From positions 1 through 64,000 of IMG/VR virus record IMGVR_UViG_3300047483_000245: a DNA stretch of 64,000 nucleotides. One strand, given 5' to 3'. Of the stretch, positions 1 through 64,000 are shown one piece after another; the first letter of the stretch is position 1, and the number at the start of each line of letters is the position of its first letter. The position numbers were made by a program, and so were the translations under genes. The notes under the pieces were generated by a model. It ran no database searches and was not told the DNA's origin. It worked only from the letters and a program-made list of their open reading frames with translations. Source of the stretch: a virus.

Positions 1-1
1 A

Positions 2-115
2 TTGCTTGCTCGTAAAAATGAATGGTTTGGACTTGATTTCTTTGCACAAAGCGATTGGAAGTGTAAATACTTTGGTATAATTAAAGAACGTTTCAAAATG
101 GTAATTTGGAACTAA
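2..115 (+). CDS. C-terminal fragment of an unidentified protein
   Basis: An open frame enters from the left edge and ends at TAA 113-115, giving 37 residues rich in Trp, Phe and Lys. The rest of the gene lies outside the window. Nothing in the fragment identifies a family. It ends just before the GIY-YIG gene and could be the gene that this mobile nuclease sits beside. Confidence 0.45.
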   Translation: MLARKNEWFGLDFFAQSDWKCKYFGIIKERFKMVIWN

Positions 116-153
116 AGAACCCACCTTAATAGATGAATTTAAACCCACCTTGC

Positions 154-159
154 TAAATA
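154..159 (+). promoter_or_regulatory. T4-like late promoter core (TAAATA)
   Basis: TAAATA lies 4 bases before the ATG at 164, in the same position as in front of several other late genes in this window. T4-type late transcription starts about 6-7 bases after the core, so the transcript would begin at the start codon. Confidence 0.5.
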
Positions 160-163
160 GCTG

Positions 164-781
164 ATGTACTACATTTACAAATATATTGATCCAAGGACAA
201 ATTTACCGTTCTACATAGGGAAAGGTAAAGACACTCGCAAGTACGATCACATTCGTACTAAACAATCAAGACTTGAAAATCCCAGTAAAGCTAACATTAT
301 CAAAGACATATTAGAAGCAGGATTATCTCCTATCATTGAAGAAATCGAAAGCAACATTATTAACGAAAATATTGCGTATGAAAGAGAAGATCACTATATA
401 TTGCAGTATGGCAGGATTGGAATTGACGAAAACGGAATCTTAGCCAACAGAACATTACATGGCAAACCACCTACACCAGTCTGGGATGATATACGTAAGA
501 AAAAACATAGCGAATTTAATGCTGGTTATTGGACCGTTGAACAACGATTAAAACATAGCACTCACGCAAGCATAAACGCTGTTAAAGGTGGATTAGCATC
601 CATTGGCACAGTTTCTGTAATTGACTTAAATAACAAAACGAAAAGAATTCCGAAAGAAGTTTACCTATTAGTTGATAGAAGTAAGCCAGTTACAGAGCAA
701 GAATTTGTCTCAACTGCCTCTAAAGAAGGCAAGAGGAGACTTACCCTCCCCACCTTAGGGCCGTTTGACGTAAACGGTTGA
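164..781 (+). CDS. GIY-YIG endonuclease, probably a free-standing homing enzyme
   Basis: The N-terminus has the paired motifs of the GIY-YIG fold: YIY at residues 3-5 and YIG at 17-19 (PFYIGKGK), with basic residues just after them and a candidate catalytic Glu near residues 73-75 (AYEREDHYI). About 100 residues of variable sequence follow, as expected for a DNA-binding tail. No Shine-Dalgarno is visible and the start is 4 bases behind a TAAATA core. CCCACCTT occurs at 120-127, 144-151 and 749-756, bracketing the gene, which may mark insertion boundaries. The fold is well supported; the homing role is inferred. Confidence 0.75.
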   Translation: MYYIYKYIDPRTNLPFYIGKGKDTRKYDHIRTKQSRLENPSKANIIKDILEAGLSPIIEEIESNIINENIAYEREDHYILQYGRIGIDENGILANRTLHGKPPTPVWDDIRKKKHSEFNAGYWTVEQRLKHSTHASINAVKGGLASIGTVSVIDLNNKTKRIPKEVYLLVDRSKPVTEQEFVSTASKEGKRRLTLPTLGPFDVNG

Positions 782-901
782 GTGATGAAGCGTAAGCTAG
801 ATTCACTAGGCGTCCGCGCAATTGAACTGCACCGCGTAGTGTGCGCCGTATAAAGTAAGCGGCACTAATAATATTAGGCTACTCTTGCCTTTTTAGGTGC
901 A

Positions 902-907
902 TAAATA
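902..907 (+). promoter_or_regulatory. T4-like late promoter core (ATAAATA)
   Basis: CATAAATAT lies 5 bases upstream of the ATG at 913, and no ribosome binding site lies between them. Same geometry as at 13416, 29525 and 43365. Confidence 0.55.
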
Positions 908-912
908 TTTGT

Positions 913-1752
913 ATGAAAATACACAATATACACGAATCCTGGTGCACAGAATATCACACTTCATACGACGAGTTTATGGACGAGTCTTCGTCAGTATGGC
1001 GAGATAGGCTTGTCAATCGAGGCTTGATTATTCTCAAAGGTTTTGGCCCCGACTTAACTGACAAACAGTTTCACAATATCGCTAGCAAGTTTGGTACATT
1101 ATGGACTGTTGAAGATTACCGTCATGGTTCAGGTAAATTTGATGTTACATTAAACAAAGAAAACTTAGCTACGCCTACTAGCTATTTTAAAACAACAAAC
1201 AATCATTGGCGCGACACTGAGATGTTTTATCATGCAGATATGGCACACATTGGAGAAAAGAGTTTCCCAGCTCGATCTCTATACATGGTACGTACTGCAA
1301 ATGACAACAGCGGTCAAACTGAATGGTTAAATTTAGAAGTTGCATACGATCAATTTACAGAAGAAGAACGTGCATATTACAGCGATGTTAAGATTTTCCA
1401 ACACTTTATGTACGCACCTGGAACCGGCATTACTGAGTATCCATTCTTAAAAACTAATCCATACTCAGGACGAGTTAGTCCTAGAATGAACTGCTACGGT
1501 AAGGGCAAGACTTGGATTCATCATGTCACAAAAGGTGGCGAGGAAGTTATCCAGTTCCGCGAGTTTATGGAAAAGATCTTTAGACTATGCAAAAGCAAGC
1601 CCAATTCATTATACAAGCATAAATGGGAAAATGGCGACATGTTGATTTACGATAACTGGAATAGTGTACATCGCCGTGATGTTGTAACGTTTCAACCTGG
1701 TGAGCCAGATCGACTGTTAAAGCGACTATCTTTCAACATTTTTAAGGCTTGA
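913..1752 (+). CDS. TauD/TfdA-like Fe(II)/2-oxoglutarate dioxygenase
   Basis: A 279-residue protein of the usual TauD-family length. The facial triad can be read: HxD at H107-x-D109 (FYHADM) and a distal His at about 253 in a segment typical of the family (GDMLIYDNWNSVHRR), with Arg 267 or 271 as candidate 2-oxoglutarate anchors. The family hydroxylates small molecules or amino acid derivatives using Fe(II), O2 and 2-oxoglutarate; the substrate here is unknown. The N-terminus, MKIHNIHES, fits the I/L-x-E leader pattern of the late proteins further on. The start lies 5 bases after a late promoter core, so the message is probably leaderless. Confidence 0.8.
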   Translation: MKIHNIHESWCTEYHTSYDEFMDESSSVWRDRLVNRGLIILKGFGPDLTDKQFHNIASKFGTLWTVEDYRHGSGKFDVTLNKENLATPTSYFKTTNNHWRDTEMFYHADMAHIGEKSFPARSLYMVRTANDNSGQTEWLNLEVAYDQFTEEERAYYSDVKIFQHFMYAPGTGITEYPFLKTNPYSGRVSPRMNCYGKGKTWIHHVTKGGEEVIQFREFMEKIFRLCKSKPNSLYKHKWENGDMLIYDNWNSVHRRDVVTFQPGEPDRLLKRLSFNIFKA

Positions 1753-1777
1753 CAAGTGCCCAAAAAGGTGCTATACT
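1749..1777 (+). promoter_or_regulatory. Host-type promoter TTGACA-17-TATACT
   Basis: TTGACA at 1749-1754 and TATACT at 1772-1777 are 17 bases apart. The -35 box overlaps the stop codon of the dioxygenase gene. It should drive the genes from 1809 on. Confidence 0.8.
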
Positions 1778-1808
1778 ATGGCTATCAACGTAACACTCAA
1801 GGTTCAAA

Positions 1809-2198
1809 ATGAGTATGCATTTAGAAGGTCCATGGCTTAGTACCACTGGCAAGCGCAAGGGTAAGAAAAAGTTTGCATCTGCAGAGCAAGCAAGAAAAGC
1901 TCGTGAGCTAGATGCTGAATGGAAAGAGCTTCAAAAGCGTTGGGGTGTCGAAGCAGAAGATAAAAAGCGCAAACGTGCTCTTGCCGCAGAGCCTTATGTT
2001 GCCCCAAAACAAATGCACCGCGGAGCCAATGAGCCACGTATTCCAAGTTTGAATAGCGGACTTGGTGTTGCAACAGTCGCACCTCCTAAGGTATATACTG
2101 GTACAAAAGTAAAAGGTATTGCAACAATGCATAAATCAAATGCTGTTCCGGTATTCAGTGACGAACAAGCTGTTGATATTTCACGGATGCGTCGATAA
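1809..2198 (+). CDS. Conserved phage protein of unknown function
   Basis: 129 residues, strongly basic in the first half (runs of K/R around 14-60) and ending in a segment (near GIATMHKSNAVPVFSDEQ) that I recall from many unrelated tailed phages as a conserved hypothetical. No catalytic motif is visible. A second in-frame ATG two codons in is an equally good start. First gene behind the promoter at 1749-1777. Confidence 0.75.
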   Translation: MSMHLEGPWLSTTGKRKGKKKFASAEQARKARELDAEWKELQKRWGVEAEDKKRKRALAAEPYVAPKQMHRGANEPRIPSLNSGLGVATVAPPKVYTGTKVKGIATMHKSNAVPVFSDEQAVDISRMRR

Positions 2199-2356
2199 TG
2201 CGTGACATGGTAATTCGTGAATGTCATCGTTTAGCAGAATTACTAGGCGAGGAACTTGATTCAAATTGGAATAATATCAGTAATCGAGAGTTATTGATAA
2301 TCTACGGTGATTTACGAATTGATTTAGAAACTGAGGAGTATGACAATGAAGACTAA
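2198..2356 (+). CDS. Small acidic protein, unknown
   Basis: A 52-residue frame whose ATG overlaps the preceding stop (TAATG), indicating translational coupling. Mostly helical-looking, acidic at the C-terminus. It overlaps the start of the lipoprotein gene by 11 bases. No family recognised. Confidence 0.55.
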   Translation: MRDMVIRECHRLAELLGEELDSNWNNISNRELLIIYGDLRIDLETEEYDNED

Positions 2357-2633
2357 ACTTGTAATTGGTATTATTGCATTATTGGCATTAAGTGGTTGTG
2401 CCACTCGAACTGGAACTGCTATTGTAGCAGGTACTGCTGGTATGGTTATTGGTAATGCAATGGCCCAACCTAGAACGGTAGTTGTTTATGATGCTCCAGT
2501 TATTCATTATAATTGCACTCATTTTTATACTCGCAGTGAAAGAGTAGCATGCGAGCGTGGGGTGCGACAGCGTTATTATGAAGAACAACGCCGCAGAGAT
2601 AATGATGCTTATAGACAAGGTTATGGCCGATAA
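2346..2633 (+). CDS. Small lipoprotein
   Basis: 95 residues with a type II signal peptide: positive N-terminus, hydrophobic stretch, lipobox LSGC with the acylated Cys at 18. A small glycine-rich segment follows and then an Arg/Tyr-rich tail. The ATG at 2346 was chosen over 2340 because the GAGGAG site at 2333-2338 is 7 bases from the former and 1 from the latter. Likely attached to the host periplasmic or outer membrane face; phage lipoproteins often affect superinfection or lysis, but nothing here proves a role. Confidence 0.75.
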   Translation: MKTKLVIGIIALLALSGCATRTGTAIVAGTAGMVIGNAMAQPRTVVVYDAPVIHYNCTHFYTRSERVACERGVRQRYYEEQRRRDNDAYRQGYGR

Positions 2634-2646
2634 TCATTGATTATCG
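2628..2646 (+). terminator. Hairpin at the end of the lipoprotein gene
   Basis: CGATAATC (2628-2635) and GATTATCG (2639-2646) form a perfect 8-bp stem with a 3-base loop around the stop codon. ATTATCGATAAT at 2640-2651 is also a perfect palindrome. There is no T-run, so it may be an RNA end, a stability element or an operator. Confidence 0.35.
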
Positions 2647-2754
2647 ATAATATAGGGCAATTTAATTGTAGCTAAAATACAACAAAAGTATACAAAAAAT
2701 AGCTGGTTTTAGCCCAAAAAACCCAAAAATCTGGCTCAAAATGCTTAAAAACGG

Positions 2755-2783
2755 TTGACTTCTGGTCCAGATCGCCGTATAAT
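2755..2783 (+). promoter_or_regulatory. Host-type promoter TTGACT-17-TATAAT, leaderless start
   Basis: TTGACT 2755-2760 and TATAAT 2778-2783 with a 17-base spacer, preceded by an A/T-rich stretch that could act as an UP element. The ATG at 2790 is 6 bases after the -10 box, at the expected transcription start. Confidence 0.85.
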
Positions 2784-2789
2784 ACATAC

Positions 2790-3122
2790 ATGAACAGCAA
2801 AAACACTCCAACACAACGCAAGCGCCGTACAGATCGTAACCATGCAATTTACGAACTGTTTTGCGAAGTTACTAGTGAAAGCTACATTGGTATCACTGTA
2901 GTTGATGGTACCGCATTGGGTTCTGTGCGTGGACGTTTTAACCGTCACCTGAGCCGTGCTAACACTGAAAGCAAGAACTGGAATCTGTGTACAGCACTTC
3001 GCGCATATGGCCGTGAAGGCTTCACTCCGTACTTGCTGGAAGTGGTGCGCGGCAAGACAGCGGCTCATGCTCGTGAACGTGAATTGATTGCAGAATTGCA
3101 ACCAGCTCTTAACACACTGTAA
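2790..3122 (+). CDS. Small GIY-YIG domain protein
   Basis: 110 residues. AIYEL (19-23) and SYIG (31-34) form the GIY-YIG pair, followed by an Arg/His segment (RFNRH at 49-53) and a Glu-rich helix (ARERELIAELQPALN) at the C-terminus, as in compact GIY-YIG nucleases of phages. It is about half the size of the nuclease at 164 and is not a close copy. Role may be homing or a repair-type nuclease. The start coincides with the predicted transcription start. Confidence 0.7.
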   Translation: MNSKNTPTQRKRRTDRNHAIYELFCEVTSESYIGITVVDGTALGSVRGRFNRHLSRANTESKNWNLCTALRAYGREGFTPYLLEVVRGKTAAHARERELIAELQPALNTL

Positions 3123-3132
3123 GGAAAACATT

Positions 3133-3261
3133 ATGCAACGAGAAATTGGTTTTTGCGAAGGCTATCGTATGATGCGCTCAGTAGGTGCAGATCAGCTGAG
3201 CTCGGTGTTTATGGCCTTTGTTTGGGTCATGCGGGGCGATAAAATCACAGTCGACGAATAA
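3133..3261 (+). CDS. Small protein, unknown
   Basis: 42 residues behind an AAGGA site at 3121-3125. The central part (QLSSVFMAFVWVMRGDK) is hydrophobic and may be a short membrane or amphipathic helix. No family recognised. Confidence 0.5.
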   Translation: MQREIGFCEGYRMMRSVGADQLSSVFMAFVWVMRGDKITVDE

Positions 3262-3270
3262 GGAGATACT

Positions 3271-3489
3271 ATGAGTCAAGATTATGCAATGTACACCGAA
3301 GCTGGCAATGATGCAGTTGATGCTATTGTCAGGACTGCTCGAATCCTCAAGCTAGACTGGCCCAAAGTTTATAATGAACTTGCCAGCTTAGCCGAACGTT
3401 TCCCCGAAGATTTTGGTGAAGCAACTGACACCGCAGTTCGCGAATGTGTTTACGATGCTTGCGGCTTTAACTCTCCCTTTTACATTTAA
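3271..3489 (+). CDS. Small protein, unknown
   Basis: 72 residues, helical-looking and acidic, with an AAGGAG site 5 bases before the ATG. Part of the run of small genes driven from 2755. No recognised domain. Confidence 0.65.
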   Translation: MSQDYAMYTEAGNDAVDAIVRTARILKLDWPKVYNELASLAERFPEDFGEATDTAVRECVYDACGFNSPFYI

Positions 3490-3499
3490 GGCGTTGACA

Positions 3500-3673
3500 A
3501 TGAATCTTTTTAAAAAGATCAAAGACTTTTTCAATCAACCAGATCCAATGGATTTGATTGAAGAAAGATTCTATCAACGACTTGAGGATATGAAACAGCA
3601 TCCAGAAAAGTATCAGCATATTCTCAAAAGAGATTCTAATGGATCAAAAATCCCGCCCGTGTCATTGTTTTGA
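3500..3673 (+). CDS. Small amphipathic protein, unknown
   Basis: 57 residues starting with an amphipathic helix (MNLFKKIKDFFNQ). The ATG at 3500 was preferred to upstream in-frame starts because those would overlap the previous gene by some 75 bases. Function unknown. Confidence 0.55.
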   Translation: MNLFKKIKDFFNQPDPMDLIEERFYQRLEDMKQHPEKYQHILKRDSNGSKIPPVSLF

Positions 3674-3688
3674 AGGTTGAATAACAGC

Positions 3689-3850
3689 ATGATCCGCGAA
3701 TACCGCGTTGTAAATGCCACGCATGATGCGTTCCATCAAATGGTCCAGGAGCTACTGGCAGATGGGTGGCAACCTCAGGGCGGAGTTGCCATTGTGCGTG
3801 AGTATTTGACTCAACCCACTACCTACTACTTTCAAGCATTTGTACGCTGA
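3689..3850 (+). CDS. DUF1737-like small protein
   Basis: 53 residues with the layout of DUF1737 proteins: an N-terminal YRVV strand, a helix ending in ELLADGWQPQGGV, and a terminal YFQAFVR strand. The family is widespread in bacteria and phages, with no known function. Assignment is by recall of the GWxPQGG signature. Confidence 0.65.
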   Translation: MIREYRVVNATHDAFHQMVQELLADGWQPQGGVAIVREYLTQPTTYYFQAFVR

Positions 3851-4043
3851 TTGTTGTAAAAATAACAATAGTACTGTCCAAAATTGTAAATGTTTGTAGA
3901 CAATTGTTGTAAAAATTGTTACAATCAACTCAGTACTAAATTTTGTGCATGGGGCATCAAAGTTAGTACTAGCGGTTTATACTACTGAAGTGCTTGTTAG
4001 TACATGAGCAGGTCTAAATGTGTTATTGGCCGCGTTAAGTACT
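3850..4043 (+). promoter_or_regulatory. Repeat-rich control region of the LuxR-type gene
   Basis: A 14-base direct repeat (ATTGTTGTAAAAAT) occurs at 3850-3863 and 3903-3916. The first copy also forms an inverted repeat, ATTGTT 3850-3855 with AACAAT 3864-3869. AGTACT occurs at 3870, 3932, 3965 and 4038, with a near copy (AGTACA) at 3999; the middle ones are 33-34 bases apart, about three helical turns. This looks like an operator array, possibly for the regulator itself. Confidence 0.5.
3897..3925 (+). promoter_or_regulatory. Host-type promoter TAGACA-17-TACAAT
   Basis: TAGACA 3897-3902 and TACAAT 3920-3925, 17-base spacer, inside the repeat-rich region. It would give a leader of about 130 bases carrying several AGTACT sites. 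Confidence 0.6.
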
Positions 4044-4059
4044 ATTGGAGGGCACTTAA

Positions 4060-4749
4060 ATGAAACGGACAATTTATTTTGACAGCACAAATAAACAATT
4101 TAGCGTAGATGCGTTAATTGCAATCGGGGAAGTCACCAATGGCTCAATCAACATTGTTGATTCTTGGCCGGGACTTATGAGTTTACTTTGTCAAGAGTTA
4201 TGTATTGATACAGATTCTGCAAATGATATCATATTGGTAATTTTTGACAAAGATGCACTGCTATTCCCAGGTACTACTATAAATGAAATCGTTGATGCAC
4301 TAACAACAATTTCCACTGTAGCAGGATCAAAAAAAGTTAGTGTAGGTATTTTAGTAAACGATAAATGTGAACAAAAGTTCATTCAGGATTTAAAGAAAAG
4401 TAATATAAGCGGCATTGTTCCAAACTACAAGAGTTTCGGCAATGCCGATTTCTTTGACTCATTAAATGTACTTCTATCGGGCGCAACACATTGGCCCGAG
4501 GAATATATTGTACCTAAAGTTAAAGTATCTACACGAGCCACAGTGGAATACGGTATTCGACTTACTAATCGTCAACGAGAAATTATGGCGTTAGTTTCGA
4601 ATCGAGGACTAAGCAATAAAAAAATAGCTCAGATTTTAAACATCAGCGAAAGTACTGTAAAAGTACACATCAGTTCTATTTTACGAGCATATGGAGTCCG
4701 CAACAGAACACAGTTGGCATTGTCAGGACAAAAAGGATTGCGAGCGTAG
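4060..4749 (+). CDS. LuxR/GerE-type transcription regulator
   Basis: 229 residues. Residues about 167-222 are a typical GerE helix-turn-helix: LTNRQREIMALVSNRGLSNK, then IAQILNISESTVKVHISSIL. The first 145 residues look like a degenerate receiver-type domain with alternating strands and helices, but a clear phospho-acceptor Asp pocket cannot be read. A GGAGGG site lies 7 bases before the ATG. A strong hairpin terminator follows, so it is a single-gene unit under its own complex promoter. It probably controls phage or host genes in response to a signal that is not known. Helix-turn-helix secure; sensor domain uncertain. Confidence 0.85.
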   Translation: MKRTIYFDSTNKQFSVDALIAIGEVTNGSINIVDSWPGLMSLLCQELCIDTDSANDIILVIFDKDALLFPGTTINEIVDALTTISTVAGSKKVSVGILVNDKCEQKFIQDLKKSNISGIVPNYKSFGNADFFDSLNVLLSGATHWPEEYIVPKVKVSTRATVEYGIRLTNRQREIMALVSNRGLSNKKIAQILNISESTVKVHISSILRAYGVRNRTQLALSGQKGLRA

Positions 4750-4766
4750 GCAACACTTTATCATTT

Positions 4767-4802
4767 ATAACCTATAGTTGTAATGGCTATAGGTTATCTT
4801 TT
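4767..4802 (+). terminator. Rho-independent terminator
   Basis: A perfect 11-bp stem (ATAACCTATAG 4767-4777 with CTATAGGTTAT 4787-4797), 9-base loop, followed by CTTTT. Confidence 0.85.
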
Positions 4803-4840
4803 GGCCGTACTTTATACCACTGACGCACACTATACTACTT

Positions 4841-4950
4841 TTGCCGCGGGGCAATAGCCTGTTTTTCCTTTAACTAATTTTGTACAGCAACAGAAATCGA
4901 ATCTGCTGTTGAACAATCCTAGGCGCTCATACAGCCTAGAATTTTACTTT
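4841..4950 (+). promoter_or_regulatory. Structured leader before the 4964 gene
   Basis: TTGCC/GGCAA (4841-4845 with 4850-4854) and CTAGGC/GCCTAG (4919-4924 with 4934-4939), the latter followed by a T-rich stretch. The second may be a terminator or an mRNA-stabilising hairpin ahead of the strongly ribosome-bound gene at 4964. No clear promoter was seen in this 214-base gap. Confidence 0.4.
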
Positions 4951-4963
4951 AAAGGAAAATAAA

Positions 4964-5518
4964 ATGGCTGATATGCTAACAACTGATCCCTTCTTCGCTT
5001 TGACAAACCAGGTAGCTGGTGTACGTGAAAAGGTTTCTGATTCAATTTTTGAAAACTACAAACTACAAGTCGCTCAAACAAACGACATTAACAATCGTGC
5101 TATGCAAGTTGCGCTACACGACTCTACAGAACTAGCAAACATCAAGCAAGAAATTGCCAACAGTACGCTACAAACAATGTTGGCCGCGGCTCGTACAGAT
5201 GCCGCAATCGGTGCCACAAGTGCCGCTCAACAACGTTTGATTATGGAACAAGCCGAAGCTACTCGTCGTTTAGTTGTAGACCTGAACACACAAAACTTGA
5301 ACACAGCATTGATCAACACCAACACAGCATTGACTGGTTTGGGCGTTCAATTCGGTGGCTTGGGTCTTGCTTACGGTGGTGCAGTTTCTGCTTACCAAAG
5401 TGCTAACCAATTAAGCGCAGTAAACGCATTACAAAGCGCAATTTCTAGCCAGGGTCTAGTTAACACAGGTACTATGACAGGTACTACACAAACTTCTACA
5501 CCTACTAGCATCAATTAA
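4964..5518 (+). CDS. Putative virion surface protein, Gly/Ala-rich C-terminus
   Basis: 184 residues. The first 110 form long helices rich in Ala, Gln and Asn (possible coiled coil); the next part is Gly/Ala-rich (LTGLGVQFGGLGLAYGG). The last 25 residues (AISSQGLVNTGT...) resemble the end of the 59-residue protein at 5803 (AISNQDFVNTGT...), including a shared STPT. AAAGGA lies 7 bases before the ATG. Neighbours are Gly/Tyr-rich and collagen-like genes, so a structural role is likely; the family is not recognised. Confidence 0.65.
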   Translation: MADMLTTDPFFALTNQVAGVREKVSDSIFENYKLQVAQTNDINNRAMQVALHDSTELANIKQEIANSTLQTMLAAARTDAAIGATSAAQQRLIMEQAEATRRLVVDLNTQNLNTALINTNTALTGLGVQFGGLGLAYGGAVSAYQSANQLSAVNALQSAISSQGLVNTGTMTGTTQTSTPTSIN

Positions 5519-5534
5519 TTAGGAGGATACTATT

Positions 5535-5750
5535 ATGTATAGATCCGGTATTGTTGGTCTGGGCTTTGGGGCACGAAGAGGTTACTTGGGCGCTGGCATT
5601 GGCTATCCATACGGCGTCCTAGGTGGCTACGGTTATCCCGGTTATGGCTATGGTTTTGGTTACGGTTATCCCGGCTACGGTTTGGGATTTGGTTATCCAG
5701 GTTATGGCTATGGTGGCTACTACGGTGGCATCTCAGGCGGCTTGTTATAA
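5535..5750 (+). CDS. Gly/Tyr/Pro repeat protein
   Basis: 71 residues, nearly all Gly, Tyr, Pro, Phe and Leu, with repeated GYGYPGYG-type units from residue 29 on. An AGGAGGA site precedes it. Low-complexity Gly/Tyr proteins are often sticky or self-assembling, which fits an appendage or surface role. A terminator follows. Confidence 0.65.
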   Translation: MYRSGIVGLGFGARRGYLGAGIGYPYGVLGGYGYPGYGYGFGYGYPGYGLGFGYPGYGYGGYYGGISGGLL

Positions 5751-5758
5751 AATGAGCT

Positions 5759-5791
5759 AATGGGTTGGCTCACAAGGTCAACCCATTTTTT
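5759..5791 (+). terminator. Rho-independent terminator
   Basis: AATGGGTTG (5759-5767) pairs with CAACCCATT (5779-5787), 11-base loop, then a T-run to 5791. Confidence 0.85.
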
Positions 5792-5802
5792 AAGGAGTAA
5801 AA

Positions 5803-5982
5803 ATGTTTTCAGGTTATTATTATCCATACTATAGAAGTTTTGTTTATCCAATGCCAATGCCCATGCCATGGAGCTACAACACTAGCAATGTCATTGGCAG
5901 TGCTATCTCTAATCAAGACTTTGTAAACACAGGAACCGCCATTGGAGTAAACCAAATTTCAACTCCTACGGTTATATGGTGA
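5803..5982 (+). CDS. Small protein sharing a C-terminal tail with the 4964 protein
   Basis: 59 residues behind AAGGAG. The first part is Tyr/Pro/Met-rich (YYYPYYRSF, then MPMPMP). The second half, AISNQDFVNTGTAIG and on to QISTPT, aligns with the end of the 184-residue protein at 4964. A common tail on two otherwise different proteins suggests a binding or assembly tag. Confidence 0.6.
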   Translation: MFSGYYYPYYRSFVYPMPMPMPWSYNTSNVIGSAISNQDFVNTGTAIGVNQISTPTVIW

Positions 5983-5986
5983 TCAG

Positions 5987-6655
5987 ATGTACACAGTAAC
6001 ACATACTATCACAAAAGAACAATATGTTAATGGCAAGCTGGTTAAGCCGATGGCAAGCGAATCGTTGCCAACAGTTGTCATTAACGAAAAAACTATGACG
6101 TTTCGCATGGACAATCGTACGCTATGGACACGTTATAGCTTAGGCATGATCAACTTTTCAGTTGCATTGTACGGCAACATGGGCAGTGAAAATGTTTTAG
6201 AAAATTTAAAAAAAGCGGCGGCAGCATGTGGCAACTACTTTACACCATACTATGGTTTCAATGCCGCAAAAAAGATCAGCAGCCTGCTGGTTGTTATTGC
6301 AGTCAATGGCAGTAAAGTTGCCGAAGCACTAGAAGCCAACAGAGACATTGCGGCGTATGAAACTATTTGGGATAAGCAGATCAATGAACTTGCAACATAT
6401 CTAAATGAACTCAATCCCAGTTACTGGCCAAAGGATACGCTTGACGAAATGTTTATCAACTTAACAGCACTGTGGGTTGACGACTTTAGAGCCAGGTTAG
6501 ACAAAGACTTTGTAGGCGATTCAATTGCACTTGATAATATTGTCAAGGTCGCTGTCTCAGGTATTCCCAATCATATCAACAAAGGTTATACCAGTATTGC
6601 TGATACTATTAGCCGAGGCATCATTGCACAGTCACCATTGGAATTTGCGAACTAA
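5987..6655 (+). CDS. Paralogue A of a 220-residue phage family, unknown
   Basis: 222 residues. It aligns along much of its length with the protein at 9096: both start MY-x-x-THTI, both have a central NYF/KYY segment, and both carry a Tyr-Trp motif (PSYWPKDTLDEMF here, NNYWDRDILRLLL there). The pair brackets the fibre-like genes. Function unknown; a virion or assembly role is inferred from position. Confidence 0.65.
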   Translation: MYTVTHTITKEQYVNGKLVKPMASESLPTVVINEKTMTFRMDNRTLWTRYSLGMINFSVALYGNMGSENVLENLKKAAAACGNYFTPYYGFNAAKKISSLLVVIAVNGSKVAEALEANRDIAAYETIWDKQINELATYLNELNPSYWPKDTLDEMFINLTALWVDDFRARLDKDFVGDSIALDNIVKVAVSGIPNHINKGYTSIADTISRGIIAQSPLEFAN

Positions 6656-6659
6656 TATT

Positions 6660-6902
6660 ATGGCAGTAATAAGCTCAAGCAAAGATGTAGAATTAACTGA
6701 CTTAGAAACGCATGTTGCGTTATGTGCTCAGCGCCGTATAGCAACTGACTTGCGAATTGAACGATTAGAAAACAAACTTGCACTAGCAGATGAACGCAAC
6801 GAACGTGTTCGTAATATTCTACTAGGCGGGTTTATTTCATTGGCTGCTGGTATTGCTGGTACAATATTTGCCGTACTATTAAAACACGGATTGCTATCAT
6901 GA
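6660..6902 (+). CDS. Coiled-coil protein with C-terminal membrane helix (XhlA-like layout)
   Basis: 80 residues: an acidic/basic heptad-like region (RIATDLRIERLENKLALADE), then one membrane segment at about 56-75 and a short tail. This resembles XhlA-type lysis accessory proteins and other phage single-span proteins, but sequence identity cannot be judged here. The start at 6660 avoids a long overlap with the previous gene. Its stop overlaps the next ATG. Confidence 0.55.
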   Translation: MAVISSSKDVELTDLETHVALCAQRRIATDLRIERLENKLALADERNERVRNILLGGFISLAAGIAGTIFAVLLKHGLLS

Positions 6903-7450
6903 CTAATGAACAATTAGCAGAACAGCAACGTTTGTCAGAAATATTAAAGCTGGCTCGTATGCAACTTAACGAAGAATACATGAAACAGCATTCCATTGCA
7001 CACACTGCTTGGATCACTGGCGCACGAACAGCATGGACTACTACTGGTACATTGCTTCCATTCACTACTAAATTTGTCTATCCCACAGAAGAGGAAGTTG
7101 TTGCTCGTGGTGTTAAAATTTACAACAGATTAACACAAAAGCCTGTTGCACCTATTGCGGCACCAGCACCTGCAACTATACCAGTTATAACAGCAGAGCC
7201 AATTGATGTGGTTGAAACTGTTGAAGCTAAAGTAACAACTGAACTGTTACAAGCTGGTGGTGACTTTGTTATTGCTGAAGTACCAGAAGAAACTGTACCT
7301 GTAGAAGAACCAAATGACGAAGTAACAGACGTAGTAGCAAAAGAAGATTTACCAGTTGAGGAAGAGCCGCAGCCATCGATAACTGATTCACTATTAGAAA
7401 ACAAATTTAAAAGCCTGTTCACCAAGTGGGGCGGCAAGGGAACGTTTTAA
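6899..7450 (+). CDS. Acidic, low-complexity protein, unknown
   Basis: 183 residues, ATGA overlap with the upstream gene. An ordered N-terminal 80 residues is followed by a Pro/Ala/Val/Glu-rich linker (about 85-165) and a short C-terminal helix (LLENKFKSLFTKWGG). Likely elongated. No family recognised. Confidence 0.6.
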   Translation: MTNEQLAEQQRLSEILKLARMQLNEEYMKQHSIAHTAWITGARTAWTTTGTLLPFTTKFVYPTEEEVVARGVKIYNRLTQKPVAPIAAPAPATIPVITAEPIDVVETVEAKVTTELLQAGGDFVIAEVPEETVPVEEPNDEVTDVVAKEDLPVEEEPQPSITDSLLENKFKSLFTKWGGKGTF

Positions 7451-7458
7451 GGAACTAT

Positions 7459-7926
7459 ATGATATTCAATAATTTAGGATTTTTAGTCCGGCCGCCAGTA
7501 CGCAGAAGAGGTTACCCTGTTCGCAGATACCGTCCAATCATTCAGCAATTTGGTGGTAGTGGTCAAGACTTCTTTATCAACGGAGGCATGGGACCTCCGG
7601 GACCTCCTGGGCCACCGGGCCCGCCAGGGCCTCCGGGCAATCCTAGTCCAGTGGCTGTCACTACTGTTACAACAACACCATACAATGTGTTGTTTACAGA
7701 TTATATGTTAGCAGTTGATGTTGGTACGCCTGCTAGCATCGTATTACCAATTTCACCCATTGGGACAGTATTTGTGGTCAAGGACATTGACGGCGATGCT
7801 GCCACAAACCCAATTACTGTAGCAGGTTTAGGATCAACCATCGATGGTTCGCCTACTGCTACAATCAATACCAACTATGGTAGTTTGACTTTTATATTCA
7901 ACGGAACAGAATGGAGCATAGTATAA
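7459..7926 (+). CDS. Collagen-like fibre protein
   Basis: 155 residues. An Arg-rich N-terminus leads into five GPP triplets (about 45-60), the signature of a collagen-type triple helix, then a beta-rich C-terminal domain ending FIFNGTEWSIV. That domain recurs in the proteins at 8210 and 8619. AAGGA precedes the ATG at 7459, which was preferred to an upstream in-frame ATG inside the previous gene. Probably a short trimeric fibre or head decoration. Confidence 0.75.
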   Translation: MIFNNLGFLVRPPVRRRGYPVRRYRPIIQQFGGSGQDFFINGGMGPPGPPGPPGPPGPPGNPSPVAVTTVTTTPYNVLFTDYMLAVDVGTPASIVLPISPIGTVFVVKDIDGDAATNPITVAGLGSTIDGSPTATINTNYGSLTFIFNGTEWSIV

Positions 7927-8153
7927 TGGCCTACATAAGACAAAATGTTTATCCCGACGGAGACTTGATCCCAAGCAATTTACCTGACAGTTATATGCCA
8001 GCCGCATATGGGGCACCAGCAGGGCAGAACTGCTTTACATGTGCCCACTTTAGATTGACTACTTCAGAACGTCACTGCACTAAGTGGGATGCTCCTGTAA
8101 AACCTAAATGGTGGTGCCGGGCATGGACTACTATTTGGCCAACAAAGATATAG
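7926..8153 (+). CDS. Small Cys/Trp-rich metal- or FeS-binding-like protein
   Basis: 75 residues coupled to the collagen-like gene (TAATG). Four Cys in the order CFTCAHF, then HCTKWD, then WWCRAW, spaced as in small high-potential iron-sulfur-like and zinc-binding phage proteins. The ligand is not known. Its place among fibre genes suggests a virion part. Confidence 0.6.
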   Translation: MAYIRQNVYPDGDLIPSNLPDSYMPAAYGAPAGQNCFTCAHFRLTTSERHCTKWDAPVKPKWWCRAWTTIWPTKI

Positions 8154-8209
8154 GCCATTGGTAATAGTGTAAAGATTACGCTAACCAAAATTATTTAAAG
8201 GAGACTTAA

Positions 8210-8614
8210 ATGTCATATACAAATAACCCAACATCAATACTCGCTGGAGCAGGTATTACAGTTACACCAACAACAGGCACTGGTGCTAACATTGTTACTA
8301 TTAGTTCTAGCGGTGTTAGTCCAGTTGCCGTTCGTGTTGCAGTTGCTACACCTATTGCAGTCAGTGCAACAACTGACGAAGTAATCAGTGTACAAGTACC
8401 AGGGCCAGTTGCTGTAGCGGTAAACTTGCCAGCAGGTGTTGCAGGACAAGTTTTTACTATCAAAGACGGCTTGGGTCTTGCTACTGTATTAACACCAATT
8501 ACCATCAACCCAGCTGGTGCTGACACTATTGACGGCGCAGCCAGTGCTACAATCAACGCTCCATTTGGTTCATTGACATTAGTCTTTGATGGCGCACAGT
8601 GGATCTTAGTCTAA
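8210..8614 (+). CDS. Fibre-type protein with repeated C-terminal beta domain
   Basis: 134 residues, AAAGGAG before the ATG. The Ser/Thr/Val/Ala-rich N-terminal half is followed by a domain (QVFTIKDGLG to LVFDGAQWILV) clearly related to those at 7459 and 8619. Beta-structured and likely trimeric; an adhesin or fibre tip is inferred. Confidence 0.65.
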   Translation: MSYTNNPTSILAGAGITVTPTTGTGANIVTISSSGVSPVAVRVAVATPIAVSATTDEVISVQVPGPVAVAVNLPAGVAGQVFTIKDGLGLATVLTPITINPAGADTIDGAASATINAPFGSLTLVFDGAQWILV

Positions 8615-8618
8615 TACT

Positions 8619-9083
8619 ATGGCTTATACCAGACCGCCTGTTCAGCCAGGACGAGCACTAAGAAGAAATCCGCCTATACCAGCTGAAACTACGGCTGGTG
8701 TACTTGATTTTAAACTTGACGCTGATATTGCTACTACTGAATACCTGGGTGTAGTGCAGGTTGGCAGTGGATTGTCTATTACACCTGCAGGTGTATTGTC
8801 TGCTACCAACAGCGGGAATGATTTTATCAATGTAAAGCTCACCAGCACAGACTACACTGCAACTGCCACTGATTACTATATTGGTGCTACTAAAAAGGAC
8901 ATAGAAATAACTTTGCCGTTGGGACAACTAGGTAAAGTTTATGTTGTTAAAAATCAAGTCTCAGGCAATATCAAAGTCAAAACTTCAGGTAGCCAAAAGA
9001 TAGATACTTCTTCAGATAAAACACTAGGCACCGATGTCAGTGTTATAGTTGTATTTGACGGTACACGATGGAACGTCATTTAA
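8619..9083 (+). CDS. Fibre-type protein, third copy of the beta domain
   Basis: 154 residues. Pro/Arg-rich start, a spacer with a segment typical of phage fibre shafts (GLSITPAGVLSAT), then the shared domain (KVYVVKNQVSG to VVFDGTRWNVI). Three adjacent genes with the same domain and different N-termini suggest a set of interchangeable surface proteins. Confidence 0.65.
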   Translation: MAYTRPPVQPGRALRRNPPIPAETTAGVLDFKLDADIATTEYLGVVQVGSGLSITPAGVLSATNSGNDFINVKLTSTDYTATATDYYIGATKKDIEITLPLGQLGKVYVVKNQVSGNIKVKTSGSQKIDTSSDKTLGTDVSVIVVFDGTRWNVI

Positions 9084-9095
9084 TAAGGAAAAATC

Positions 9096-9743
9096 ATGTA
9101 TAAAAAAATTACACATACGATCGTTGAAGAGCACTTCGATCACCCAATGGGAGTTGGTATTGCGGCTAACGTAGGTAAGCCAAAATTTGCTCGTAGTACC
9201 CTTGCTGAAATTATGCCAAGCAGTCAGTTTAAAGCGTTTGTAGACAACTACTGCATGGAGCTCGAGGACAAACTGGTCAATTTGGCAAATGCAACATTTG
9301 ACCAAACTTTAGATTTCCAAGCGGCAATTGCCAATGCAATGGATTATGAAGTGCTAGGCAATACTCTTGGCAAGTACTATGACATCGAATTCCAAGAACG
9401 TTTTAATCAACAAATTGGAAATCTAATTATGCAGTTCTTGTTCTATTGGAGAAATTCTATTCGCAAGTTTGATAACAAATCAACAGCCGATAGAATTAAA
9501 CAAAATAATTGGGCTCTTTCGCAAGTTGCAAATCAGTACAACAACTACTGGGACAGAGATATTCTAAGATTGTTGTTAGATGACTTTTCTAACGAATTGA
9601 TCAATTTGGGCAACGCTAAGTTAGCTAAAAACAAAGCCAACGAAACTGCCGCATTAGACAAACTTGCAGCCGCTGGTTCAAAATTATCAAACTATATGTC
9701 CAATGGCGTGCTTCAACAGTTTCCTGAATTGTTTACTGCCTGA
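9096..9743 (+). CDS. Paralogue B of a 220-residue phage family, unknown
   Basis: 215 residues, predicted mostly helical. Related to the protein at 5987 at the N-terminus, the centre and the Tyr-Trp motif. AAGGA lies before the ATG and the stop overlaps the start of the peptidase gene (TGATG), so the two are likely made together. Function unknown. Confidence 0.65.
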   Translation: MYKKITHTIVEEHFDHPMGVGIAANVGKPKFARSTLAEIMPSSQFKAFVDNYCMELEDKLVNLANATFDQTLDFQAAIANAMDYEVLGNTLGKYYDIEFQERFNQQIGNLIMQFLFYWRNSIRKFDNKSTADRIKQNNWALSQVANQYNNYWDRDILRLLLDDFSNELINLGNAKLAKNKANETAALDKLAAAGSKLSNYMSNGVLQQFPELFTA

Positions 9744-10417
9744 TGCCCACAAGGCAAGTTGATCTAAGAGAATGGGCCAGTCCCGTTGAGGAGCAATGGC
9801 AACTGGGTAGTTGCACTGCACAGGCAGTAGTTGGTGCTTACGAACTGCTGACTCGCATGCACTACCCAGATCAGTTAGTTGATCTAAGCAGATTGTTTTT
9901 GTACTACAATGCTCGACGACTCACCGGAGATATCGATGAGGACATAGGTGCTTATATTTCAACTGCCATTGACGCAGTCAAAACCTACGGCCTGTGCCGC
10001 GAAGATTTATGGCCTTACGATCCTGACAAGTTTGATGTAGAGCCCGGGTATATTTGCTATCGTGATGCTCGAAAGAGAACAATAAACAAAGTGTATGAAA
10101 TAACTTCACATGAAGAAATTGTCGATATGCTTGATCGTCGGCACCCTGTAGTAGTCGGTGTTGCAGTATATTCAGACTTTAACCGAATCAACAACCAATC
10201 CACAATATTAAAGATGCCCACTGCAACCGAAGAGCCCATTGGAAGCCATGCCATGTGCATAGTTGGGTACGATGATTCAAAACAACAGTTCCTACTACGA
10301 AATAGTTTTGGGGACGATTGGGGCGAAGGCGGGTACTTTTGGATTCCGTACGAGTACGCAGATGCAAATTTTTCAGATATGTGGACGTTTGATGTACTGC
10401 TAAAAAGTAGCATTTAG
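9743..10417 (+). CDS. Papain-like (C1A) cysteine peptidase
   Basis: 224 residues, the size of a mature papain domain with no propeptide or signal peptide. The catalytic set is visible: Gln about 18-20 and Cys 24 (QLGSCTAQAVVGAYE), His 169 (GSHAMCIVGYDD) and Asn 187 (LLRNSFGDDWGEGGYFW). It may process virion proteins, digest a host surface protein or cut a host target; the fibre-gene context favours a virion-associated role. Family assignment is strong. Confidence 0.85.
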   Translation: MPTRQVDLREWASPVEEQWQLGSCTAQAVVGAYELLTRMHYPDQLVDLSRLFLYYNARRLTGDIDEDIGAYISTAIDAVKTYGLCREDLWPYDPDKFDVEPGYICYRDARKRTINKVYEITSHEEIVDMLDRRHPVVVGVAVYSDFNRINNQSTILKMPTATEEPIGSHAMCIVGYDDSKQQFLLRNSFGDDWGEGGYFWIPYEYADANFSDMWTFDVLLKSSI

Positions 10418-10486
10418 TATTACCTTTTTGTTGCAAAAATACAACACTTTTTCACCACTTTTTTGAAGATTTTTACCAAAAAAAGG

Positions 10487-10515
10487 TTGACCATTTGGCC
10501 CCGGACCTGTATAAT
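10487..10515 (+). promoter_or_regulatory. Host-type promoter TTGACC-17-TATAAT
   Basis: TTGACC 10487-10492 and TATAAT 10510-10515, 17-base spacer, with an A/T-rich stretch just upstream. Drives the 10548 gene. Confidence 0.85.
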
Positions 10516-10547
10516 ATACACATAGCAAAGCAAAACAGGAGTTGATT

Positions 10548-10823
10548 ATGGATATGATAGAAGCAACCAAACTTATTCAAGAACAAGCAACTGCAAACGG
10601 CCGGCCGTTTGCTGAAGAACTGATTTATATTTCCGAGACTCTGAAAGCACCATCTGACATTTACGATGCGTTCATTGTGTACCAAAATGTTGTAAACATT
10701 TATTTTAGTTATGGTGCTAGAAAAGCACGAATCGAGCAGTTTGCCCGCGATTTCAAGTGGTTGTCCCAGGATTTCAAAGATCAAATGTACAATGACACCT
10801 TCGTAGACGCCAAGACTTATTAA
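10548..10823 (+). CDS. Small helical protein, unknown
   Basis: 91 residues. The ATG at 10548 was chosen because AGGAG (10537-10541) lies 6 bases before it; an in-frame TTG two codons earlier is unlikely. Helical, no recognised motif. The next promoter begins directly after its stop. Confidence 0.65.
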   Translation: MDMIEATKLIQEQATANGRPFAEELIYISETLKAPSDIYDAFIVYQNVVNIYFSYGARKARIEQFARDFKWLSQDFKDQMYNDTFVDAKTY

Positions 10824-10852
10824 TTGACTGAAATTGGTTTTGGTAGTATAAT
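10824..10852 (+). promoter_or_regulatory. Host-type promoter TTGACT-17-TATAAT
   Basis: TTGACT 10824-10829 and TATAAT 10847-10852, 17-base spacer. The -35 box starts at the base after the previous stop codon. Confidence 0.85.
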
Positions 10853-10882
10853 AACACATACAGCAACAAACAGGAGCCGAAG

Positions 10883-11167
10883 ATGAAACAAGATCACACC
10901 ATGTACATCTACAAAGCAGACAAGCGTACCAAAAGCGGTGAGCGTCTTGTTAGCACTACAGTTTGGCGCAATCGTGATGCGGCAGAAATGAAACGTGAAG
11001 TTCGTGAACTGCAATACGAGCTGTATCCTACACGCCTGGGCTTTCGCATTGAATTCTTTCCTACAATGAAAACTGTTAAGAACTTGATGACCGGCAAAGA
11101 CGTGCAAATTGACCGTGACACTCCGTGGGCTTGCAACCCTGCTAGCGAAACTTACTGGAGCATGTAA
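10883..11167 (+). CDS. Small basic protein, unknown
   Basis: 94 residues, AGGAG before the ATG. Strand-rich N-terminus (MYIYKADKRTKSGERLVSTT) and a basic helix; could bind nucleic acid, but no family is recognised. Confidence 0.65.
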   Translation: MKQDHTMYIYKADKRTKSGERLVSTTVWRNRDAAEMKREVRELQYELYPTRLGFRIEFFPTMKTVKNLMTGKDVQIDRDTPWACNPASETYWSM

Positions 11168-11169
11168 TT

Positions 11170-11400
11170 GTGAACGAACGATTTAAAGAATTTGAACTAG
11201 AGGCCATTGCCTATGCTGACAGTAAAGTGCCAGCCAACGACCGATATAACGACATTTACCACAGTATCGTCCGTGGTAAGTTCGCCGAGTTGATTGTTCG
11301 GGAATGTGTTACTATTTGTAATGATACAAACGATGCCAGTTATTTGAACGGTGTGATTGCTGGTAGAAAGATTAAACAACATTTCGGAGTTGAAGAATGA
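11170..11400 (+). CDS. Conserved small phage protein with FAELIVREC motif
   Basis: 76 residues with a GTG start. It has the MNER start, FAELIVREC middle and a terminal KQHFGVE segment that I recall as a very common hypothetical in tailed phages. Function unknown. Overlaps the next gene by ATGA. Confidence 0.65.
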   Translation: MNERFKEFELEAIAYADSKVPANDRYNDIYHSIVRGKFAELIVRECVTICNDTNDASYLNGVIAGRKIKQHFGVEE

Positions 11401-11573
11401 TACGAATAATTTTCTTTTGGTTGATACTATTTGCCCTGTTCTTTTTTGGCATAAAATTTCTTAGAAGTTTGTCCGGAAGTGAAGCCTGGGCATTGACAAA
11501 GCTGGTAAGCTATGCTATACTATGTTCACTGCTAACAACAGCATTTTTGGTTCTTATTGTAATTCTTTTTTAA
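11397..11573 (+). CDS. Small two-span membrane protein
   Basis: 58 residues with two hydrophobic segments (about 4-22 and 38-58) separated by a short charged loop. ATGA overlap with the gene before. The promoter for the SPFH gene lies inside its coding sequence. Too little to call a holin. Confidence 0.55.
   Translation: MIRIIFFWLILFALFFFGIKFLRSLSGSEAWALTKLVSYAILCSLLTTAFLVLIVILF
11493..11521 (+). promoter_or_regulatory. Host-type promoter TTGACA-17-TATACT
   Basis: TTGACA 11493-11498 and TATACT 11516-11521 with a 17-base spacer, inside the membrane protein gene. Drives the SPFH lipoprotein gene at 11583. Confidence 0.8.
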
Positions 11574-11582
11574 AGGTGTATC

Positions 11583-12377
11583 ATGAAACGTGTTTTGACT
11601 CTCTCTATTCTGGCCGCGGCAGTTCTTGCTACTGGTTGTACTCGTATTGAAACTGGTGAAGTTGGCGTTCGCGTCGGCTTTGACAAACAAGTTCAAAGCG
11701 GCGAACTGCTTCCGGGTTCTTTCAATCAAACCTTGGTTGGTAGTGTGCTGACATTCCCTATTAAGGATGTCAACGTGACCTTGGATAACATGACTCCAGT
11801 GGCCAGTGACAACTCCACCATGAAAGACTTTGATGCTGTGGTTGTTTACAACATCAATCCGCAAAGCGTTGCTGAACTGTACTCAACCAAGAACAAGAGC
11901 TTTCACGCTGAGTTCAAAGGCGACACTTATGTGATGTACAACTACATTGTTCAAACTGCACGTAACGCTATCTACAAAGCCGCACGCAAGCACGAAGCCT
12001 TGGACATGGCTGACAAGCGCAGTGAAATGGAAAAGGCTATCCAAGACGAGATTGTTCGTAACTTGGCAGAAGAAAAACTGGATGGTAGTATTGTTATCAG
12101 TCAAGTGATGATTCGTAACGTTGTACCTAGCGACACAGTAGTTGAAAGTGCCAACGCCTTGGTTCGTAGCAAAAACGAACTCAAGCAGAAAGAAGTTGAA
12201 GTCAAGACTGCTGAAGCTGAATCGCGTCGTATGGCAGCTCTGGCCAACAACTCGGGTAGCTCAATTGCATTCATGCAAGCACAGGCCATGTTGAACATCT
12301 CAGAAGGTATCAAAGCTGGCAAGGTGCAGACCATTGTTGTGCCCTCTAACTTCAACGCACTCATGATGCCCAAGTAA
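11583..12377 (+). CDS. SPFH/Band 7 (prohibitin-like) lipoprotein
   Basis: 264 residues. Signal peptide with lipobox LATGC (Cys 19), then the SPFH pattern: GEVGVRVGFDK near 25, a strand-rich domain to about 130, and a long helical region with an Ala/Glu-rich coiled coil (about 185-220, VEVKTAEAESRRMAALAN). SPFH proteins form ring-like membrane scaffolds that modulate proteases and membrane domains; a lipoprotein form would act at the periplasmic face. AAAGG precedes the ATG. A host-derived module is likely; similar phage proteins may protect infected cells or shape the envelope (inference). Confidence 0.85.
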   Translation: MKRVLTLSILAAAVLATGCTRIETGEVGVRVGFDKQVQSGELLPGSFNQTLVGSVLTFPIKDVNVTLDNMTPVASDNSTMKDFDAVVVYNINPQSVAELYSTKNKSFHAEFKGDTYVMYNYIVQTARNAIYKAARKHEALDMADKRSEMEKAIQDEIVRNLAEEKLDGSIVISQVMIRNVVPSDTVVESANALVRSKNELKQKEVEVKTAEAESRRMAALANNSGSSIAFMQAQAMLNISEGIKAGKVQTIVVPSNFNALMMPK

Positions 12378-12378
12378 T

Positions 12379-12642
12379 ATGAAACAGCGCGGATTTACCC
12401 TTATTGAATTGATGATTGTTGTTGTAATGGTAGGCATTGTGGCAACACTAATTGCAGGTGTTGCAGGCTTTGCTTCAGGCAACAGTTCAGTTAGTTACGG
12501 AGTCAATGGCATGACTGAAAGTCGTTGTATCGAAAACTACAAGTTCATCATCGATCAAAAGGGTAATAGCCGCCAAATCCTTGACGAGTTCGGTAAAGGT
12601 GTACGTTGCGAACGAGCAAGTGTGCCCGGAGGTATGCAATGA
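12379..12642 (+). CDS. Type IV prepilin-like protein
   Basis: 87 residues. The N-terminus is a class III prepilin signal: RGFTLIELMIVVVMVGIV, cleavage expected between Gly 5 and Phe 6, with the conserved Glu at +5 of the mature protein. A short domain with two Cys follows (CIENYKF and VRCERA). Host prepilin peptidase could mature it and insert it into a pilus or pseudopilus. It follows the SPFH gene by one base, so the two are probably co-expressed. Interference with host pili or DNA uptake is an inference. Confidence 0.8.
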   Translation: MKQRGFTLIELMIVVVMVGIVATLIAGVAGFASGNSSVSYGVNGMTESRCIENYKFIIDQKGNSRQILDEFGKGVRCERASVPGGMQ

Positions 12643-12905
12643 CCGTGGTTAAGAAGCCTATCAAAAGTGTGACACCAACTGAGCTACACTATGACTTAAT
12701 GGGACGAGAGTTCAAAGAAGGCCAGTATGTAGCAGTTGCCGACAATGGTTTATACATTGCTCAAGTTCTTCGCTTTACTCCCAAGATGGTGGAAGTAGAA
12801 AAGGTTGGAGGCAAGTACCGAAGCAAGCGACTCAAGTATGCTAGCGACATGGTTATCCTGGATGGCCCTGATGTGTTTATGTGGGTGCTGACCAATGGAC
12901 TTTAA
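12639..12905 (+). CDS. Small strand-rich protein, unknown
   Basis: 88 residues; ATGA overlap with the prepilin-like gene fixes the start. The middle (GREFKEGQYVAVADNGLYIA) looks like a small SH3-type barrel. No family recognised. Confidence 0.6.
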   Translation: MTVVKKPIKSVTPTELHYDLMGREFKEGQYVAVADNGLYIAQVLRFTPKMVEVEKVGGKYRSKRLKYASDMVILDGPDVFMWVLTNGL

Positions 12906-13146
12906 AACCATGACCAAAGAAGAAGCATATGACTTCTTGGTTCGTGCTGGTATTGTTCGCCCCAAGGAGCGAGCATTAGAAGGTCAAGAGAAAGAGGAGA
13001 TGATGCTTATACTAAAGCTTCTGACTCCCACCGACAGTTCAAACAATCAGCGTTTCTGGACTGACCATTACCAATACGGCGACAACAAGTATTCAGTGAC
13101 ATATTTTGATGAAAATGAATATGAAATCACTGAAATCAAACCCTAA
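12895..13146 (+). CDS. Small protein, unknown
   Basis: 83 residues overlapping the previous gene by 11 bases. Helical first half, strand-rich Tyr/Glu-rich second half. No family recognised. Confidence 0.6.
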   Translation: MDFKTMTKEEAYDFLVRAGIVRPKERALEGQEKEEMMLILKLLTPTDSSNNQRFWTDHYQYGDNKYSVTYFDENEYEITEIKP

Positions 13147-13178
13147 CTCATAATTACATATAGTTTTAAGGAAACCAC

Positions 13179-13379
13179 ATGGCAGACATTATCGATGACG
13201 CACAAGAAGCAATGGAAGCTCAGGAAGAGCTTCGCAGAGCAACAGCAAAAGAATTCAAGCCTATTCGAACAGGCTTTTGTATTGAGTGTGAAGAACCAAC
13301 AGAGTTCACATTCTGTTGCGTTGACTGTAGAGACACTCATGAAAAACGTGAGCGAATGAAAAGTATCAACGGAAAATAA
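13179..13379 (+). CDS. Small zinc-finger protein (TraR/DksA-like layout)
   Basis: 66 residues: an acidic helix (residues 1-25) followed by a four-Cys zinc ribbon, CIECEEPTEFTFCCVDC, and a basic end. The helix plus zinc finger layout is shared with short TraR/DksA-type phage proteins, which bind RNA polymerase. Length and spacing fit; the target is inferred. Confidence 0.65.
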   Translation: MADIIDDAQEAMEAQEELRRATAKEFKPIRTGFCIECEEPTEFTFCCVDCRDTHEKRERMKSINGK

Positions 13380-13404
13380 TCAAGATGGGTAGTTACCGTA
13401 TCAG

Positions 13405-13412
13405 CTAAATAT
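13405..13412 (+). promoter_or_regulatory. T4-like late promoter core, leaderless start
   Basis: CTAAATAT lies 4 bases before the ATG at 13416, with no ribosome binding site between. Confidence 0.6.
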
Positions 13413-13415
13413 CTG

Positions 13416-14639
13416 ATGCGTTTACGTGAACTATTATCAGAAGTTAAAATCGACAATCACAAAGGTGCTGGTGCAGTTCCTTATAACCAAGACGTAGACT
13501 ACTTTGGCCTACAGGTTATGATGAAGCCCAGCACATTCCTACGACTGGCTGCACCGCTGGGTCAAGAGCACAGTGCCGAACTAGAAAAATACATTGCCGA
13601 CGGTGGTGCAATTGGTGCTCCGTTTTTAGAAATTAAAATCCCGCCAGAATGGGATGACGGTGACTTCTCTAAGCCTGCACAAGTTGCAGGTCACGAAGGT
13701 CGCAATCGTATGACAGCTATTCAAAAGCTGGAAGGTGATACACCTATTGAAGTGCATATCTTCCCTCGTGGTGGATACCGTGCTCGAGACATTACTCCAG
13801 AGTTTAGGTCTGCAATTGCTCGTGGCTTACAAGCTGAAAAGGCTACAAACATTATTGCAGGTCCGTTATTTGAAGATGACTTAGAAGAAGGTTGGCGAGA
13901 TACACTTACTAACCTGGCCATTGCAGGTGGTGTTGCCGCAGGTGGCATGGGCGGTATGATGGCCAAGCAAGGAGCCGAAAACTACTTCAAAGAGCCCACT
14001 GCCGTAGTTGCACAGGCCCCACAATCTAAGCAAGCAGAAGCACCAAAGACATTTGCACAAGCCAAGTCAGCTCCAAGTGCGCCAGCCGCTGTCAAAGCCG
14101 AACCAAAAGCTGCCGCTAAAAAGATTGATGTTAAACCAATTACTGGAAATCCTCTTGAAAGCGTATTGTTACAAGTTGCAAAATCATCTGGCCTACAAGG
14201 TACAGAACTTGCGGCATTTATGGCCCAGTGTGCTCACGAAACCCTGGACTTCAAGCGTCTAACAGAATTTGGTGGCAGCTTGGACTTCCGCAAATATGAT
14301 CCAAAATATGCTCCAGGAAAAGCCAAGGCTCTGGGCAACAAGCATGTAGGCGATGGTGCAAGATATAAGGGTCGTGGATTCATTCAAATTACAGGACGTT
14401 GGAATTACAAGCAGGCCGGACAAGAATTAGGCTTACCACTGGAAAAACATCCCGAGCTACTTGAAAAGCCAGAAATTGCTGCCAAGGTATCAGTTTGGTT
14501 CTGGAAGCATCGTGTGCAACCAAACGTAGATAACTTTAAAGATACTACCAGTGTTACAAAACAAGTGAACCCGGGCCTGCGTGGACTAGAACAGCGTAAG
14601 GATAACTTTGCTGATTACATGCAAGTTGCCATGAGATAA
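13416..14639 (+). CDS. Late protein with GH19 lysin domain, possible capsid-targeted
   Basis: 407 residues in three parts. Residues 1-9 (MRLRELLSE) match the I/L-x-E leader pattern. Residues about 25-140 form a domain with DVDYFGLQVMMKP and a ParB-like GHEGRNRMTAI motif; I recall this domain from virion-type proteins of marine phages. After a Pro/Ala/Lys-rich linker, the last 165 residues are a GH19-type lysozyme: CAHETLDF carries the catalytic Glu, and GARYKGRGFIQITGRWNY is the family core. It may be a virion-borne peptidoglycan hydrolase, distinct from the endolysin at 34152. Confidence 0.8.
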   Translation: MRLRELLSEVKIDNHKGAGAVPYNQDVDYFGLQVMMKPSTFLRLAAPLGQEHSAELEKYIADGGAIGAPFLEIKIPPEWDDGDFSKPAQVAGHEGRNRMTAIQKLEGDTPIEVHIFPRGGYRARDITPEFRSAIARGLQAEKATNIIAGPLFEDDLEEGWRDTLTNLAIAGGVAAGGMGGMMAKQGAENYFKEPTAVVAQAPQSKQAEAPKTFAQAKSAPSAPAAVKAEPKAAAKKIDVKPITGNPLESVLLQVAKSSGLQGTELAAFMAQCAHETLDFKRLTEFGGSLDFRKYDPKYAPGKAKALGNKHVGDGARYKGRGFIQITGRWNYKQAGQELGLPLEKHPELLEKPEIAAKVSVWFWKHRVQPNVDNFKDTTSVTKQVNPGLRGLEQRKDNFADYMQVAMR

Positions 14640-14675
14640 TGTCTTTTTGAACTGCCACAAGTTCAGCCAAAAAAC

Positions 14676-14681
14676 TAAATA
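14676..14681 (+). promoter_or_regulatory. T4-like late promoter core (CTAAATATAA)
   Basis: TAAATA at 14676-14681, about 45 bases before the ATG at 14727. Transcription from it would give a short leader that includes the AAAGGA site at 14715-14720. Confidence 0.5.
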
Positions 14682-14726
14682 TAATACACGGTTTAGATGA
14701 TTCTAGCCATTAATAAAGGAAAAGAA

Positions 14727-14993
14727 ATGTTATCATTTTTAAAGAAGCTATTTGGATTTGGCCCTGCGCCAGTTGCAGAAGCACCATACAAAGTAGAAGC
14801 TCCAGCACCAGTTATCGTAACTGATGCAACTGAGTCTGTAGCAGTTCCAGTTGCGGCAGCTGATGAAGCTCCTATCGAAATTGTTCCAGTTGCAGAAGCA
14901 GTTGCCCCAGTAGTTGCAGCCAAGAAGCCACGTGCTAAAAAGCCGGCCGCTGAAAAGAAGCCACGTGCTAAAAAAGCTCCTAAGGCCAAATAA
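14727..14993 (+). CDS. Ala/Pro/Lys-rich histone H1-like protein
   Basis: 88 residues: an amphipathic start (MLSFLKKLFGFG), an Ala/Val/Pro/Glu-rich stretch, and a basic tail of repeated KKPRAKK units (about 66-88), as in H1-like DNA-binding tails. AAAGGA lies 6 bases before this ATG, which is why it is preferred to the in-frame ATG at 14697. Could condense DNA in the head or act on host DNA. Confidence 0.65.
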   Translation: MLSFLKKLFGFGPAPVAEAPYKVEAPAPVIVTDATESVAVPVAAADEAPIEIVPVAEAVAPVVAAKKPRAKKPAAEKKPRAKKAPKAK

Positions 14994-15808
14994 TGTTCTT
15001 GTCTGATATTACTCCACGAGTTACTGTATATGAATCCCTGCGTCAAGTAAACGGACGTTGGGCCCGTGTTAACACGGAAACAAATACAGTCGTGGAGTTT
15101 TATCACGGTGACAACACTGTTATCGTTGAAGGCGGTAATGTTTTCAAGAGTGCAGAAGGCGAAGAACTAACACAGCGTATTAACCAAGCTGATGTAGAAC
15201 CAACTATCCGCTTTCTTGAAAAAATTACAGGCATTCCACACTTTGAACATGCACTAGGTACTACTGGCAAGACTCCAACAAGCGGAGACTTAGATATTGG
15301 TATGCCGCCTGGTGTTACCAAAGAGGAATTGGTTGCCAAGCTAAGTGCCTGGTGTTCACAGCATGGCGAAGATTCAAAAGCATTTATTAGAAAGTCTGGT
15401 ATTAGCGTACACTTTAAAACACCAATTGGTGGTAGTCCCGAGCGTGGTTATGTACAAACTGACTTTATGTTTGTTCCTAACCTAGACTTTGCAAAATTTG
15501 CAATGGCTGCTGATCCACACAGCAAGTACCGCGGTGCCCACAAACAAATTCTACTAAGTAGCATTGCTAAAGTAAAAGGCTTTACATGGAATCCAACCAC
15601 TGGTTTAATTGATCGTGCAACAAAGAAGTTAGTTGACAACGGCGACGACCCAGATTACATTGCTACACTGCTATTTGGTCATGGCTTTGATCGTACTAGT
15701 TTAACCAGTGTAGAAGCAGTTCTTAAAGCACTAGAAAATAATCCTGAGCGTGAAGCGTTATTAGCAGATGCTAGAGAAACTTTAGGCCGCGAAGGAGTTG
15801 AAATTTAA
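14993..15808 (+). CDS. Late nucleotidyltransferase-fold protein
   Basis: 271 residues, start overlapping the previous stop (TAATG). GTTGKTPTSGDLDIGM contains the G-S/T and D-x-D of the polymerase beta-type nucleotidyltransferase fold, and VQTDFMFV supplies the third acidic residue. The N-terminus (MFLSDITPRVTVYES) fits the leader pattern loosely, with a Glu-Ser junction. Similar proteins occur in marine T4-like phages as far as I recall. Substrate unknown; could modify tRNA, protein or a small molecule in the host if injected. Confidence 0.7.
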   Translation: MFLSDITPRVTVYESLRQVNGRWARVNTETNTVVEFYHGDNTVIVEGGNVFKSAEGEELTQRINQADVEPTIRFLEKITGIPHFEHALGTTGKTPTSGDLDIGMPPGVTKEELVAKLSAWCSQHGEDSKAFIRKSGISVHFKTPIGGSPERGYVQTDFMFVPNLDFAKFAMAADPHSKYRGAHKQILLSSIAKVKGFTWNPTTGLIDRATKKLVDNGDDPDYIATLLFGHGFDRTSLTSVEAVLKALENNPEREALLADARETLGREGVEI

Positions 15809-15809
15809 A

Positions 15810-17306
15810 ATGTTATTACGTCAATTATTAACTGAAGCACAAACTTTAGACCCAAGCGCAATTAAAAAACGAGAAGGTCGATTTGAGCAATTTTTGCAAT
15901 ACATCAAAGACAAAAATCCTTTCTACACTGTAGACGGCGAGGCAGTTGTTATTGCACAAAGCGAAATCAAACGTCTACAAACTCTAAATGACACTGGCGA
16001 GTTTTCAGGACAAGTTATGTTAAAAGATGCTGATGGAAAAAATTGGCCGTTGAGCAAGTTCTTAAAGACTCCTCCTTTTGGCCAAGCAGTTGTCCCTGGC
16101 GGCGATGGCAGCGAAGGTGACAGTGAAAACGCAGGTAAAGAAGCACTAATAGTAAAACCCAAACAAATTGGTATCACTGACAAAAACTTTAAAGCAACTG
16201 ACTTGGGCAAAATGATTGTTTCTAATTCTGCGTTAAAGTCTACAGAATACGGAAAAGTAGTTATTGAAATGGCCAATCAGATCATGAGAGGCCAGCCTGC
16301 TGTTATACCCGAACAGTTCAGACGCAACAAGGCAATACGAGCAGCTATCATTGATTATGCTGGCGAGTATCTAGGCGTGTTGGCGTTAATTTACGGGCAA
16401 TCTGAATTTCCAAAGCAAGCCGAGTTCTTAAAGTGGTTAGGTGGAAGTTTAACTGATTTAACTTTGAATTTTCCCGGCAAAACCAATAACCCATTGGCTG
16501 ATAGCTTTGCAACTGTAACTAACCCAGAATCACAGCGCCAGATTAATATTTCTAGCAAAGGTCAAAAAGGTGGGGCGGCCCCTAGCATTGGTGCATCAAT
16601 TACAGTACCCAACGAAATGCGAGGTAAAAAGAAATTCCAATTTGCAATCGACTTTATTGACCTACTTCAGAACAAGTCTTTACCAAAACCAGCCAGTGTA
16701 AGTCAGATATTTCAGGCCATGAATCTACTACACTCAAATAAGCCAAACTTGATTCCTGACGAATTTAAAAAATATGTTCCTTGGAAGCCAAGTATTATGG
16801 ACGAAGTCATGAGTAGTATCCGTGGCAAGACACCAATGGCCAAATATCAAGAAATTATCAGCAAGGAAGAAGGCAACGGAACCGACGGCGGCAAGTTGGC
16901 ATACGCAGCCAAGAAAGCTGTAATCAATGCATTCAACAGTGGGGAAGTTCCTGAATTTCAGGCCGCAATCTTAGAAATTTTAGATATGAACTTTGTTCAG
17001 CAGTATGCAGATATTGAAAGTCTAAGAACTGGCGTAGTTAAATTCTACACCCAATGGCCTGCCAAGTTAGATGGTGTTGTCACAGTTGAAACCAAATCAG
17101 GTGCAACAGACCCTACCAAAGGAGCATTTAGCTTTAAACTAAAGCCGCCAGGATCAAAAGCTGATCCAATGCCCGACTTGGACCCAGATGATAACGTAGT
17201 CGCTAAGCCTAGCTCAATCTCAACAAATCGCCAAACAGTCAAGAAGATTGTGCCCAAGGACAAGCCTGCTATGACTACAACCAGCACTACACGTCAACTA
17301 AAGTAA
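15810..17306 (+). CDS. Large late protein with capsid-targeting-like leader, unknown core
   Basis: 498 residues. The ATG at 15810 gives MLLRQLLTEAQ, a very good match to the leader pattern (L-T-E then Ala), and GAAGGAG lies 12 bases upstream; a TTG four codons earlier touches that site and is rejected. The centre has INISSKGQKGGAAPSIGAS, which could be the S-x-K strand of a PD-(D/E)xK-like nuclease fold, though the acidic partners are not clear. A Pro/Asp-rich linker and a basic tail end the protein. Probably an internal virion protein. Confidence 0.65.
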   Translation: MLLRQLLTEAQTLDPSAIKKREGRFEQFLQYIKDKNPFYTVDGEAVVIAQSEIKRLQTLNDTGEFSGQVMLKDADGKNWPLSKFLKTPPFGQAVVPGGDGSEGDSENAGKEALIVKPKQIGITDKNFKATDLGKMIVSNSALKSTEYGKVVIEMANQIMRGQPAVIPEQFRRNKAIRAAIIDYAGEYLGVLALIYGQSEFPKQAEFLKWLGGSLTDLTLNFPGKTNNPLADSFATVTNPESQRQINISSKGQKGGAAPSIGASITVPNEMRGKKKFQFAIDFIDLLQNKSLPKPASVSQIFQAMNLLHSNKPNLIPDEFKKYVPWKPSIMDEVMSSIRGKTPMAKYQEIISKEEGNGTDGGKLAYAAKKAVINAFNSGEVPEFQAAILEILDMNFVQQYADIESLRTGVVKFYTQWPAKLDGVVTVETKSGATDPTKGAFSFKLKPPGSKADPMPDLDPDDNVVAKPSSISTNRQTVKKIVPKDKPAMTTTSTTRQLK

Positions 17307-17342
17307 AATTAAGTAGCACTTTATTAATCTAGCGCAAACTTT

Positions 17343-17381
17343 TAAATACTAAAGTAGGGAATTTAGGCCCCACTTTAGTAT
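17343..17381 (+). promoter_or_regulatory. Late promoter inside a start-blocking hairpin (csgF leader)
   Basis: TAAATACT (17343-17350) overlaps the 5' arm of a long hairpin: ATACTAAAGT (17346-17355) pairs with ACTTTAGTAT (17372-17381), plus GGG/CCC inside. The hairpin ends at the base before the ATG. Read-through RNA would hold the start region in a stem, while RNA started from the late promoter (about 17356) would lack the 5' arm. T4 genes e and soc are controlled this way. Confidence 0.6.
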
Positions 17382-17861
17382 ATGAAAAAGATAACTTTAG
17401 CACTAGTTTCAAGCGTGGCATTAAGTGCAGGTGCCGCCGAACTACAACACAATTTTAATAGCCCAGCCTTTAGCGGTTTGGGCTATTCGTCGCATGTCTT
17501 AACTCTAAAGCAGTTAGAAGATCAACAAAAAGACAAAAACAAACAAGCCGCAGAAGCATTAAAAGCGGCCGCTGAGCGTGAGGCTGCAAATACACCACAG
17601 GCACGTTTTAAAGCCAGCATGGAAACTCGCATTTACAGTGAGTTGGCCAAGCGTATTAGCGATAGCTTGTTTGGTTCAAGTCCAAGCGCACCAACTTGCA
17701 CACCTACCAGCAGTGGCGGCCCATGTGGTGACATTGACATTGGCGGACAAAACATTACTTGGACGATCCAAGGTACAAACATAATTGTTAGAATCGCTGA
17801 AATTGCAAATCCAAACAATTACACAGAATTAACAATGCCTTATGCGGCATTTAACATCTAA
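17382..17861 (+). CDS. csgF: CsgF-like curli assembly factor
   Basis: 159 residues with a signal peptide of about 19 (MKKITLALVSSVALSAGAA). The mature start, FNSPAFSGLGYSSHVLTL, is the CsgF segment that in E. coli plugs into the CsgG pore; the middle (RFKASMETRIYSELAKRISD) and the strand-rich C-terminus with a terminal Pro-containing strand also match the family. A Cys pair (CTPTSSGGPC) is an addition. CsgF helps anchor and nucleate curli fibres at the cell surface. It sits 9 bases before the csgG-like gene. Confidence 0.85.
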   Translation: MKKITLALVSSVALSAGAAELQHNFNSPAFSGLGYSSHVLTLKQLEDQQKDKNKQAAEALKAAAEREAANTPQARFKASMETRIYSELAKRISDSLFGSSPSAPTCTPTSSGGPCGDIDIGGQNITWTIQGTNIIVRIAEIANPNNYTELTMPYAAFNI

Positions 17862-17870
17862 GGAACAACT

Positions 17871-18728
17871 ATGAAAAGAACAACGTTATCCTTAGCAATA
17901 TCAGCGGTACTTGTGCTGTCGGGTTGTGCTACAGGTTCTGCGATACGAGAAAAAGTCACTGGCAATCAATTTGATGCACCAGTGGTTGAACAAAATGTAT
18001 TTTTAAAAGATCAGTCGGCCAAGTTAATGCCGCCTGCAACTGGCCCAATCCCAGTGGCTGTTTATGGCTTTCAAGATAAAACTGGTCAGCGTAAAAGCAT
18101 TCCTAACATTGCCAGCTTATCAAGTGCAGTTACACAAGGTGCAGAAAGCTACTTGATCAAAGCATTACAAGATGTTGGACAAGCTCGTTGGTTTACAGTA
18201 TTAGAACGTGTTGGCTTAGAGAACTTAATCAAAGAGCGCCAAATGATTCGTCAAGCTCGCGAACAGTACCAAGGCAAAGATGCCAAGCCATTAACACCAA
18301 TGATGTTTGCAGGTATTATTGTTGAAGGCGGTATTGTTGGTTATGACAGCAACACATTAACAGGCGGATCCGGTGTTCGTTTATTAGGCATTGGGGCAAG
18401 CACACAATATCAAAGCGATACTGTTACAGTTAATTTAAGAACAGTAAGCGTTTCTACAGGCGAAGTGCTAACAAGCGTTACAGTGACCAAAACTGTATTA
18501 AGCTACATGGACAAATTTGGTGTGTTAAAATTTGTTGACAGCGGAACACAAAGTGTTGAAGCTGAAACTGGCGCTAGTATTAATGAAAGCATCAATAAAG
18601 CAGTTAATTTGGCTGTTCAGGCTGCTGTAGTCAATACTATTCACGAAGGTGCTCGTAAGGGGCACTGGAGTTTTAAGGAAGATAAGCCGGCGGCTGAAGA
18701 AGTAAAAGGCGGGGCAACTGCACAATAA
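17871..18728 (+). CDS. csgG: CsgG-like curli secretion pore (lipoprotein)
   Basis: 285 residues, close to the 277 of E. coli CsgG. Lipobox LSGC gives Cys 19. Family segments can be followed throughout: PIPVAVYGFQDKTGQRKSIP, SSAVTQGAESYLIKAL, RWFTVLERVGLENLIKERQM, IVEGGIVGYDSNTLTGG, GIGASTQYQSDTVTVNLR and TGEVLTSVTVTKTVLSY. CsgG forms a nonameric outer-membrane channel that exports curli subunits. An Ala/Glu/Lys-rich tail is extra. A phage copy could export the curlin-like proteins encoded next to it. Confidence 0.93.
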   Translation: MKRTTLSLAISAVLVLSGCATGSAIREKVTGNQFDAPVVEQNVFLKDQSAKLMPPATGPIPVAVYGFQDKTGQRKSIPNIASLSSAVTQGAESYLIKALQDVGQARWFTVLERVGLENLIKERQMIRQAREQYQGKDAKPLTPMMFAGIIVEGGIVGYDSNTLTGGSGVRLLGIGASTQYQSDTVTVNLRTVSVSTGEVLTSVTVTKTVLSYMDKFGVLKFVDSGTQSVEAETGASINESINKAVNLAVQAAVVNTIHEGARKGHWSFKEDKPAAEEVKGGATAQ

Positions 18729-18875
18729 GTTTAAGAAAAACTGTGCATGGATCTTGCTTGTACAGTATGTAGGTCTTGGAAAAACTTACACTCTCTGGCA
18801 AGATCATAGAGAGTTAATTAACGGGATATATCCCAAGGAGCTAGGCAGAGAAAAGTAATCTGTTTAGGTTTTAAA
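18729..18875 (+). promoter_or_regulatory. Structured 147-base leader before the curlin-like gene
   Basis: GATCTTGC (18750-18757) can pair with GCAAGATC (18798-18805); the latter also sits in the loop of another hairpin, ACTCTCT (18790-18796) with AGAGAGT (18808-18814). GGGATATATCCC (18823-18834) is a perfect palindrome and is followed by AAGGAG at 18835-18840, 35 bases from the ATG. Competing helices suggest an RNA switch or processing site that sets the level of the fibre protein. Confidence 0.45.
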
Positions 18876-19673
18876 ATGAATAGAAGTATAACAAAAGTTT
18901 GTTTGCTTACAGCGGCATTAATGGCTACTGGCACTGCATGGTCCCAAGCCGCAACTGGCCCAAACAAAGTATACATTGAACAAATTGGCAATAGCAACAC
19001 TGTTACCATTCAACAAGTTGGCGGAACAAACAACGTAGGTGGTATTGCGTTGAGTACACCTACTAGTGTTAGCGCAAGTGGCATCACAACACTAAGTCCT
19101 GCGGCACCAAGTTCGTCTAACTATGCTACAATTACAGGTAGTAGCAACACGGTTGCACTTACACAAACTGGTAACGGCAACAGTGCTCAGTATGACTTGC
19201 AAGGCAACAACAACGTTTACACTAGTACAGTAACTGGCCACAGTAACCAAACTAGTCTAACAATTGGCGATGTTAACAATGCATCAAACTTGCGTAATAC
19301 TGTTACTGAAACTATCACAGGTGACAGCAACTTGATTATTCAGCAATTGGTGGGCAGTGATATCACTAGCACTACTGCAATCACTGGCAACTCAAACCAA
19401 ATTACCAAAGAGTTAAAAAGCTCAAACGGTACAAGTGATATTGACATTAGTGGTAACAGCAACGTGTTGAACATTCAACAAGTGGATGCGGCTGGTGCTA
19501 ATGGTCACTACTTAAAGCAAGTTATTGCTGGTAGCTTTAACAGTATCACAACTCAACAACAAGGTACAAACGATACCACAGTTGATATCCGCGCAACCGG
19601 CAGCAACAACACAATTACTGTAAGAACCAGCAGTAGTAGTATTGTTACTCCAGGTACAGCTATTGCGAGATAA
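18876..19673 (+). CDS. Curlin-repeat fibre subunit (CsgA/CsgB-like)
   Basis: 265 residues with a signal peptide (about 1-25, ending TAWSQA). The mature protein opens with VYIEQIGNSNTVTIQQVGG, the Q-x-G-x-x-N-x-x-x-x-Q spacing of curlin repeats, and continues with roughly eight further G-x-S/N-N-type units rich in Asn, Thr, Ser and Gln. Such proteins are secreted unfolded and assemble into amyloid beta-solenoid fibres. Longer than E. coli CsgA (about 150). Substrate of the CsgG-like pore by inference. Confidence 0.8.
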   Translation: MNRSITKVCLLTAALMATGTAWSQAATGPNKVYIEQIGNSNTVTIQQVGGTNNVGGIALSTPTSVSASGITTLSPAAPSSSNYATITGSSNTVALTQTGNGNSAQYDLQGNNNVYTSTVTGHSNQTSLTIGDVNNASNLRNTVTETITGDSNLIIQQLVGSDITSTTAITGNSNQITKELKSSNGTSDIDISGNSNVLNIQQVDAAGANGHYLKQVIAGSFNSITTQQQGTNDTTVDIRATGSNNTITVRTSSSSIVTPGTAIAR

Positions 19674-19676
19674 TCA

Positions 19677-20783
19677 ATGTGGAAGGCGCTGTTTGCCACA
19701 CTTCTAATCGCAAGCAATACTACCACTTTTGCCAGTGGTAGTATTGGTGTTGTGTCCGACAATAAAGGAACACAATGTGAAGTACAACGTGGCAAAACAA
19801 AATCATCAGGCATAAAAGGTGCTAGCATTGAAAGCATGGATACCTACCTCACACAAGCCTGTGCCTCAAACATTACATTTAAAGACGACACCAAAGTAAA
19901 GGTTACAGAAAACTCCAAGTTGGTAATCGATGACTTTGTGTTTGATCCAAAAAATTCAGATGCTGGCAAACTAGCAATGAAAGTGACAATGGGCACTGTT
20001 CGTTATGCCAGCGGACAAATTGCTAAAAATAATCCACAACAGGTTGCAGTTAAAACACCAACTGCCAACATTGCTGTTCGTGGTACAGACTTTTCAATGA
20101 CTGTAGATGAAACAGGTCAAAGTTTAATTGTTCTATTGCCAAGTTGCAAAGAAGAAAGCGAACAAAAGAAATATGAGTTAGAGGAAAATCGTTGCAGAGT
20201 TGGACAGATATCTGTATCTAATAGTGCTGGCACAGTGGTATTAGATAAGGCATTTGAAGCCACATACATTACCAGTGCAGACATACGTCCAACTGCACCA
20301 ACAGTTATTCATACTGTTGAAAGTAAGATCAACAACAATTTAATTATCGTACGTCCGCACGAAGTAGAACGTGCTATCCGCGACAACACTGGTCGTACCA
20401 AACGCGAAGAATTAGAAGCTGAAATTGAAGCCGAGGCCGCCCGTCGTTTAGCGCAACGTGTTCGAGAGTCCAACGAAGAACTTGAACGTGCAAGATTATT
20501 AGCAATAGCAGAAGCTGCCGGTAAAACTGGTTGTAATGCAAGTACTAATATTTGCGTTACTTGGGCTAATCCTGATGCACAGGAAATACAAAGCCGTGGC
20601 AAGGGCATAGCATTTAGAAGCAACGAAGATCATTATGCTGAAGTAAAGACACAAGGCTACAGTAGCAATACTGCAATTACCATTGTACATAACGATGCCA
20701 GTGCCAGTGAACTAATTGGTGCAGGTGGCGGCGGGGGCAATACTGTTTATATCAAGCAGAACCTTGGGGTGCTACGCAGATGA
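19677..20783 (+). CDS. Secreted FecR-domain protein of the curli cluster
   Basis: 368 residues with a signal peptide (about 1-19). Residues about 60-155 match the FecR domain, including TPTANIAVRGTDFSM, the family's most conserved strand. A long charged helix (about 235-280) follows, and the protein ends in a glycine run and NTVYIKQNLGVLRR. VYI-x-Q is also how the two curlin-like proteins begin (VYIEQIG, VYIDQIG), so this end may join or cap the fibre. The domain is seen; the role is inferred. Confidence 0.75.
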   Translation: MWKALFATLLIASNTTTFASGSIGVVSDNKGTQCEVQRGKTKSSGIKGASIESMDTYLTQACASNITFKDDTKVKVTENSKLVIDDFVFDPKNSDAGKLAMKVTMGTVRYASGQIAKNNPQQVAVKTPTANIAVRGTDFSMTVDETGQSLIVLLPSCKEESEQKKYELEENRCRVGQISVSNSAGTVVLDKAFEATYITSADIRPTAPTVIHTVESKINNNLIIVRPHEVERAIRDNTGRTKREELEAEIEAEAARRLAQRVRESNEELERARLLAIAEAAGKTGCNASTNICVTWANPDAQEIQSRGKGIAFRSNEDHYAEVKTQGYSSNTAITIVHNDASASELIGAGGGGGNTVYIKQNLGVLRR

Positions 20784-20956
20784 TGTTTGAAAGCGAATTG
20801 CGTCACATGTACCAGGCCTGGCAGCAAGGACAAGACAATTACATACTTGATTCACACCGTTTTGTTGAATGGGCAGCGGCATGGAACAAGGCATCAACAG
20901 ATGTAATGCTAAAAGAGCTACAGCGTTATTCTTGGTTTAAAAGGTTAGAGGCATGA
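20780..20956 (+). CDS. Small protein of the curli cluster, unknown
   Basis: 58 residues, Trp/Gln/Arg-rich (YQAWQQGQDN, FVEWAAAW), no signal peptide. ATGA overlaps on both sides lock it into the operon. It might be a cytoplasmic chaperone for the fibre subunits, but nothing proves this. Confidence 0.6.
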   Translation: MMFESELRHMYQAWQQGQDNYILDSHRFVEWAAAWNKASTDVMLKELQRYSWFKRLEA

Positions 20957-21516
20957 AAAAGATATTTTTATTATTGTTGTTATTGTGTTTAAATGCGTTT
21001 GCCCAAACAAATAACAGCCGAGTTTACATTGACCAAATTGGAAATATGAGTAGCATAGCTGTAAACCAGTCTGGAACAAAGAACAACTACGCTGAATATA
21101 TCAGCAGTGGATCATTGAACACTATAGCAATCACTCAAACTAGCAATTCTCTTACTGTGTCAAACTACGCAGTTGTAACAGTGCCTAGCGACAATAATAC
21201 AGTAAATGTTATTCAGCAAAGCATTGGCGGAGACAAAGTAATCTTTGCCACCGTTAATAATGGCGGTAATAGTTTACTAATTCAACAAAAGGATTCGGGA
21301 AGTCACTGGGCTGATATTACCCTTTCTGGCGGTAGTAAAAACGTTGATGTTACTCAGCAAGGCAGTGCCAGTCACATGGCTCGTATCAATCTAAGTGGTT
21401 TGGCACAAGATTTAAGCATAACTCAAAGTGGTAGCACTCAACAATACTATTCAATCACTAGCAATTGTGCTACAGCAGGTGGTTGTGCTAAGATCACTGT
21501 CAATCAAGGACAGTAA
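20953..21516 (+). CDS. Second curlin-repeat protein (possible nucleator)
   Basis: 187 residues with a signal peptide (about 1-17, ending NAFA). The mature start VYIDQIGNMSSIAVNQSGT parallels that of the 18876 protein, and at least five further strands with I-x-x-Q spacing follow (NTIAITQ, NTVNVIQQ, NSLLIQQ, KNVDVTQQG, QDLSITQSG). It is about the size of CsgA/CsgB. With two curlin-like proteins, one may be the major subunit and this one the nucleator; which is which cannot be told from sequence. Confidence 0.75.
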   Translation: MKKIFLLLLLLCLNAFAQTNNSRVYIDQIGNMSSIAVNQSGTKNNYAEYISSGSLNTIAITQTSNSLTVSNYAVVTVPSDNNTVNVIQQSIGGDKVIFATVNNGGNSLLIQQKDSGSHWADITLSGGSKNVDVTQQGSASHMARINLSGLAQDLSITQSGSTQQYYSITSNCATAGGCAKITVNQGQ

Positions 21517-21528
21517 GACTTAAAATAG

Positions 21529-21536
21529 TATAAATA
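21529..21536 (+). promoter_or_regulatory. T4-like late promoter TATAAATA
   Basis: A perfect TATAAATA, 7 bases before the ATG at 21544, with no ribosome binding site between. Confidence 0.75.
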
Positions 21537-21543
21537 CGTTACT

Positions 21544-23553
21544 ATGAAATTACGTGACGTCAACCCCCAACAACCAGTTTTAGCCGAACAACAGCTAGAC
21601 GAAATTAACATGAGCCCATCTAGCTTAAAGCAGTTGGCCAGCCAAATCACAGCCCGCGCAGGTATGGAATTTGAAATGATCGTTCCAAATGCCGAAAATA
21701 ACGAAGGCGGCGATATGGAACCTGACTATGATCAAGATCAGCGTACTCGTAGCTTTGGGGACATTGAAGAATTCTTTAACGATGGGGATTACAACGGTTC
21801 GCGTCAAGTGCGTGAATTAATAGCGGCACTACAAGAACGCTATTACGAGTGGGAAAGCGAAAAGATTGACGAAGATTGGGCGTCAGACGGGGAAGACTAT
21901 TTGCGTGATTGGATCCACAATAACGAATGGATCGAAGAAGATAAAATTCGCGAGCATTTAGAATCACAAGGTCTTGACGAAGAAGAAATTGATGCGGCCA
22001 TGTCAGCTGGCAACAGTGCTCCACGTTATAGTAAACTGGATGTACAACAGGCCGCACGCGAATCAGATGAAAATTACGATCGCTACATGGAAGCTAAAAG
22101 TGCCGCAGATGAAGAATTTGATGAATTAGTAACGTCTGAGTGGGAAAGTCGTGGTAGCATGTATGACTCTGCACTGGACGAGTATCGCGAAGAAAATCAA
22201 GGCAATGCTGATGAAGAAGACTTTTTATCGTCTGAGGGTTTACGATACATGAGTGATGTTGCCAATGAGTTCAGTGGTGATATTACATGGCCCTATTGGA
22301 CAACACCGTACGGTGGCGAAGTTAGTGCAGAAGAAGTTGCCAAGGACTTTGCTGAAGCAATTGGACGTAGTGTAAAAGCCAGTGGCTCTTATCACTCAGG
22401 TGGCGTACAGCGTCCCAATGCCGAAAACTTGCACTACATTGTAGAACCAGACGGTAGCTTAGAGGCTGATGACAGCGGAGATGGAGGCTTGGAGTTTGTT
22501 AGCCCGGCACTGCCTATTGCTGAACTATTAAGTGACTTAGACAAAGTTGCCAAGTGGGCCAGCAGTTATGGCTGCTACACAAACAACTCAACTGGTTTGC
22601 ACATCAACGTCAGCGTTGAAGGCTGGTCGGGCGATGTTGGCAAGTTAGACTATGTCAAGTTGGCATTGTTGTTAGGCGACAATTATATCTTAGACAAGTT
22701 TGGTCGTGCTGGCAATACCTATTGCAAAAGTGCCATGAACGAAATCAAATCTCGTGTAAGTCAACGTCCCGAAGATGCAGGTGTGCTACTGCAAAAGATG
22801 AAAAGTGGCCTAGACAGTTTGGCCAGTAAAGCAATCCACTCTGGTGTTACAAGCAAATACACAAGTATCAATACTAAAAATGGTTACATTGAATTCCGTA
22901 GTCCTGGTGGCGACTGGTTAGGAGCGTATGCCGCTGATCCTGGTTCTATTACCAATACCTTGCTACGATTTGTTGTAGCATTAGATGCCGCAGTGGACCC
23001 AGAGAAGTACAAACAAGAGTACTTGAAAAAGTTATACGCAATCTTACAACCCAAGACACACAACGACACCATGGCCTACTTTGCACAGTATGCCGCAGGA
23101 CAAATGCCCAAGGCTGCATTAAAGAGTTTTATTCGTCAAGCACAGTTAGAGCGTCAAGGTAAAAAGCCTGAGCCCGAGCAAAAAGAACCAAATTACTATA
23201 TTTCTGATCGCGACACTGGTCAAGTTTATCACAAGTATTATGCAGCCAACAACAACGATGCATTTGAATACCTACAGCGTTGGAAAGCACAAAGCTCGGC
23301 CCATGCCGGTGGCGATCACTTACAGTATGGCAAGATAATGCCGGGACAAGAACCTGGACAAACTACACCTAGATCTAGCGGTGGCGAGTGGACTGGCCAG
23401 TGGCTAATTAAAGACGGCAGTGATAGAGTGTTACACTCGTTTGGTGGTATAGGAAATAATCAAAGTGATGCAAATAGATTTGCTATCCAATGGCTAACTA
23501 GAAACGGATATGGACACGGTACTGAAGTCAGTGTAGTTCCAGAAATGAGATAA
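21544..23553 (+). CDS. Late protein with amidoligase (COOH-NH2 ligase) domain
   Basis: 669 residues. After a leader (MKLRDVNPQQPVLAE) a glutamine synthetase-like amidoligase domain can be followed: GMEFEMIVP near 40, GGLEFVSPAL near 325, TGLHINVSV near 360 and GYIEFRSPGGDW near 455. A highly acidic, Tyr/Trp-rich insert fills 50-250. The C-terminal 130 residues hold small strand-helix units (NDAFEYLQRWKAQ). Amidoligases form amide bonds between carboxylates and amines, so a packaged copy could modify host peptides, cell wall or metabolites. The domain is a reasonable match; the substrate is unknown. Confidence 0.7.
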   Translation: MKLRDVNPQQPVLAEQQLDEINMSPSSLKQLASQITARAGMEFEMIVPNAENNEGGDMEPDYDQDQRTRSFGDIEEFFNDGDYNGSRQVRELIAALQERYYEWESEKIDEDWASDGEDYLRDWIHNNEWIEEDKIREHLESQGLDEEEIDAAMSAGNSAPRYSKLDVQQAARESDENYDRYMEAKSAADEEFDELVTSEWESRGSMYDSALDEYREENQGNADEEDFLSSEGLRYMSDVANEFSGDITWPYWTTPYGGEVSAEEVAKDFAEAIGRSVKASGSYHSGGVQRPNAENLHYIVEPDGSLEADDSGDGGLEFVSPALPIAELLSDLDKVAKWASSYGCYTNNSTGLHINVSVEGWSGDVGKLDYVKLALLLGDNYILDKFGRAGNTYCKSAMNEIKSRVSQRPEDAGVLLQKMKSGLDSLASKAIHSGVTSKYTSINTKNGYIEFRSPGGDWLGAYAADPGSITNTLLRFVVALDAAVDPEKYKQEYLKKLYAILQPKTHNDTMAYFAQYAAGQMPKAALKSFIRQAQLERQGKKPEPEQKEPNYYISDRDTGQVYHKYYAANNNDAFEYLQRWKAQSSAHAGGDHLQYGKIMPGQEPGQTTPRSSGGEWTGQWLIKDGSDRVLHSFGGIGNNQSDANRFAIQWLTRNGYGHGTEVSVVPEMR

Positions 23554-23554
23554 T

Positions 23555-24400
23555 ATGAAAATACAAGACGTCACAGAAGGCTACGGCCGATACTATTGTT
23601 CCACAGATAAAAAGTGGAAGACTCGTAAAGGTCCCAAGCAGACTAGAAAAGTAGCGGAAGGCTCATTTAAAGATGCTAGTCCGATGACTAAAGATACAGT
23701 AAAAACAGATCGTATCCGCAGCCTTAAGAATCTTATCTCTATTGCCAAAGAACAAGGACGACAACTGCGAGTTCAAGAACTTGAGTTAGAACTAAAGAAG
23801 TTGCAAGGTGTGGCGGAAGAAAAGCAACGTTTAGATGCCAAGTGCTGGGATGGTTATAAAAAAGACGGCACTAAGATGAAAGGCGACACAAGAGTCAACA
23901 ACTGCGTCAAAGAAGACTCGCTAGAAGAGTACGGCGATACAGCGCAAGGTCAAAAGATGTTGACCAAGGTACAGAAACGTGCTGTAGATAGAGTAGTATC
24001 TAAGAAGGCAGATACAGACCCCAAGTATGCCAAGAAGAATTCAGACTCTGCCAAACGTGCCTGGGAAAGAATGGCAGACTTAGAAGAAACTTACGACGGT
24101 GACGAGTTTTTTGAAGCCTACGGTGAGTTATGGTATAACGAAGATGAACAGCTAGATGAAGCTGAATACCAAGGCCGCTCAGTACCACTTGGCAAGCCCA
24201 TGCAAGGCGATGTTAAAAAGTTCAAAGTGTACGTAAAAGATCCGTCAACTGGTAATGTTAAAAAAGTAAACTTTGGCGATCCTGATATGAAGATTCGTAA
24301 GAGTAATCCAGCGGCTCGTCGTAGCTTCCGTGCTAGACACAACTGCGACAATCCAGGTCCACGTACAAAGGCACGTTACTGGTCTTGCCGCAAGTGGTAA
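23555..24400 (+). CDS. Late structural-type protein with FRARHxCDxPG C-terminal domain
   Basis: 281 residues. Leader-like start (MKIQDVTEG, V-T-E then Gly), a second VAEG at about 34, a middle module (QRLDAKCWDGYKKDGTK) and a basic, Cys-containing C-terminus: NPAARRSFRARHNCDNPGP, then KARYWSCRKW. I recall both modules from virion proteins of marine T4-like phages. Probably a head-internal protein trimmed by the prohead protease. Confidence 0.7.
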   Translation: MKIQDVTEGYGRYYCSTDKKWKTRKGPKQTRKVAEGSFKDASPMTKDTVKTDRIRSLKNLISIAKEQGRQLRVQELELELKKLQGVAEEKQRLDAKCWDGYKKDGTKMKGDTRVNNCVKEDSLEEYGDTAQGQKMLTKVQKRAVDRVVSKKADTDPKYAKKNSDSAKRAWERMADLEETYDGDEFFEAYGELWYNEDEQLDEAEYQGRSVPLGKPMQGDVKKFKVYVKDPSTGNVKKVNFGDPDMKIRKSNPAARRSFRARHNCDNPGPRTKARYWSCRKW

Positions 24401-24401
24401 T

Positions 24402-24818
24402 ATGCTGATACGTGAACTGTTTGAACCAAACAAACCGTGGCAATGGAGCTTCCGTGGCAGCGAGGAAGCAGTTGCAGTGTTTCATGTTGGCGAAATTCCT
24501 TACATGTTTCATGCTTACGGTACTGATGGCGTATGGGAAGTTGAATTTAAACGCCACGGAAGTAAACTTGATCGTGCCAATAAGTTTGGCTTGACTGGTA
24601 CTGGCAACTCAGCCGAAGTCATGAGCACAGTAGTTGACATCATGCGAGAGTTTTTAACCAAGTACAAAGATCAAATTGAAACACTAACGTTCTCAGCCAA
24701 GGAAGACTCGCGACAAGGGTTGTATGCACGAATGGTCAAACGACTATTACCCTCATGGACCATGCATCAATCTGGTGAAGAATTTGTATTGGCAGCTCCA
24801 AACGATCCTGTCCAATAA
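24402..24818 (+). CDS. Late protein with leader-like start, conserved unknown
   Basis: 138 residues. The ATG at 24402 follows the previous stop at once and gives MLIRELFE, a match to the leader pattern. The C-terminal part (FSAKEDSRQGLYARMVKRLL) is a segment I recall from phage proteins of unknown function. Last gene before the 658-bp gap. Confidence 0.65.
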   Translation: MLIRELFEPNKPWQWSFRGSEEAVAVFHVGEIPYMFHAYGTDGVWEVEFKRHGSKLDRANKFGLTGTGNSAEVMSTVVDIMREFLTKYKDQIETLTFSAKEDSRQGLYARMVKRLLPSWTMHQSGEEFVLAAPNDPVQ

Positions 24819-24875
24819 CGTCATCTTCGAAGACTGGACCTGGTCTTGCAGTCGTAAGTAACACACATTAATCAA

Positions 24876-24959
24876 GCGCAACAAAAGGTTAGCAGGCCGG
24901 TCAATATTCTGCTGGGTAAGCATCTAAGTGTGTGCCGATGCCCAATTCTGTGAGTGCGC
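24876..24959 (+). ncRNA. Possible structured RNA (three-helix fold)
   Basis: GCGCA (24876-24880) can close with TGCGC (24955-24959) around two hairpins, AGCAG/CTGCT (24891-24895 with 24909-24913) and GCATC/GATGC (24920-24924 with 24937-24941). This is a three-way junction on paper. It lacks tRNA features, and five-base helices can occur by chance. Confidence 0.25.
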
Positions 24960-25213
24960 CACGGACTTGTATTCACTACCCGTCTTCGTACGGATGCCTT
25001 AAAACGGTGCCCCTTTGGGCTTCACGTTTGAATACCAGTATACAGGTTGAGTGCAGTGTAAACTGACTTAGATCCAATACGTTCATAGCAACACATGACA
25101 CCGAGGTTGCTTTAAAAATCGTAGCAGGTAGGGTAAGGTACATAGCCCAGAAACGTGGAATCCCAAACACCTGTTGTCTCAGTGTGGCGATACTACTCAG
25201 CAAACAACCACTC

Positions 25214-25238
25214 ACGACGCCCGTTATCAGGGTGTCGT
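25214..25238 (+). other. Hairpin in the non-coding region
   Basis: ACGACGCCC (25214-25222) pairs with GGGTGTCGT (25230-25238) over 9 bp with one G-T pair and a 7-base loop. No T-run follows, so it is more likely an RNA or origin structure than a terminator. Confidence 0.5.
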
Positions 25239-25282
25239 ATGAGCTCACAATCTAGCAAAACTTTCATCTTGTAATCAAATTT

Positions 25283-25393
25283 TTCGTGTTAACCAAAAAC
25301 ACAATAAGAATAATTTTAACCCGCAAAAATATGGATGCACCGTAAAAATTATATGCCGCAAAATTATGGTTAACACGAAGACTATGACTTCGT
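25283..25393 (+). repeat. Inverted repeat enclosing three iteron-like repeats
   Basis: TTCGTGTTAACCA (25283-25295) is the exact inverse complement of TGGTTAACACGAA (25367-25379). Between them, and running into the right arm, are three related units beginning CCGCAAAAATATGG (25321), CCGTAAAAATTATATG (25340) and CCGCAAAATTATGG (25356). ACGAAG/CTTCGT (25375-25380 with 25388-25393) adds a hairpin. Iterons beside an A/T-rich stretch suggest an origin or operator. Confidence 0.55.
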
Positions 25394-25442
25394 CTATGGT
25401 CCTTAATGAATAGCTGTGATTGGACCGGGTCCTTTGTTTGAC

Positions 25443-25471
25443 TTGACTTTCAGACAAAAGTATGCTAAATT
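25443..25471 (+). promoter_or_regulatory. Probable promoter TTGACT-17-TAAATT, leaderless start
   Basis: TTGACT 25443-25448, then TAAATT 25466-25471 (4 of 6 consensus) after 17 bases. The ATG at 25477 is 5 bases after the -10 box. Confidence 0.5.
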
Positions 25472-25476
25472 ATAGT

Positions 25477-27513
25477 ATGAAAAACTTTATTCCTGGACCA
25501 TGGAGTATTGCCTGGGTAGCTGTTACGGCAGTTGTACTTGTTGCATTAAAAATCTCCAACCCCAAGCCTGTTGAAAGCATTCAACTCAAAGGCTTTGACA
25601 CATTACTTGCTACAGATACACCAGTTGATTCTGATCGTGTTGTTATCGTTGACATTGGCGAAGCCAGTATCGAACGCTTGGGCCAATGGCCTTGGCCGCG
25701 CAAGGATCTAGCACGAGCCATTGATCGCATTCAAGAACTAGGTGCATCAGCAGTTGTTGTTCCTGTTATCATGAGTGAAGCAGATCGACTAGGCGGTGAC
25801 AAGGACTTAGTTAATACACTGGCACATACAAACAGTGTTATTGCACAAGCACCTACTACACAAAATAAAAAGCCTGACGCTGTTCGTCGTGGTGTTGCTG
25901 TTATTGGTGGTGATCCGCTAGAGTGGACTTACACATGGCCCGGCGCACTGAGTCCTTACAAGCCCCTGGCTGATGCAGCCGCTGGTGTTGGTACCAGTGT
26001 TGTTGCTCCTGAAGTAGACGGTGTTGTTAGACGCATGCCACTTATCGTAGGCGTAGGCGATCAAATATATCCCAGCTTGCCAATCGAAGCACTTCGTGTT
26101 GCTACAGGACAAACCAGCTATCAAGTCAAAATGAGTTCAGCTGGTATTGAAAAAGTTCGTATTGCTGGACAACCTGTTGTCACAACAGACGAACGAGCTA
26201 GAGTTTGGCTACGATGGAACAAGAACTTCACACGCTATGAATTATCTGAGCTGTCTAAGAAAAAAGTAGATCTTCGAGGCAAAGTGGTAGTGCTGGGTCT
26301 AGCAGTAGAAGGCCTAGGTGGTATTATTGCTACACCACGTAGTGAAGCCTGGGCACACGATATTCAAGCACAAACTGTGCAGACTTTGCTTGACGGTGAT
26401 AGTCCTGTACGTCCTGCATTTGCCAATACTATTGAATTGATAACAATTGTGTTGATAGCGTTTCTACTAATTTTCGCAATGCCTAGATTGCCGTTTTGGG
26501 CAGTAGGCACAGCATTACTTGCAACAGTGGGTGGTGTAGTGTGGGGTAGCTTCTTTGCTTGGACTAATTACCTACAGCTATGGGACATTTACTTTTTAAC
26601 TATCAGTGCAGTTGTATTATATGGTCATGCCTTGTTTGCTAGATTTGTAATTGAGTTCAAACAAAAGCAACAAATCAAGAAACAGTTTGGTACGTACCTA
26701 AGTCCAGCACTGGTTGCCAAGCTACAAAAGAATCCCGAGATGTTGCAGTTGGGCGGTGACGAACGTGAATTGAGTATTATGTTTACAGACGTTCGTGGCT
26801 TTACTACGATCTCTGAACACTATGGTCGAGATGTACAAGGACTTACTAAAATTATGAACCGTTATATGACTGCAATGACTAAAAAGATCATTGACAATAA
26901 CGGCACGTTAGACAAGTACATTGGCGATGCCCAAATGGCATTTTGGAACGCACCCGTTGACGAAGAACGTCATGCACACATGGCTGTTAAAACAGCATTA
27001 GAAATGATGGAGAGTTTGGATGAGTTTAATCGAGAAGTTACGGCAGAAGGTATCCCGCCTTTTGGTATGGGTCTTGGGATTAATAGTGCAGTTGTTGTGG
27101 TCGGTAACATGGGATCTGATCAGCGTTTTGACTATACTTGCCTGGGCGATGGCGTCAATCTTGCGTCCCGACTTGAGGGACAAAGTAAGCCTTATGGCGT
27201 ACGAATTATATTGGGACAGCGAACTGCTGAACTTGTTAAGGATGAATACCCGACGATAGAATTGGATTGTATTGCAGTTAAAGGCAAGAATGTAGGTGTT
27301 AAAATCTACACGCTAGGCGCAACCAATACAACACTACACGACACATATCTAACTGCATACTATCGCGGTGACTGGGACCGTGCCAAGAAACAATGCGAAA
27401 AGCTGATCAAGTTAGATAACGAACTACGACAGTACTATGAAAACATGTTAGAGCGCATGAATGAAGGCTTGCCTGCTAATTGGGATGGCACATACCGTGC
27501 CACAAGTAAATAA
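25477..27513 (+). CDS. CHASE2-domain adenylate cyclase
   Basis: 678 residues. One membrane helix (about 9-26), a periplasmic CHASE2 sensor (about 30-310; GLAVEGLGGIIATPRS near its end), three membrane helices (about 318-336, 340-362 and 370-390), then a class III cyclase domain. Catalytic residues are intact: metal-binding Asp 438 (FTDVRGFT) and Asp 484 (KYIGDAQMAFW), Lys 480 and Asp 552 for adenine choice, Asn 561 and Arg 565 (NLASRLE) for the transition state. A helical tail (about 625-665) follows. It should make cAMP in response to an outside signal. ATG 25477 was chosen over 25462 from the promoter position. Confidence 0.88.
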   Translation: MKNFIPGPWSIAWVAVTAVVLVALKISNPKPVESIQLKGFDTLLATDTPVDSDRVVIVDIGEASIERLGQWPWPRKDLARAIDRIQELGASAVVVPVIMSEADRLGGDKDLVNTLAHTNSVIAQAPTTQNKKPDAVRRGVAVIGGDPLEWTYTWPGALSPYKPLADAAAGVGTSVVAPEVDGVVRRMPLIVGVGDQIYPSLPIEALRVATGQTSYQVKMSSAGIEKVRIAGQPVVTTDERARVWLRWNKNFTRYELSELSKKKVDLRGKVVVLGLAVEGLGGIIATPRSEAWAHDIQAQTVQTLLDGDSPVRPAFANTIELITIVLIAFLLIFAMPRLPFWAVGTALLATVGGVVWGSFFAWTNYLQLWDIYFLTISAVVLYGHALFARFVIEFKQKQQIKKQFGTYLSPALVAKLQKNPEMLQLGGDERELSIMFTDVRGFTTISEHYGRDVQGLTKIMNRYMTAMTKKIIDNNGTLDKYIGDAQMAFWNAPVDEERHAHMAVKTALEMMESLDEFNREVTAEGIPPFGMGLGINSAVVVVGNMGSDQRFDYTCLGDGVNLASRLEGQSKPYGVRIILGQRTAELVKDEYPTIELDCIAVKGKNVGVKIYTLGATNTTLHDTYLTAYYRGDWDRAKKQCEKLIKLDNELRQYYENMLERMNEGLPANWDGTYRATSK

Positions 27514-27516
27514 CTG

Positions 27517-28227
27517 ATGACACAACAATTATACTTTGATTTTTCTCAACCAGCACTTGGGCATCCAGAATTTTTCTACCCGCTTGATCTAAGACTAGAT
27601 CCTGAGGAAAAAGAAAACTTTATTAAAACAGCACTAGTGCCGCACAGAGACAAAATAGAAGGGTCAGGCTATGGATTATCAAACGTAGGCAATGCTGACG
27701 CAAGTTTTCCTAAAACCATTGCCGCTACCAACGAGTTTTTAAAGCCGTTAGGAGTTGTGTGCCGTAAGCTAACATTATTTCTAAGTGCCAAAAGTCAAAC
27801 AAGTTGGGTTGTACATTGTGACGGTGTACGGGCGCCAACAGGTCCAGCAATGCTCGAGGCAAGATTAAGTTATTATGAAATTGCCGAGGAGCCTGGGGCA
27901 ATACGTTGGTGGAAGCAGTTGCCAAATAAAGGCATTGAAGTTTTTCCAGCCAACAAAGAATTAGGTACTCAGGAGAGAATTAGTTGCTTTGCAGATTGCG
28001 CTGAACAACTCAAAGACGATAAGATTACCTGGGATGATATTCCTCCCCCAGATTTTAGTACAGTGTCGTCTGCACCAAGTGCTATATTAAGAACTAATAG
28101 ATTTCATCATGTTATACAAGGTCCTGGATTACGTGTTACAGTTAGTTGTCAATTGGTATTTCCCGACGGTAGTCCAGAAGGTGTGTGGGAACACATCGAA
28201 CACAATATTCACAAATTAGGAATTTAA
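27517..28227 (+). CDS. Putative Fe(II)/2-oxoglutarate oxygenase-fold protein
   Basis: 236 residues just 3 bases after the cyclase. HCDG (about 91-94, in SWVVHCDGV) could be the H-x-D pair, with a distal His in NRFHHVIQGPG and Arg in LRVTVSCQLVF about 14 residues further on, the order seen in 2OG oxygenases of the double-stranded beta-helix fold. Overall similarity is weak. The substrate may be a protein or peptide, given co-transcription with signalling and GGCT-like genes, but this is speculative. Confidence 0.5.
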   Translation: MTQQLYFDFSQPALGHPEFFYPLDLRLDPEEKENFIKTALVPHRDKIEGSGYGLSNVGNADASFPKTIAATNEFLKPLGVVCRKLTLFLSAKSQTSWVVHCDGVRAPTGPAMLEARLSYYEIAEEPGAIRWWKQLPNKGIEVFPANKELGTQERISCFADCAEQLKDDKITWDDIPPPDFSTVSSAPSAILRTNRFHHVIQGPGLRVTVSCQLVFPDGSPEGVWEHIEHNIHKLGI

Positions 28228-28228
28228 G

Positions 28229-28612
28229 TTGTTATATTTTGCATATGGTATGAATACCAACAATAATGCTATGTCCAAGACTAGCAAGCGTTTAGGCCCA
28301 GCAGTGCTATTAGATTACAAGTGGGAAATGCTACAGTTTGCCAATGTATTTGAAATGAGGGGTGTCACTTCAATTGGTATTCTATGGGAAATTGATGAAA
28401 ATGAATTAAAAGAGTTGGATATGCGCGAAGGTTATCCAACATTTTATAATCGAGTTATTGCAGAAGTAGAACACAACGGAGAGCTGGTTCAAGCCTGGGT
28501 ATATTATATGACCCCAGAATATAGAACAAAACTAGCCAATGAAAAACCGAGTCAACAATATTATGACTCGGTTGTTGAGGGCTTCGCGCAAGACGGAATT
28601 GTTATTTCTTAA
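28229..28612 (+). CDS. Gamma-glutamylcyclotransferase-like (GGCT/AIG2 fold) protein
   Basis: 127 residues with a TTG start. YFAYGMNTN is the substrate-binding Y-G-S/M-N loop of the family, and the Glu in DMREGYPTFYNR is the catalytic acid. Such enzymes release 5-oxoproline from gamma-glutamyl peptides or amines, including glutathione fragments. The amidoligase at 21544 forms similar bonds. Its 3' end overlaps the convergent gene by 11 bases. Confidence 0.75.
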   Translation: MLYFAYGMNTNNNAMSKTSKRLGPAVLLDYKWEMLQFANVFEMRGVTSIGILWEIDENELKELDMREGYPTFYNRVIAEVEHNGELVQAWVYYMTPEYRTKLANEKPSQQYYDSVVEGFAQDGIVIS

Positions 28613-28931
28613 CTGGTTTGTCAATGTTGACAGCATCGCGGAACTTTTCATCAGCTTCGCGATCTACTTTTTGCTGTTCAACCACACGCTCACCGTCAAT
28701 AATCTTGCCACGCAAGTGTAGTACAACATCTACCTTTTGATTCAAGCGAATCAAATCGTTGTCAAGCATACGCACACGATCGATCAAGGCAATAAGTGTA
28801 TTACTGGCAGCGCCTAGTACTGGCTTGATATCCTGTGTTGCCCATTGCCATACGTAGAAAATCAGGTATCCCATGCCACCTGCGGCCACAATCGGAAAGC
28901 CGTATTTGTTGATTAGTGTTGCAATATCCAT
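28602..28931 (-). CDS. Single-span membrane protein with coiled coil (paralogue 1)
   Basis: 109 residues: an N-terminal membrane helix (FPIVAAGGMGYLIFYVWQW), then a coiled-coil region (LIDRVRMLDNDLIRLNQKVD) and a charged tail. Related to the protein at 29131-29412, which has FPIAAAIAAGYFVFLTLKF and DNRVKTMNHDVIRIDAVV at the same places. The layout fits holins, spanin-like parts or YvrJ-type small phage proteins. Last gene of a three-gene minus-strand unit. Confidence 0.65.
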   Translation of the reverse strand: MDIATLINKYGFPIVAAGGMGYLIFYVWQWATQDIKPVLGAASNTLIALIDRVRMLDNDLIRLNQKVDVVLHLRGKIIDGERVVEQQKVDREADEKFRDAVNIDKPVKK

Positions 28932-29131
28932 TATTCTTTCCCTGCCAATTCTGCGCCACCGTCACGTACAAATGCTGTAAGTGGATCCACTTTGACCAAC
29001 ATTGCACGTCCATTGATGTTAGTGACCCTAAAATAATCACCAGCTTTCCAACCTAAACGATCGATGTTTAGCTCTTCGTCTAAAATAATTCTATCTGGGT
29101 GAAGATCCCAGTTGTAGTCAAAATGCAACAT
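28931..29131 (-). CDS. Small strand-rich protein, unknown
   Basis: 66 residues between the two membrane protein genes, overlapping each by one base. Contains WKAGDYFRVTNINGRAMLVK, which looks like a small beta-barrel. No family recognised; the tight overlaps support it being real. Confidence 0.6.
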   Translation of the reverse strand: MLHFDYNWDLHPDRIILDEELNIDRLGWKAGDYFRVTNINGRAMLVKVDPLTAFVRDGGAELAGKE

Positions 29132-29412
29132 TAATCGCGCCTCGCATCATTTTTACCGTCTGCTCGAGCAATACGTGATGTATCTGGCTTTAAGCCTAAT
29201 GCATTTGATACAACAGCATCAATGCGTATAACATCGTGATTCATTGTTTTAACACGGTTATCAAGAGCTTCAATGATACCTTTAAGGCCCGACACACTTG
29301 AAGTAACGCCTGCTAAAATGAACTTTAGTGTCAAAAACACAAAGTACCCTGCGGCAATAGCGGCTGCAATTGGGAAGCCTACTTCTGCTACTAATTTGAA
29401 AAACTCACCCAT
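29131..29412 (-). CDS. Single-span membrane protein with coiled coil (paralogue 2)
   Basis: 93 residues, first gene of the minus-strand unit. N-terminal membrane helix, heptad-like segment and charged tail, matching the layout and key positions of the 28602 protein. AAGGAT lies before the ATG on the minus strand. A hetero-complex in the inner membrane, perhaps for lysis, is plausible. Confidence 0.65.
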   Translation of the reverse strand: MGEFFKLVAEVGFPIAAAIAAGYFVFLTLKFILAGVTSSVSGLKGIIEALDNRVKTMNHDVIRIDAVVSNALGLKPDTSRIARADGKNDARRD

Positions 29413-29437
29413 CTTGGCAATCCTTTATCTATAGTTG

Positions 29438-29446
29438 TATTTATTA
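29438..29446 (-). promoter_or_regulatory. T4-like late promoter, minus strand (TAATAAATA)
   Basis: On the minus strand TAATAAATA lies about 25 bases before the ATG of the 29412 gene, leaving room for its AAGGAT site. Confidence 0.55.
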
Positions 29447-29511
29447 AAACGGACCAAAAACAGGACCACTTTTGTGTTTGGTAAATAGAGCGAAGGTTAA
29501 TGTGCAAAAAC

Positions 29512-29519
29512 AATAAATA
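29512..29519 (+). promoter_or_regulatory. T4-like late promoter AATAAATA, leaderless start
   Basis: CAATAAATAT directly before the 29525 gene; the core ends 5 bases from the ATG. It forms a divergent pair with the minus-strand promoter at 29438-29446. Confidence 0.65.
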
Positions 29520-29524
29520 TATCT

Positions 29525-30400
29525 ATGAAACTACGTGAATTAATTGTAATGGAGGATGGGGAAGCCGCGGTGGCAACCACGTCTAGCGACATCGCTACAG
29601 TGGCTTATCCTCTATTTGTACGTGGTAAAAGCAAAAAAGAAAAACGCAAGAACGCTAGAGCCGCAGTAGGCCAAAAGTACGTACCGGGTCCTAAAGGAAT
29701 TGGTCAAGGTGTATTTGAAAACGTAGAAGAAGCACACGTATTAAATCACGATAACGTTATCTATAGACTAGACCGTGACAACCCCATGAGCGATACTGAA
29801 GTACTAGTACTAGGTGGTGCTGGTCGTTATAGCTTAAAAGCACTCCGTGATAAAGCACGTAGAGAAGCGGCGGCATTGGCACAAGATCTCAGTATTGAAC
29901 ATGGCGGTGCATTTAGACGCAGTGCTGAAAACATTAAGCAATTAACAAACACAATCAATACTATTGTTGCGGCCTACAATGAGCTAGCAAGATTAAGACG
30001 CAAGGGTGGTCGTGGTAGCCGTGGTATTACGGATGAAGATGCTAACTTTATTCGCGAATGTATTCGTGTAGTAGAGCAAGCCACACAGAATTATAGATTA
30101 ATGGAAGGTCTTACGCAGGAGCCCGATCCTGCAGGATATGCCAAAGACACACTAACAACACCCAAGTATACCATTGTAGTAAATACACCTGGTGACTTAG
30201 ATTGGTACAAGGTTGGTACGTATTGGAACAATAAAGTCATTGATCCCCATGAATTTGGGCAAGACGACAGCGACACTGTGTTAGTAGCACAAGGCGTAGA
30301 AGAATATAAAGAAATGTTGGCCAAAATTAAACAAATGGGCCTGACATACAAAACAATTGGCGGCACGACTGATCAGCCAGAAATTCACGATAAACCATAA
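29525..30400 (+). CDS. Late protein with leader-like start, unknown
   Basis: 291 residues beginning MKLRELIVMED. A basic segment (GKSKKEKRKNARAAVGQKY) is followed by helices and a C-terminal strand-rich part (TIVVNTPGDLDWYKVG). No fold is recognised. Shared promoter type and leader with its neighbours suggest an internal head protein. Confidence 0.65.
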   Translation: MKLRELIVMEDGEAAVATTSSDIATVAYPLFVRGKSKKEKRKNARAAVGQKYVPGPKGIGQGVFENVEEAHVLNHDNVIYRLDRDNPMSDTEVLVLGGAGRYSLKALRDKARREAAALAQDLSIEHGGAFRRSAENIKQLTNTINTIVAAYNELARLRRKGGRGSRGITDEDANFIRECIRVVEQATQNYRLMEGLTQEPDPAGYAKDTLTTPKYTIVVNTPGDLDWYKVGTYWNNKVIDPHEFGQDDSDTVLVAQGVEEYKEMLAKIKQMGLTYKTIGGTTDQPEIHDKP

Positions 30401-30411
30401 AAGGGACAAAA

Positions 30412-33285
30412 ATGATTCGCATTAGACTAATCAACGAAGGCCGTGTAGTTAAACAAATTACCAGCCGCTTACACGAAGGTGTTGTACTTGAGCAAATTAA
30501 AAAGTACAAGGATCCGTACGACACTGTTCAAATCGTCGAAGGCGAATTGAGTGAAGGTGCAAAAGATATGTTGCATCACGTTGCTAAAAAGATTGTACCA
30601 GCCGCGCTGGCCGCAGGTATGGCAATGAGTGGCGCAAGTAATGCACAAGCACAAGGCGGGGCAAATCCACATTATCCAGGTTTGAATCATTCAGTTGGCC
30701 AACAGTTGTCTGACATTTTTAGCCCTAACTATAAAGAATTAAGACGCCAGCGTGACCACCAACGCTCCACTGAACGTCAAGTATGGGACGCAGAACAAAA
30801 CGAAATTCGTAAGCAACGAGTAAATGCCGCTCGAGCTGCCGCAGGTGGCGGCAACCAACCGGTAATTTACGATCAAAGTCGATTAAGCCAAGATGGTAAG
30901 TCTTATATCATTTACGGCATTGACAACAAAGTACGCCGTATCCCAGTTGCAGGTACAGAATATATGCACGGTGACAGCCAACGCTTGCCACACTATATTA
31001 CAAGTGGTGGCAATGTGTTGTATGTTCGTCACCCACATGCAGTGACCGAAAGTGTAGCGGAGGGCACAGATCCAAATAAACAATCACACGCAGAAGCATT
31101 CAAAAGCGAAACTGACACTATGAAGCCAGATACTAAAAAGTATGTGGGTAGAAAAGGTGGCAAGGAAGTTCATGCTAAAAAAGATGCACAGGGCAATGTC
31201 AAGTTCTATCACAGAGATGGTATCAAAGGTCCATTAAAAGCAGTAAATGAAGGTGTAGCTGAAGGCTATACAGTAACTCGTGGCATTGATCGTGAACGTT
31301 ATCAAGAGCGTCCAGGCTTAGAAGGCCCATTCTCTACTCGCAGTGGTAAGGTTGTGTATTACGATCCCCAAGAAGGCAAGTATTACGATCCCGAAACTGA
31401 CTTTTACATTGGCCACGAAGATTACGCCAAGATGGACGAGGATGCACCAGCTCTAGTAAAAGGTGCCGCAGGACTGGCATTAGGCGGCTTAGCTGCCGCA
31501 GGTGCTCCTGCTATTGTTGCTATCTTGGGCCCATTGTTAGGTATCCCAATGGCTGCATACGGTGCTTATAGTGCCGCTAAGTTAGGCATGAAGGGTGTAG
31601 AAAAGCTATGGGACATGGCTTCAGATAAATTAGGCGGCGATGATAAAGTTGCACAATACACTAATGCCAAGTTAGCCACACTACCACCTGAACAAGCTCA
31701 AGCAGGTGCGGCAGTAGTTAAAAAGATTGGCGAAAGCAAGCAAGGCGTAGTCGAAAGCGATCCAAATGCTACAGTAGGTACTATTCCTTCAACAGGTACA
31801 AGTGGTGGTACAGGTCGCACACAATTTGCCCCAACAGGTAAAACAACTAACGCTAAGTTTAACAAGAACGGCCAAATTGAATTAGACACAGAACAAGAAG
31901 ACGACGGCAGTGTCAACTTAGATCCAGATGCAGTAAAACAATTACAACAAGCTGGCGTAAAAATTAAAGAGACTGATGATGACGGCAGAGATAAATTCTA
32001 TTATCAACGCAACAACATCTGGAGAGTCATGGACGGTGACGATCTAGTTGACGAATACAAAGCCCAACGTAACGAAATTGTTGGCGCTAAAAAGTTGCTG
32101 GCTCGATATGACGATGAAGGTTATGATGTAGACCGTGTAATTAGCCCAATGGGATTTGTTACATACTTGTATGGCAAACCAGTGGATGAAGCTACAATAA
32201 GCGAAAGTGACAGTCCAGTGGCTAGTGCTATTGCTCGTCGTATTATGAGTCAGCGTCTTGACCTGCTACAAAAATATGGTCCCGTAAAAGTAACAGCCGC
32301 CATTGACGAAGTTGCTGACTTTGTAGGTGATGTAGAAGAAATTGGTAGTAGCGATGTAAGCGGTTGGGTCAAGCACGTTGAACAAATGTTACGTGACAAT
32401 CCACCAGCGGCATTTGGCGAAGCGTCTGACACATTAGAAGGTATCCTAAGCAAGTACAGTGCTGACTATGCCAAGTTCAAAGCAGGTGGCGACATTGATG
32501 AAAACCAAGACTTCTTTGACGCATTGTACGCATACTATTCTGAATCGGGTGAAATGCCATACGGCGTACAAAAAGCCCGCGATGGCGATCCGTATGAGTG
32601 GATTACACAACGTTTAGATCACGAATCCGGTGTATCACCAGTTATTGAAGCAGATGGTGACGAAGCAAGTGCAGATCAAAACATTATTATGCAAATCCGC
32701 AAAGCAAGTGATTACGAAAAGCCAACTAAGATCGAACTAGCCGACGGTACTGAAAGCGTTATTGCTCCAAACATTGCCAAGCAATTATTGGCCAAGTTTG
32801 ATAAAATGAAGCCGGAGAGCAAGGAGCTATTGCAAAATACACTAAACACAGAAGAAGGCTTTAAAGAAATCATTGCTTATTTTGGTGGTGGTGTACGTGA
32901 ACAAGCGGCTGCTCGTGTTGGCAATATCATGCAAAGTGCAATGGCCGAAGCAGGTTATGGACGCTATGATCGTCGCGATGCTTACCAACGTGATTATGAT
33001 AGCAGTGTAGCAGGGATGGGCAAGCGACAATCGTATGCTTATCAAATGGACGGTGGCGCCAATGATGAAGGTTGGGACAAGCCAGAACAAGAACGAGCCT
33101 ACTATAAAAAGTCACCGGTCCCAGCTAAAAAAGGCTATTACTTCTACAATGTACCAGCTGATCAAACTGCTAAAGCAGAAGAACTTGGCTTGTTCAAAAC
33201 AAAAAGCGGCAAATGGTACAGTCCATTTGAAAACACACGTGCCAACATGTTCTTTGGCGCAGGCAGATATTGGGAGCCAAAATAA
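30412..33285 (+). CDS. Very large late protein with repeated VAEG-type sites
   Basis: 957 residues. Starts MIRIRLINEG (I-N-E then Gly). Further sites of the same kind are SVAEG (about 222), NEGVAEG (about 286) and VVESD (about 447), so it could be cut into several pieces by a prohead protease. A hydrophobic Ala/Gly-rich segment (about 350-385) could insert in a membrane. The C-terminus has a Tyr/Lys-rich strand unit (KSGKWYSPFENTRAN). No catalytic domain is recognised. A polyprotein-like internal virion component is the best reading; a tape measure is less likely since long coiled coils are missing. Confidence 0.7.
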   Translation: MIRIRLINEGRVVKQITSRLHEGVVLEQIKKYKDPYDTVQIVEGELSEGAKDMLHHVAKKIVPAALAAGMAMSGASNAQAQGGANPHYPGLNHSVGQQLSDIFSPNYKELRRQRDHQRSTERQVWDAEQNEIRKQRVNAARAAAGGGNQPVIYDQSRLSQDGKSYIIYGIDNKVRRIPVAGTEYMHGDSQRLPHYITSGGNVLYVRHPHAVTESVAEGTDPNKQSHAEAFKSETDTMKPDTKKYVGRKGGKEVHAKKDAQGNVKFYHRDGIKGPLKAVNEGVAEGYTVTRGIDRERYQERPGLEGPFSTRSGKVVYYDPQEGKYYDPETDFYIGHEDYAKMDEDAPALVKGAAGLALGGLAAAGAPAIVAILGPLLGIPMAAYGAYSAAKLGMKGVEKLWDMASDKLGGDDKVAQYTNAKLATLPPEQAQAGAAVVKKIGESKQGVVESDPNATVGTIPSTGTSGGTGRTQFAPTGKTTNAKFNKNGQIELDTEQEDDGSVNLDPDAVKQLQQAGVKIKETDDDGRDKFYYQRNNIWRVMDGDDLVDEYKAQRNEIVGAKKLLARYDDEGYDVDRVISPMGFVTYLYGKPVDEATISESDSPVASAIARRIMSQRLDLLQKYGPVKVTAAIDEVADFVGDVEEIGSSDVSGWVKHVEQMLRDNPPAAFGEASDTLEGILSKYSADYAKFKAGGDIDENQDFFDALYAYYSESGEMPYGVQKARDGDPYEWITQRLDHESGVSPVIEADGDEASADQNIIMQIRKASDYEKPTKIELADGTESVIAPNIAKQLLAKFDKMKPESKELLQNTLNTEEGFKEIIAYFGGGVREQAAARVGNIMQSAMAEAGYGRYDRRDAYQRDYDSSVAGMGKRQSYAYQMDGGANDEGWDKPEQERAYYKKSPVPAKKGYYFYNVPADQTAKAEELGLFKTKSGKWYSPFENTRANMFFGAGRYWEPK

Positions 33286-34139
33286 TGAAATTCACAGACT
33301 TAGGCGATAAAGGACCAGAATTCAAACTGCAAAGTGTAGCAGAAGGCGGATTTAAAAATAAATTTGCAGAATTCTCTGGCTATGGCAACTACATGCGAAG
33401 CCGTGCTCCTAATGTATTCAAGCATTTTGGTCTACAGGTTATTAGCAAAGAATATACCGAAGACGAGGACATCCAAACCTATACAGTACAAGGCGACAGA
33501 GACTCGATTGACCAGGCCCGCGCTTATTTGGAGCGCAGTGATCAATTTGGCGGGGTTATCTACAAGCAAGGTGTAGGCGAAGGCTTTAAGAACACATACA
33601 ACGTAGGCGATCGCATAGATGGACCACTTGGTACTGGCACTATTGTTGCTGTATCTCCAAACATCAATATGGATGGCAAAATCAAAGTCAAACTAGACGA
33701 TCCAGCTCGTGCAGGTGAAGATGGCAAAGAACGTGACACATTTGTTCTTAATACAACACAAGTAAAGCATATTGCCGACGAAGCCAGTTTAGCACAAATG
33801 CGTGACTACTTTAATCAAGCTGACACTGATTCAGTACAAGTAGATCGCAATTATGATGCGCCAGGCCGGAAACAGAATCCCGCAGGTGTGCCACCAGAGA
33901 TTCAAGCCTTGGTGAATAAAATGTACCACGCTGGTAAAATCAGCCCGCAAGAGTTTGAAGTACTAAGAAAGTTTCAGCAGAAGACTAAAATCAATGTAGG
34001 TATTCGCGAAGCTGATAAAAATCCTTATGCAATTGGCATGGCACAAGCAATGAAAAGCACCGGTGACCGACCACCACTAAAGAAAAGCACTATTAACAAG
34101 GCGCACGAAATCGCCCGTGCTATTAAAAAAGATCAATAA
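33285..34139 (+). CDS. Late structural-type protein with C-terminal marine-phage motif
   Basis: 284 residues; the start overlaps the previous stop (TAATG). LQSVAEG at about 15-21 and VGEG at about 97-100 are candidate protease sites. Residues about 107-160 resemble a small barrel domain (GDRIDGPLGTGTIVAVSP). The C-terminal helices (NPYAIGMAQAMKSTGDRPPL then KKSTINKAHEIA) are a module I recall at the ends of several virion proteins of marine phages. Confidence 0.7.
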   Translation: MKFTDLGDKGPEFKLQSVAEGGFKNKFAEFSGYGNYMRSRAPNVFKHFGLQVISKEYTEDEDIQTYTVQGDRDSIDQARAYLERSDQFGGVIYKQGVGEGFKNTYNVGDRIDGPLGTGTIVAVSPNINMDGKIKVKLDDPARAGEDGKERDTFVLNTTQVKHIADEASLAQMRDYFNQADTDSVQVDRNYDAPGRKQNPAGVPPEIQALVNKMYHAGKISPQEFEVLRKFQQKTKINVGIREADKNPYAIGMAQAMKSTGDRPPLKKSTINKAHEIARAIKKDQ

Positions 34140-34151
34140 CAGGAGATTGAT

Positions 34152-34787
34152 ATGATTGAATTAACAATTGATATCTTAGAAGCATGCTTGCCCGAAGCCA
34201 AGCGAAGTAACTTAGAAAAGTTTGTAGAAGGTTTAAACGAAACGTTTGAACACTTTGAAATTGACACGCCAAAGCGTATGGCCATGTTTATTGCACAAAC
34301 TGCTCACGAGTCTGGCAACTTTGCCGCAACCCAAGAAAACTTAAACTACAGTGCCAAGGGCTTAACTGGTACATTTAAAAAGTATTTCCCTACAGAAGAG
34401 TCAGCTGTACCATATTCTCGCAAGCCCGAAAAGATTGCCAACAAGGTATATGGCGGACGTATGGGCAATGGTCCAGAAAGTTCTGGTGACGGTTATAAGT
34501 ATCGTGGTCGTGGCGTTATTCAATTAACTGGCAAAGACAACTACACTGCCTGCGGTAAAGCATTAGATTTAGATTTATTAACTGATCCAGATTGTGTAGC
34601 TGAAAACCCAGTTGCAGTATTAAGTGCAGGTTGGTTCTGGAACACACGCCGATTAAATGATTGGGCCGACAAAGGTGATATCACTACGGTTACTAAAAAG
34701 ATCAACGGTGGTACAATTGGTTTAGCCGATCGTAAAAAGCATTATGAGCATATTTTAGAAGTACTCGAAGAGCTAGACAGCAAATAA
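34152..34787 (+). CDS. Endolysin, GH19 chitinase-type lysozyme
   Basis: 211 residues, almost entirely the catalytic domain. FIAQTAHESGNFAAT carries the catalytic Glu at 53, Glu 62 follows in QENLNYSAKGL, and YKYRGRGVIQLTGKDNY is the substrate-binding core. No signal peptide, so it would need a holin. AGGAG lies before the ATG and a terminator follows. It cuts peptidoglycan glycan strands at lysis. It differs from the lysin domain at 13416, which is part of a larger late protein. Confidence 0.9.
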   Translation: MIELTIDILEACLPEAKRSNLEKFVEGLNETFEHFEIDTPKRMAMFIAQTAHESGNFAATQENLNYSAKGLTGTFKKYFPTEESAVPYSRKPEKIANKVYGGRMGNGPESSGDGYKYRGRGVIQLTGKDNYTACGKALDLDLLTDPDCVAENPVAVLSAGWFWNTRRLNDWADKGDITTVTKKINGGTIGLADRKKHYEHILEVLEELDSK

Positions 34788-34802
34788 ATAAACTCGACAC
34801 GG

Positions 34803-34844
34803 CCCTAATCGCTTGCTTATTATGAGAAGTGCATTGGGGTTTTT
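34803..34844 (+). terminator. Rho-independent terminator
   Basis: CCCTAAT (34803-34809) pairs with ATTGGGG (34833-34839) with one G-T pair, extended inward by CTT/AAG after a small internal loop, and is followed by five T. AATAAATA overlaps the lysin stop codon just upstream, so a late promoter may lie there too. Confidence 0.75.
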
Positions 34845-34871
34845 CTTGACCATTTGCTTTATAAGTATCAC

Positions 34872-36146
34872 ATGCGAGAAATGATATGGTACTGTGATCA
34901 CAAAAATGACAATCCTTTTGAATTGCACAGCTACCTACAGCAGTTCATTACTAATAACACTGACAACATAGATCATTTTACAGTACAACCTGCGATTGAT
35001 TTAACTATACTGCCTGAATTTGAATCTGCAATAACAGTAAAAACATTTCCCGATTATAAAATCAATTCAAATGGTGTTGTGGTAATTGGACTGCACGGTG
35101 GCTGGGACAAAATTAAACTCAAACTAATCACAGAATGGTTCATGTCAGACTCTAATAGATCACGTGCCTGGCAAGATGACTCTTGTCGTATCGTACTTGA
35201 TTACAGCATGGAGGGCTTTGGCGAAGAAGCGTTTGGAGACTTGTATAATTGGAGCAGGGAGCATGGTCTCGAAGATAGACTTGTTTATGTAAGCGGTGAC
35301 TTAAACATACAAGACAACTATAGAACTTGGTGCGCACACTATCGTGTTCGACCTGCAATGACAGTTTCATATTACGGATACTTTGCAGTATGGGCCAGCA
35401 GGCAACTACGAGCTACCCAACAAACAACAAGACGTCGTCGTTATATGAGTTTAAATCGACGTCCGCATTATCATCGCATTATGATGATGACTATACTAGA
35501 ACGCCGGGGCTTAATCGAACATGGTACTATTAGCATGCCCCGAGACTTTGAGGAACCTGATATTGGATGGGCAAAAGACCAATGGGATTTACGCAGACTA
35601 TGGGACGAGTTAAAAGATTTACAAATTGGCTTTTTAGATCGTTATGAAAGTGCATTTCAATCCATGTATAACAAACTGCCGCTAATAGCCGATAGAACAG
35701 ACTTTGAAACCAATCATGCACTGGACTTTAACACAGACTTGTACAGTGAACACCCGGTCAACTTGGTTACAGAAACTTTATGCTTTACCACCAGTGCATT
35801 TGCATCAGAGAAAATCTGGAAGCCAATGGCAGCAGGACAGATATTTTTAGTACTAAGTGGTCCTTACTATCTGCGTGGTTTAAAGCGCATTGGCTTTCGT
35901 ACGTTTGCTCCGTACATTAACGAAGAATACGATGAAGAACCAGAACCAATTGCTCGGGCTAATCTGGTAGCTCGCGAGTTAAAACGTCTGATAAGTATGA
36001 CTGACGAGGAATTTGATGCAATGCTGGCCCAATGCCAGACAGTAATTGAACATAATCAACAATTGGTTACAGATCAAATTAAAATGAAAGCAACAGTTGC
36101 TCGTGACATAGTACGCACATTAGAAGGTAAACGTGGAACCAATTAA
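34872..36146 (+). CDS. Glycosyltransferase-like protein (GT10-type C-terminus)
   Basis: 424 residues from the ATG at 34872; a TTG 6 codons upstream and an ATG 3 codons downstream are possible. The C-terminal region (SEKIWKPMAAGQIFLVLSGP, then RIGFRTFAPYINEEYDE) has the fucosyltransferase-type pattern S-E-K-x-x-x-P-x-x-x-G followed by a GF-x-T-F and acidic YDE. Two more copies are in the proteins at 37596 and 39938. An Arg-rich middle (TTRRRRYMSLNRRPHYHR) may bind a nucleotide sugar or phosphate. First gene of the glycan island. Confidence 0.65.
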   Translation: MREMIWYCDHKNDNPFELHSYLQQFITNNTDNIDHFTVQPAIDLTILPEFESAITVKTFPDYKINSNGVVVIGLHGGWDKIKLKLITEWFMSDSNRSRAWQDDSCRIVLDYSMEGFGEEAFGDLYNWSREHGLEDRLVYVSGDLNIQDNYRTWCAHYRVRPAMTVSYYGYFAVWASRQLRATQQTTRRRRYMSLNRRPHYHRIMMMTILERRGLIEHGTISMPRDFEEPDIGWAKDQWDLRRLWDELKDLQIGFLDRYESAFQSMYNKLPLIADRTDFETNHALDFNTDLYSEHPVNLVTETLCFTTSAFASEKIWKPMAAGQIFLVLSGPYYLRGLKRIGFRTFAPYINEEYDEEPEPIARANLVARELKRLISMTDEEFDAMLAQCQTVIEHNQQLVTDQIKMKATVARDIVRTLEGKRGTN

Positions 36147-37593
36147 AATTCATTTAAATCGAGTAAAGCAACAATTGGACGCTGTCAGCAGTAGCTATTG
36201 CGTGGCCAAATGGCAGCAAGTAACTATTCATCTTGCAACGGGACAAACACATTCGTGTCACCACCCAGCAACACATCATATTCCTGTAGAGGAAATTGCA
36301 GTAAATCCTAGTGCGCTACACAACACTAAATTCAAAAAACAACAACGTAAGAAGATGCTGGAAGGCGAACGTCCTCCAGAATGTGACTACTGCTGGAAGG
36401 CAGAAGATAGTCCAGGACACCACTTCTCGGACCGTGTGCATAAAAGTGCTGACCCATTATGGGGACAACCATTTTTAAAGCTGTCGTCACAAATGCCTTG
36501 GGACGCTGATGTTACCCCTGCTTATGTAGAAGTATCGTTTTCTAATGTATGTAACTTTGGTTGTGCATATTGTTCGCCAGACATTAGTTCTACAATCATG
36601 CAAGAAGCCAAACGGTACGGTCCCGTTAAACTTGACGGTGGACGACTTGATCGTGACATTATCAAGCTAGAACAACAAGGCCGCATGCCAATTCCTAATA
36701 GGGAACACAATCCGTACATTGAAGCATTTTGGAAGTGGTGGCCTACGCTGTATCCCAAGCTAAAAGTATTCCGCATCACTGGTGGGGAACCCCTGCTGGC
36801 CAAGGACACATTTAAAGTACTTGACTGGATCATTGAGCATCCAAATCCAGAACTTGACCTGGCTATTAACAGTAACTTGGGTGTAGATGAAAAGCTATTA
36901 AATGAGTTTTTAGAAAAAGCCAATTATATTCAAGAAAACAATTTGGTAAAGAGTTTAAAGATCTTTACAAGTTGCGACACCTGGGGCAAACAAGCTGAAT
37001 ATATTCGTACGGGCTTAAACTATAAACAATGGTATCGCACATTGTGGGACATTACACTACGCTATCCAGCACTGAGTATTACAGTAATGGTCACATTCAA
37101 CTTGTTAAGTATTCCACGCTTTGAATCATTCTTGCGTGATATGTTGGCATTACGTCAAGCGCCAAGTGTTAGCATCAACAACTCGGGCACCCGAGGAGTT
37201 GGATTGGACTTTCCGTACCTGCGCCATCCACGTTATCTAAGTTCGCTATTAGCAGATCCTTACATGCTAGTATTACTAGATCGCTCTATTCAGTTTATGC
37301 GTCACAATACTGCAACATATCAATACGTTGATTATCACGATGGCTTTTATCCACATGAAGTAGAAAACTTGCAACGTGTGTACAACATTGCATCAGCAGA
37401 GTGGCAAGGCAGTTTAGACAATCAGGTAAGTAGACGTGACTTTTATTTGTATATCGTTGAACACGATCGCCGTAATAACACCAACTTTAAAACAGTGTTT
37501 CCAGAAATTGGTTATTTCTACGATCAATGTAAGCGAGAATACGAAGAATCGCAGGCTGTACGAGAAGCAGTTGAAAATAAAGACAAAGAATAA
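36133..37593 (+). CDS. Radical SAM protein
   Basis: 486 residues with a GTG start that overlaps the previous gene by 14 bases. The 4Fe-4S cluster motif CNFGCAYC has Cys at 140, 144 and 147; FRITGGEPLL is the SAM-binding GGE motif. A further CDYC (84-87) and His-rich stretch (HSCHHPATHH) near the N-terminus could bind another metal. It is longer than QueE. Set between glycosyltransferase-like genes, it may modify a sugar or peptide; the reaction is unknown. Confidence 0.85.
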   Translation: MEPIKIHLNRVKQQLDAVSSSYCVAKWQQVTIHLATGQTHSCHHPATHHIPVEEIAVNPSALHNTKFKKQQRKKMLEGERPPECDYCWKAEDSPGHHFSDRVHKSADPLWGQPFLKLSSQMPWDADVTPAYVEVSFSNVCNFGCAYCSPDISSTIMQEAKRYGPVKLDGGRLDRDIIKLEQQGRMPIPNREHNPYIEAFWKWWPTLYPKLKVFRITGGEPLLAKDTFKVLDWIIEHPNPELDLAINSNLGVDEKLLNEFLEKANYIQENNLVKSLKIFTSCDTWGKQAEYIRTGLNYKQWYRTLWDITLRYPALSITVMVTFNLLSIPRFESFLRDMLALRQAPSVSINNSGTRGVGLDFPYLRHPRYLSSLLADPYMLVLLDRSIQFMRHNTATYQYVDYHDGFYPHEVENLQRVYNIASAEWQGSLDNQVSRRDFYLYIVEHDRRNNTNFKTVFPEIGYFYDQCKREYEESQAVREAVENKDKE

Positions 37594-37595
37594 TT

Positions 37596-39941
37596 ATGAA
37601 ACGTGTGGCAATGATTGGATTAGGTAAGCTAGGCTTGCCATGTGCAGAAGTAATGGCCGAACATTACGAAGTATGCGGATATGATATCAACACAGTTGAT
37701 CCCACTATGACTGTGGCTATTAAAAGCTCCATTGAAGAAGCTGTTAAAGGCGCTGACATTATCTTTGTTGCAGTACCTACACCGCACAATCCACAATACG
37801 GTGGCGAAACTCCTATCTCCAACATGACACCATGTGACTTTGATTATGGTCCTGTTATTCGAGTATTTGAACAAATCAATCCACACGTTACACAAGATCA
37901 ATTGGTAGTGTTGATCAGTACAGTACTACCCGGCACTGTACGTGATCAACTGATTGGTTATCTGACCAATGCACGTTTCATTTACAATCCATATCTTATT
38001 GCCATGGGATCTGTCAAATGGGACATGGTTAATCCAGAGTGTTTGATCATTGGTACAGAAGATGGTAGTACCACTGGTGATGCACAAGAGCTAATTGAAT
38101 TTTACAAGCCCTTAATGAAGAACGAGCCCCGTGTTAATGTGGGTACATGGGACGAAGCAGAAGCTATCAAGATCTTTTACAATACATTTATTTCAGCCAA
38201 GATTGGTCTTGTTAACATGATTCAAGACGTTGCTGAAAAGAATGGCAACATCAACGTAGATGTGGTAACAGATGCGCTTAAAGCTGCCACACAACGTATC
38301 ACTGGACCACGCTATTTGACAGCAGGCTTGGGTGATGCAGGTGCTTGCCATCCCCGCGACAACATTGCCCTGCGTTGGTTAAGTGGCAAGTTAGATCTGG
38401 GCTATGACATGTTCCATGCTATCATGAGTGCTCGTGACAGTCAGGCACAGGCCATGGCCAGTAAGTTAGTACGACTTGCACAAGAAAACAATCTTCCTGT
38501 TGTTATTCACGGAAAGGCATACAAGCCGTATGTTCCTTATACAATTGGCAGCTATAGCTTATTAGTAGGACACTTTGTTGAGCATTCTGGCGTAGAGTTA
38601 TTTTACGTTGACCCGTTAACCGGAGATGATACTGCGCCAGAAAGTCCAGCTGTAGTGTTAATGGCACACAATCCAGCTATTACGTATGCAGGAACTGGCG
38701 TTGAAGTAAAAGCAGATGAGTTTTATTATGATATTGCGCCAGGTAGCATCTTAGTTGACCCATGGCGCACAATTAAAGAGTTTCCAGGTTGCAAGGTAGT
38801 ACATTACGGCAATCCTAAATTTAGTTTACCAACGCTTAATGGCCGTATTTTAAATCCAGTTAACAGTTGTGATATCTTTGTTGAATTGTATTCACAGTTT
38901 AAATTTACTTCTAAGCGTGAAGAGCCAATGACATACTTTGCACTAGCACCAATCGAAGCAGTTAACAAAGACAGTACGGCACAACAATATATTAAATTAT
39001 TGCACACTCGTATTGGTGAATTTAAACCCAATGACCGCATTGTGTTTATTACACCGCACGAAGGTATGATTGCACATGCGTTTATGTGGCAAGATAGGTT
39101 AAACAAATTTTGGCCTGAATTGACCAAAGACCAATGGTATTATGCCAATGAGTTACAAAGTCCCAACCAAGCACTTGCGGTATTACAAAAAACAAAAGAT
39201 GATATTAACTTGTTAAATTTTGTTTCAATCAATAATTGGGTAGATAGAAATATTGTAGTTAATCACGCTTACGAAAACAAAACTGCAAACTTTTTAAGTT
39301 ACAATCGTGTTATCAAAGCACATCGTTGTCATTTGGTAGGCGAAATGCGACTACATAATTTAATTGATGGCAATATGGTTAGCTTTGTCCCAAGCGGCGA
39401 ACTGTACCCAGGGGTAGTTAAAACTGCAACTGAAGTTGCTGAAAACTCACTGTACTTGCACCCCGACGTAAAAGCAAGAATCTTACCTGTATTAGATAAG
39501 CCATTGACCATTGACGAATACGATGTAACACAAAATGGTCCGCAAGTAAGCAATCATTATGAGCAAGCATTGCTAAGTGTAATTGCCGAAACCACTTACG
39601 AAAACGGTGATGTGTTTATCAGCGAAAAGACATTCCGTGCTATTGCACACGGGCATCCGTTTATTATTGTAGGACCAGCCGAGTCTTTGCGTGTATTACG
39701 AAGCATGGGATTTGAAACATTCGACGGCGTCATTGACGAGTCTTACGATCAAGAATATGACGCAAATACTCGCATGTGGAAGATTATCACAGAATTAAAT
39801 CGCATCAACTCATTGCCAGATCAAGAACGTTTTGACTTGTTCCATAAGTTAATGAACATTGCCAACCGCAACAAAGAAAAGTTTGATTCTACCCCGTCAT
39901 ATAACAACGGCACATTTTGGAAATTTGTCAGCGAAATATGA
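37596..39941 (+). CDS. Fusion: UDP-glucose/GDP-mannose dehydrogenase-like plus GT10-like domain
   Basis: 781 residues. Residues 1-415 are a nucleotide-sugar dehydrogenase: NAD-binding GLGKLGLPCAEVM, a Lys at 202 (FISAKIGLVN) and catalytic Cys 251 (GLGDAGACHPRDN). The C-terminal 350 residues end in the glycosyltransferase-like segment VFISEKTFRAIAHGHPF, GFETFDGVIDESYDQ, related to the neighbours. The fusion would couple making a sugar acid nucleotide to its transfer. The downstream gene starts within its stop codon. Dehydrogenase part secure; the second half is a family-level guess. Confidence 0.8.
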   Translation: MKRVAMIGLGKLGLPCAEVMAEHYEVCGYDINTVDPTMTVAIKSSIEEAVKGADIIFVAVPTPHNPQYGGETPISNMTPCDFDYGPVIRVFEQINPHVTQDQLVVLISTVLPGTVRDQLIGYLTNARFIYNPYLIAMGSVKWDMVNPECLIIGTEDGSTTGDAQELIEFYKPLMKNEPRVNVGTWDEAEAIKIFYNTFISAKIGLVNMIQDVAEKNGNINVDVVTDALKAATQRITGPRYLTAGLGDAGACHPRDNIALRWLSGKLDLGYDMFHAIMSARDSQAQAMASKLVRLAQENNLPVVIHGKAYKPYVPYTIGSYSLLVGHFVEHSGVELFYVDPLTGDDTAPESPAVVLMAHNPAITYAGTGVEVKADEFYYDIAPGSILVDPWRTIKEFPGCKVVHYGNPKFSLPTLNGRILNPVNSCDIFVELYSQFKFTSKREEPMTYFALAPIEAVNKDSTAQQYIKLLHTRIGEFKPNDRIVFITPHEGMIAHAFMWQDRLNKFWPELTKDQWYYANELQSPNQALAVLQKTKDDINLLNFVSINNWVDRNIVVNHAYENKTANFLSYNRVIKAHRCHLVGEMRLHNLIDGNMVSFVPSGELYPGVVKTATEVAENSLYLHPDVKARILPVLDKPLTIDEYDVTQNGPQVSNHYEQALLSVIAETTYENGDVFISEKTFRAIAHGHPFIIVGPAESLRVLRSMGFETFDGVIDESYDQEYDANTRMWKIITELNRINSLPDQERFDLFHKLMNIANRNKEKFDSTPSYNNGTFWKFVSEI

Positions 39942-41068
39942 TACAATTTGTTAGTACAGAAAACTATCAGTTTCCGTATGAGAACGTACTCAACGAATTT
40001 CCAGATTTGAATATTATATTGTGTTTATTACGCCATGAAGCTACTGATGATTTTAGAAAAGATCTATACGAGTCTGTGGTTAAACGATTGGCGGGAGTTA
40101 CTGCAATAGATCGCTTGATCATTGACGATATAACCGAAGCTGTTAACCTTGACAAGGTCGACGAAGTTTTTGATCATGTTGTTGATAGATTGGGTGTCCC
40201 ACGTCAAAATATAATATTCATAAATGGCGGCGAGGAGCGTAGAAACTATGTTGTCCCGTACCCAACATTTTATCATGTAGACTCTTTAAGACTAGAAGGC
40301 TATAGCAAGGAAACAGTAGTACCTTGGCACGCTCGTACAAACTTGTTAATTAGTTTGTGCCGCAGGCCAAATTGGTTCAGGGTAGCGTTAACTGAAGAAC
40401 TAATTAAACGCAATTTATTAGAACATTCAATCGTAAGCTGTGGGTCCGATAAAGCGGCAATTGACGACGGCTGGATTGATTTATTTGTAACGCCCGAACT
40501 ACAGCATTATTTTCCATTGACAGTTGACGGCTTTATTTCTCGAGAAGATGAATATACTTCAAATGGAACAGAGTTTACAAACGCATACGTTAACATTGTG
40601 TCAGAAACAAGTCATGACGTTCGACCCAATGTAGCCATAATGGTTCATGATTGGGTAATACGAACAAAGCAAGCCACTGGCTATCAATGCCCCGATGGTT
40701 TACATCACTGGGAACGACTGTTTGTAACTGAAAAAACAATTAAGCCTTTTGCAATGAGGCAAATCCCAATTTTTAATACTGTCAAGCATCATGTTAAATT
40801 TTTACGTACATTGGGCTTGGATTTATTTGACGATGTAATTGATCAAAGTTATGATAACATTGACGATCCTTTACAAAGAGTGCAGGCTGTTGCAGTGCAG
40901 GCTGAAATAGCATACAAACGTGGTTTTGAATATTTTCGAAACATACCAAATATAGAAACACGATTGGAGCATAACGTTGAGTGTATTCGTCGCCAACGAA
41001 AAGTAAAAATGCATGAAGCAGAACAACAACTTAGGGAATTTTTAAATCATGGGAATGGTACCATATAA
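39938..41068 (+). CDS. Glycosyltransferase-like protein, third GT10-type copy
   Basis: 376 residues, start fixed by ATGA overlap. LFVTEKTIKPFAMRQIPIF and GLDLFDDVIDQSYDNIDD match the corresponding parts of the proteins at 34872 and 37596. N-terminal 200 residues are a different alpha/beta domain. The pattern of three neighbours with one shared domain points to stepwise glycan assembly. Confidence 0.65.
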   Translation: MIQFVSTENYQFPYENVLNEFPDLNIILCLLRHEATDDFRKDLYESVVKRLAGVTAIDRLIIDDITEAVNLDKVDEVFDHVVDRLGVPRQNIIFINGGEERRNYVVPYPTFYHVDSLRLEGYSKETVVPWHARTNLLISLCRRPNWFRVALTEELIKRNLLEHSIVSCGSDKAAIDDGWIDLFVTPELQHYFPLTVDGFISREDEYTSNGTEFTNAYVNIVSETSHDVRPNVAIMVHDWVIRTKQATGYQCPDGLHHWERLFVTEKTIKPFAMRQIPIFNTVKHHVKFLRTLGLDLFDDVIDQSYDNIDDPLQRVQAVAVQAEIAYKRGFEYFRNIPNIETRLEHNVECIRRQRKVKMHEAEQQLREFLNHGNGTI

Positions 41069-41666
41069 AATATTAGACAATCGCTTTCGTGAATTGCAAG
41101 TAGACACTTCAAAATGTGTTGTAGAAATTGGAAGCGAACGCGGCGAAGGAAGCACGGCTTACTTTAGAGACTGGGTATCAGTTCATGGTGTAGATTTCCA
41201 CACTGTGGACGTTACAGATGATGCACTACAACATTTTACCAAGCATTATGGCGGTGCAGGTGATATCAAATTTCATATTACTGAAACAGGACACGCATGG
41301 TGTCGCGATGTATTGCCAACTTTGGGCAAGCAAATTTCTGTGCTGTATCTAGACAACTTTGATTGGATTGACCCTGTTAATTTACAGTACCAATGGCTAC
41401 ACGATCAAATTGCGGCTTACGCGGCCCATGGCGTTGTTATGAATAATGAAAACAGCCAAGAAGAACATAGACTACAAACGCTATATTGCTTGCCGCACAT
41501 GGCGCCACGAAGTATCATTATCATAGACGACTCGTGGCCCGACACTACTAGTCCAACAGGATGGGGAGGTAAGTGCGGTACTGCTATTCCAATGATGTTA
41601 GACGCTGGATATCAAATACTAATAGATGAAGGAAAAATGGTGTTATATAGAGGTTTAGAGCTTTAA
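41049..41666 (+). CDS. Class I SAM-dependent methyltransferase
   Basis: 205 residues overlapping the previous gene by 20 bases. VVEIGSERGEGSTAYFRDW is the SAM-binding motif I region, DFHTVDVTDDA the acidic second strand, SVLYLDNFDW and SIIIIDDSW later strands. The fold matches Methyltransf_24-type enzymes that often methylate sugars. Context supports glycan methylation. Confidence 0.75.
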   Translation: MGMVPYKILDNRFRELQVDTSKCVVEIGSERGEGSTAYFRDWVSVHGVDFHTVDVTDDALQHFTKHYGGAGDIKFHITETGHAWCRDVLPTLGKQISVLYLDNFDWIDPVNLQYQWLHDQIAAYAAHGVVMNNENSQEEHRLQTLYCLPHMAPRSIIIIDDSWPDTTSPTGWGGKCGTAIPMMLDAGYQILIDEGKMVLYRGLEL

Positions 41667-41680
41667 GAGAATAGGTATCA

Positions 41681-42265
41681 TTAAATTATATTCAAATGGT
41701 AACCAAACTTTATGCTGTAACGTAGCTCGTTAGAATAGTTGCCGCCGCTGTGCCAACTAAAAGGATTATTAGCCGAATACCATCCTTGCCCAAATGCACA
41801 AGGCATCATGATTGGGGAATTGCCAGAATGATCACTGTAAAAAGTAGTACTTTTTTCTTCTATCACATTGTGATTAAAGAATACCATCCCAGCAGTAACG
41901 GTTTGGCGGCAATCTAAGTGTATACCGGTATCAAATCCTGGTAAGTCTTTGCATAACTCGCAATAGGGTGAAGTATTTGATTTCAATTGATCATACGTAT
42001 ATCCGCCCCACTCAGACTTAAAAAATGGATGTTGCCATAAGCGTTCTAATAGAGTGCTTTGTTGCTCTTGTATATTTTTACAAAACTCAGATAGTACAGG
42101 CAAATGATTAAATTCACTACATGTTTGTCTCAGATAGAATTTGGTCTTACTATCTGCACTAACAATAATACTCTTCCAATCTACTTGTTCAAATTCCAGA
42201 CGGTCTGGTATGTCAAGACTTAGTTGATACAGTAATGGACGTGGCTCTGACAGTAAGGTAAACAT
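41681..42265 (-). CDS. Fe(II)/2-oxoglutarate oxygenase-like protein
   Basis: 194 residues from the ATG at 42265; an in-frame TTG at 42292 would add 9. GIHLDCRQTVTAGMVFFN contains H-x-D, and NPFSWHSGGN then ELRYSIKFGYHL supplies the distal His and the Arg, the order of 2OG oxygenases. It is convergent with the methyltransferase gene. May hydroxylate a sugar, amino acid or protein. Confidence 0.65.
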   Translation of the reverse strand: MFTLLSEPRPLLYQLSLDIPDRLEFEQVDWKSIIVSADSKTKFYLRQTCSEFNHLPVLSEFCKNIQEQQSTLLERLWQHPFFKSEWGGYTYDQLKSNTSPYCELCKDLPGFDTGIHLDCRQTVTAGMVFFNHNVIEEKSTTFYSDHSGNSPIMMPCAFGQGWYSANNPFSWHSGGNYSNELRYSIKFGYHLNII

Positions 42266-42334
42266 ACGGCTTTCTAATCCCAAATAAATCAACTTCTCTA
42301 CTACTTTTGTATAGGTAGCTGAAAGTATTATGAA

Positions 42335-42343
42335 CTATTTATA
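42335..42343 (-). promoter_or_regulatory. T4-like late promoter, minus strand (TATAAATAG)
   Basis: On the minus strand a perfect TATAAATA followed by G lies about 40-70 bases before the possible starts of the oxygenase gene. Confidence 0.6.
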
Positions 42344-42390
42344 GATTTAGATAGCTTTAAGAGCCTGGCTTAAAGTCAGCCGGATAAATT

Positions 42391-43314
42391 TTAAAGGTCT
42401 TTAACTAAACGTTGAACAATTTCTTCGCAAGTGAGAATTTCATTTGCGTGTTCAATGCCTTTGCCAATGAATACGTGCCCGCTTTCTGGATTTTGTATTC
42501 CTACCATTAGCCCACGTGTGTTATTTTGATTGTCTACTGGTGTATGACTAAAAATAATAGCGTTTTGGCTGTCGCTATCGGTTTTACCATTTTCTAAACG
42601 TTTAACATCACTGCCACTTGATGCAACTAGCTTGAGTTTTGTTTCTGTGGAAATTTTACTTTCAACAGACACTGCAAACATAGTACCAATGCCCACACCA
42701 AACGCACCGCGATCCATGTAGTATTTTAACTGCTCGCTTGTTCCTACTCCGCCTGATGTAATAACTCGGTGTGTTTTGTTTTTTGTTGTAAAACGTTCAA
42801 ATAGCTGTTCTAATGTTTCACCAGTTAGATTACCACGACCAGCACCGTCAGGTCCTTTAAGGATAATACCGTCGGCCCCAACCAACGTATCTCCAGGTAG
42901 TAGAGTCTTGGTAAACACCATTGTTCCATTTTTCCTAAGTTGAGAAATTATTTTTGGCAAAGTGACCCTGCGTCTATTAACAGAATCTGGATGCTGATCT
43001 TCTAAAATGATTTCAACGGCTTTGACTTGATAAGTTAGCAATAATTCTAATAGGCCCGGCAGGTCTAATAGGTTGCCAACGTCAGTGCTTAGTAAAATAG
43101 AAGTATCACCTACAGCATTTTTATATCCGTCAATATCGCGTTTGAGTGCATCTACCCCAATGACGCCAACTCCGGTAAAGTAATTAAAGATGCTTAGGCT
43201 TGGCAAGCAACCTGCTTTACGCACTGCTACTGCTAAATTTAAATCTGATACTTTGTTCATTGCCATACAAGCAATAGGATACTTGGTATTGAAAAATTCG
43301 GTAAATGTTTGCAT
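42391..43314 (-). CDS. Nitronate monooxygenase/IMPDH-like TIM-barrel flavoprotein
   Basis: 307 residues from the ATG at 43314; longer frames upstream would run through the divergent gene. Features of the NMO (2-nitropropane dioxygenase-like) family: PIACMAMNKVSDLNLAVAVR at the start, DGIILKGPDGAGRG, and the FMN phosphate site ITSGGVGTSEQLKYYMDRGA and FGVGIGTMFAVS. Such enzymes use FMN to oxidise nitronates or act on related substrates. Why a phage carries one is unclear; it sits between modification genes. Confidence 0.75.
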   Translation of the reverse strand: MQTFTEFFNTKYPIACMAMNKVSDLNLAVAVRKAGCLPSLSIFNYFTGVGVIGVDALKRDIDGYKNAVGDTSILLSTDVGNLLDLPGLLELLLTYQVKAVEIILEDQHPDSVNRRRVTLPKIISQLRKNGTMVFTKTLLPGDTLVGADGIILKGPDGAGRGNLTGETLEQLFERFTTKNKTHRVITSGGVGTSEQLKYYMDRGAFGVGIGTMFAVSVESKISTETKLKLVASSGSDVKRLENGKTDSDSQNAIIFSHTPVDNQNNTRGLMVGIQNPESGHVFIGKGIEHANEILTCEEIVQRLVKDL

Positions 43315-43351
43315 ACAGTACTTATTATGAAAACTCACAGGTGTATGTGCC

Positions 43352-43359
43352 AATAAATA
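43352..43359 (+). promoter_or_regulatory. T4-like late promoter AATAAATA, leaderless start
   Basis: CAATAAATAT with its core ending 5 bases before the ATG at 43365, the same arrangement as at 29512. Confidence 0.65.
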
Positions 43360-43364
43360 TCTAC

Positions 43365-44123
43365 ATGAAAATAGTAATTGCAACCGGTGGTTTTGATCCT
43401 GTTCATTCAGGACACATAAAATATTTACAAGAGGCTCGCGAGTATGGCGACAAGTTAGTTGTTGGCCTAAACTCAGATGCTTGGCTTGAACGCAAAAAGG
43501 GACGTCCATTTATGCCCTTTGCTGAACGACAAGCTGTACTAGAAGGATTACGCTGTGTTGATGAAGTTGTGGCGTTTGATGACAGCGACGGTAGTGCAGT
43601 TAAGCTATTAGAAAGTTTCCAATCAAGTTACTCATACGCTGAAATTATCTTTGTAAATGGTGGAGATCGTACTGCGGCAAACATCCCCGAAATGTCAGTC
43701 AAGAACGTACTGTTTAAGTTTGGTGTAGGTGGCGACAACAAAGTCAATTCCAGTTCCTGGATCTTAGAAGAATGGCGAGCACCTAAAACAGAACGACCAT
43801 GGGGTTACTATCGTGTACTACATGAAGTACCGGGAATGAAAGTTAAAGAGCTTACAGTCAATCCAGGCAAAAGTTTGAGTATGCAACGTCATCAACACCG
43901 TTCTGAATATTGGATTGTAAGCGAAGGTAGGGCTAATGTTAATAGTATGATGGCCGGAGGATACGCCTTACCAAGTAGAGAACTGTCACGCCATGAGGAA
44001 TACAAAGTCCCAGTTGGGGAATGGCACCAACTTACTAATCCTTATAGTGAGCCAGTTAGGATCATTGAGATCCAGTACGGATCAAGTTGCGTAGAAGAAG
44101 ATATTGAGCGTAAAGACACTTGA
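43365..44123 (+). CDS. Fusion: cytidylyltransferase-like plus mannose-6-P isomerase-type cupin
   Basis: 252 residues from ATG 43365, placed by the promoter and by the first strand. Residues 1-130 are a nucleotidyltransferase of the RfaE/TagD type with H-x-G-H at 14-17 (GFDPVHSGH). Residues from about 145 form a cupin of the ManC/type II phosphomannose isomerase C-terminal kind (RPWGYYRVLHEVPGMK, SLSMQRHQHRSEYWIVSEG, then VGEWHQL). It would make or activate a sugar for the glycan island. The combination is unusual. Confidence 0.8.
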   Translation: MKIVIATGGFDPVHSGHIKYLQEAREYGDKLVVGLNSDAWLERKKGRPFMPFAERQAVLEGLRCVDEVVAFDDSDGSAVKLLESFQSSYSYAEIIFVNGGDRTAANIPEMSVKNVLFKFGVGGDNKVNSSSWILEEWRAPKTERPWGYYRVLHEVPGMKVKELTVNPGKSLSMQRHQHRSEYWIVSEGRANVNSMMAGGYALPSRELSRHEEYKVPVGEWHQLTNPYSEPVRIIEIQYGSSCVEEDIERKDT

Positions 44124-44148
44124 CTTCCTGCTACAGCTCGTGTATACT
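44120..44148 (+). promoter_or_regulatory. Host-type promoter TTGACT-17-TATACT
   Basis: TTGACT 44120-44125 and TATACT 44143-44148, 17-base spacer, overlapping the stop of the fusion gene. Head of the mini-gene operon. Confidence 0.85.
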
Positions 44149-44182
44149 TACTAGGTAAGCCTTTAACTAACCGGAGATATAC

Positions 44183-44434
44183 ATGAGCTTTTCACCTGAA
44201 CAAATTGCAAAACTGAAACGAGTGATCCAAGAGGGAGTCCAAGTCAAACGTGAGATTGATGACCTTAATGTGGGCCTTAAGGAAACTGTAGCGGCTATTG
44301 CTGAAGAAATGGAAATCAAAGCCGCAGTACTAAACAAAGCTATTACCAAAGCATTCAAGGGCGACTTTGACAAGGACCAATCGGACCTGGAAGCTGTTGA
44401 GGAAATCCTTGACGTAACTGGTAACAAAGTATAA
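44183..44434 (+). CDS. DsbA-like dsDNA-binding protein (late transcription)
   Basis: 83 residues, CGGAG before the ATG. The core (NVGLKETVAAIAEEMEIKAA then LNKAITKAFKGDFDK) follows the pattern of T4 DsbA-type proteins, small helical DNA-binding proteins linked to late promoters. The presence of T4-like late promoters supports this. First gene of the long operon that contains the mini-gene array. Confidence 0.6.
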   Translation: MSFSPEQIAKLKRVIQEGVQVKREIDDLNVGLKETVAAIAEEMEIKAAVLNKAITKAFKGDFDKDQSDLEAVEEILDVTGNKV

Positions 44435-44724
44435 TGCTGAGCCTACTTTCAAGTGTAGGCAATTATATTCGAAATGACTGGCAAGAAAATCCAGTGCGCT
44501 GTGTGCTGGAAATTCTTGCTTGGTTCTTAAGCATTGGCTGTAGCTTCACTATGATGCTAACAGTTCCTACACCACCGTTCCTAATATTGTATCCGCTGTT
44601 TATTTTACAATGTGGTATCTTTGCTTGGGCGGCACGTACTCGTGGTAGCGTTGGTATGCTAGCCAACTACCTACTACTAGTCACCATTGATACTATTGCA
44701 TTGGTAAAAATGTGGATGCAGTAA
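44434..44724 (+). CDS. Phage membrane protein, three helices
   Basis: 96 residues coupled to the gene before by TAATG. Membrane segments at about 24-43, 49-66 and 74-92, with TVPTPPFLILYPLFI between the first two. I recall a similar protein in marine T4-like phages; function unknown. Confidence 0.65.
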   Translation: MLSLLSSVGNYIRNDWQENPVRCVLEILAWFLSIGCSFTMMLTVPTPPFLILYPLFILQCGIFAWAARTRGSVGMLANYLLLVTIDTIALVKMWMQ

Positions 44725-45012
44725 ATGGAACAGCACGTTTCAGTTCATCATTGGCGCTATGAAGATGGTTGGCACAATGTGCCTGCTGTCTTACGTAAGA
44801 AAGGTGACGTTGCCCGAGAGTTTATTAAAGAAATCGTAGGATGGCATTGCTGGGTTTATTGCAACAACCACTATGAATTCATTGAATGGATGATGGAACA
44901 TTGTCCCCAAGCCGATTGTACTCCACGATTTAACTCCGGCGACCCAATGATCACTGTACATATTAAAGACAAAGACGAGGCGGCATACTTTATGCTGAAC
45001 TTTAATGTCTAA
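44725..45012 (+). CDS. Trp-rich mini-protein 1 (array family)
   Basis: 95 residues. The two family motifs are FIEWMMEHC (about 52-60) and a C-terminal DKDEAAYFMLNFNV. Starts at the base after the previous stop. The family (19 members in this window) has a variable N-terminus, a helix with W-x-x-E-N/H, then about 20-30 residues, an aromatic strand and a terminal D-A-x-x-F-x-L-x-W-S helix. No known domain is recognised. Confidence 0.65.
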   Translation: MEQHVSVHHWRYEDGWHNVPAVLRKKGDVAREFIKEIVGWHCWVYCNNHYEFIEWMMEHCPQADCTPRFNSGDPMITVHIKDKDEAAYFMLNFNV

Positions 45013-45283
45013 GTGGTTAAACTATAACTTGTATCTTGGCGATGCAGTCGAAGAAGAAGTTTACGAGTGGCTAGCTGAAAACATCGCTCCTGTGCTAATG
45101 ACAACTCAAGCCGAATACGATTACTTTAAAATGTATCACGGCGATCACGATTTGTGGATCATGCACTCAGCAGACGTAAGTGATGTAAGCAGTAGTTCTT
45201 GGGATACTATAACGCAAATTAGCTTTAAGAATAAAGAAGATGCGCTACTGGCCAAGCTACGATTTGGAGGCTCAATCCAATGA
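45005..45283 (+). CDS. Trp-rich mini-protein 2 (array family)
   Basis: 92 residues overlapping its neighbours at both ends. VYEWLAENI (about 19-27) and SFKNKEDALLAKLRFGG near the end are the family motifs, with W-S replaced by F-G-G. Confidence 0.65.
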   Translation: MSKWLNYNLYLGDAVEEEVYEWLAENIAPVLMTTQAEYDYFKMYHGDHDLWIMHSADVSDVSSSSWDTITQISFKNKEDALLAKLRFGGSIQ

Positions 45284-45525
45284 GCTGGTTAGTACCAAAG
45301 TACACATTAAAAAAGGGATGGGGCCATACAGTCCGCCTGGTTGATCCTTATGCTGACTCAAATGAATTTGGTAGTATAGTCGATTACGAAGCAGTGGACC
45401 GTATCCTGGAATGGTCCACTGAAAACTCGTGCGGGACCAGAATTGGATACGACATGTGGAAATTTAGGTCGCAAGAAGAAGCAGAAGAGTTTATAATGGT
45501 GTTTACGTTAAGATACGGAAAGTAG
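45280..45525 (+). CDS. Trp-rich mini-protein 3 (array family)
   Basis: 81 residues, ATGA overlap with member 2. ILEWSTENSCGT is the first motif; the end, EEAEEFIMVFTLRYGK, is a divergent form of the second. Confidence 0.65.
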   Translation: MSWLVPKYTLKKGWGHTVRLVDPYADSNEFGSIVDYEAVDRILEWSTENSCGTRIGYDMWKFRSQEEAEEFIMVFTLRYGK

Positions 45526-45526
45526 T

Positions 45527-45721
45527 ATGAGAGTTCTAAACAAACGCCATTGGCCCATCCAGTTTGATTTGCCCGTCAAGGACATGCACACAACTGATGA
45601 TCGTATCATTTGGCTAAGGGAAAACTTTTCCAATGATGTGTGGCGTTTTAACGAACATAATTCTACATTTTGTTTTGCCAACAAAGATGATGCTGTAATG
45701 TTTAAGCTGGCCTGCTCATGA
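45527..45721 (+). CDS. Trp-rich mini-protein 4 (array family)
   Basis: 64 residues, one of the shortest members: IIWLRENFSNDVWRF, then FCFANKDDAVMFKLACS. GATGCTGTAATGTTTA in its coding end recurs in member 7. Overlaps the next gene by ATGA. Confidence 0.65.
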   Translation: MRVLNKRHWPIQFDLPVKDMHTTDDRIIWLRENFSNDVWRFNEHNSTFCFANKDDAVMFKLACS

Positions 45722-45906
45722 CAACTTACGTGACATTGCCATTTAGGCCGTATCGAGAACCACTTGACTGGGCTAAAGAAAATTGCCCCAGTTATATCAG
45801 CAATGATGTACACATGGACGGATATAACAGCTACGACAATACTCGAATTGACTACTTCTTTGGCAACGAAGAAGATGCTATGTTGTTTAGGTTAGCGTGG
45901 TCATGA
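45718..45906 (+). CDS. Trp-rich mini-protein 5 (array family)
   Basis: 62 residues. LDWAKENCPSYIS and YFFGNEEDAMLFRLAWS are close to the family consensus. Ends with the junction TGGTCATGA (45898-45906) that also holds the next start codon. Confidence 0.7.
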   Translation: MTTYVTLPFRPYREPLDWAKENCPSYISNDVHMDGYNSYDNTRIDYFFGNEEDAMLFRLAWS

Positions 45907-46178
45907 GTTATAACGGCGCCGCAAAGTTTTTACCAGATAATTGGAGTCCTGTGGAATACACTATTATTACAGATGGATGCGATTGCTATTCATGGCGTGA
46001 AGTTTATGCCTGGTGGCCAGTTAAAACCATCTACGGAGAACGTGTGTGGGGTGAACGAGTTTTTAAACGTAAGGTCTGGATAGCTTGGGGATCTATGTTT
46101 CATATGGAACCACATGTACAGTATGCAACTGCTTTTGATTTGATTACATATGACCCTAATAAATGCTATAACATCTAA
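45903..46178 (+). CDS. Aromatic-rich protein, paralogue of the 50365 gene
   Basis: 91 residues, start set by ATGA overlap. It lacks the array motifs but matches the protein at 50365: WREVYAWWPVKTIYGERVWG here, WRLWFAWYPVKTTNGERAWG there, both followed by a basic K/R segment and an acidic Tyr-rich end. A second small family mixed into the array. Function unknown. Confidence 0.65.
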   Translation: MSYNGAAKFLPDNWSPVEYTIITDGCDCYSWREVYAWWPVKTIYGERVWGERVFKRKVWIAWGSMFHMEPHVQYATAFDLITYDPNKCYNI

Positions 46179-46584
46179 GTATCGTACTTGGCAAGAAAAT
46201 CGTTTCTTAAAGAAGCATGGATGTGAGACTCGTGAGCAATATGATTATCGCTATGATCCAGACCGTGTGCCCTGTGCTACACAAATAAGAAACTATTACC
46301 AGGGCTATCAGCATGTACATTGTTTTGAGAACCGAGAAAACTTTGTTTACAAAACCATTTACGATTATGGCCCTGGTGGCTACAGAGACGGCTTTGATGA
46401 AATTTACGAATGGTGCGAAGAAAACTTGTTAGGCAAATGGCGCTATGATATGCTTCGTGTCATGAAGTGGCCAAGCACCGGTAATCAATGGGAAATAAAC
46501 GAACTGGGTGGTGGAGACCATTGGTTCTTTGCTTTTCAAAACGACGAAGACTATTTTATTTTTAAACTGCAATGGGGTCAATGA
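46150..46584 (+). CDS. Array-family related protein, larger (144 residues)
   Basis: It carries IYEWCEENLLGKWRYD and the terminal FFAFQNDEDYFIFKLQWGQ, so it belongs to the array family, but has an extra N-terminal part (RFLKKHGCETREQYD, YDYGPGGYRDGFDE) that I recall from a conserved protein of marine T4-like phages. It may be the parent from which the short members arose. Confidence 0.7.
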   Translation: MTLINAITSKYRTWQENRFLKKHGCETREQYDYRYDPDRVPCATQIRNYYQGYQHVHCFENRENFVYKTIYDYGPGGYRDGFDEIYEWCEENLLGKWRYDMLRVMKWPSTGNQWEINELGGGDHWFFAFQNDEDYFIFKLQWGQ

Positions 46585-47024
46585 TGAACACCACTTATTT
46601 TACAGATGAAGAACTGATCAACTACACCATCAAGTTCAGCAATGATCCTGAGAAGATTCGACTTGCAACTGCAATGGAACGTATTCGTGGTGCCATTTGG
46701 GATGACTTGGTAGATGTTGGCATCAACGAAACCTATTGCACGTTTACATCTGAATGGGGCTCTGAAATGCATGTGGGTCGTTATATCTCTCACTTACGTG
46801 AAGAAATTGATATCCGCGACGAAGAATTACAACAACTACGAGACGAAGTTAAAGAGCTACGGGCACGTACCATTATGGACTTTATCCAAGAGGTCAATCA
46901 AGAGCTCGAAACTGCCAAGTACCTTGTTAAAGAAGCAGAGGCAGCACGTGATCGAGAACATCAAGCCCGCCGCAAAGCCGAACGTGAACTTGAAATGTGG
47001 GACGTATTGACACACGGCAAGTGA
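46581..47024 (+). CDS. Coiled-coil protein within the array
   Basis: 147 residues, ATGA start. N-terminal 60 residues are globular; from about 70 on a long charged coiled coil (REEIDIRDEELQQLRDEVKE and onward to about 135). It lacks the family motifs. Function unknown. Confidence 0.65.
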   Translation: MMNTTYFTDEELINYTIKFSNDPEKIRLATAMERIRGAIWDDLVDVGINETYCTFTSEWGSEMHVGRYISHLREEIDIRDEELQQLRDEVKELRARTIMDFIQEVNQELETAKYLVKEAEAARDREHQARRKAERELEMWDVLTHGK

Positions 47025-47281
47025 TGACACAGCGACATATCGTACAAGAGCCAGGTAGGCACCACGGTGCTCGCTATCACACACTGAAACCAGAAGGGTA
47101 TACCCCTAACTGGGAAAATCAAACCTGGCTTGAAATGGTAGAGTGGTCAGTAGAGCAGTATGGGGTCGCCGGTGATGTATGGGGCGAACCAGGTGTTTGC
47201 CATCGTTGGTACGTGAATAACGCAAAGTTTTGGTTTCGTGATGAAGAAGATGCTGTAATGTTTATATTGAGGTGGTCATAA
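47024..47281 (+). CDS. Trp-rich mini-protein 7 (array family)
   Basis: 85 residues, TGATG overlap at the start. MVEWSVEQYGVAGDVWG and FWFRDEEDAVMFILRWS are the motifs. The last 25 bases of coding sequence (47255-47279) are repeated exactly at the end of the next gene. Confidence 0.7.
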   Translation: MTQRHIVQEPGRHHGARYHTLKPEGYTPNWENQTWLEMVEWSVEQYGVAGDVWGEPGVCHRWYVNNAKFWFRDEEDAVMFILRWS

Positions 47282-47523
47282 TGAACGTGGAAAATTTAAG
47301 ATCAATGGCATGGCGTTGGGGCATCGAAGTGGCACCTACTATAACATCTTGTCCGCCTGAAGCCAGATTCATTACAGGTGATCAATCAACTGATGGGAAG
47401 CTTCACTACTTTGAACAAGACAGCGGGCTACAGTTGACCTTGTCGGCAGATTCTACAATGATTACAGATTACCAGGTAGTTGACAAAGAAAAGTTTGTAA
47501 TGTTTATATTGAGGTGGTCATGA
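47281..47523 (+). CDS. Trp-rich mini-protein 8 (array family)
   Basis: 80 residues. The W motif is degenerate (SMAWRWGIE, at the N-terminus) and the end is KEKFVMFILRWS. A 25-base exact repeat with the end of member 7 (47497-47521) suggests recent exchange at the 3' end only. Confidence 0.65.
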   Translation: MNVENLRSMAWRWGIEVAPTITSCPPEARFITGDQSTDGKLHYFEQDSGLQLTLSADSTMITDYQVVDKEKFVMFILRWS

Positions 47524-47831
47524 TAACAGATGAAATGAAACAACGTATTATGAATACCAATCTTTGCAAAGAGATCATAATGATGCCAAGCAAAATACGT
47601 GGTGCCTTGGGCACAGGTTTTACTATGCATTATGACGACTGGTTCTTTCCAGGGTATAATAAAACGTACTGGCCTTATCAGCACACTCCGTCAAGGTTGA
47701 TTCCGGTCCGTGACCTAGAACGCTGGTGCTGGGATAATATCTCGCATGGCTGCTACTGGCGAAACTATCAAACGCACTTTGCATTCAAACGCAAAGAAGA
47801 TGCAGCCTTGTTTATGTTGACCTGGTCATGA
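47520..47831 (+). CDS. Trp-rich mini-protein 9 (array family)
   Basis: 103 residues, starting inside TGGTCATGA (47515-47523). LERWCWDNISHGCYW and FAFKRKEDAALFMLTWS are the motifs; the first 60 residues are unlike any other member. Confidence 0.7.
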   Translation: MITDEMKQRIMNTNLCKEIIMMPSKIRGALGTGFTMHYDDWFFPGYNKTYWPYQHTPSRLIPVRDLERWCWDNISHGCYWRNYQTHFAFKRKEDAALFMLTWS

Positions 47832-48028
47832 AATATTATAACAAGAAAAAGATTGAAAGAAGTCTATGGACTCGCGTCACAGTATCTTCTAATGACTACA
47901 ACAAAGAAAGATTTTTATGGTGCCAGCGTCAAGAAAGTACTGGAAGGTTTTACAGATACTACGGAAACTTCAGCTGGTGGTTTGAACATAAAGAAGATGC
48001 CGCACTTTTTATATTGACTTGGTCATGA
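47828..48028 (+). CDS. Trp-rich mini-protein 10 (array family)
   Basis: 66 residues, basic N-terminus (MKYYNKKKIERSLW). FLWCQRQES and WWFEHKEDAALFILTWS are the motifs. Both ends overlap neighbours through TGGTCATGA (47823 and 48020). Confidence 0.7.
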   Translation: MKYYNKKKIERSLWTRVTVSSNDYNKERFLWCQRQESTGRFYRYYGNFSWWFEHKEDAALFILTWS

Positions 48029-48288
48029 AAGATAATATTCACGAATTCATTGATGCGTGGAAAGTGTACGATCACCAGCACAAAGGTGATGTTGACTGGA
48101 ATAGTCGTTTTCGATGTGGCGGCTATTATTCTGCCAACGTTAGTAGAGACAGCATAATGCACAAATGGAATCAAATGCACAAGTGGTGCGAAGAACACAT
48201 TGGCCAGCAAAGGTATGCCTGGACAGGTTCGACCTTTTGGTTTGAAACCAAAGATGACATGGCATTTTTTATATTGACCTGGTCATGA
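48025..48288 (+). CDS. Trp-rich mini-protein 11 (array family)
   Basis: 87 residues. MHKWCEEHIGQQRYAW and FWFETKDDMAFFILTWS are the motifs. The last 23 bases differ at a single position from the end of member 10. Confidence 0.7.
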   Translation: MKDNIHEFIDAWKVYDHQHKGDVDWNSRFRCGGYYSANVSRDSIMHKWNQMHKWCEEHIGQQRYAWTGSTFWFETKDDMAFFILTWS

Positions 48289-48539
48289 CAGTAACTTATA
48301 CTACAAACGATGCATGGCCGGGAGTAAAGTTTCCAGTGTTGCACAAAGTCACGTATGCTAAAACTGTAGATAATATGCAAGCACAGTATCAACGAAGTTA
48401 TAAAGATTGCTTAGTAGATGAATGGCTCAAGACAAACTGTCGTAGCCCCTACTACCGCAGTCCAGGATATCTCACTGAAAAGTTTATACAATTTGAATGC
48501 AATGAGGAGGCAGCGTTGTTTGCGCTGACATGGGCATGA
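48285..48539 (+). CDS. Trp-rich mini-protein 12 (array family)
   Basis: 84 residues. VDEWLKTNCRSPYYR and FECNEEAALFALTWA. The junction with the next gene is the variant TGGGCATGA. Confidence 0.7.
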   Translation: MTVTYTTNDAWPGVKFPVLHKVTYAKTVDNMQAQYQRSYKDCLVDEWLKTNCRSPYYRSPGYLTEKFIQFECNEEAALFALTWA

Positions 48540-48916
48540 AGACAGACGATGTTATTAGAATGATTGAAGAGATGAAAGCTGGATTAGCAAAGCACCAGCC
48601 TGTACTGGCCGCGCCCGACATGCACGGACACTGTACAGTGGATGCAGGCGTATTCTACGCACCTCGCTTTCCAAAAACTCTTGCGGCTCTTGGCAGGCTA
48701 CCTGTGAACAAACATAAATTCAGCCGTGCCAAATGGTATGTGGCAGAGTATGATTGGGTCCATTACGGAGAAGTCCTGGCATGGTGTAAGGAACAGTTTG
48801 GACCACATCCTGCTCGACCTGATGCATGGTCGCGTTGGTGGGACAGGTACGAAGGCAAGATATTCTTACGTGATCCAGAAGATTACATTATGTTCAAGCT
48901 ACGGTGGGGCGAATGA
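48536..48916 (+). CDS. Trp-rich mini-protein 13 (array family)
   Basis: 126 residues with a long N-terminal part. VLAWCKEQFGPHP and IFLRDPEDYIMFKLRWGE are the motifs. Overlaps the next gene by ATGA. Confidence 0.7.
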   Translation: MKTDDVIRMIEEMKAGLAKHQPVLAAPDMHGHCTVDAGVFYAPRFPKTLAALGRLPVNKHKFSRAKWYVAEYDWVHYGEVLAWCKEQFGPHPARPDAWSRWWDRYEGKIFLRDPEDYIMFKLRWGE

Positions 48917-49269
48917 GCAAGTTAGAAATAAGAAAGCTGTTCACACTACCCAATGGTATTCATTTTCCTTGTGGACTAAACTTTAGAGAAAAACTTTGGT
49001 GGAGATTCATGCCCGGGGTGATCATCAATGTGCGGTGGCCCAAGGGTTGGGTGACTCTATATGAAGACTCTGACGGATCAAAAGTGTCTGCCGAATCAGC
49101 AGATCCAAACGACCATTACAGGCCCTGGATGGAAGCCAATGTGGGTAGACAAAAATGGGACTGGGACTGGGGCATGGCGGACCGAGACGCAACGGACAAC
49201 CGTCTTACAATAAAGATTAGGCAAAAGCACCAAGACTGTGCTATAATTGCAAAACTAATGTGGAGCTGA
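48913..49269 (+). CDS. Trp-rich mini-protein 14 (divergent array member)
   Basis: 118 residues. YRPWMEANVGRQKWDWDWG matches the first motif region and the end, DCAIIAKLMWS, the second, but the middle differs. Contains a basic Trp-rich segment (FREKLWWRFMPGV). Confidence 0.6.
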   Translation: MSKLEIRKLFTLPNGIHFPCGLNFREKLWWRFMPGVIINVRWPKGWVTLYEDSDGSKVSAESADPNDHYRPWMEANVGRQKWDWDWGMADRDATDNRLTIKIRQKHQDCAIIAKLMWS

Positions 49270-49271
49270 CT

Positions 49272-49637
49272 ATGAATGAAACACTGATCCTGATTACCTT
49301 GCTTTTTACCAAGCATTTTGTAGTAGATTTTCCACTACAAAAACCATACCAGTATCTAAACAAAGGCACTTATGGGCACCCAGGAGGCATCCTACATTCG
49401 GGCCTGCATGGTATTTTTACTGCACTTTGCTTTTGGTGGTGGGCACCTATGGCATGTTTGGCATTAGGCGTGATTGACATGGTTATACATTATCACATTG
49501 ATTGGGCCAAGATGAACATCAACAAAAAGTACGGTTGGGGTGCAAACACACACGAAGAATTTTGGTGGTTGTTGGGCTTGGATCAATTCCTGCACGCCTT
49601 AACCTACGTTGCTCTTGTGGCCTTGGTGACAGTATGA
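49272..49637 (+). CDS. DUF3307-like membrane protein
   Basis: 121 residues with several hydrophobic segments. FTKHFVVDFPLQ and NKGTYGHPGGILHSGLHG are the conserved segments of DUF3307 membrane proteins, with an HYHIDWAKM loop and a C-terminal LGLDQFLHALTYVALVALV helix. Function of the family unknown. ATG 49272 lies 2 bases after the previous stop. Confidence 0.7.
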   Translation: MNETLILITLLFTKHFVVDFPLQKPYQYLNKGTYGHPGGILHSGLHGIFTALCFWWWAPMACLALGVIDMVIHYHIDWAKMNINKKYGWGANTHEEFWWLLGLDQFLHALTYVALVALVTV

Positions 49638-49966
49638 TGCCCGCAGTTGATTTTTTTAAAACTGGTGGCTTCCGTCCCGGCGAAGTTATTGTTTATGCAG
49701 GCGGCTTTGGTGTAGGCAAGAGCAAGTATTACGCCATGGCTGATTCAGCAAAACCTGTAGCAGAAGTCATTGACCAAGCCACTGTTGATGGAGCAACATG
49801 GTACACTGTTAGTTGCCGCAAGGATGTATCCGTATGGGTACGCGAACACGGGATTGAAAACAAAGAGTGGTACGAGCATATCGACGGTAAGTGGATGGTG
49901 CATAAAAACGTGTTTGACATGCACGAAGAACTGTACGCATATCTTAAACTATCATGGGGTGAATAA
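49634..49966 (+). CDS. P-loop-like start plus array-family tail
   Basis: 110 residues. The N-terminus, FRPGEVIVYAGGFGVGKSK, looks like the Walker A strand-loop of RecA/DnaB-type ATPases, but no Walker B or the rest of the ATPase is present. The C-terminal part has VSVWVREHG and a terminal ELYAYLKLSWGE like the array proteins. It appears to be a chimera of a truncated P-loop and an array unit. Confidence 0.6.
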   Translation: MMPAVDFFKTGGFRPGEVIVYAGGFGVGKSKYYAMADSAKPVAEVIDQATVDGATWYTVSCRKDVSVWVREHGIENKEWYEHIDGKWMVHKNVFDMHEELYAYLKLSWGE

Positions 49967-50133
49967 TGACCTGGCGAGCAATGAACTGCAACGAAAACTG
50001 TAAAAAAGAGTACTCGGAAGAGTACGATGCATACTACTGCGAAACTTGCAATGCATGGTTAGAAGATACCTGCGATGATGCCAACTGTGAGTATTGCACA
50101 AAGCGACCAGAATACCCTGTCACACATGGCTGA
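49966..50133 (+). CDS. Cys-rich mini-protein, zinc-ribbon-like
   Basis: 55 residues, TAATG start. Seven Cys arranged as CNENC, CETC, C and CEYC, which could form one or two zinc sites. Acidic between the Cys pairs. Its 3' end overlaps the next gene by 8 bases. Confidence 0.55.
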   Translation: MTWRAMNCNENCKKEYSEEYDAYYCETCNAWLEDTCDDANCEYCTKRPEYPVTHG

Positions 50134-50362
50134 AGTTAAAATATTTGCAGAAAACGCCAAAGGACAGAAGCTAGTAGGCGATAGCCGCTATGTTATGACC
50201 GATCAAGAGCTGTACGACGATATTGTCACATGGTGCCATGAGAACAACATTAAGGCCAGGACCGTAAACACCGAAGCATGGAGTCAAATGATTTTTAAGT
50301 CTCTGCTATGGCGTATCGACAACATTAATGATCGCGCATTGTTTGCATTAAGGTGGTCATAA
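50126..50362 (+). CDS. Trp-rich mini-protein 16 (array family)
   Basis: 78 residues. IVTWCHENNIKAR and the terminal INDRALFALRWS are the motifs, and the gene ends TGGTCATAA. Confidence 0.65.
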   Translation: MAEVKIFAENAKGQKLVGDSRYVMTDQELYDDIVTWCHENNIKARTVNTEAWSQMIFKSLLWRIDNINDRALFALRWS

Positions 50363-50364
50363 AG

Positions 50365-50577
50365 ATGAATATAGGACCACATGATACATTTATCGCCAGG
50401 AAGATAGAAATAAGTCCTTGGCGGCTTTGGTTTGCATGGTACCCTGTTAAAACCACTAACGGTGAACGAGCATGGGGTAGAAAAATATATCGACGTTGCA
50501 TCAACACTTATGTTGATTACGATGATTGGCGGCATTATGAATACGCAGATATGTTTGACGTATTAGGTGATGAGTAA
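50365..50577 (+). CDS. Aromatic-rich protein, paralogue of the 45903 gene
   Basis: 70 residues. LWFAWYPVKTTNGERAWG followed by KIYRRC and an acidic Tyr/Trp-rich end, as in the 45903 protein. Two distant copies within one array suggest repeated duplication. Function unknown. Confidence 0.65.
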   Translation: MNIGPHDTFIARKIEISPWRLWFAWYPVKTTNGERAWGRKIYRRCINTYVDYDDWRHYEYADMFDVLGDE

Positions 50578-50822
50578 TGGAATATTTTTGGAGCGACGGT
50601 GGCAACAACGACCCTTACTTTAGTCATAGGATTAAGGTACCAAAGTGTACAGCAGACATGTATGACTGGTGTGCCGAGTTTGACGATGAGGGCAAATACT
50701 TTCGCCGTTGGCATGTTCAATGGCAAGCAAATCGTCCCCAACGAGATTATGACGTTGTGCAATTTGAATGGCGGGAAGCCGCAAATATGTTTTTGCTAAC
50801 CTGGGGCGGACAATACCTATGA
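50577..50822 (+). CDS. Trp-rich mini-protein 17 (array family)
   Basis: 81 residues, TAATG start. MYDWCAEFDDEGKYFRRW and FEWREAANMFLLTWGGQYL; a short tail follows the W motif. Confidence 0.65.
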   Translation: MEYFWSDGGNNDPYFSHRIKVPKCTADMYDWCAEFDDEGKYFRRWHVQWQANRPQRDYDVVQFEWREAANMFLLTWGGQYL

Positions 50823-51148
50823 ACAAAACTGCAATGCAAGTAATGCAAGATGCCCATGAGGCAAGGTTAAAGCATCACGATGCAAAAATAAAGAGATTGG
50901 AAGAAAAGTATGCCGAAGAGGCTGCAAAGATCTTACAAGAAGAAATTGACTGGGAACTTATCGCTGACATGATGGTTGCAGTTGGTTGGACAAAGGTCGA
51001 ACTTCCAAAGTTCTTTGCTTCTGGCATTACACTTGATATGAACAATTGGCTACACAATGAATGCAAGCATCATTGGAAGCATCGTGCTAATACATGGGTC
51101 TTTGAAAACAAAAACGAAGCGGCCCTTTTTAAACTAACTTGGAGTTGA
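50819..51148 (+). CDS. Trp-rich mini-protein 18 (array family)
   Basis: 109 residues. A charged coiled-coil N-terminus (KIKRLEEKYAEEAAKILQEE) precedes MNNWLHNECKHHWKH and FENKNEAALFKLTWS. Last member of the contiguous array. Confidence 0.7.
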   Translation: MNKTAMQVMQDAHEARLKHHDAKIKRLEEKYAEEAAKILQEEIDWELIADMMVAVGWTKVELPKFFASGITLDMNNWLHNECKHHWKHRANTWVFENKNEAALFKLTWS

Positions 51149-51149
51149 T

Positions 51150-51371
51150 ATGTACGACGAATTTACCTGGGACAATGCCAAAGACGATCCTATGTGCGTT
51201 GAGATTAAACATCATGGGCGTACTGTAATGAGATTTGCCATTGGCGAAGCAATGGAAGGCGCCGGACGTAAGCGTGTGATGGCTCATGTACGAGAATGTG
51301 ATCACTCACCGTGGCTCAAAGAATGGCACCAACAGGCTCAAGACGAAATGCTTGACAATCTCAAACAATAG
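51150..51371 (+). CDS. Small protein, unknown
   Basis: 73 residues, no array motifs. His/Glu-rich, ends in a helix rich in Gln and Asp. The promoter of the next unit overlaps its 3' end. Confidence 0.6.
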   Translation: MYDEFTWDNAKDDPMCVEIKHHGRTVMRFAIGEAMEGAGRKRVMAHVRECDHSPWLKEWHQQAQDEMLDNLKQ

Positions 51372-51380
51372 TGCTATACT
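51352..51380 (+). promoter_or_regulatory. Host-type promoter TTGACA-17-TATACT, leaderless start
   Basis: TTGACA 51352-51357 and TATACT 51375-51380, 17-base spacer. The ATG at 51386 is 5 bases after the -10 box, so the message should have no leader. Confidence 0.85.
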
Positions 51381-51385
51381 GATAT

Positions 51386-51781
51386 ATGACTGAAGAAATC
51401 AAAAAACAAGAAGTAATGGATGCATTACATGAGTCGGGCAGACAATTTGCCAAGTTAGCCGACGACTGGCAACAAATGGCAAACTCATATTACTCAAGCC
51501 TTGAACCAGAAGAACAACTATGGGCCTTTTGTGCAGTAGTTGAAAAGTTATGCAAAGGCGAACTCGACGAGAATCGTAGCTACAGGGGCATCTTATACGA
51601 TACATTTGGTTGGGGTCCGGAAGCGTATGCAGTTGCACAACATGCTGGCTTTTTAGGGCTACACAATTCCATCTACCGTTTTGAAGACCTTGAGCATGTG
51701 TTGGCCAATACCCTAAAAGAACTTGAAATTGAAGTAGAACCGGACAAGTTGTCCCAAGCCTTGGCAAGACACTTCTATTAA
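51386..51781 (+). CDS. Conserved phage protein before the DNA polymerase, unknown
   Basis: 131 residues, helical, Trp/Tyr-containing. The segments EEQLWAFCAVVEKLCKGELD and SYRGILYDTFGWGPEAY look conserved, and I recall similar proteins in T4-like phages. It leads the polymerase transcription unit. Confidence 0.65.
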   Translation: MTEEIKKQEVMDALHESGRQFAKLADDWQQMANSYYSSLEPEEQLWAFCAVVEKLCKGELDENRSYRGILYDTFGWGPEAYAVAQHAGFLGLHNSIYRFEDLEHVLANTLKELEIEVEPDKLSQALARHFY

Positions 51782-51798
51782 AGAGAAATACATAATAC

Positions 51799-54444
51799 AT
51801 GTTTATTGACGCACTACATGACAAAAAGAAAGAAATCATCCACGTTGTAGAACGTGTAGATGGTAAGAGGGTACTCAAACAGTATCCTGCCAAGTACATA
51901 TTTTACTACCCAGACAGCAAGGGCAAGTTTACTAACATTGCCGGCGATCGTGTTAGCAGAGTTATCCTTGGCAATGCCGCGGCATTTGATAAAGAACGCA
52001 GAATCTATAGCAACAGAAAACTATGCGAAAGCGATTACAAGCCGCTTAACCGTTGCTTAGAAGAAGTGTATGGCGGCCAGGATGCGCCTAACCTTCACGT
52101 TGCCTTTTTCGACATTGAGGTATCTTACGACAAGGTAAAGGGCTTTGCTCCACCTGAAGATCCATTCAACTACATTACAGCCATCACTACATACTTGACA
52201 TGGATGGATGTTAATATTACTCTATGTCTAAAGCCCGACAGCATGAGTATTGAAGTTGCTAAAGAAATTTGTGCCAAGTTTGACAACACCATCTTATGCA
52301 ACAGCGAAAAGGAAATGCTCGACATGTGGCTCGAGCTAATTGAAGACGCTGACGTACTAAGTGGTTGGAACTCAGAAGGCTTCGATATTCCGTACACTAC
52401 TAACCGCATTACTCGTGTGTTAGGCAAAGACCAAACTCGACGCATTTGCTTGTGGGATCAATATCCCAAACGCCGCGAGTATGAAAAGTATGGCAAGACA
52501 TTAGAAACATATGACCCTATCGGGCGTGTTCACCTTGACTATCTTGAATTGTATCGCAAGTACAACTATCACGAACTGCCAAGCTATCGACTGGACTACG
52601 TAGGTGAAATTGAACTTGGAGAGAACAAGATCCACTACGAAGGTACGTTGGATCAACTATACAATAACGACTTTGAAAAGTTTATTGCTTACAACAGACA
52701 AGACGTTGTATTGCTTAAGAAACTAGACGACAAGTTAAAGTTTATTGAACTTACCAATCTGATTAGTCATGCAAACACTGTCACGCTTCGTGGCACGTTA
52801 GGTGCAGTTGCCGTGACTGATCAAGCCGTTATCAACGAAGCCCACCGCCTTAACATGGTGGTACCAGATCGTCCTCGGCGTGGCAACTCCGACGATAATG
52901 CAGCCGCCGGAGCGTATGTTGCTGTTCCTAAAGCTGGCATGCACGACTGGATTGGTTCCATGGACATTAACAGTCTGTATCCTTCCCTGATCCGTGCGTT
53001 GAATATGAGTCCCGAAACCATCATTGGACAAGTACGCCAGACTCGCACACTAGCTGGTATTGACGAGTTTATTGCAGAAGGCAAGGGCATCGCAGAATTC
53101 TGGGAAGGCAAGTTTGCTTGCTTTGAATACGAATCTGTAATGAATCGCGACATCGGGCAAACTGAGATCATTGACTGGACAGACGGTACAAGCACACAAA
53201 TGAGTTCAGCACAAGTATATGACTATGTGTTCCACGGTGGTCAGCCATTGATGATCTCGGGCAATGGTACTATCTTCAAGTACGATACCAAGGGTGTTAT
53301 TCCAGGCCTGCTCGAACGCTGGTATGCTGAACGTAAAGAGCTACAAAAGAAGGCCAAAGAAGCATACGGTACGGACATGTATGACTTCTGGGACAAGCGA
53401 CAGCTGGTTAAGAAGATTAACTTGAACTCGGCTTATGGTGCGTTGTTGAACGCAGGTAGTCGATTCTTTGATCAACGACTAGGACAAAGTACTACACTGT
53501 GCGGACGTCTTGTTGCACGTCACATGGCAAGTCAAGTTAATGACTGCTTGACAGGCGAGTATGACCATATGGGCAAAGCCATTATCTATGGTGATACTGA
53601 CTCTGTTTACTTCTCGGCTGTACCAGTATTCAAAGAACAAATTGAACGTGGTGATATTGATTGGACTGTAGACAAGATCATTGAGCTATATGATGCTATT
53701 AGTGACCAAGTAAACGGTACATTCCCGGCGTTTATGAATCGTGCATTCAATGCTCCAGCGAGTCAAGGCGAGATTATCAAAGCAGGTCGAGAAGTAGTTG
53801 CCTCTAAAGGCATTTACATGACCAAGAAGCGTTATGCTGTTCTTATTACAGATAAGGAAGGCAAGCGCAAAGATAAAGATGGATCCAAAGGTGAATTGAA
53901 GGCCATGGGTCTGGATATGAAGCGAGCCGATACTCCAGAGTTCATGCAACGTTTCTTGGAAGAAGCACTTACTATGACGCTAGAAGGTGCAAGCATGGAA
54001 ACAGTCATGGCTCGTGTTAAACAATTCCGTGAGGAGTTTAAGAGCCGGCCAGGCTGGGAAAAGGGCACACCCAAGCGTGTTAATAATCTAACTAAGCATA
54101 CAGATACTTACAAGAAAACAGGCAAGTGTGGAGTTGGACATGCAATGGCGGCTATTAACTGGAACCGTATTAAAGAAGCGTATGGCGATAGACGTAGTAT
54201 GGACATCACCGATGGACAGAAAGCTATTGTGTGTAAGCTAAAGAATAATCCGCTCCAAATCAATTCAATTGCTTATCCAATTGATGAGATGAACCTGCCA
54301 GACTGGTTCAAGGAGCTACCATTTGATCATGGTGCGATGGAAGAAAAGATCATCGACTCCAAGATCGATAACCTTTTGGGTGTACTTAAATGGGACCTAA
54401 ATCTAAGTAAGGATAGAGGATTTCTAGATGACTTGTTTTCCTAA
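51799..54444 (+). CDS. 43: DNA polymerase, family B (T4 gp43-like)
   Basis: 881 residues, close to T4 gp43 (898). Exonuclease motifs: DIE at 105-107 (FFDIEVSY), GWNSEGFDIPY near 190 and YNRQDVVLL near 300. Polymerase motifs: A, SMDINSLYPS near 387; B, KKINLNSAYG near 537; C, YGDTDS near 596; plus KKRYA near 680. The C-terminus, GFLDDLFS, is a clamp-binding peptide. It replicates the phage genome with proofreading. The sliding clamp gene follows. Confidence 0.97.
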   Translation: MFIDALHDKKKEIIHVVERVDGKRVLKQYPAKYIFYYPDSKGKFTNIAGDRVSRVILGNAAAFDKERRIYSNRKLCESDYKPLNRCLEEVYGGQDAPNLHVAFFDIEVSYDKVKGFAPPEDPFNYITAITTYLTWMDVNITLCLKPDSMSIEVAKEICAKFDNTILCNSEKEMLDMWLELIEDADVLSGWNSEGFDIPYTTNRITRVLGKDQTRRICLWDQYPKRREYEKYGKTLETYDPIGRVHLDYLELYRKYNYHELPSYRLDYVGEIELGENKIHYEGTLDQLYNNDFEKFIAYNRQDVVLLKKLDDKLKFIELTNLISHANTVTLRGTLGAVAVTDQAVINEAHRLNMVVPDRPRRGNSDDNAAAGAYVAVPKAGMHDWIGSMDINSLYPSLIRALNMSPETIIGQVRQTRTLAGIDEFIAEGKGIAEFWEGKFACFEYESVMNRDIGQTEIIDWTDGTSTQMSSAQVYDYVFHGGQPLMISGNGTIFKYDTKGVIPGLLERWYAERKELQKKAKEAYGTDMYDFWDKRQLVKKINLNSAYGALLNAGSRFFDQRLGQSTTLCGRLVARHMASQVNDCLTGEYDHMGKAIIYGDTDSVYFSAVPVFKEQIERGDIDWTVDKIIELYDAISDQVNGTFPAFMNRAFNAPASQGEIIKAGREVVASKGIYMTKKRYAVLITDKEGKRKDKDGSKGELKAMGLDMKRADTPEFMQRFLEEALTMTLEGASMETVMARVKQFREEFKSRPGWEKGTPKRVNNLTKHTDTYKKTGKCGVGHAMAAINWNRIKEAYGDRRSMDITDGQKAIVCKLKNNPLQINSIAYPIDEMNLPDWFKELPFDHGAMEEKIIDSKIDNLLGVLKWDLNLSKDRGFLDDLFS

Positions 54445-54449
54445 ATCCC

Positions 54450-54478
54450 TTGACTTTAAAAACTTTTTAAACTATAAT
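54450..54478 (+). promoter_or_regulatory. Host-type promoter TTGACT-17-TATAAT
   Basis: TTGACT 54450-54455 and TATAAT 54473-54478, 17-base spacer, directly after the polymerase gene. Drives the clamp gene, which has its own GGAG site. Confidence 0.85.
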
Positions 54479-54504
54479 TGTAACATAACTGGAGAACCAC
54501 AACA

Positions 54505-55224
54505 ATGCTAAAAGATATTGTGCTTGATGTAGCAAAAAACATCGCAAGTCTAGGAACCTTTGACGAGATCCTAGTTGAACAAGACGCTGATACTACTAAG
54601 TTTACAGCGTATCCCGAGGACTCTACTATTACTGTTCTTGCTAACAGCAAGGCCAAAGTAGATGAACTGCCAGATGCGTTTGGTATGCTTAACTTGGGCT
54701 TCCTAGTAGGTCTAAGCGGCTTGTATCGTTCTGAAGATAGCAAAGTAGCAACTGGCACAAACAACAAGAGTGAAATTGATCGCTTGGCGTTCAGCGGCGT
54801 TGATGGAAACAAAGACGAGTATCGTTTGACTCCTACTAACTTGATGAAGACCAAGAGCCGTTCATTCAAGGGCACTACATGGGATGTGGTTGTTAAGCCA
54901 GCCGCAAACAAGATTAGTGAACTTAGCCAACGTGCAGGCTTGTATGCTAGCATTGATCCTAACTTGGTAGCAAGTACCGACAATGGTAAGTTGATCTTTA
55001 CATTTGGTGGTTCAGCTGGCGGTGGCCACAGCGGTAAGTTTGTGTTTGCAGATACTACACAGACACTAAAGCGTCCAGTGACACTTCCTATTCAAAGTCT
55101 GTTGCTTGCACTCAAGACAGCAAGTCAAGGTACTCCTGTCATTAGTATCTCAGAAAAGGTTGCCAAGATCGAATTCGACTCTGGCGTTATTGCATACGAA
55201 TACCTGGTAATTGCACAGCAATGA
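54505..55224 (+). CDS. 45: Sliding clamp, gp45-like
   Basis: 239 residues (T4 gp45 has 228). Two clamp-like halves can be seen: an N-terminal one with TITVLANSKAKVDELP and FGMLNLGFLVGLSGLY, and a C-terminal one with RPVTLPIQSLLLALKTA and VAKIEFDSGVIAYEYLV. It would form a trimeric ring that tethers the polymerase and, in T4-like phages, activates late transcription, which fits the late promoters here. Assignment rests on pattern and position. Confidence 0.75.
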   Translation: MLKDIVLDVAKNIASLGTFDEILVEQDADTTKFTAYPEDSTITVLANSKAKVDELPDAFGMLNLGFLVGLSGLYRSEDSKVATGTNNKSEIDRLAFSGVDGNKDEYRLTPTNLMKTKSRSFKGTTWDVVVKPAANKISELSQRAGLYASIDPNLVASTDNGKLIFTFGGSAGGGHSGKFVFADTTQTLKRPVTLPIQSLLLALKTASQGTPVISISEKVAKIEFDSGVIAYEYLVIAQQ

Positions 55225-56789
55225 GCATCGACTTAACTAAACGAGCAATGGAAGGCAATTATGCCTTCTACTTGCCGGCTATTAGTGGATTCTACACTAA
55301 GACGCTTGGTAAGATTGCTAGCGACCCTGGTTTTGTGCCGCCAGGTCGTGCGCCAGCTAAGTTTGAAAAGGGCATCGAAGGCGTAAACTTTCTTGACCCC
55401 GAAAACTCTTACTATCATTATGGCGTAGCATTGTACTCAGCAGGACATGCTGATCGTAACTTAACTCGTTGTGACGATAAAGAGCCAATGATTCACAAAC
55501 GTGATCGCAATAAGACTATTATTGTAGGTGACAGTTCTGGTTTCCAATTGGCAACTGGCGTTATTAAGATGGATTGGAAGAACATTAAGGGTGCCGAAGG
55601 TGATAAGTTCCGTGAGGAAATCTTACGCTATCTTGAGCATACTTCAGATTGGTCTATGACACTTGACGTTCCTGCATTTGCCGCAGTGCCGCCGCTAAGT
55701 GCCAAAACTGGTTTGACCAAGTTTGAAGATACGCTAGACATTTCAGTACACAACCTTCATTACTTTATGAAGCATCGTGTGCCGGGTGCTACAAAGTTCT
55801 TAAACGTTATCTCTGGTAGTACACCTGATAACTCCAAGCTGTGGTACGATACTATCAAACACTTTAGTAAGCCCGAGTCTGTTAAGGAAATGGGTTATGC
55901 TGAAGATCGTACTCTAGAAGGTTGGGCGTTTGCTGGTATCAACATGAAGCACATGCCTAGTGTGCTGAATCGCTTGCTAGACTTAATTGAAGATGATCTA
56001 ATTGCTGATAAGGATTGGATTCACTTCTTGGGGATTGGACGACTAAAGTGGGCTTGCTACCTGACTTCAATCAAGCGCCAACTGCAAAAGCATTACAATC
56101 CTAATATCAACATTAGCTTTGACGCGGCAAGTCCGTTTGTTGCGGCAGGTGGTTATGCATTGTCTTACAATTACAACTACTTTACTCCTAACAAGCTAAC
56201 GTACTCTATGAGTAAGAGTGTTGATAACAAGGCGTTGAAGAACTCTAAGTTGGAAATGCCGCACCAAGGTCCTATTATGGAACGATTGGTAGCCGGTGAT
56301 ATTTGTTATCTTGGTCCTAACGATCCAAATAAGAATGGTAAGGTTGGTAAAACATCGTGGGACACTTTGTCTTACTTGTTTATCATGGCCCATAATGTTT
56401 ACAACCATATTCAAGCCGTGCAAGAAACCCTACGTCTTGCTGATATTGAGTATGCACGTAATCCAAACGTAGACTATCGTGATGCAACAGGATACGGTAA
56501 GAAGGCTCCTAACCTAAGTGAGTTTATTCCAAACGACATCCTGTACTTTAACAACTTTGTTGAAGTGTTGTTTGATCCAGCTACACCAATGGCAGACAAG
56601 CGTCAAATGATTTCGGACAATACAACGTTCTTGAATTCGATTAGTTTTGGTGGTGTCGAAGCCGCACGTAAGGCCAAGAGCAATGACATCTTTGATACCG
56701 CAGAAGAAGTACCTGATGATGACGATATGGCAAGTTTGGACAATGAAAAGTTAATGGACCTTGAAGGAGACCTTGACAATGACAATTGA
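55221..56789 (+). CDS. TGT-like DNA/RNA transglycosylase (DpdA-type candidate)
   Basis: 522 residues, ATGA start. The tRNA-guanine transglycosylase barrel can be followed: GDSSGFQLATG with Asp 104 (like the DSGGFQ base-binding Asp), then LDVPAFAAVPP, KFLNVISGSTPDN, GWAFAGINMKHM, IHFLGIGRLKWACYLT and ISFDAASPFVAAGGYAL with a candidate nucleophile Asp near 302. The usual TGT zinc motif is not visible, as in many DpdA proteins. DpdA enzymes insert 7-deazaguanines into DNA. FolE and a QueD-like protein are encoded downstream. The C-terminal 60 residues are acidic. Confidence 0.7.
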   Translation: MSIDLTKRAMEGNYAFYLPAISGFYTKTLGKIASDPGFVPPGRAPAKFEKGIEGVNFLDPENSYYHYGVALYSAGHADRNLTRCDDKEPMIHKRDRNKTIIVGDSSGFQLATGVIKMDWKNIKGAEGDKFREEILRYLEHTSDWSMTLDVPAFAAVPPLSAKTGLTKFEDTLDISVHNLHYFMKHRVPGATKFLNVISGSTPDNSKLWYDTIKHFSKPESVKEMGYAEDRTLEGWAFAGINMKHMPSVLNRLLDLIEDDLIADKDWIHFLGIGRLKWACYLTSIKRQLQKHYNPNINISFDAASPFVAAGGYALSYNYNYFTPNKLTYSMSKSVDNKALKNSKLEMPHQGPIMERLVAGDICYLGPNDPNKNGKVGKTSWDTLSYLFIMAHNVYNHIQAVQETLRLADIEYARNPNVDYRDATGYGKKAPNLSEFIPNDILYFNNFVEVLFDPATPMADKRQMISDNTTFLNSISFGGVEAARKAKSNDIFDTAEEVPDDDDMASLDNEKLMDLEGDLDNDN

Positions 56790-57297
56790 ACGTGTTGCGC
56801 CGGATTTCTTTACAGGAGTAGAAGTTGAAAACTCTCCTGCCAAAGGTATGCGGACCTTGTTTGTAGTTGGACTTCAACCAGTTGACACAATCATTACTAA
56901 TGTGTTACACTCTAATGCACAGCACGTTTATATTGGTGCTAATATGAGCTTACACAATTTAGCAAATGATGATCACGATTCGTGGCGGGAATGGGATAGG
57001 ATGATTGAAGGTGTGCTGGAATCTGGTGCAGTTGACTATGTTACAGTGGACTTTACTTCGGCCCAAGTTGAAGGCTTTTTAGAAAGTCTTGCAAGCGAAG
57101 ATAATCGTGTAATCCCAATGATTTCGGTCAAACTACCCTATACGAAATTGCTTAACTACAATACAACAATTAAAATCGACGATAAGGATTTTAATGCAAC
57201 GAACCCCGGTGTATGGTGTCATTCTTTACATGACCTTATGGACAGAGAGACATTTACACCTTGGCATGCCTATGTAGGCGATAACCCTGTAAACTAA
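56779..57297 (+). CDS. Conserved T4-like phage protein of unknown function
   Basis: 172 residues, AAGGAG 9 bases before the ATG at 56779. Contains GVEVENSPAKGMRTLFVVG and PMISVKLPYTKLLNYN, IDDKDFNATNPGVWCHSLHD, which I recall as a conserved protein of marine T4-like phages. It overlaps the transglycosylase gene and may serve the same pathway; no catalytic motif is certain. Confidence 0.65.
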   Translation: MTIERVAPDFFTGVEVENSPAKGMRTLFVVGLQPVDTIITNVLHSNAQHVYIGANMSLHNLANDDHDSWREWDRMIEGVLESGAVDYVTVDFTSAQVEGFLESLASEDNRVIPMISVKLPYTKLLNYNTTIKIDDKDFNATNPGVWCHSLHDLMDRETFTPWHAYVGDNPVN

Positions 57298-57307
57298 GGA
57301 AACAAAA

Positions 57308-57505
57308 ATGAGCGATGATGAAGTTAAAGTTGGTAGCTTTAATAAGCCAACAAAGAAGCCAGTCCCAGGACGTGCAGTAGCAGAAGGTGCAACGGCTCCA
57401 ACTGTAGAAGAACTAAATGAAAAGTTAGACACAGTATTGAAGCATCTCCAAGCTATTGACTGGAAGATGTGGGTCTACTTAAAAGCCAACAACTACATTG
57501 ACTAA
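57308..57505 (+). CDS. Small protein, unknown
   Basis: 65 residues, AAGGA before the ATG. Unstructured basic first half with VAEG (about 24-27), helical second half with a Trp pair. No family recognised. Confidence 0.6.
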   Translation: MSDDEVKVGSFNKPTKKPVPGRAVAEGATAPTVEELNEKLDTVLKHLQAIDWKMWVYLKANNYID

Positions 57506-57513
57506 GGAGTAGC

Positions 57514-57885
57514 ATGTCACAAGACATGATTTGGGTTACCTTCCGCAAGGAAGGAGTGCATAGGTATCCTGCCGCAGGGCATGATCCTAAGCTGGCAAGT
57601 GGTGATGAGTATGATGTGAGTTTTTTACAATACCCACATCGACACATGTTCCACTTTAAAGTGTATCTCGAAGTGTTTCATGATGATCGAGATGTTGAGT
57701 TTATTCAGTTCAAGCGTTGGCTCGAAAACCTTTATAACAAGGGCACGTTAGAATTGGATTATAAGTCCTGTGAAATGATGGCAGATGACCTGTACAAGGA
57801 AATCTCCGCAAAGTATACAGATCGGAAAGTTTGGATTGAAGTTTCGGAGGATGGCGAAAATGGATGCCTCAAGCAATACGCTTAA
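57514..57885 (+). CDS. T4-like conserved protein with possible QueD-type T-fold
   Basis: 123 residues, AAGGAG before the ATG. HRYPAAG, then PHRHMFHFKVYLEVFHDD, FIQFKRWLENLY and WIEVSEDGENGCLKQY. The His cluster, the helix beginning CEMMADDLYKEI and the terminal strand have the order of QueD/6-pyruvoyl-tetrahydropterin synthase (zinc His, helix, catalytic-type end strand). This family is conserved in T4-like phages. The QueD link is an inference, strengthened by FolE and the transglycosylase nearby. Confidence 0.6.
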   Translation: MSQDMIWVTFRKEGVHRYPAAGHDPKLASGDEYDVSFLQYPHRHMFHFKVYLEVFHDDRDVEFIQFKRWLENLYNKGTLELDYKSCEMMADDLYKEISAKYTDRKVWIEVSEDGENGCLKQYA

Positions 57886-58351
57886 CAATCACGTTAAGTT
57901 TAACGATCGCGGCAATCGCGATAACCGTGGCCCACGTGAACAGCGTGGTTACAATAACAACAGCCAGTACCAACCTCGTCGTGCTGGCTTAAACATCAAC
58001 CACATCAAGTTTGACTTGCTGAAAATTAGCGAGTTGTATGATGGCGTGTTGAACGCAGACCTAGGGCACTTGCCACTAGATTTCTACAATCAGTACCTGA
58101 CTGATTTGTGCAAGAGCGGTATGATCTTCTCATACTCTATTGATACACCAGAACTTCGTACACACGAAGCAAGCGGTGACCGTAGCTTTACATATACGGT
58201 TAATATCCAAAGCGGGCGCGATCGCGCAAGCAAGGCTCTTAAGATCCACGTTGGATTGTACAAGAGCGCATGGTGCCAGGAAACTGTGCATAGTGCCGAT
58301 GGCATGTGTTGCATGCCAAAACGCTTAGACCGCTTCACAGAGGAAGCGTAA
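57860..58351 (+). CDS. Protein with Arg/Gly-rich N-terminus, unknown
   Basis: 163 residues from ATG 57860 (GGAGG 9 bases upstream), overlapping the gene before. Residues 15-42 are Asn/Arg/Gly-rich, as in RNA-binding tails. The rest is a compact domain ending in a Cys/Met-rich stretch (SADGMCCMPKRLDRF). No family recognised. Confidence 0.6.
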   Translation: MDASSNTLNNHVKFNDRGNRDNRGPREQRGYNNNSQYQPRRAGLNINHIKFDLLKISELYDGVLNADLGHLPLDFYNQYLTDLCKSGMIFSYSIDTPELRTHEASGDRSFTYTVNIQSGRDRASKALKIHVGLYKSAWCQETVHSADGMCCMPKRLDRFTEEA

Positions 58352-59562
58352 TGCGTAAGCTCTTCTATATGGGCCTTGAGCCCTATGAAGGGCGATACAC
58401 TCTCCAACTCCAGCAATGGAACGAGAGTGTATTTCGCCGCCGTGGCATTGACTATGTTGTAGTGCCAGGACAGACTATTGACAATACCAAAGCAATTAGT
58501 GTGGGACAAGTGTTAGACGCACATGGCCGAAGCTTCTTTGGTATGAGTCAAATGATGAACTTGGTTCAAATGATGCGTAGTGGTGAAGTTACTGGCCAAG
58601 ACGTTATCTACTTTGAAGACATGTTCCAACCTGGTATCGAATCCCTTCCATACATTATGGATCAGATTCCACACCACCAACGTCCCCGTGTTTTTGTACG
58701 TTGCCTTGCACAAGCTATTGATCCCGATGACTTTGTTCATGTATGGGGCATGGGTAAGTGGATGAGCCTGTATGAAAAGATGGTCAATGAGTTTGCTACT
58801 GTATTGGCTACCAATGAAGAAATGGTTGCTCACATGCGTATCGCAGGATACGAAGCACCTATCTATAACATCAGTGGTTTAGCATTTGGTAAAGATGAAG
58901 TACTTGCTCGTGTAAACAATCAAGTTAAGCCGTGGGCTGAACGTGCCGACAGAGTTGTATTTGCCGCAAGGTTTGACCAAGAGAAGCAACCTGACTTCTT
59001 TATGGACTTGATCGAAGCATGGCATCGTAATAACATGCCTTGGGTTGAGTTTGCGGTACTGAGTGGTGGTCCGTTGCGCAGTAACAATCCTAAATATCTT
59101 GAACGTGCGGCGCAGTTAGAAGAACGTGGCATGCTAAAGATCTACAAGGATTTACAAAAGAATCAGTACTATAATATTGTCAATGACAGTAAGGTGCTGT
59201 TCAATTGTGCGTTGCAAGACTGGGTAAGCAACACTGTAAGTGAAGCAGACACATTAGGCTGTAATGTGCTGTATCCTGCGTATCGTAGCTTTCCAGAAAC
59301 GTTTGCAAACGATCACACAAGAATGTATGTGCCGTGGAGCCAACAAGATGCGTTTGACAAATTGACAACATTGTTAAAAGCTCCACATCCTGCTATGGGC
59401 AAGATTAGTGATTGGAACAATGGTACCATTGATCGCATTTGCGACATTATGGAAACTGCTGGCACAGTTGCAGAAGGTGGTATGAGTTGTAAGGCCGCTC
59501 AGTGGAATCGTGCAGGGAATCGATACCGCGATCATGTTGCAGGAGCAAAGTATAAACTATGA
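58351..59562 (+). CDS. GT-B glycosyltransferase
   Basis: 403 residues, TAATG start. The C-terminal half has the GT4-like layout: RVVFAARFDQEKQPDFFMDL (donor-side strand and helix), LKIYKDLQKNQYYNIVNDSK and NTVSEADTLGCNVLYPAYRS with the E-x-x-x-x-G region. N-terminal half is a Rossmann-like acceptor domain. It lies among replication and sugar-nucleotide genes, so it could glycosylate DNA as in T4 or a surface glycan. Fold likely, acceptor unknown. Confidence 0.75.
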   Translation: MRKLFYMGLEPYEGRYTLQLQQWNESVFRRRGIDYVVVPGQTIDNTKAISVGQVLDAHGRSFFGMSQMMNLVQMMRSGEVTGQDVIYFEDMFQPGIESLPYIMDQIPHHQRPRVFVRCLAQAIDPDDFVHVWGMGKWMSLYEKMVNEFATVLATNEEMVAHMRIAGYEAPIYNISGLAFGKDEVLARVNNQVKPWAERADRVVFAARFDQEKQPDFFMDLIEAWHRNNMPWVEFAVLSGGPLRSNNPKYLERAAQLEERGMLKIYKDLQKNQYYNIVNDSKVLFNCALQDWVSNTVSEADTLGCNVLYPAYRSFPETFANDHTRMYVPWSQQDAFDKLTTLLKAPHPAMGKISDWNNGTIDRICDIMETAGTVAEGGMSCKAAQWNRAGNRYRDHVAGAKYKL

Positions 59563-60554
59563 CAGATAAATGGGTCGCCATTACAGGTTGCAATGGTTAC
59601 ATTGGCGGGCAGACTGCATTACGATTTAAAGACCTTGGGTACAAAGTCCTGGGCGTAGATCGTAATGCTACTGCTCCTTGGATTACCGAGCAACTAGATC
59701 AAGTTATTAAAGGAGACTTTAATAACGCAATGTTCATCAATTCTTTTATTGACAAGAACCCAGTCGCACTTATTCATATCGCAGGTACAAGTCTAGTGGG
59801 ACCTAGTATGACAGACCCGGGTCCTTACTATGCTAACAATGTAGGCAACACTGCCAAGCTATTAGCATCTTTGGCTGAACGTGGCTGGCACAAGACTGTG
59901 GTGTTTTCGTCAAGTGCCGCAGTGTATGGCGAGCCTACTGTTAATACACTTACTGAATATAGTCCAACACTTCCAATTAGTCCTTATGGGCAAAGCAAGT
60001 TGATGGCCGAACAAGTTCTGCGTGATTGTGCAAAAGGTTATGGTTTTAAAACAGTAGCCCTTCGTTATTTTAATGCATGTGGTGCCGACTCAAAGGTTCG
60101 TCATGGACAGTTAAAAGCCGCAACACATGTGATTGCTCGCATCATGGAGACTATTGTCAATAAAGGTGTGTTCACTTTAAACGGCACCGATTATCCTACA
60201 GCTGATGGTACTTGTGTTCGCGACTACTTGCACGTTGAGGATATTGCCGAAGCACATTATCTAGCTACCAAGTGGGGCGAAGGTGTTGATAAAGGTACTT
60301 CAATTGAATTGAATCTTGGCTCTGGTAAAGGTGTAAGCATTACAGAAGTTATCAATTCAGTTGAACGTATCACTGGCCGTACTGTATTGGTACATAAAGG
60401 TCCTGCGCGAGCTGGTGATCCAGCCACATTAGTTGCCTATGCTGACAAAGCAAAGAAGACCATGGGATGGACTCCTGCGAACAGTTCAATTGACAACATT
60501 GTAAAGACTGCATGGTCTTGGTATAACTCGGCCGAGTATAGGGGCAGAGCATGA
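59559..60554 (+). CDS. galE: UDP-glucose 4-epimerase (GalE-like)
   Basis: 331 residues, ATGA start. NAD site GCNGYIGG, the S-S-A-A-V-Y-G segment, catalytic YGQSK and RYFNACGAD are the marks of GalE-type short-chain dehydrogenases, and DGTCVRDYLHVEDIAEAH is the family's C-terminal signature. Interconverts UDP-glucose and UDP-galactose. It probably supplies the glycosyltransferase gene just before it. Confidence 0.9.
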   Translation: MTDKWVAITGCNGYIGGQTALRFKDLGYKVLGVDRNATAPWITEQLDQVIKGDFNNAMFINSFIDKNPVALIHIAGTSLVGPSMTDPGPYYANNVGNTAKLLASLAERGWHKTVVFSSSAAVYGEPTVNTLTEYSPTLPISPYGQSKLMAEQVLRDCAKGYGFKTVALRYFNACGADSKVRHGQLKAATHVIARIMETIVNKGVFTLNGTDYPTADGTCVRDYLHVEDIAEAHYLATKWGEGVDKGTSIELNLGSGKGVSITEVINSVERITGRTVLVHKGPARAGDPATLVAYADKAKKTMGWTPANSSIDNIVKTAWSWYNSAEYRGRA

Positions 60555-60988
60555 AGATTGGATTTACTTGTTCTACATTTGACTTGCTACATGCGGGCCA
60601 CGTGTCTATGCTACAAGAAGCTAAGACACAGTGCGACTATCTAATTTGCGGATTGCAAAACGATCCAACATTAGATCGTCCTACTAAAAATAGACCTGTG
60701 CAAAGTATTGTTGAACGCCAAATGCAACTCAAAGGTAGTCGATACGTTGACGAAGTTTGGGTTTACAATACTGAAAAGGATCTCGAAGACTTGCTATTGA
60801 CTTTGCCAATTGATGTACGTATACTTGGAGTAGAGTACGAAGGCAAAGAGTTTACTGGTCGAGAAATTTGTCACAAGCGAGGCATTGATTTATACTTTAA
60901 CGGTAGGGATCATAGTTTTAGCTCTAGCAACTTGCGTCGACGAGTATACGAAGCAGAAGCAAACAAGGATAACAATGAAAATAAATGA
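60551..60988 (+). CDS. Cytidylyltransferase (TagD-like)
   Basis: 145 residues, ATGA start. TFDLLHAGHVSML carries the H-x-G-H motif and RDHSFSSSNLRRRV the C-terminal R-x-x-x-x-S-S/T segment. Activates a phosphorylated alcohol or sugar as a CDP derivative, for example glycerol 3-phosphate. Related in fold to the N-terminal half of the 43365 fusion. Confidence 0.82.
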   Translation: MKIGFTCSTFDLLHAGHVSMLQEAKTQCDYLICGLQNDPTLDRPTKNRPVQSIVERQMQLKGSRYVDEVWVYNTEKDLEDLLLTLPIDVRILGVEYEGKEFTGREICHKRGIDLYFNGRDHSFSSSNLRRRVYEAEANKDNNENK

Positions 60989-61403
60989 ACTAGAAAACAG
61001 CATCAACGATGCTTGGTTCAAGTCTGGTAGCTTTGAAACATTTAAGAAGCCAGCACAAGAAAAATATAAAGTTGCTCAACAAGCAGGAACTGTACAGACT
61101 TTAGAAGGTCCTGTACAGTACGAAGCTGGTCATTATATTATGACTGGTCCCAAAGGCGAGCAGTATCCTATTACACCAGAAAAGTTTCGCAGTCTCAAAG
61201 ATGACTTGGGTAATGGCATTGCTACTCCTAAGAAGATTATGAAGATTGCTAAACTTGCTGACCATGACGGTGTTATACATACATCGTGGGGCGACTTAAA
61301 CTACACTGCTGGTAATGACTATATTGTACGTCATGGCGCAGGCGACTATGGTGCTGTAAAGAAAGATATCTTTGCACAAACATACGACACATCAAAGGCA
61401 TAA
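60975..61403 (+). CDS. PGDYG-domain-like protein
   Basis: 142 residues; start at ATG 60975 overlapping the previous gene. Two similar halves: GPVQYEAGHYIMTGPKGEQY and GDLNYTAGNDYIVRHGAGDYG; the second has the A/P-G-D-Y-G motif of small PGDYG proteins. The family function is unknown; an ADP-ribosyl- or nucleotide-related role has not been shown. Confidence 0.6.
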   Translation: MKINELENSINDAWFKSGSFETFKKPAQEKYKVAQQAGTVQTLEGPVQYEAGHYIMTGPKGEQYPITPEKFRSLKDDLGNGIATPKKIMKIAKLADHDGVIHTSWGDLNYTAGNDYIVRHGAGDYGAVKKDIFAQTYDTSKA

Positions 61404-61404
61404 T

Positions 61405-61569
61405 ATGCAAGTAAGAGTAAAAGAAAATCCAGAAGAGTTTGGTAAGTGCGGTTGCGGCCGCAGTCCCAACGGCAAGTGTATTGGCTGGCACGGCTTGACT
61501 GAAGAACAGTATCAAGAAGCATTAAAGAAATACGAAGAACAATTATTTGATAACGGAGCAGGAATATGA
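61405..61569 (+). CDS. CDGSH-like iron-sulfur mini-protein
   Basis: 54 residues. CGCGRSPNGKCIGWHGL has three Cys and one His spaced almost as in CDGSH 2Fe-2S sites, one residue shorter. A charged helix follows. Coupled to the next micro-gene by ATGA. Confidence 0.6.
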   Translation: MQVRVKENPEEFGKCGCGRSPNGKCIGWHGLTEEQYQEALKKYEEQLFDNGAGI

Positions 61570-61646
61570 TTATTGATGTACCAGAGGACTGGGTACCTTT
61601 TATACCCGATGAACAAGCAATGGGACAATGGTCCCTACCACAATAA
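61566..61646 (+). CDS. Micro-protein of 26 residues
   Basis: ATGA overlap with the CDGSH-like gene and an AGGA site 5 bases before its start. The peptide is acidic with Trp and Pro (EDWVPFIPDEQ). It could be a real peptide or only a coupling device toward the glutaredoxin gene. Confidence 0.4.
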   Translation: MIIDVPEDWVPFIPDEQAMGQWSLPQ

Positions 61647-61655
61647 GGAATAAAA

Positions 61656-61901
61656 ATGGAAATCGTAGTTTATAGCAAGGATCACTGTCCTTATTGCGAC
61701 CAAGCAAAAGCATGGTTAGGTAGTAAAGGGTTTGCCTTTACAGAACACAAAGTAGGCTATAATGGCTTTACTCGTGAAAACTTATTAGAAGCAGTACCAA
61801 CTGCCCGAACTGTTCCCCAAATTATTATTGATGGAAATCTTGTTGGCGGCTGGGACGACTTACGTAAGAGTGAGTTCTATGCCAACGCTAACAAGGGATA
61901 A
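61656..61901 (+). CDS. Glutaredoxin
   Basis: 81 residues, usual size. Active site CPYC (11-14), cis-Pro segment TVPQIIIDG and GGWDDLR. Reduces disulfides with glutathione; in T4-like phages it serves ribonucleotide reductase. AAGGA before the ATG. Confidence 0.93.
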   Translation: MEIVVYSKDHCPYCDQAKAWLGSKGFAFTEHKVGYNGFTRENLLEAVPTARTVPQIIIDGNLVGGWDDLRKSEFYANANKG

Positions 61902-62160
61902 GTTCTATTCAGCAAAGACTGCCGCCATGGTGTATACATTAAAGGACATTAGGCGGTGGTTAATTGATAACTGCAAGAATCGTTGGACAGCAACTGACTA
62001 CAAAGGTGACCCGTTTAACTGGCGCAAATTGTCAAAGGTAGAATCAGCTAAACACTCACATGAGATGTTTGATATTACCATTATGGTTCACTTTAAAAAG
62101 CCAGAAGATTTAATGCTTTATTTGCTAACTTGGCCAAGTGAAGTCTTGCTTAATCCCTAA
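61879..62160 (+). CDS. Detached member of the Trp-rich array family
   Basis: 93 residues, overlapping the glutaredoxin gene by 23 bases. IRRWLIDNCKNRW and VHFKKPEDLMLYLLTWPS are the family motifs, found about 11 kb from the main array. The stop codon is part of a TAAATA core. Confidence 0.65.
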   Translation: MPTLTRDKFYSAKTAAMVYTLKDIRRWLIDNCKNRWTATDYKGDPFNWRKLSKVESAKHSHEMFDITIMVHFKKPEDLMLYLLTWPSEVLLNP

Positions 62161-62163
62161 ATA
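62158..62163 (+). promoter_or_regulatory. Possible late promoter core (CTAAATAG)
   Basis: TAAATA overlaps the stop codon of the array-family gene and lies upstream of folE. Same flanks as the core at 154-159. Not certain. Confidence 0.35.
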
Positions 62164-62181
62164 GATGTTACAATAAACAAT

Positions 62182-62220
62182 ATGACATCCACGTCATTAA
62201 CTCGGAGAAAACAAAATTGA
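62182..62220 (+). CDS. Upstream micro-ORF in the folE leader
   Basis: ATG to TGA encodes 12 residues (MTSTSLTRRKQN). Its stop overlaps the TTG start of folE (TTGA), and the GGAG site for folE lies inside it. Translation of the micro-ORF may feed ribosomes to the weak TTG start. Confidence 0.35.
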   Translation: MTSTSLTRRKQN

Positions 62221-62936
62221 CAGAACTACATTATAAAGAAGAAGACGGCAAGCCACTTAGCCAGGTTATCCGCAGTCGCCTTAAACAGGATAACAAACGT
62301 TTCTGGGCAGGTGACAACATTAGCGAATACATTAGCGATGTTGAAAAGGATCAACTAATCAATGAAGCTACAGTCGCGTTCGAACAAGTGCTCGACACTT
62401 TGCTCATTGATCGCGAAACAGATCCAAACTCTAAAGGTACTGCAAGACGACTTGCCAAGATGTACTACAATGAAATCATGGCAGGACGATATGACCCAGC
62501 ACCAGACGCAACAGCATTTCCAAACGACTCGGCGGACCGTTACGAAGGTATGTTGGTTGTTCGCAGTGAGCTTCGCAGTATGTGTAGCCATCATCACCAA
62601 CCCGTTAGTGGCGTTGCTTATATTGGCATTATTGCCGCTGAGAAACTTATTGGACTCTCAAAGTACACACGTATCGCCCAGTGGTGTGCAAGACGAGGTA
62701 CTCTCCAGGAGGAACTTGCTAATGACATTGCTAGGGAAATCCAAAAAGCCACAGATGCAAAAGACGTAGGCGTTTATGTACAGGCTGTACATGGATGCTG
62801 TGAGAACCGGGGCATTATGGCACACTCTAGCTTGACACAGACTACAGTGCTCAAAGGTGCTTTCCAAAGTGATCAAAGCACAAAGAAAGAGTTTTTTGAC
62901 AACATCAAACTCCAACAAGACTTTGCTCCACGATGA
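62217..62936 (+). CDS. folE: GTP cyclohydrolase I
   Basis: 239 residues (E. coli FolE 222), TTG start with GGAG about 10 bases upstream. Zinc ligands Cys 123 and His 126 (MCSHHHQPV) and Cys 194 or 195 (VHGCCENRG); KGTARRLAKMY is the conserved helix and GLSKYTRI the substrate strand. It makes 7,8-dihydroneopterin triphosphate, the entry to folate and 7-deazaguanine. With the TGT-like and QueD-like proteins upstream, DNA modification is a reasonable role. Confidence 0.92.
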   Translation: MTELHYKEEDGKPLSQVIRSRLKQDNKRFWAGDNISEYISDVEKDQLINEATVAFEQVLDTLLIDRETDPNSKGTARRLAKMYYNEIMAGRYDPAPDATAFPNDSADRYEGMLVVRSELRSMCSHHHQPVSGVAYIGIIAAEKLIGLSKYTRIAQWCARRGTLQEELANDIAREIQKATDAKDVGVYVQAVHGCCENRGIMAHSSLTQTTVLKGAFQSDQSTKKEFFDNIKLQQDFAPR

Positions 62937-63613
62937 CCTACTGCCTAGTCCCAATGACTGTTGAGGAAATTCAGCAACTTGTTGGGCCAACATTTGCTGA
63001 CACATTTCACACTGAATTTGAAAAAGTTCTTGAACCATTGCGAAAGTATATTGATCAAGGTCGGCCTCTTAGCATGGGTAAAGAGCTATGGGAATATATA
63101 GTAACAGATAGTATTCCAGATTCAGAATGGTGCGGTGCTGGCAAAGGCATTGCTGATGTACGTATAGGTGAAAGTATTGCTGATGTAAAGAGTCTACAGC
63201 GTGGTAATACTACTACCACAGAAGCTAGTTTACATCAAAAGTTACTCAAGAAAGACAGTGCCGAATACTACGCAACATTTGATATAGAATACCTTTGGAA
63301 TCTCTTGGTTGGCGGCTGGTTGGAAAAAGTTAATTCAGTTGAACAGTATTACTTGTTGGCTATTATTAGAGACAAAAAAACTTTACAGTGCTCATTGATT
63401 GGTTTTCGAAAGCTAGATGTAAACCCAGTCTTTGACATTGACAAATGTACTCTTAGCAAGAAGGAAGCGTCAGTTACAGTAACCTCGTTAGCTGATCCCA
63501 AACTTGTTCAGATAAAATTATATCGAGGCAAAACAAGGATGGAAATTAAATTTAAAAAAGCAGTTTTTTCTAATCCCAAGTACAGCTTTCCTATATATAA
63601 AGGAATCAAATAA
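62933..63613 (+). CDS. Putative PD-(D/E)xK nuclease
   Basis: 226 residues, ATGA start. GIADVRIGESIADVKSLQRG has the D ... D-x-K layout of restriction-type nucleases, followed by a Ser/Thr-rich loop and a strand-rich C-terminus with basic residues. It could degrade host DNA or act as a restriction enzyme that spares modified phage DNA. Only the active-site strand supports the call. Confidence 0.5.
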   Translation: MTYCLVPMTVEEIQQLVGPTFADTFHTEFEKVLEPLRKYIDQGRPLSMGKELWEYIVTDSIPDSEWCGAGKGIADVRIGESIADVKSLQRGNTTTTEASLHQKLLKKDSAEYYATFDIEYLWNLLVGGWLEKVNSVEQYYLLAIIRDKKTLQCSLIGFRKLDVNPVFDIDKCTLSKKEASVTVTSLADPKLVQIKLYRGKTRMEIKFKKAVFSNPKYSFPIYKGIK

Positions 63614-64000
63614 TGGATAATAGCGATAAAGACAAATTAAAAGATGTGCTATCAAGTATAGATCCTGTTGAGTTTAAGTGGGACGAGTCTAACATGTCTG
63701 TTGGTGTTATTGCACAAGAGATTGGTGCCATTGGTGCTAGCGATACGTACATTATGAACGATACCAGTGCTATCGATCTTGGTAACATAACTATCGGACC
63801 AAGCAGTTGGGCCAATGGTAGTAGCATATCGTTCAGCAGTGGCGACACACTTAATGCAGGTACTACTCAGTATGGTAAAACAACTATCACCACTGCTAAG
63901 AGCACAATAGACATTGACGAGCTAGCTGACATGATGGAAACACTTAAAAAGCGTTTGCTTATCTTGGCACCCAACTTTGAAATGCATGAAAAGTATCCTA
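63613..64000 (+). CDS. N-terminal part of a phage fibre-type or core protein, cut by the window end
   Basis: 129 codons to the window edge, TAATG start. EFKWDESNMSVGVIAQEIG resembles the V-F-x-W ... G-V-I-A-Q-E segment of S74-type fibre chaperone domains, but near the N-terminus. A Ser/Gly/Thr-rich part follows, then MMETLKKRLLILAPN, a helix I recall from a conserved protein of T4-like phages. Confidence 0.5.
   Translation, partial: MDNSDKDKLKDVLSSIDPVEFKWDESNMSVGVIAQEIGAIGASDTYIMNDTSAIDLGNITIGPSSWANGSSISFSSGDTLNAGTTQYGKTTITTAKSTIDIDELADMMETLKKRLLILAPNFEMHEKYP

Follow-up and report, generated by a model that had tools for sequence, protein, structure and literature searches.

A phage operon encoding a curli-type pore, candidate solenoid substrates and a FecR-domain protein

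Background

Bacterial curli systems (csgBAC-csgDEFG) rely on CsgF as a coupler of nucleation. In Escherichia coli, export is gated and boosted by CsgE, and CsgA consists of regular repeats.

In pelagiphages, genes have been described in the order CsgF-CsgG-CsgA/B-FecR-CsgA/B-adenylate cyclase, and a regulatory role was suggested for FecR; CsgE is missing from these phages as well as from the alphaproteobacterial module (PMC9599517). The Methylophilales phage Melnitz was reported to be without csgA and csgB, and a lysis pore was proposed (PMC9004378), but in its GenBank record a FecR protein is flanked by two annotated curlin-repeat proteins. Cultured Melnitz showed no clumping, and no fibre was seen (PMC9004378). 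Adhesion, aggregation, superinfection exclusion, solute uptake and lysis have all been proposed earlier as purposes of such genes. Clusters of FecR and CHASE2 genes have been published for Campylobacterota cyclases (PMC9239204) and for the Burkholderia BiofilmReg operon (PMC5192318).

Results and discussion

Gene content and integrity of the locus

A 74.5-kb viral record, of which a stretch of 64,000 nucleotides (the window) was analyzed, carries a full gene set for secreting an amyloid-like surface fibre; all features discussed here lie on the plus strand. The six open reading frames which a preliminary description had placed within positions 17343–21516 are all present in the ORF listing, and the ATGA overlaps between the FecR gene and a 58-aa ORF, and between this ORF and the gene starting at 20953, are real. 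The span given for the module nevertheless omits a CHASE2-adenylate cyclase gene (25462–27513), which is a module member elsewhere. The 58-aa ORF (20780–20956), overlapping both neighbours, had no match in family profile searches; it occurs in few relatives only and is therefore an optional insertion.

The locus is genuine. Third-position GC is that of the flanks, the same flanks are found in the independent contigs L004, L008, L010 and L040, and dN/dS values of 0.03–0.11 for the module genes, as compared with the two closest relatives, indicate purifying selection, which together rule out a misassembled host fragment. In the same comparison, the values for curlin-repeat protein 1 and the FecR protein (0.03–0.07) correspond to a constraint as strong as that on the pore. 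The claim of phage late genes on both sides is weakly supported: a GH19 endolysin-type gene does lie upstream, but most neighbours are without match, and the T4 late-promoter word TATAAATA shows no enrichment.

Gene order is constant in each of the 75 viral loci with contigs extending past csgG, and no locus that reaches far enough lacks curlin-repeat protein 1 or FecR. The window follows the pelagiphage order CsgF-CsgG-curlin-FecR-curlin, the CHASE2-cyclase being displaced downstream. A histidine kinase gene upstream, as in podophage modules, was sought by its HATPase_c domain, which has no match in the window's record.

Secretion pore

The gene at 17382–17861 codes for a CsgF-like secreted protein, the probable partner of the CsgG pore, matching PF10614 (5.7e-7, above the cut-off) and phrog_35372 (1.2e-26), as had been claimed from inspection. 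Alignment with the bacterial NPSFGGNP motif indicated that its N-terminus keeps a viral form of the pore-insertion motif (NSPAFSGxGYSSHVLT), while phmmer gave no direct match to solved PDB structures. The CsgG assignment of the adjoining gene (17871–18728) likewise holds: the product matches PF03783 (2.8e-53) and the CsgG structure in the PDB (9.5e-51) and carries an LSGC lipobox, as expected of an outer-membrane secretion lipoprotein. Viral CsgG proteins form a single branch with a support of 100/100. The CsgG of the window falls in a separate clade of viruses only, among them T4-type jumbo phages of up to 353 kb.

The periplasmic gate CsgE (gammaproteobacterial type), noted as not seen, is indeed absent from the 74.5-kb record and from 18 related records, the E. 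coli control being positive. Since pelagiphages and the alphaproteobacterial module are likewise reported to lack it (PMC9599517), the wider family does not depend on CsgE; its lack nonetheless counts against a fibre.

Curlin-repeat proteins

Curlin-repeat protein 1 (18876–19673) is the probable main fibre subunit. The curlin repeats attributed to it are evident at the motif level, whereas its PF07012 match (0.0022) falls just under the Pfam cut-off. The two curlin proteins contain four and three N-x-V-x-I-x-Q motifs, as compared to 0.12 and 0.11 expected from shuffled sequences, and protein 1 matches the PDB curlin 8c50 at 1.7e-4. The anticipated beta-solenoid was predicted by AlphaFold2 (pLDDT 78, pTM 0.76). 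Foldseek searches with the solenoid gave no E-value <0.001, and VIA-align returned generic beta-helices and SufB/SufD only (Z 15–16), matches which show a fold class, not a relationship. The length of protein 1 is fixed at about 265 aa, with irregular inserts.

In curlin-repeat protein 2 (20953–21516), the proposed repeats were detected by PF07012 above the Pfam cut-off (1.7e-4), besides the excess of motifs over shuffles. A solenoid was likewise predicted by AlphaFold2 for the C-terminal domain, homologous to protein 2, of its relative in L004. Protein 2 has a modular build, the N-terminal domain being interchangeable among relatives (PA14, F5/8-type-C, jelly-roll and others); the jelly-roll is nearest to Fbs sugar-binding domains. 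The window encodes a bare, short form without N-terminal domain, which is a point against a fibre displaying such domains. L007 and L040 share 76% identity in CsgG and 64% in FecR, yet 86% in the N-terminal domain; L004 and L007, with 95% identity in CsgG, have unrelated N-terminal domains; and the F5/8C cassettes of L008 and L030 are 92% identical. Judged by these identities, the N-terminal domains are shown to be exchanged between backbones. The interchangeable sugar-binding-type domains on protein 2 favour adhesion or display rather than an open pore that serves uptake or lysis.

FecR-domain protein and CHASE2 cyclase

The secreted FecR-domain protein (19677–20783) was correctly named in the preliminary description, as indicated by matches to PF04773 (2.2e-9) and phrog_37870 (5.7e-72). 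FecR anti-sigma factors of the FecI-FecR type carry a cytoplasmic anti-sigma domain ahead of the membrane anchor; by eye, the phage protein begins with an apparent signal peptide, to which the FecR domain is directly joined. Its C-terminus is a curlin-like strand, GGGGNTVYIKQ, and the tail motif occurs in 37 of 40 viral proteins, against a background of 1.4%, and in 2 of 18 bacterial ones. Profile searches of the tail against curlins scored no better than shuffled decoys, and the hhalign probability was low, so that a detectable homology with curlins was rejected and the likeness is one of motif only. The cyclase encoded at 25462–27513 matches PF05226 (3.7e-42) and PF00211 (3.2e-19), as a CHASE2-sensor adenylate/guanylate cyclase, and shares 41% and 40% identity with the cyclases of Melnitz and HTVC008M, respectively. 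It is the last module gene in relatives; in the window, an amidoligase-like gene and others separate it from the module by 3.9 kb, and by analogy it presumably belongs to the module here as well. Both this distance and the motif-level match of the FecR tail weigh against the fibre model.

In sampled bacterial genomes, to which these comparisons refer (a contig-wide scan gave one bacterial relative), alphaproteobacterial FecR genes adjoin CHASE2-cyclase genes in 27 matches, as compared to 0.65 expected, while neither gene was found near csgG in 24 bacterial curli operons. The bacterial relatives of the FecR protein are thus partnered by CHASE2 cyclases and not by curli. This pairing would suit a mere regulatory duo acting on host iron or cAMP and physically unrelated to the fibre, a role of the kind suggested for FecR in PMC9599517. 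We consider such a separation unlikely, because the phage FecR gene separates the two curlin genes and usually shows translational overlap with the second, and because the C-terminal curlin-like strand is conserved in phages but mostly lacking in the bacterial partners.

RNA element at the first curlin gene

A structured RNA (18821–18878), supported by covariation and predicted folds, spans the site at which translation of the first curlin gene begins. In it, hairpin A (18823–18834) is followed by the Shine-Dalgarno sequence AAGGAG (18835–18840), hairpin B (18841–18867) and the AUG at 18876; hairpin B shortens the gap between Shine-Dalgarno and AUG from 35 to 8 nt. The stems covary among 14 loci, an AAUAA loop is conserved in 14 of 19, and a covariance model matched once per genome, at the first curlin gene, the only one whose Shine-Dalgarno is flanked by the double hairpin. 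With a hairpin between Shine-Dalgarno and AUG, the element represents a split Shine-Dalgarno initiation region of the T4 gene 25/38 type, and an effect on translation is predicted. An Rfam search of the window gave no match. As for RegA as a binder of the AAUAA loop, no Pfam RegA match was obtained here, the control being equally silent. A kissing loop GAUCUUGC/GCAAGAUC in the wider csgG-curlin spacer is preserved among close relatives, yet L025 does not retain it, and the idea was dropped.

Proposed function

There is good support for a phage operon that combines a curli-type pore with solenoid substrates: the features of curli (type VIII) systems, i.e., a CsgG lipoprotein pore, a CsgF pore-inserting N-terminus and curlin-repeat solenoid subunits, are all found. 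From the gene content, the constant gene order, purifying selection, the solenoid folds, the exchangeable domains and the RNA structure, we think it fairly probable that the module equips infected cells with an amyloid-type surface fibre, with tip domains, reporting by FecR and cyclase, and split Shine-Dalgarno control. CsgG and CsgF would form an outer-membrane pore during infection, exporting protein 1, which would polymerize into the fibre. Protein 2 may attach by its C-terminal solenoid, the N-terminal sugar-binding-type domain of most relatives presumably serving as adhesive tip; the window's version would have lost, or never carried, this domain. FecR, whose last strand is curlin-like, might dock on or cap the fibre or pore and signal its state to the cyclase through the periplasmic CHASE2 domain, thereby changing cAMP. 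The split Shine-Dalgarno RNA would provide separate translational control of the main subunit. The most likely benefit appears to be that infected cells adhere and aggregate, or that they are shielded against superinfection. The absence of a visible fibre and of clumping with cultured Melnitz (PMC9004378) speaks against the model. Only tentatively do we suggest a complete surface-display machine, in which tip domains are exchanged between phages like tail fibres, FecR touches the amyloid-type fibre while signaling to the CHASE2 cyclase, and the main subunit is under split Shine-Dalgarno control.

The solenoids could instead act as soluble or cell-bound adhesins or decoys that leave via the CsgG pore and are not amyloid, with protein 2 as effector and protein 1 as carrier. 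The fixed length and irregular inserts of protein 1, which set it apart from E. coli CsgA with its regular repeats, and the location of the exchangeable domains on protein 2 are consistent with this. However, the presence of two curlin-type proteins alongside CsgF, which acts as nucleation coupler in bacteria, points to fibre assembly, and both the repeat motifs and the solenoid models are in keeping with curlins; we therefore regard non-amyloid adhesins as rather improbable. That CsgG, with or without CsgF, is an ungated channel for solute uptake (PMC7029224) or lysis triggering (PMC9004378), with the curlin-like genes as passengers, is very unlikely despite the absent CsgE gate, since protein 1 and FecR occur in every locus long enough and are constrained like the pore, and since the premise of missing substrates is wrong, Melnitz itself encoding two curlin-repeat proteins.

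If infected cells wear virus-made fibres, as the fibre model holds, phages alter the way in which dying cells adhere to one another, to particles and to other phages. As one viral gene lineage, the module extends beyond pelagiphages to jumbo phages. With the exchangeable domains, the FecR tail and the RNA element, what was a vague "curli auxiliary gene" is resolved into components open to testing.

Comparison with known systems

Bacterial curli and alphaproteobacterial csgFG-curlin operons share CsgF, CsgG and at least two curlin-repeat proteins with the phage module, but have no FecR or CHASE2-cyclase gene near any of the 24 examined, and the phage lacks CsgE. The published FecR/CHASE2 clusters (PMC9239204, PMC5192318) similarly combine a periplasmic FecR-domain protein with a CHASE2 sensor; they differ in the missing linkage to curli in sampled bacteria and in the curlin-like tail, absent in 16 of 18. 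T4 genes 25 and 38 (PMC3014915) also have a hairpin between Shine-Dalgarno and AUG that cuts the spacing; here, another gene is concerned, a second hairpin lies just upstream of the Shine-Dalgarno, and the element is widely conserved, with an AAUAA loop.

Melnitz has the same module, with two curlin-repeat proteins and FecR; its GenBank record and our search disagree with the paper (PMC9004378) on the curlin genes, and the published statement that it has none is corrected here. Closest are the pelagiphage modules of HTVC008M and HTVC023P-type podophages (PMC9599517, PMC7029224), which agree in genes, order, lack of CsgE and the one viral CsgG branch. The co-occurrence of pore and candidate substrates, put forward at first as the novelty of the locus, was already reported in 2022 with CsgA/B beside CsgF/CsgG in pelagiphages (PMC9599517). 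The window differs from these modules by its separate CsgG clade, the short gene before protein 2 and the displaced cyclase; the separate clade, the modular protein 2, the curlin-like tail of FecR and the RNA double hairpin appear to go beyond published accounts.

Gene content of the curli-type operon

The six open reading frames of the preliminary description were all located in the window at the coordinates assigned to them: csgF (17382–17861), csgG (17871–18728), curlin 1 (18876–19673, plus strand), fecR (19677–20783), a 58-aa ORF (20780–20956), and curlin 2 (20953–21516, plus strand). CsgF, CsgG and FecR were clearly identified by both Pfam and PHROGs; since each of them already has a phage family in PHROGs (phrog_35372, phrog_20175, and phrog_37870, respectively), the arrangement is not unique. 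The Pfam curlin repeat (cut-off, 20.7 bits) scored 18.3 bits in curlin 1 and 21.9 bits in curlin 2, and N-x-V-x-I-x-Q motifs exceed the shuffled expectation well in both proteins. The nearest solved structure to curlin 1 is the curlin protein 8c50 (E 1.7e-4). AlphaFold2 predicts curlin 1 as a beta-solenoid (pLDDT 78, pTM 0.76), as it does the C-terminal 165 residues of a curlin 2 relative from the viral locus L004 (pLDDT mostly 80–94). The condition set to refute the preliminary description, namely that the two products lack both a significant curlin-repeat match and a solenoid prediction, therefore does not apply.

Genomic setting

The window belongs to an IMG/VR record of 74,480 bases encoding a phage-type DNA polymerase, the closest relatives of which include those of Sinorhizobium phage Phosso (48%) and Agrobacterium phage Atu_ph07 (47%), both jumbo T4-like phages. 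A misassembled host fragment, considered in the preliminary description, is ruled out by the third-codon GC of the module, which lies within the range of the flanking genes, by dN/dS values of 0.03–0.11 (dS, 0.8–2.0) for all five module genes in comparison with the close relatives L008 and L010, and by the same upstream 502-aa gene and downstream amidoligase-like gene in four independent contigs (L004, L008, L010, and L040).

Proteins starting at 13416, 15798, 21544, 23555 and 29525 share similar leaders (MRLRELLSE, MKFKMLLRQLLTE, MKLRDVN.., MKIQDVTE, and MKLRELI.., respectively), which resemble the T4 capsid-targeting sequences cut by the prohead protease. These neighbours, including GH19 endolysin-like and amidoligase-like proteins, may be packaged in the head. 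Genes of UDP-glucose dehydrogenase type and for nucleotide-sugar epimerases at 37596–39941 and 59559–60554 possibly form a surface-sugar modification set.

Distribution among viruses and relation to described modules

Scanning IMG/VR for CsgG yielded 104 relatives, 80 of which were kept for comparison; the count of 81 viral loci includes the window and excludes its own copy (L001) and the single bacterium (L082). The order CsgF-CsgG-curlin 1-FecR occurs in every viral locus that reaches far enough, and curlin 2 follows FecR in most loci whose contig runs on. FecR is encoded in 75 of the 81 loci; the other six all stop inside csgG, just past it or within curlin 1. L066 has its curlin-FecR-curlin half close by, on the opposite strand. 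CHASE2-cyclase homologues of at least about 140 aa are found near the module in 50 of the 80 contigs, many others being cut off; the CHASE2-cyclase gene of the window is at 25462–27513 (plus strand). A T4-type major capsid protein (E below 1e-80) in four related records of 353, 349, 280 and 213 kb indicates that the module also occurs in jumbo myophages. When 42 viral and 24 bacterial CsgG sequences were placed in one tree, all viruses formed one branch (support 100/100), within which the window belongs to a virus-only clade of 28 members without HTVC008M and phage Melnitz.

In many relatives (L011–L053), the CsgG frame reaches about 400 aa, owing to a variable C-terminal part absent from the window. 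A 44% match to CsgG in a 1499-bp deposit of Salmonella phage S.Kent 1-2-1 (OR851715.1) is possibly host DNA, i.e., Salmonella csgG. The 58-aa gene separates fecR from curlin 2 in a few relatives, and curlin 1 from fecR in L062; its varying position suggests a mobile or optional passenger.

The joint presence of pore and candidate substrates in a phage, the central point of the preliminary description, was already known. CsgF and CsgG genes were reported for pelagimyophages in 2020 (PMC7029224), and the order HK-CsgF-CsgG-CsgA/B-FecR-CsgA/B-AC for two pelagiphage families in 2022, together with expression in ocean metatranscriptomes and proposed roles in aggregation, superinfection defence or import (PMC9599517). 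Melnitz was stated to lack csgA and csgB, and a lysis role was proposed for its curli genes (PMC9004378, 2022). However, its public record (MZ577097, 8734–11528) annotates two curlin-repeat proteins flanking a FecR-domain protein, in agreement with our profile search, and HTVC008M shows the same. The published absence is contradicted by the record itself, and the premise of the lysis hypothesis therefore fails.

Curlin 2, a modular second protein of the proposed fibre

Curlin 1 is almost constant in length in the window's clade (about 250–290 aa). Curlin 2 ranges from about 140 to 759 aa across relatives because its N-terminal part is swapped. According to Pfam, L008, L031 and L069 carry F5/8-type-C domains and L022 carries PA14; PA14 versions also occur in L054, L063 and HTVC008M. 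In the window, L020 and L037, curlin 2 is short and has no extra domain. The N-domain of L004 is a jelly-roll with top Foldseek matches including a viral capsid projection and the sugar-binding domains Fbs1/Fbs2/FBG3. L007 and L040 share 86% identity in the N-domain, but only 64% in FecR and 68% in the curlin part, whereas L004 and L007 have unrelated N-domains despite 95% identical CsgG; judged from these identities, the N-domains move independently of the backbone. An F5/8C cassette is 92% identical in L008 and L030; its counterpart in L069, which belongs to a different clade, is 71% identical. Such a swapping pattern is known from phage receptor-binding proteins and suggests that a binding domain is presented on the fibre. 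This modularity goes beyond the published accounts cited here.

The FecR tail and the CHASE2-cyclase

Likewise new is a curlin-strand motif (N/G/T-x-V-x-I-x-Q) in the final 20 residues of viral FecR proteins: among 40 divergent ones, 37 have it, as against 1.4% of other 20-residue stretches; by eye, the remaining three end in a similar Q-terminated strand. The motif glutamine, Q361, is the sole invariant column beyond residue 223 in a 32-row alignment, and only 2 of 18 bacterial FecR-like proteins possess the motif. Since full profile matches of the tail to curlins were not above decoys, the claim is limited to strand resemblance, homology not being proven. In alphaproteobacteria, relatives of FecR and of the CHASE2-cyclase are no more than 5 kb apart in 27 cases (0.65 expected); neither gene was found in any of 24 sampled bacterial csgG regions. 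FecR has been described with CHASE2 cyclases in Campylobacterota (PMC9239204) and with a CHASE2 kinase in a Burkholderia biofilm operon (PMC5192318). We infer that the phage module is a curli operon joined to a FecR/CHASE2 signalling pair, FecR presumably reporting on fibre or pore.

Proposed mechanism

Most likely, curlin 1 would be exported via CsgG/CsgF and assemble into a fibre, into which curlin 2 would be built to display a binding function. In the absence of CsgE, export would require another gate or an open pore, and the module can work only in a host with an outer membrane. The fibre may confer adhesion, clumping or exclusion.

A conserved RNA element at the start of curlin 1

Although the flanking genes are nearly saturated at synonymous sites, the 147-nt spacer between csgG and curlin 1 retains 94% identity among six close relatives. 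In folding, it surpasses all 200 shuffles (z -3.4). Its 3' part comprises, in order, hairpin A, AAGGAG, hairpin B and AUG. Across 14 divergent loci, this element (18821–18878, plus strand) has standard pairs in 90.6% of its pair cells, compared with 70.3% after shuffling and no more than 49% in slid controls. Double changes number 34, against 12.6 after shuffling, and the covariation score of 0.62, against a shuffled value of 0.27, was reached by none of 500 shuffles. The loop reads AAUAA in 14 of 19 sequences (shuffled mean, 5). A covariance model located the element at curlin 1 in L041, L055, L040 and L026, loci outside its training set, and weakly in L057, with a single match per record even in those of 353 and 280 kb; it did not find it in deeper-clade records such as L068 and L078. 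The element, which goes beyond the published accounts of the module cited here, may tune subunit supply. In the predicted fold of the window, hairpin B reduces the gap between Shine-Dalgarno sequence and AUG from 35 to 8 nt; such shortening by a hairpin has also been described for genes 25 and 38 of phage T4 (PMC3014915).
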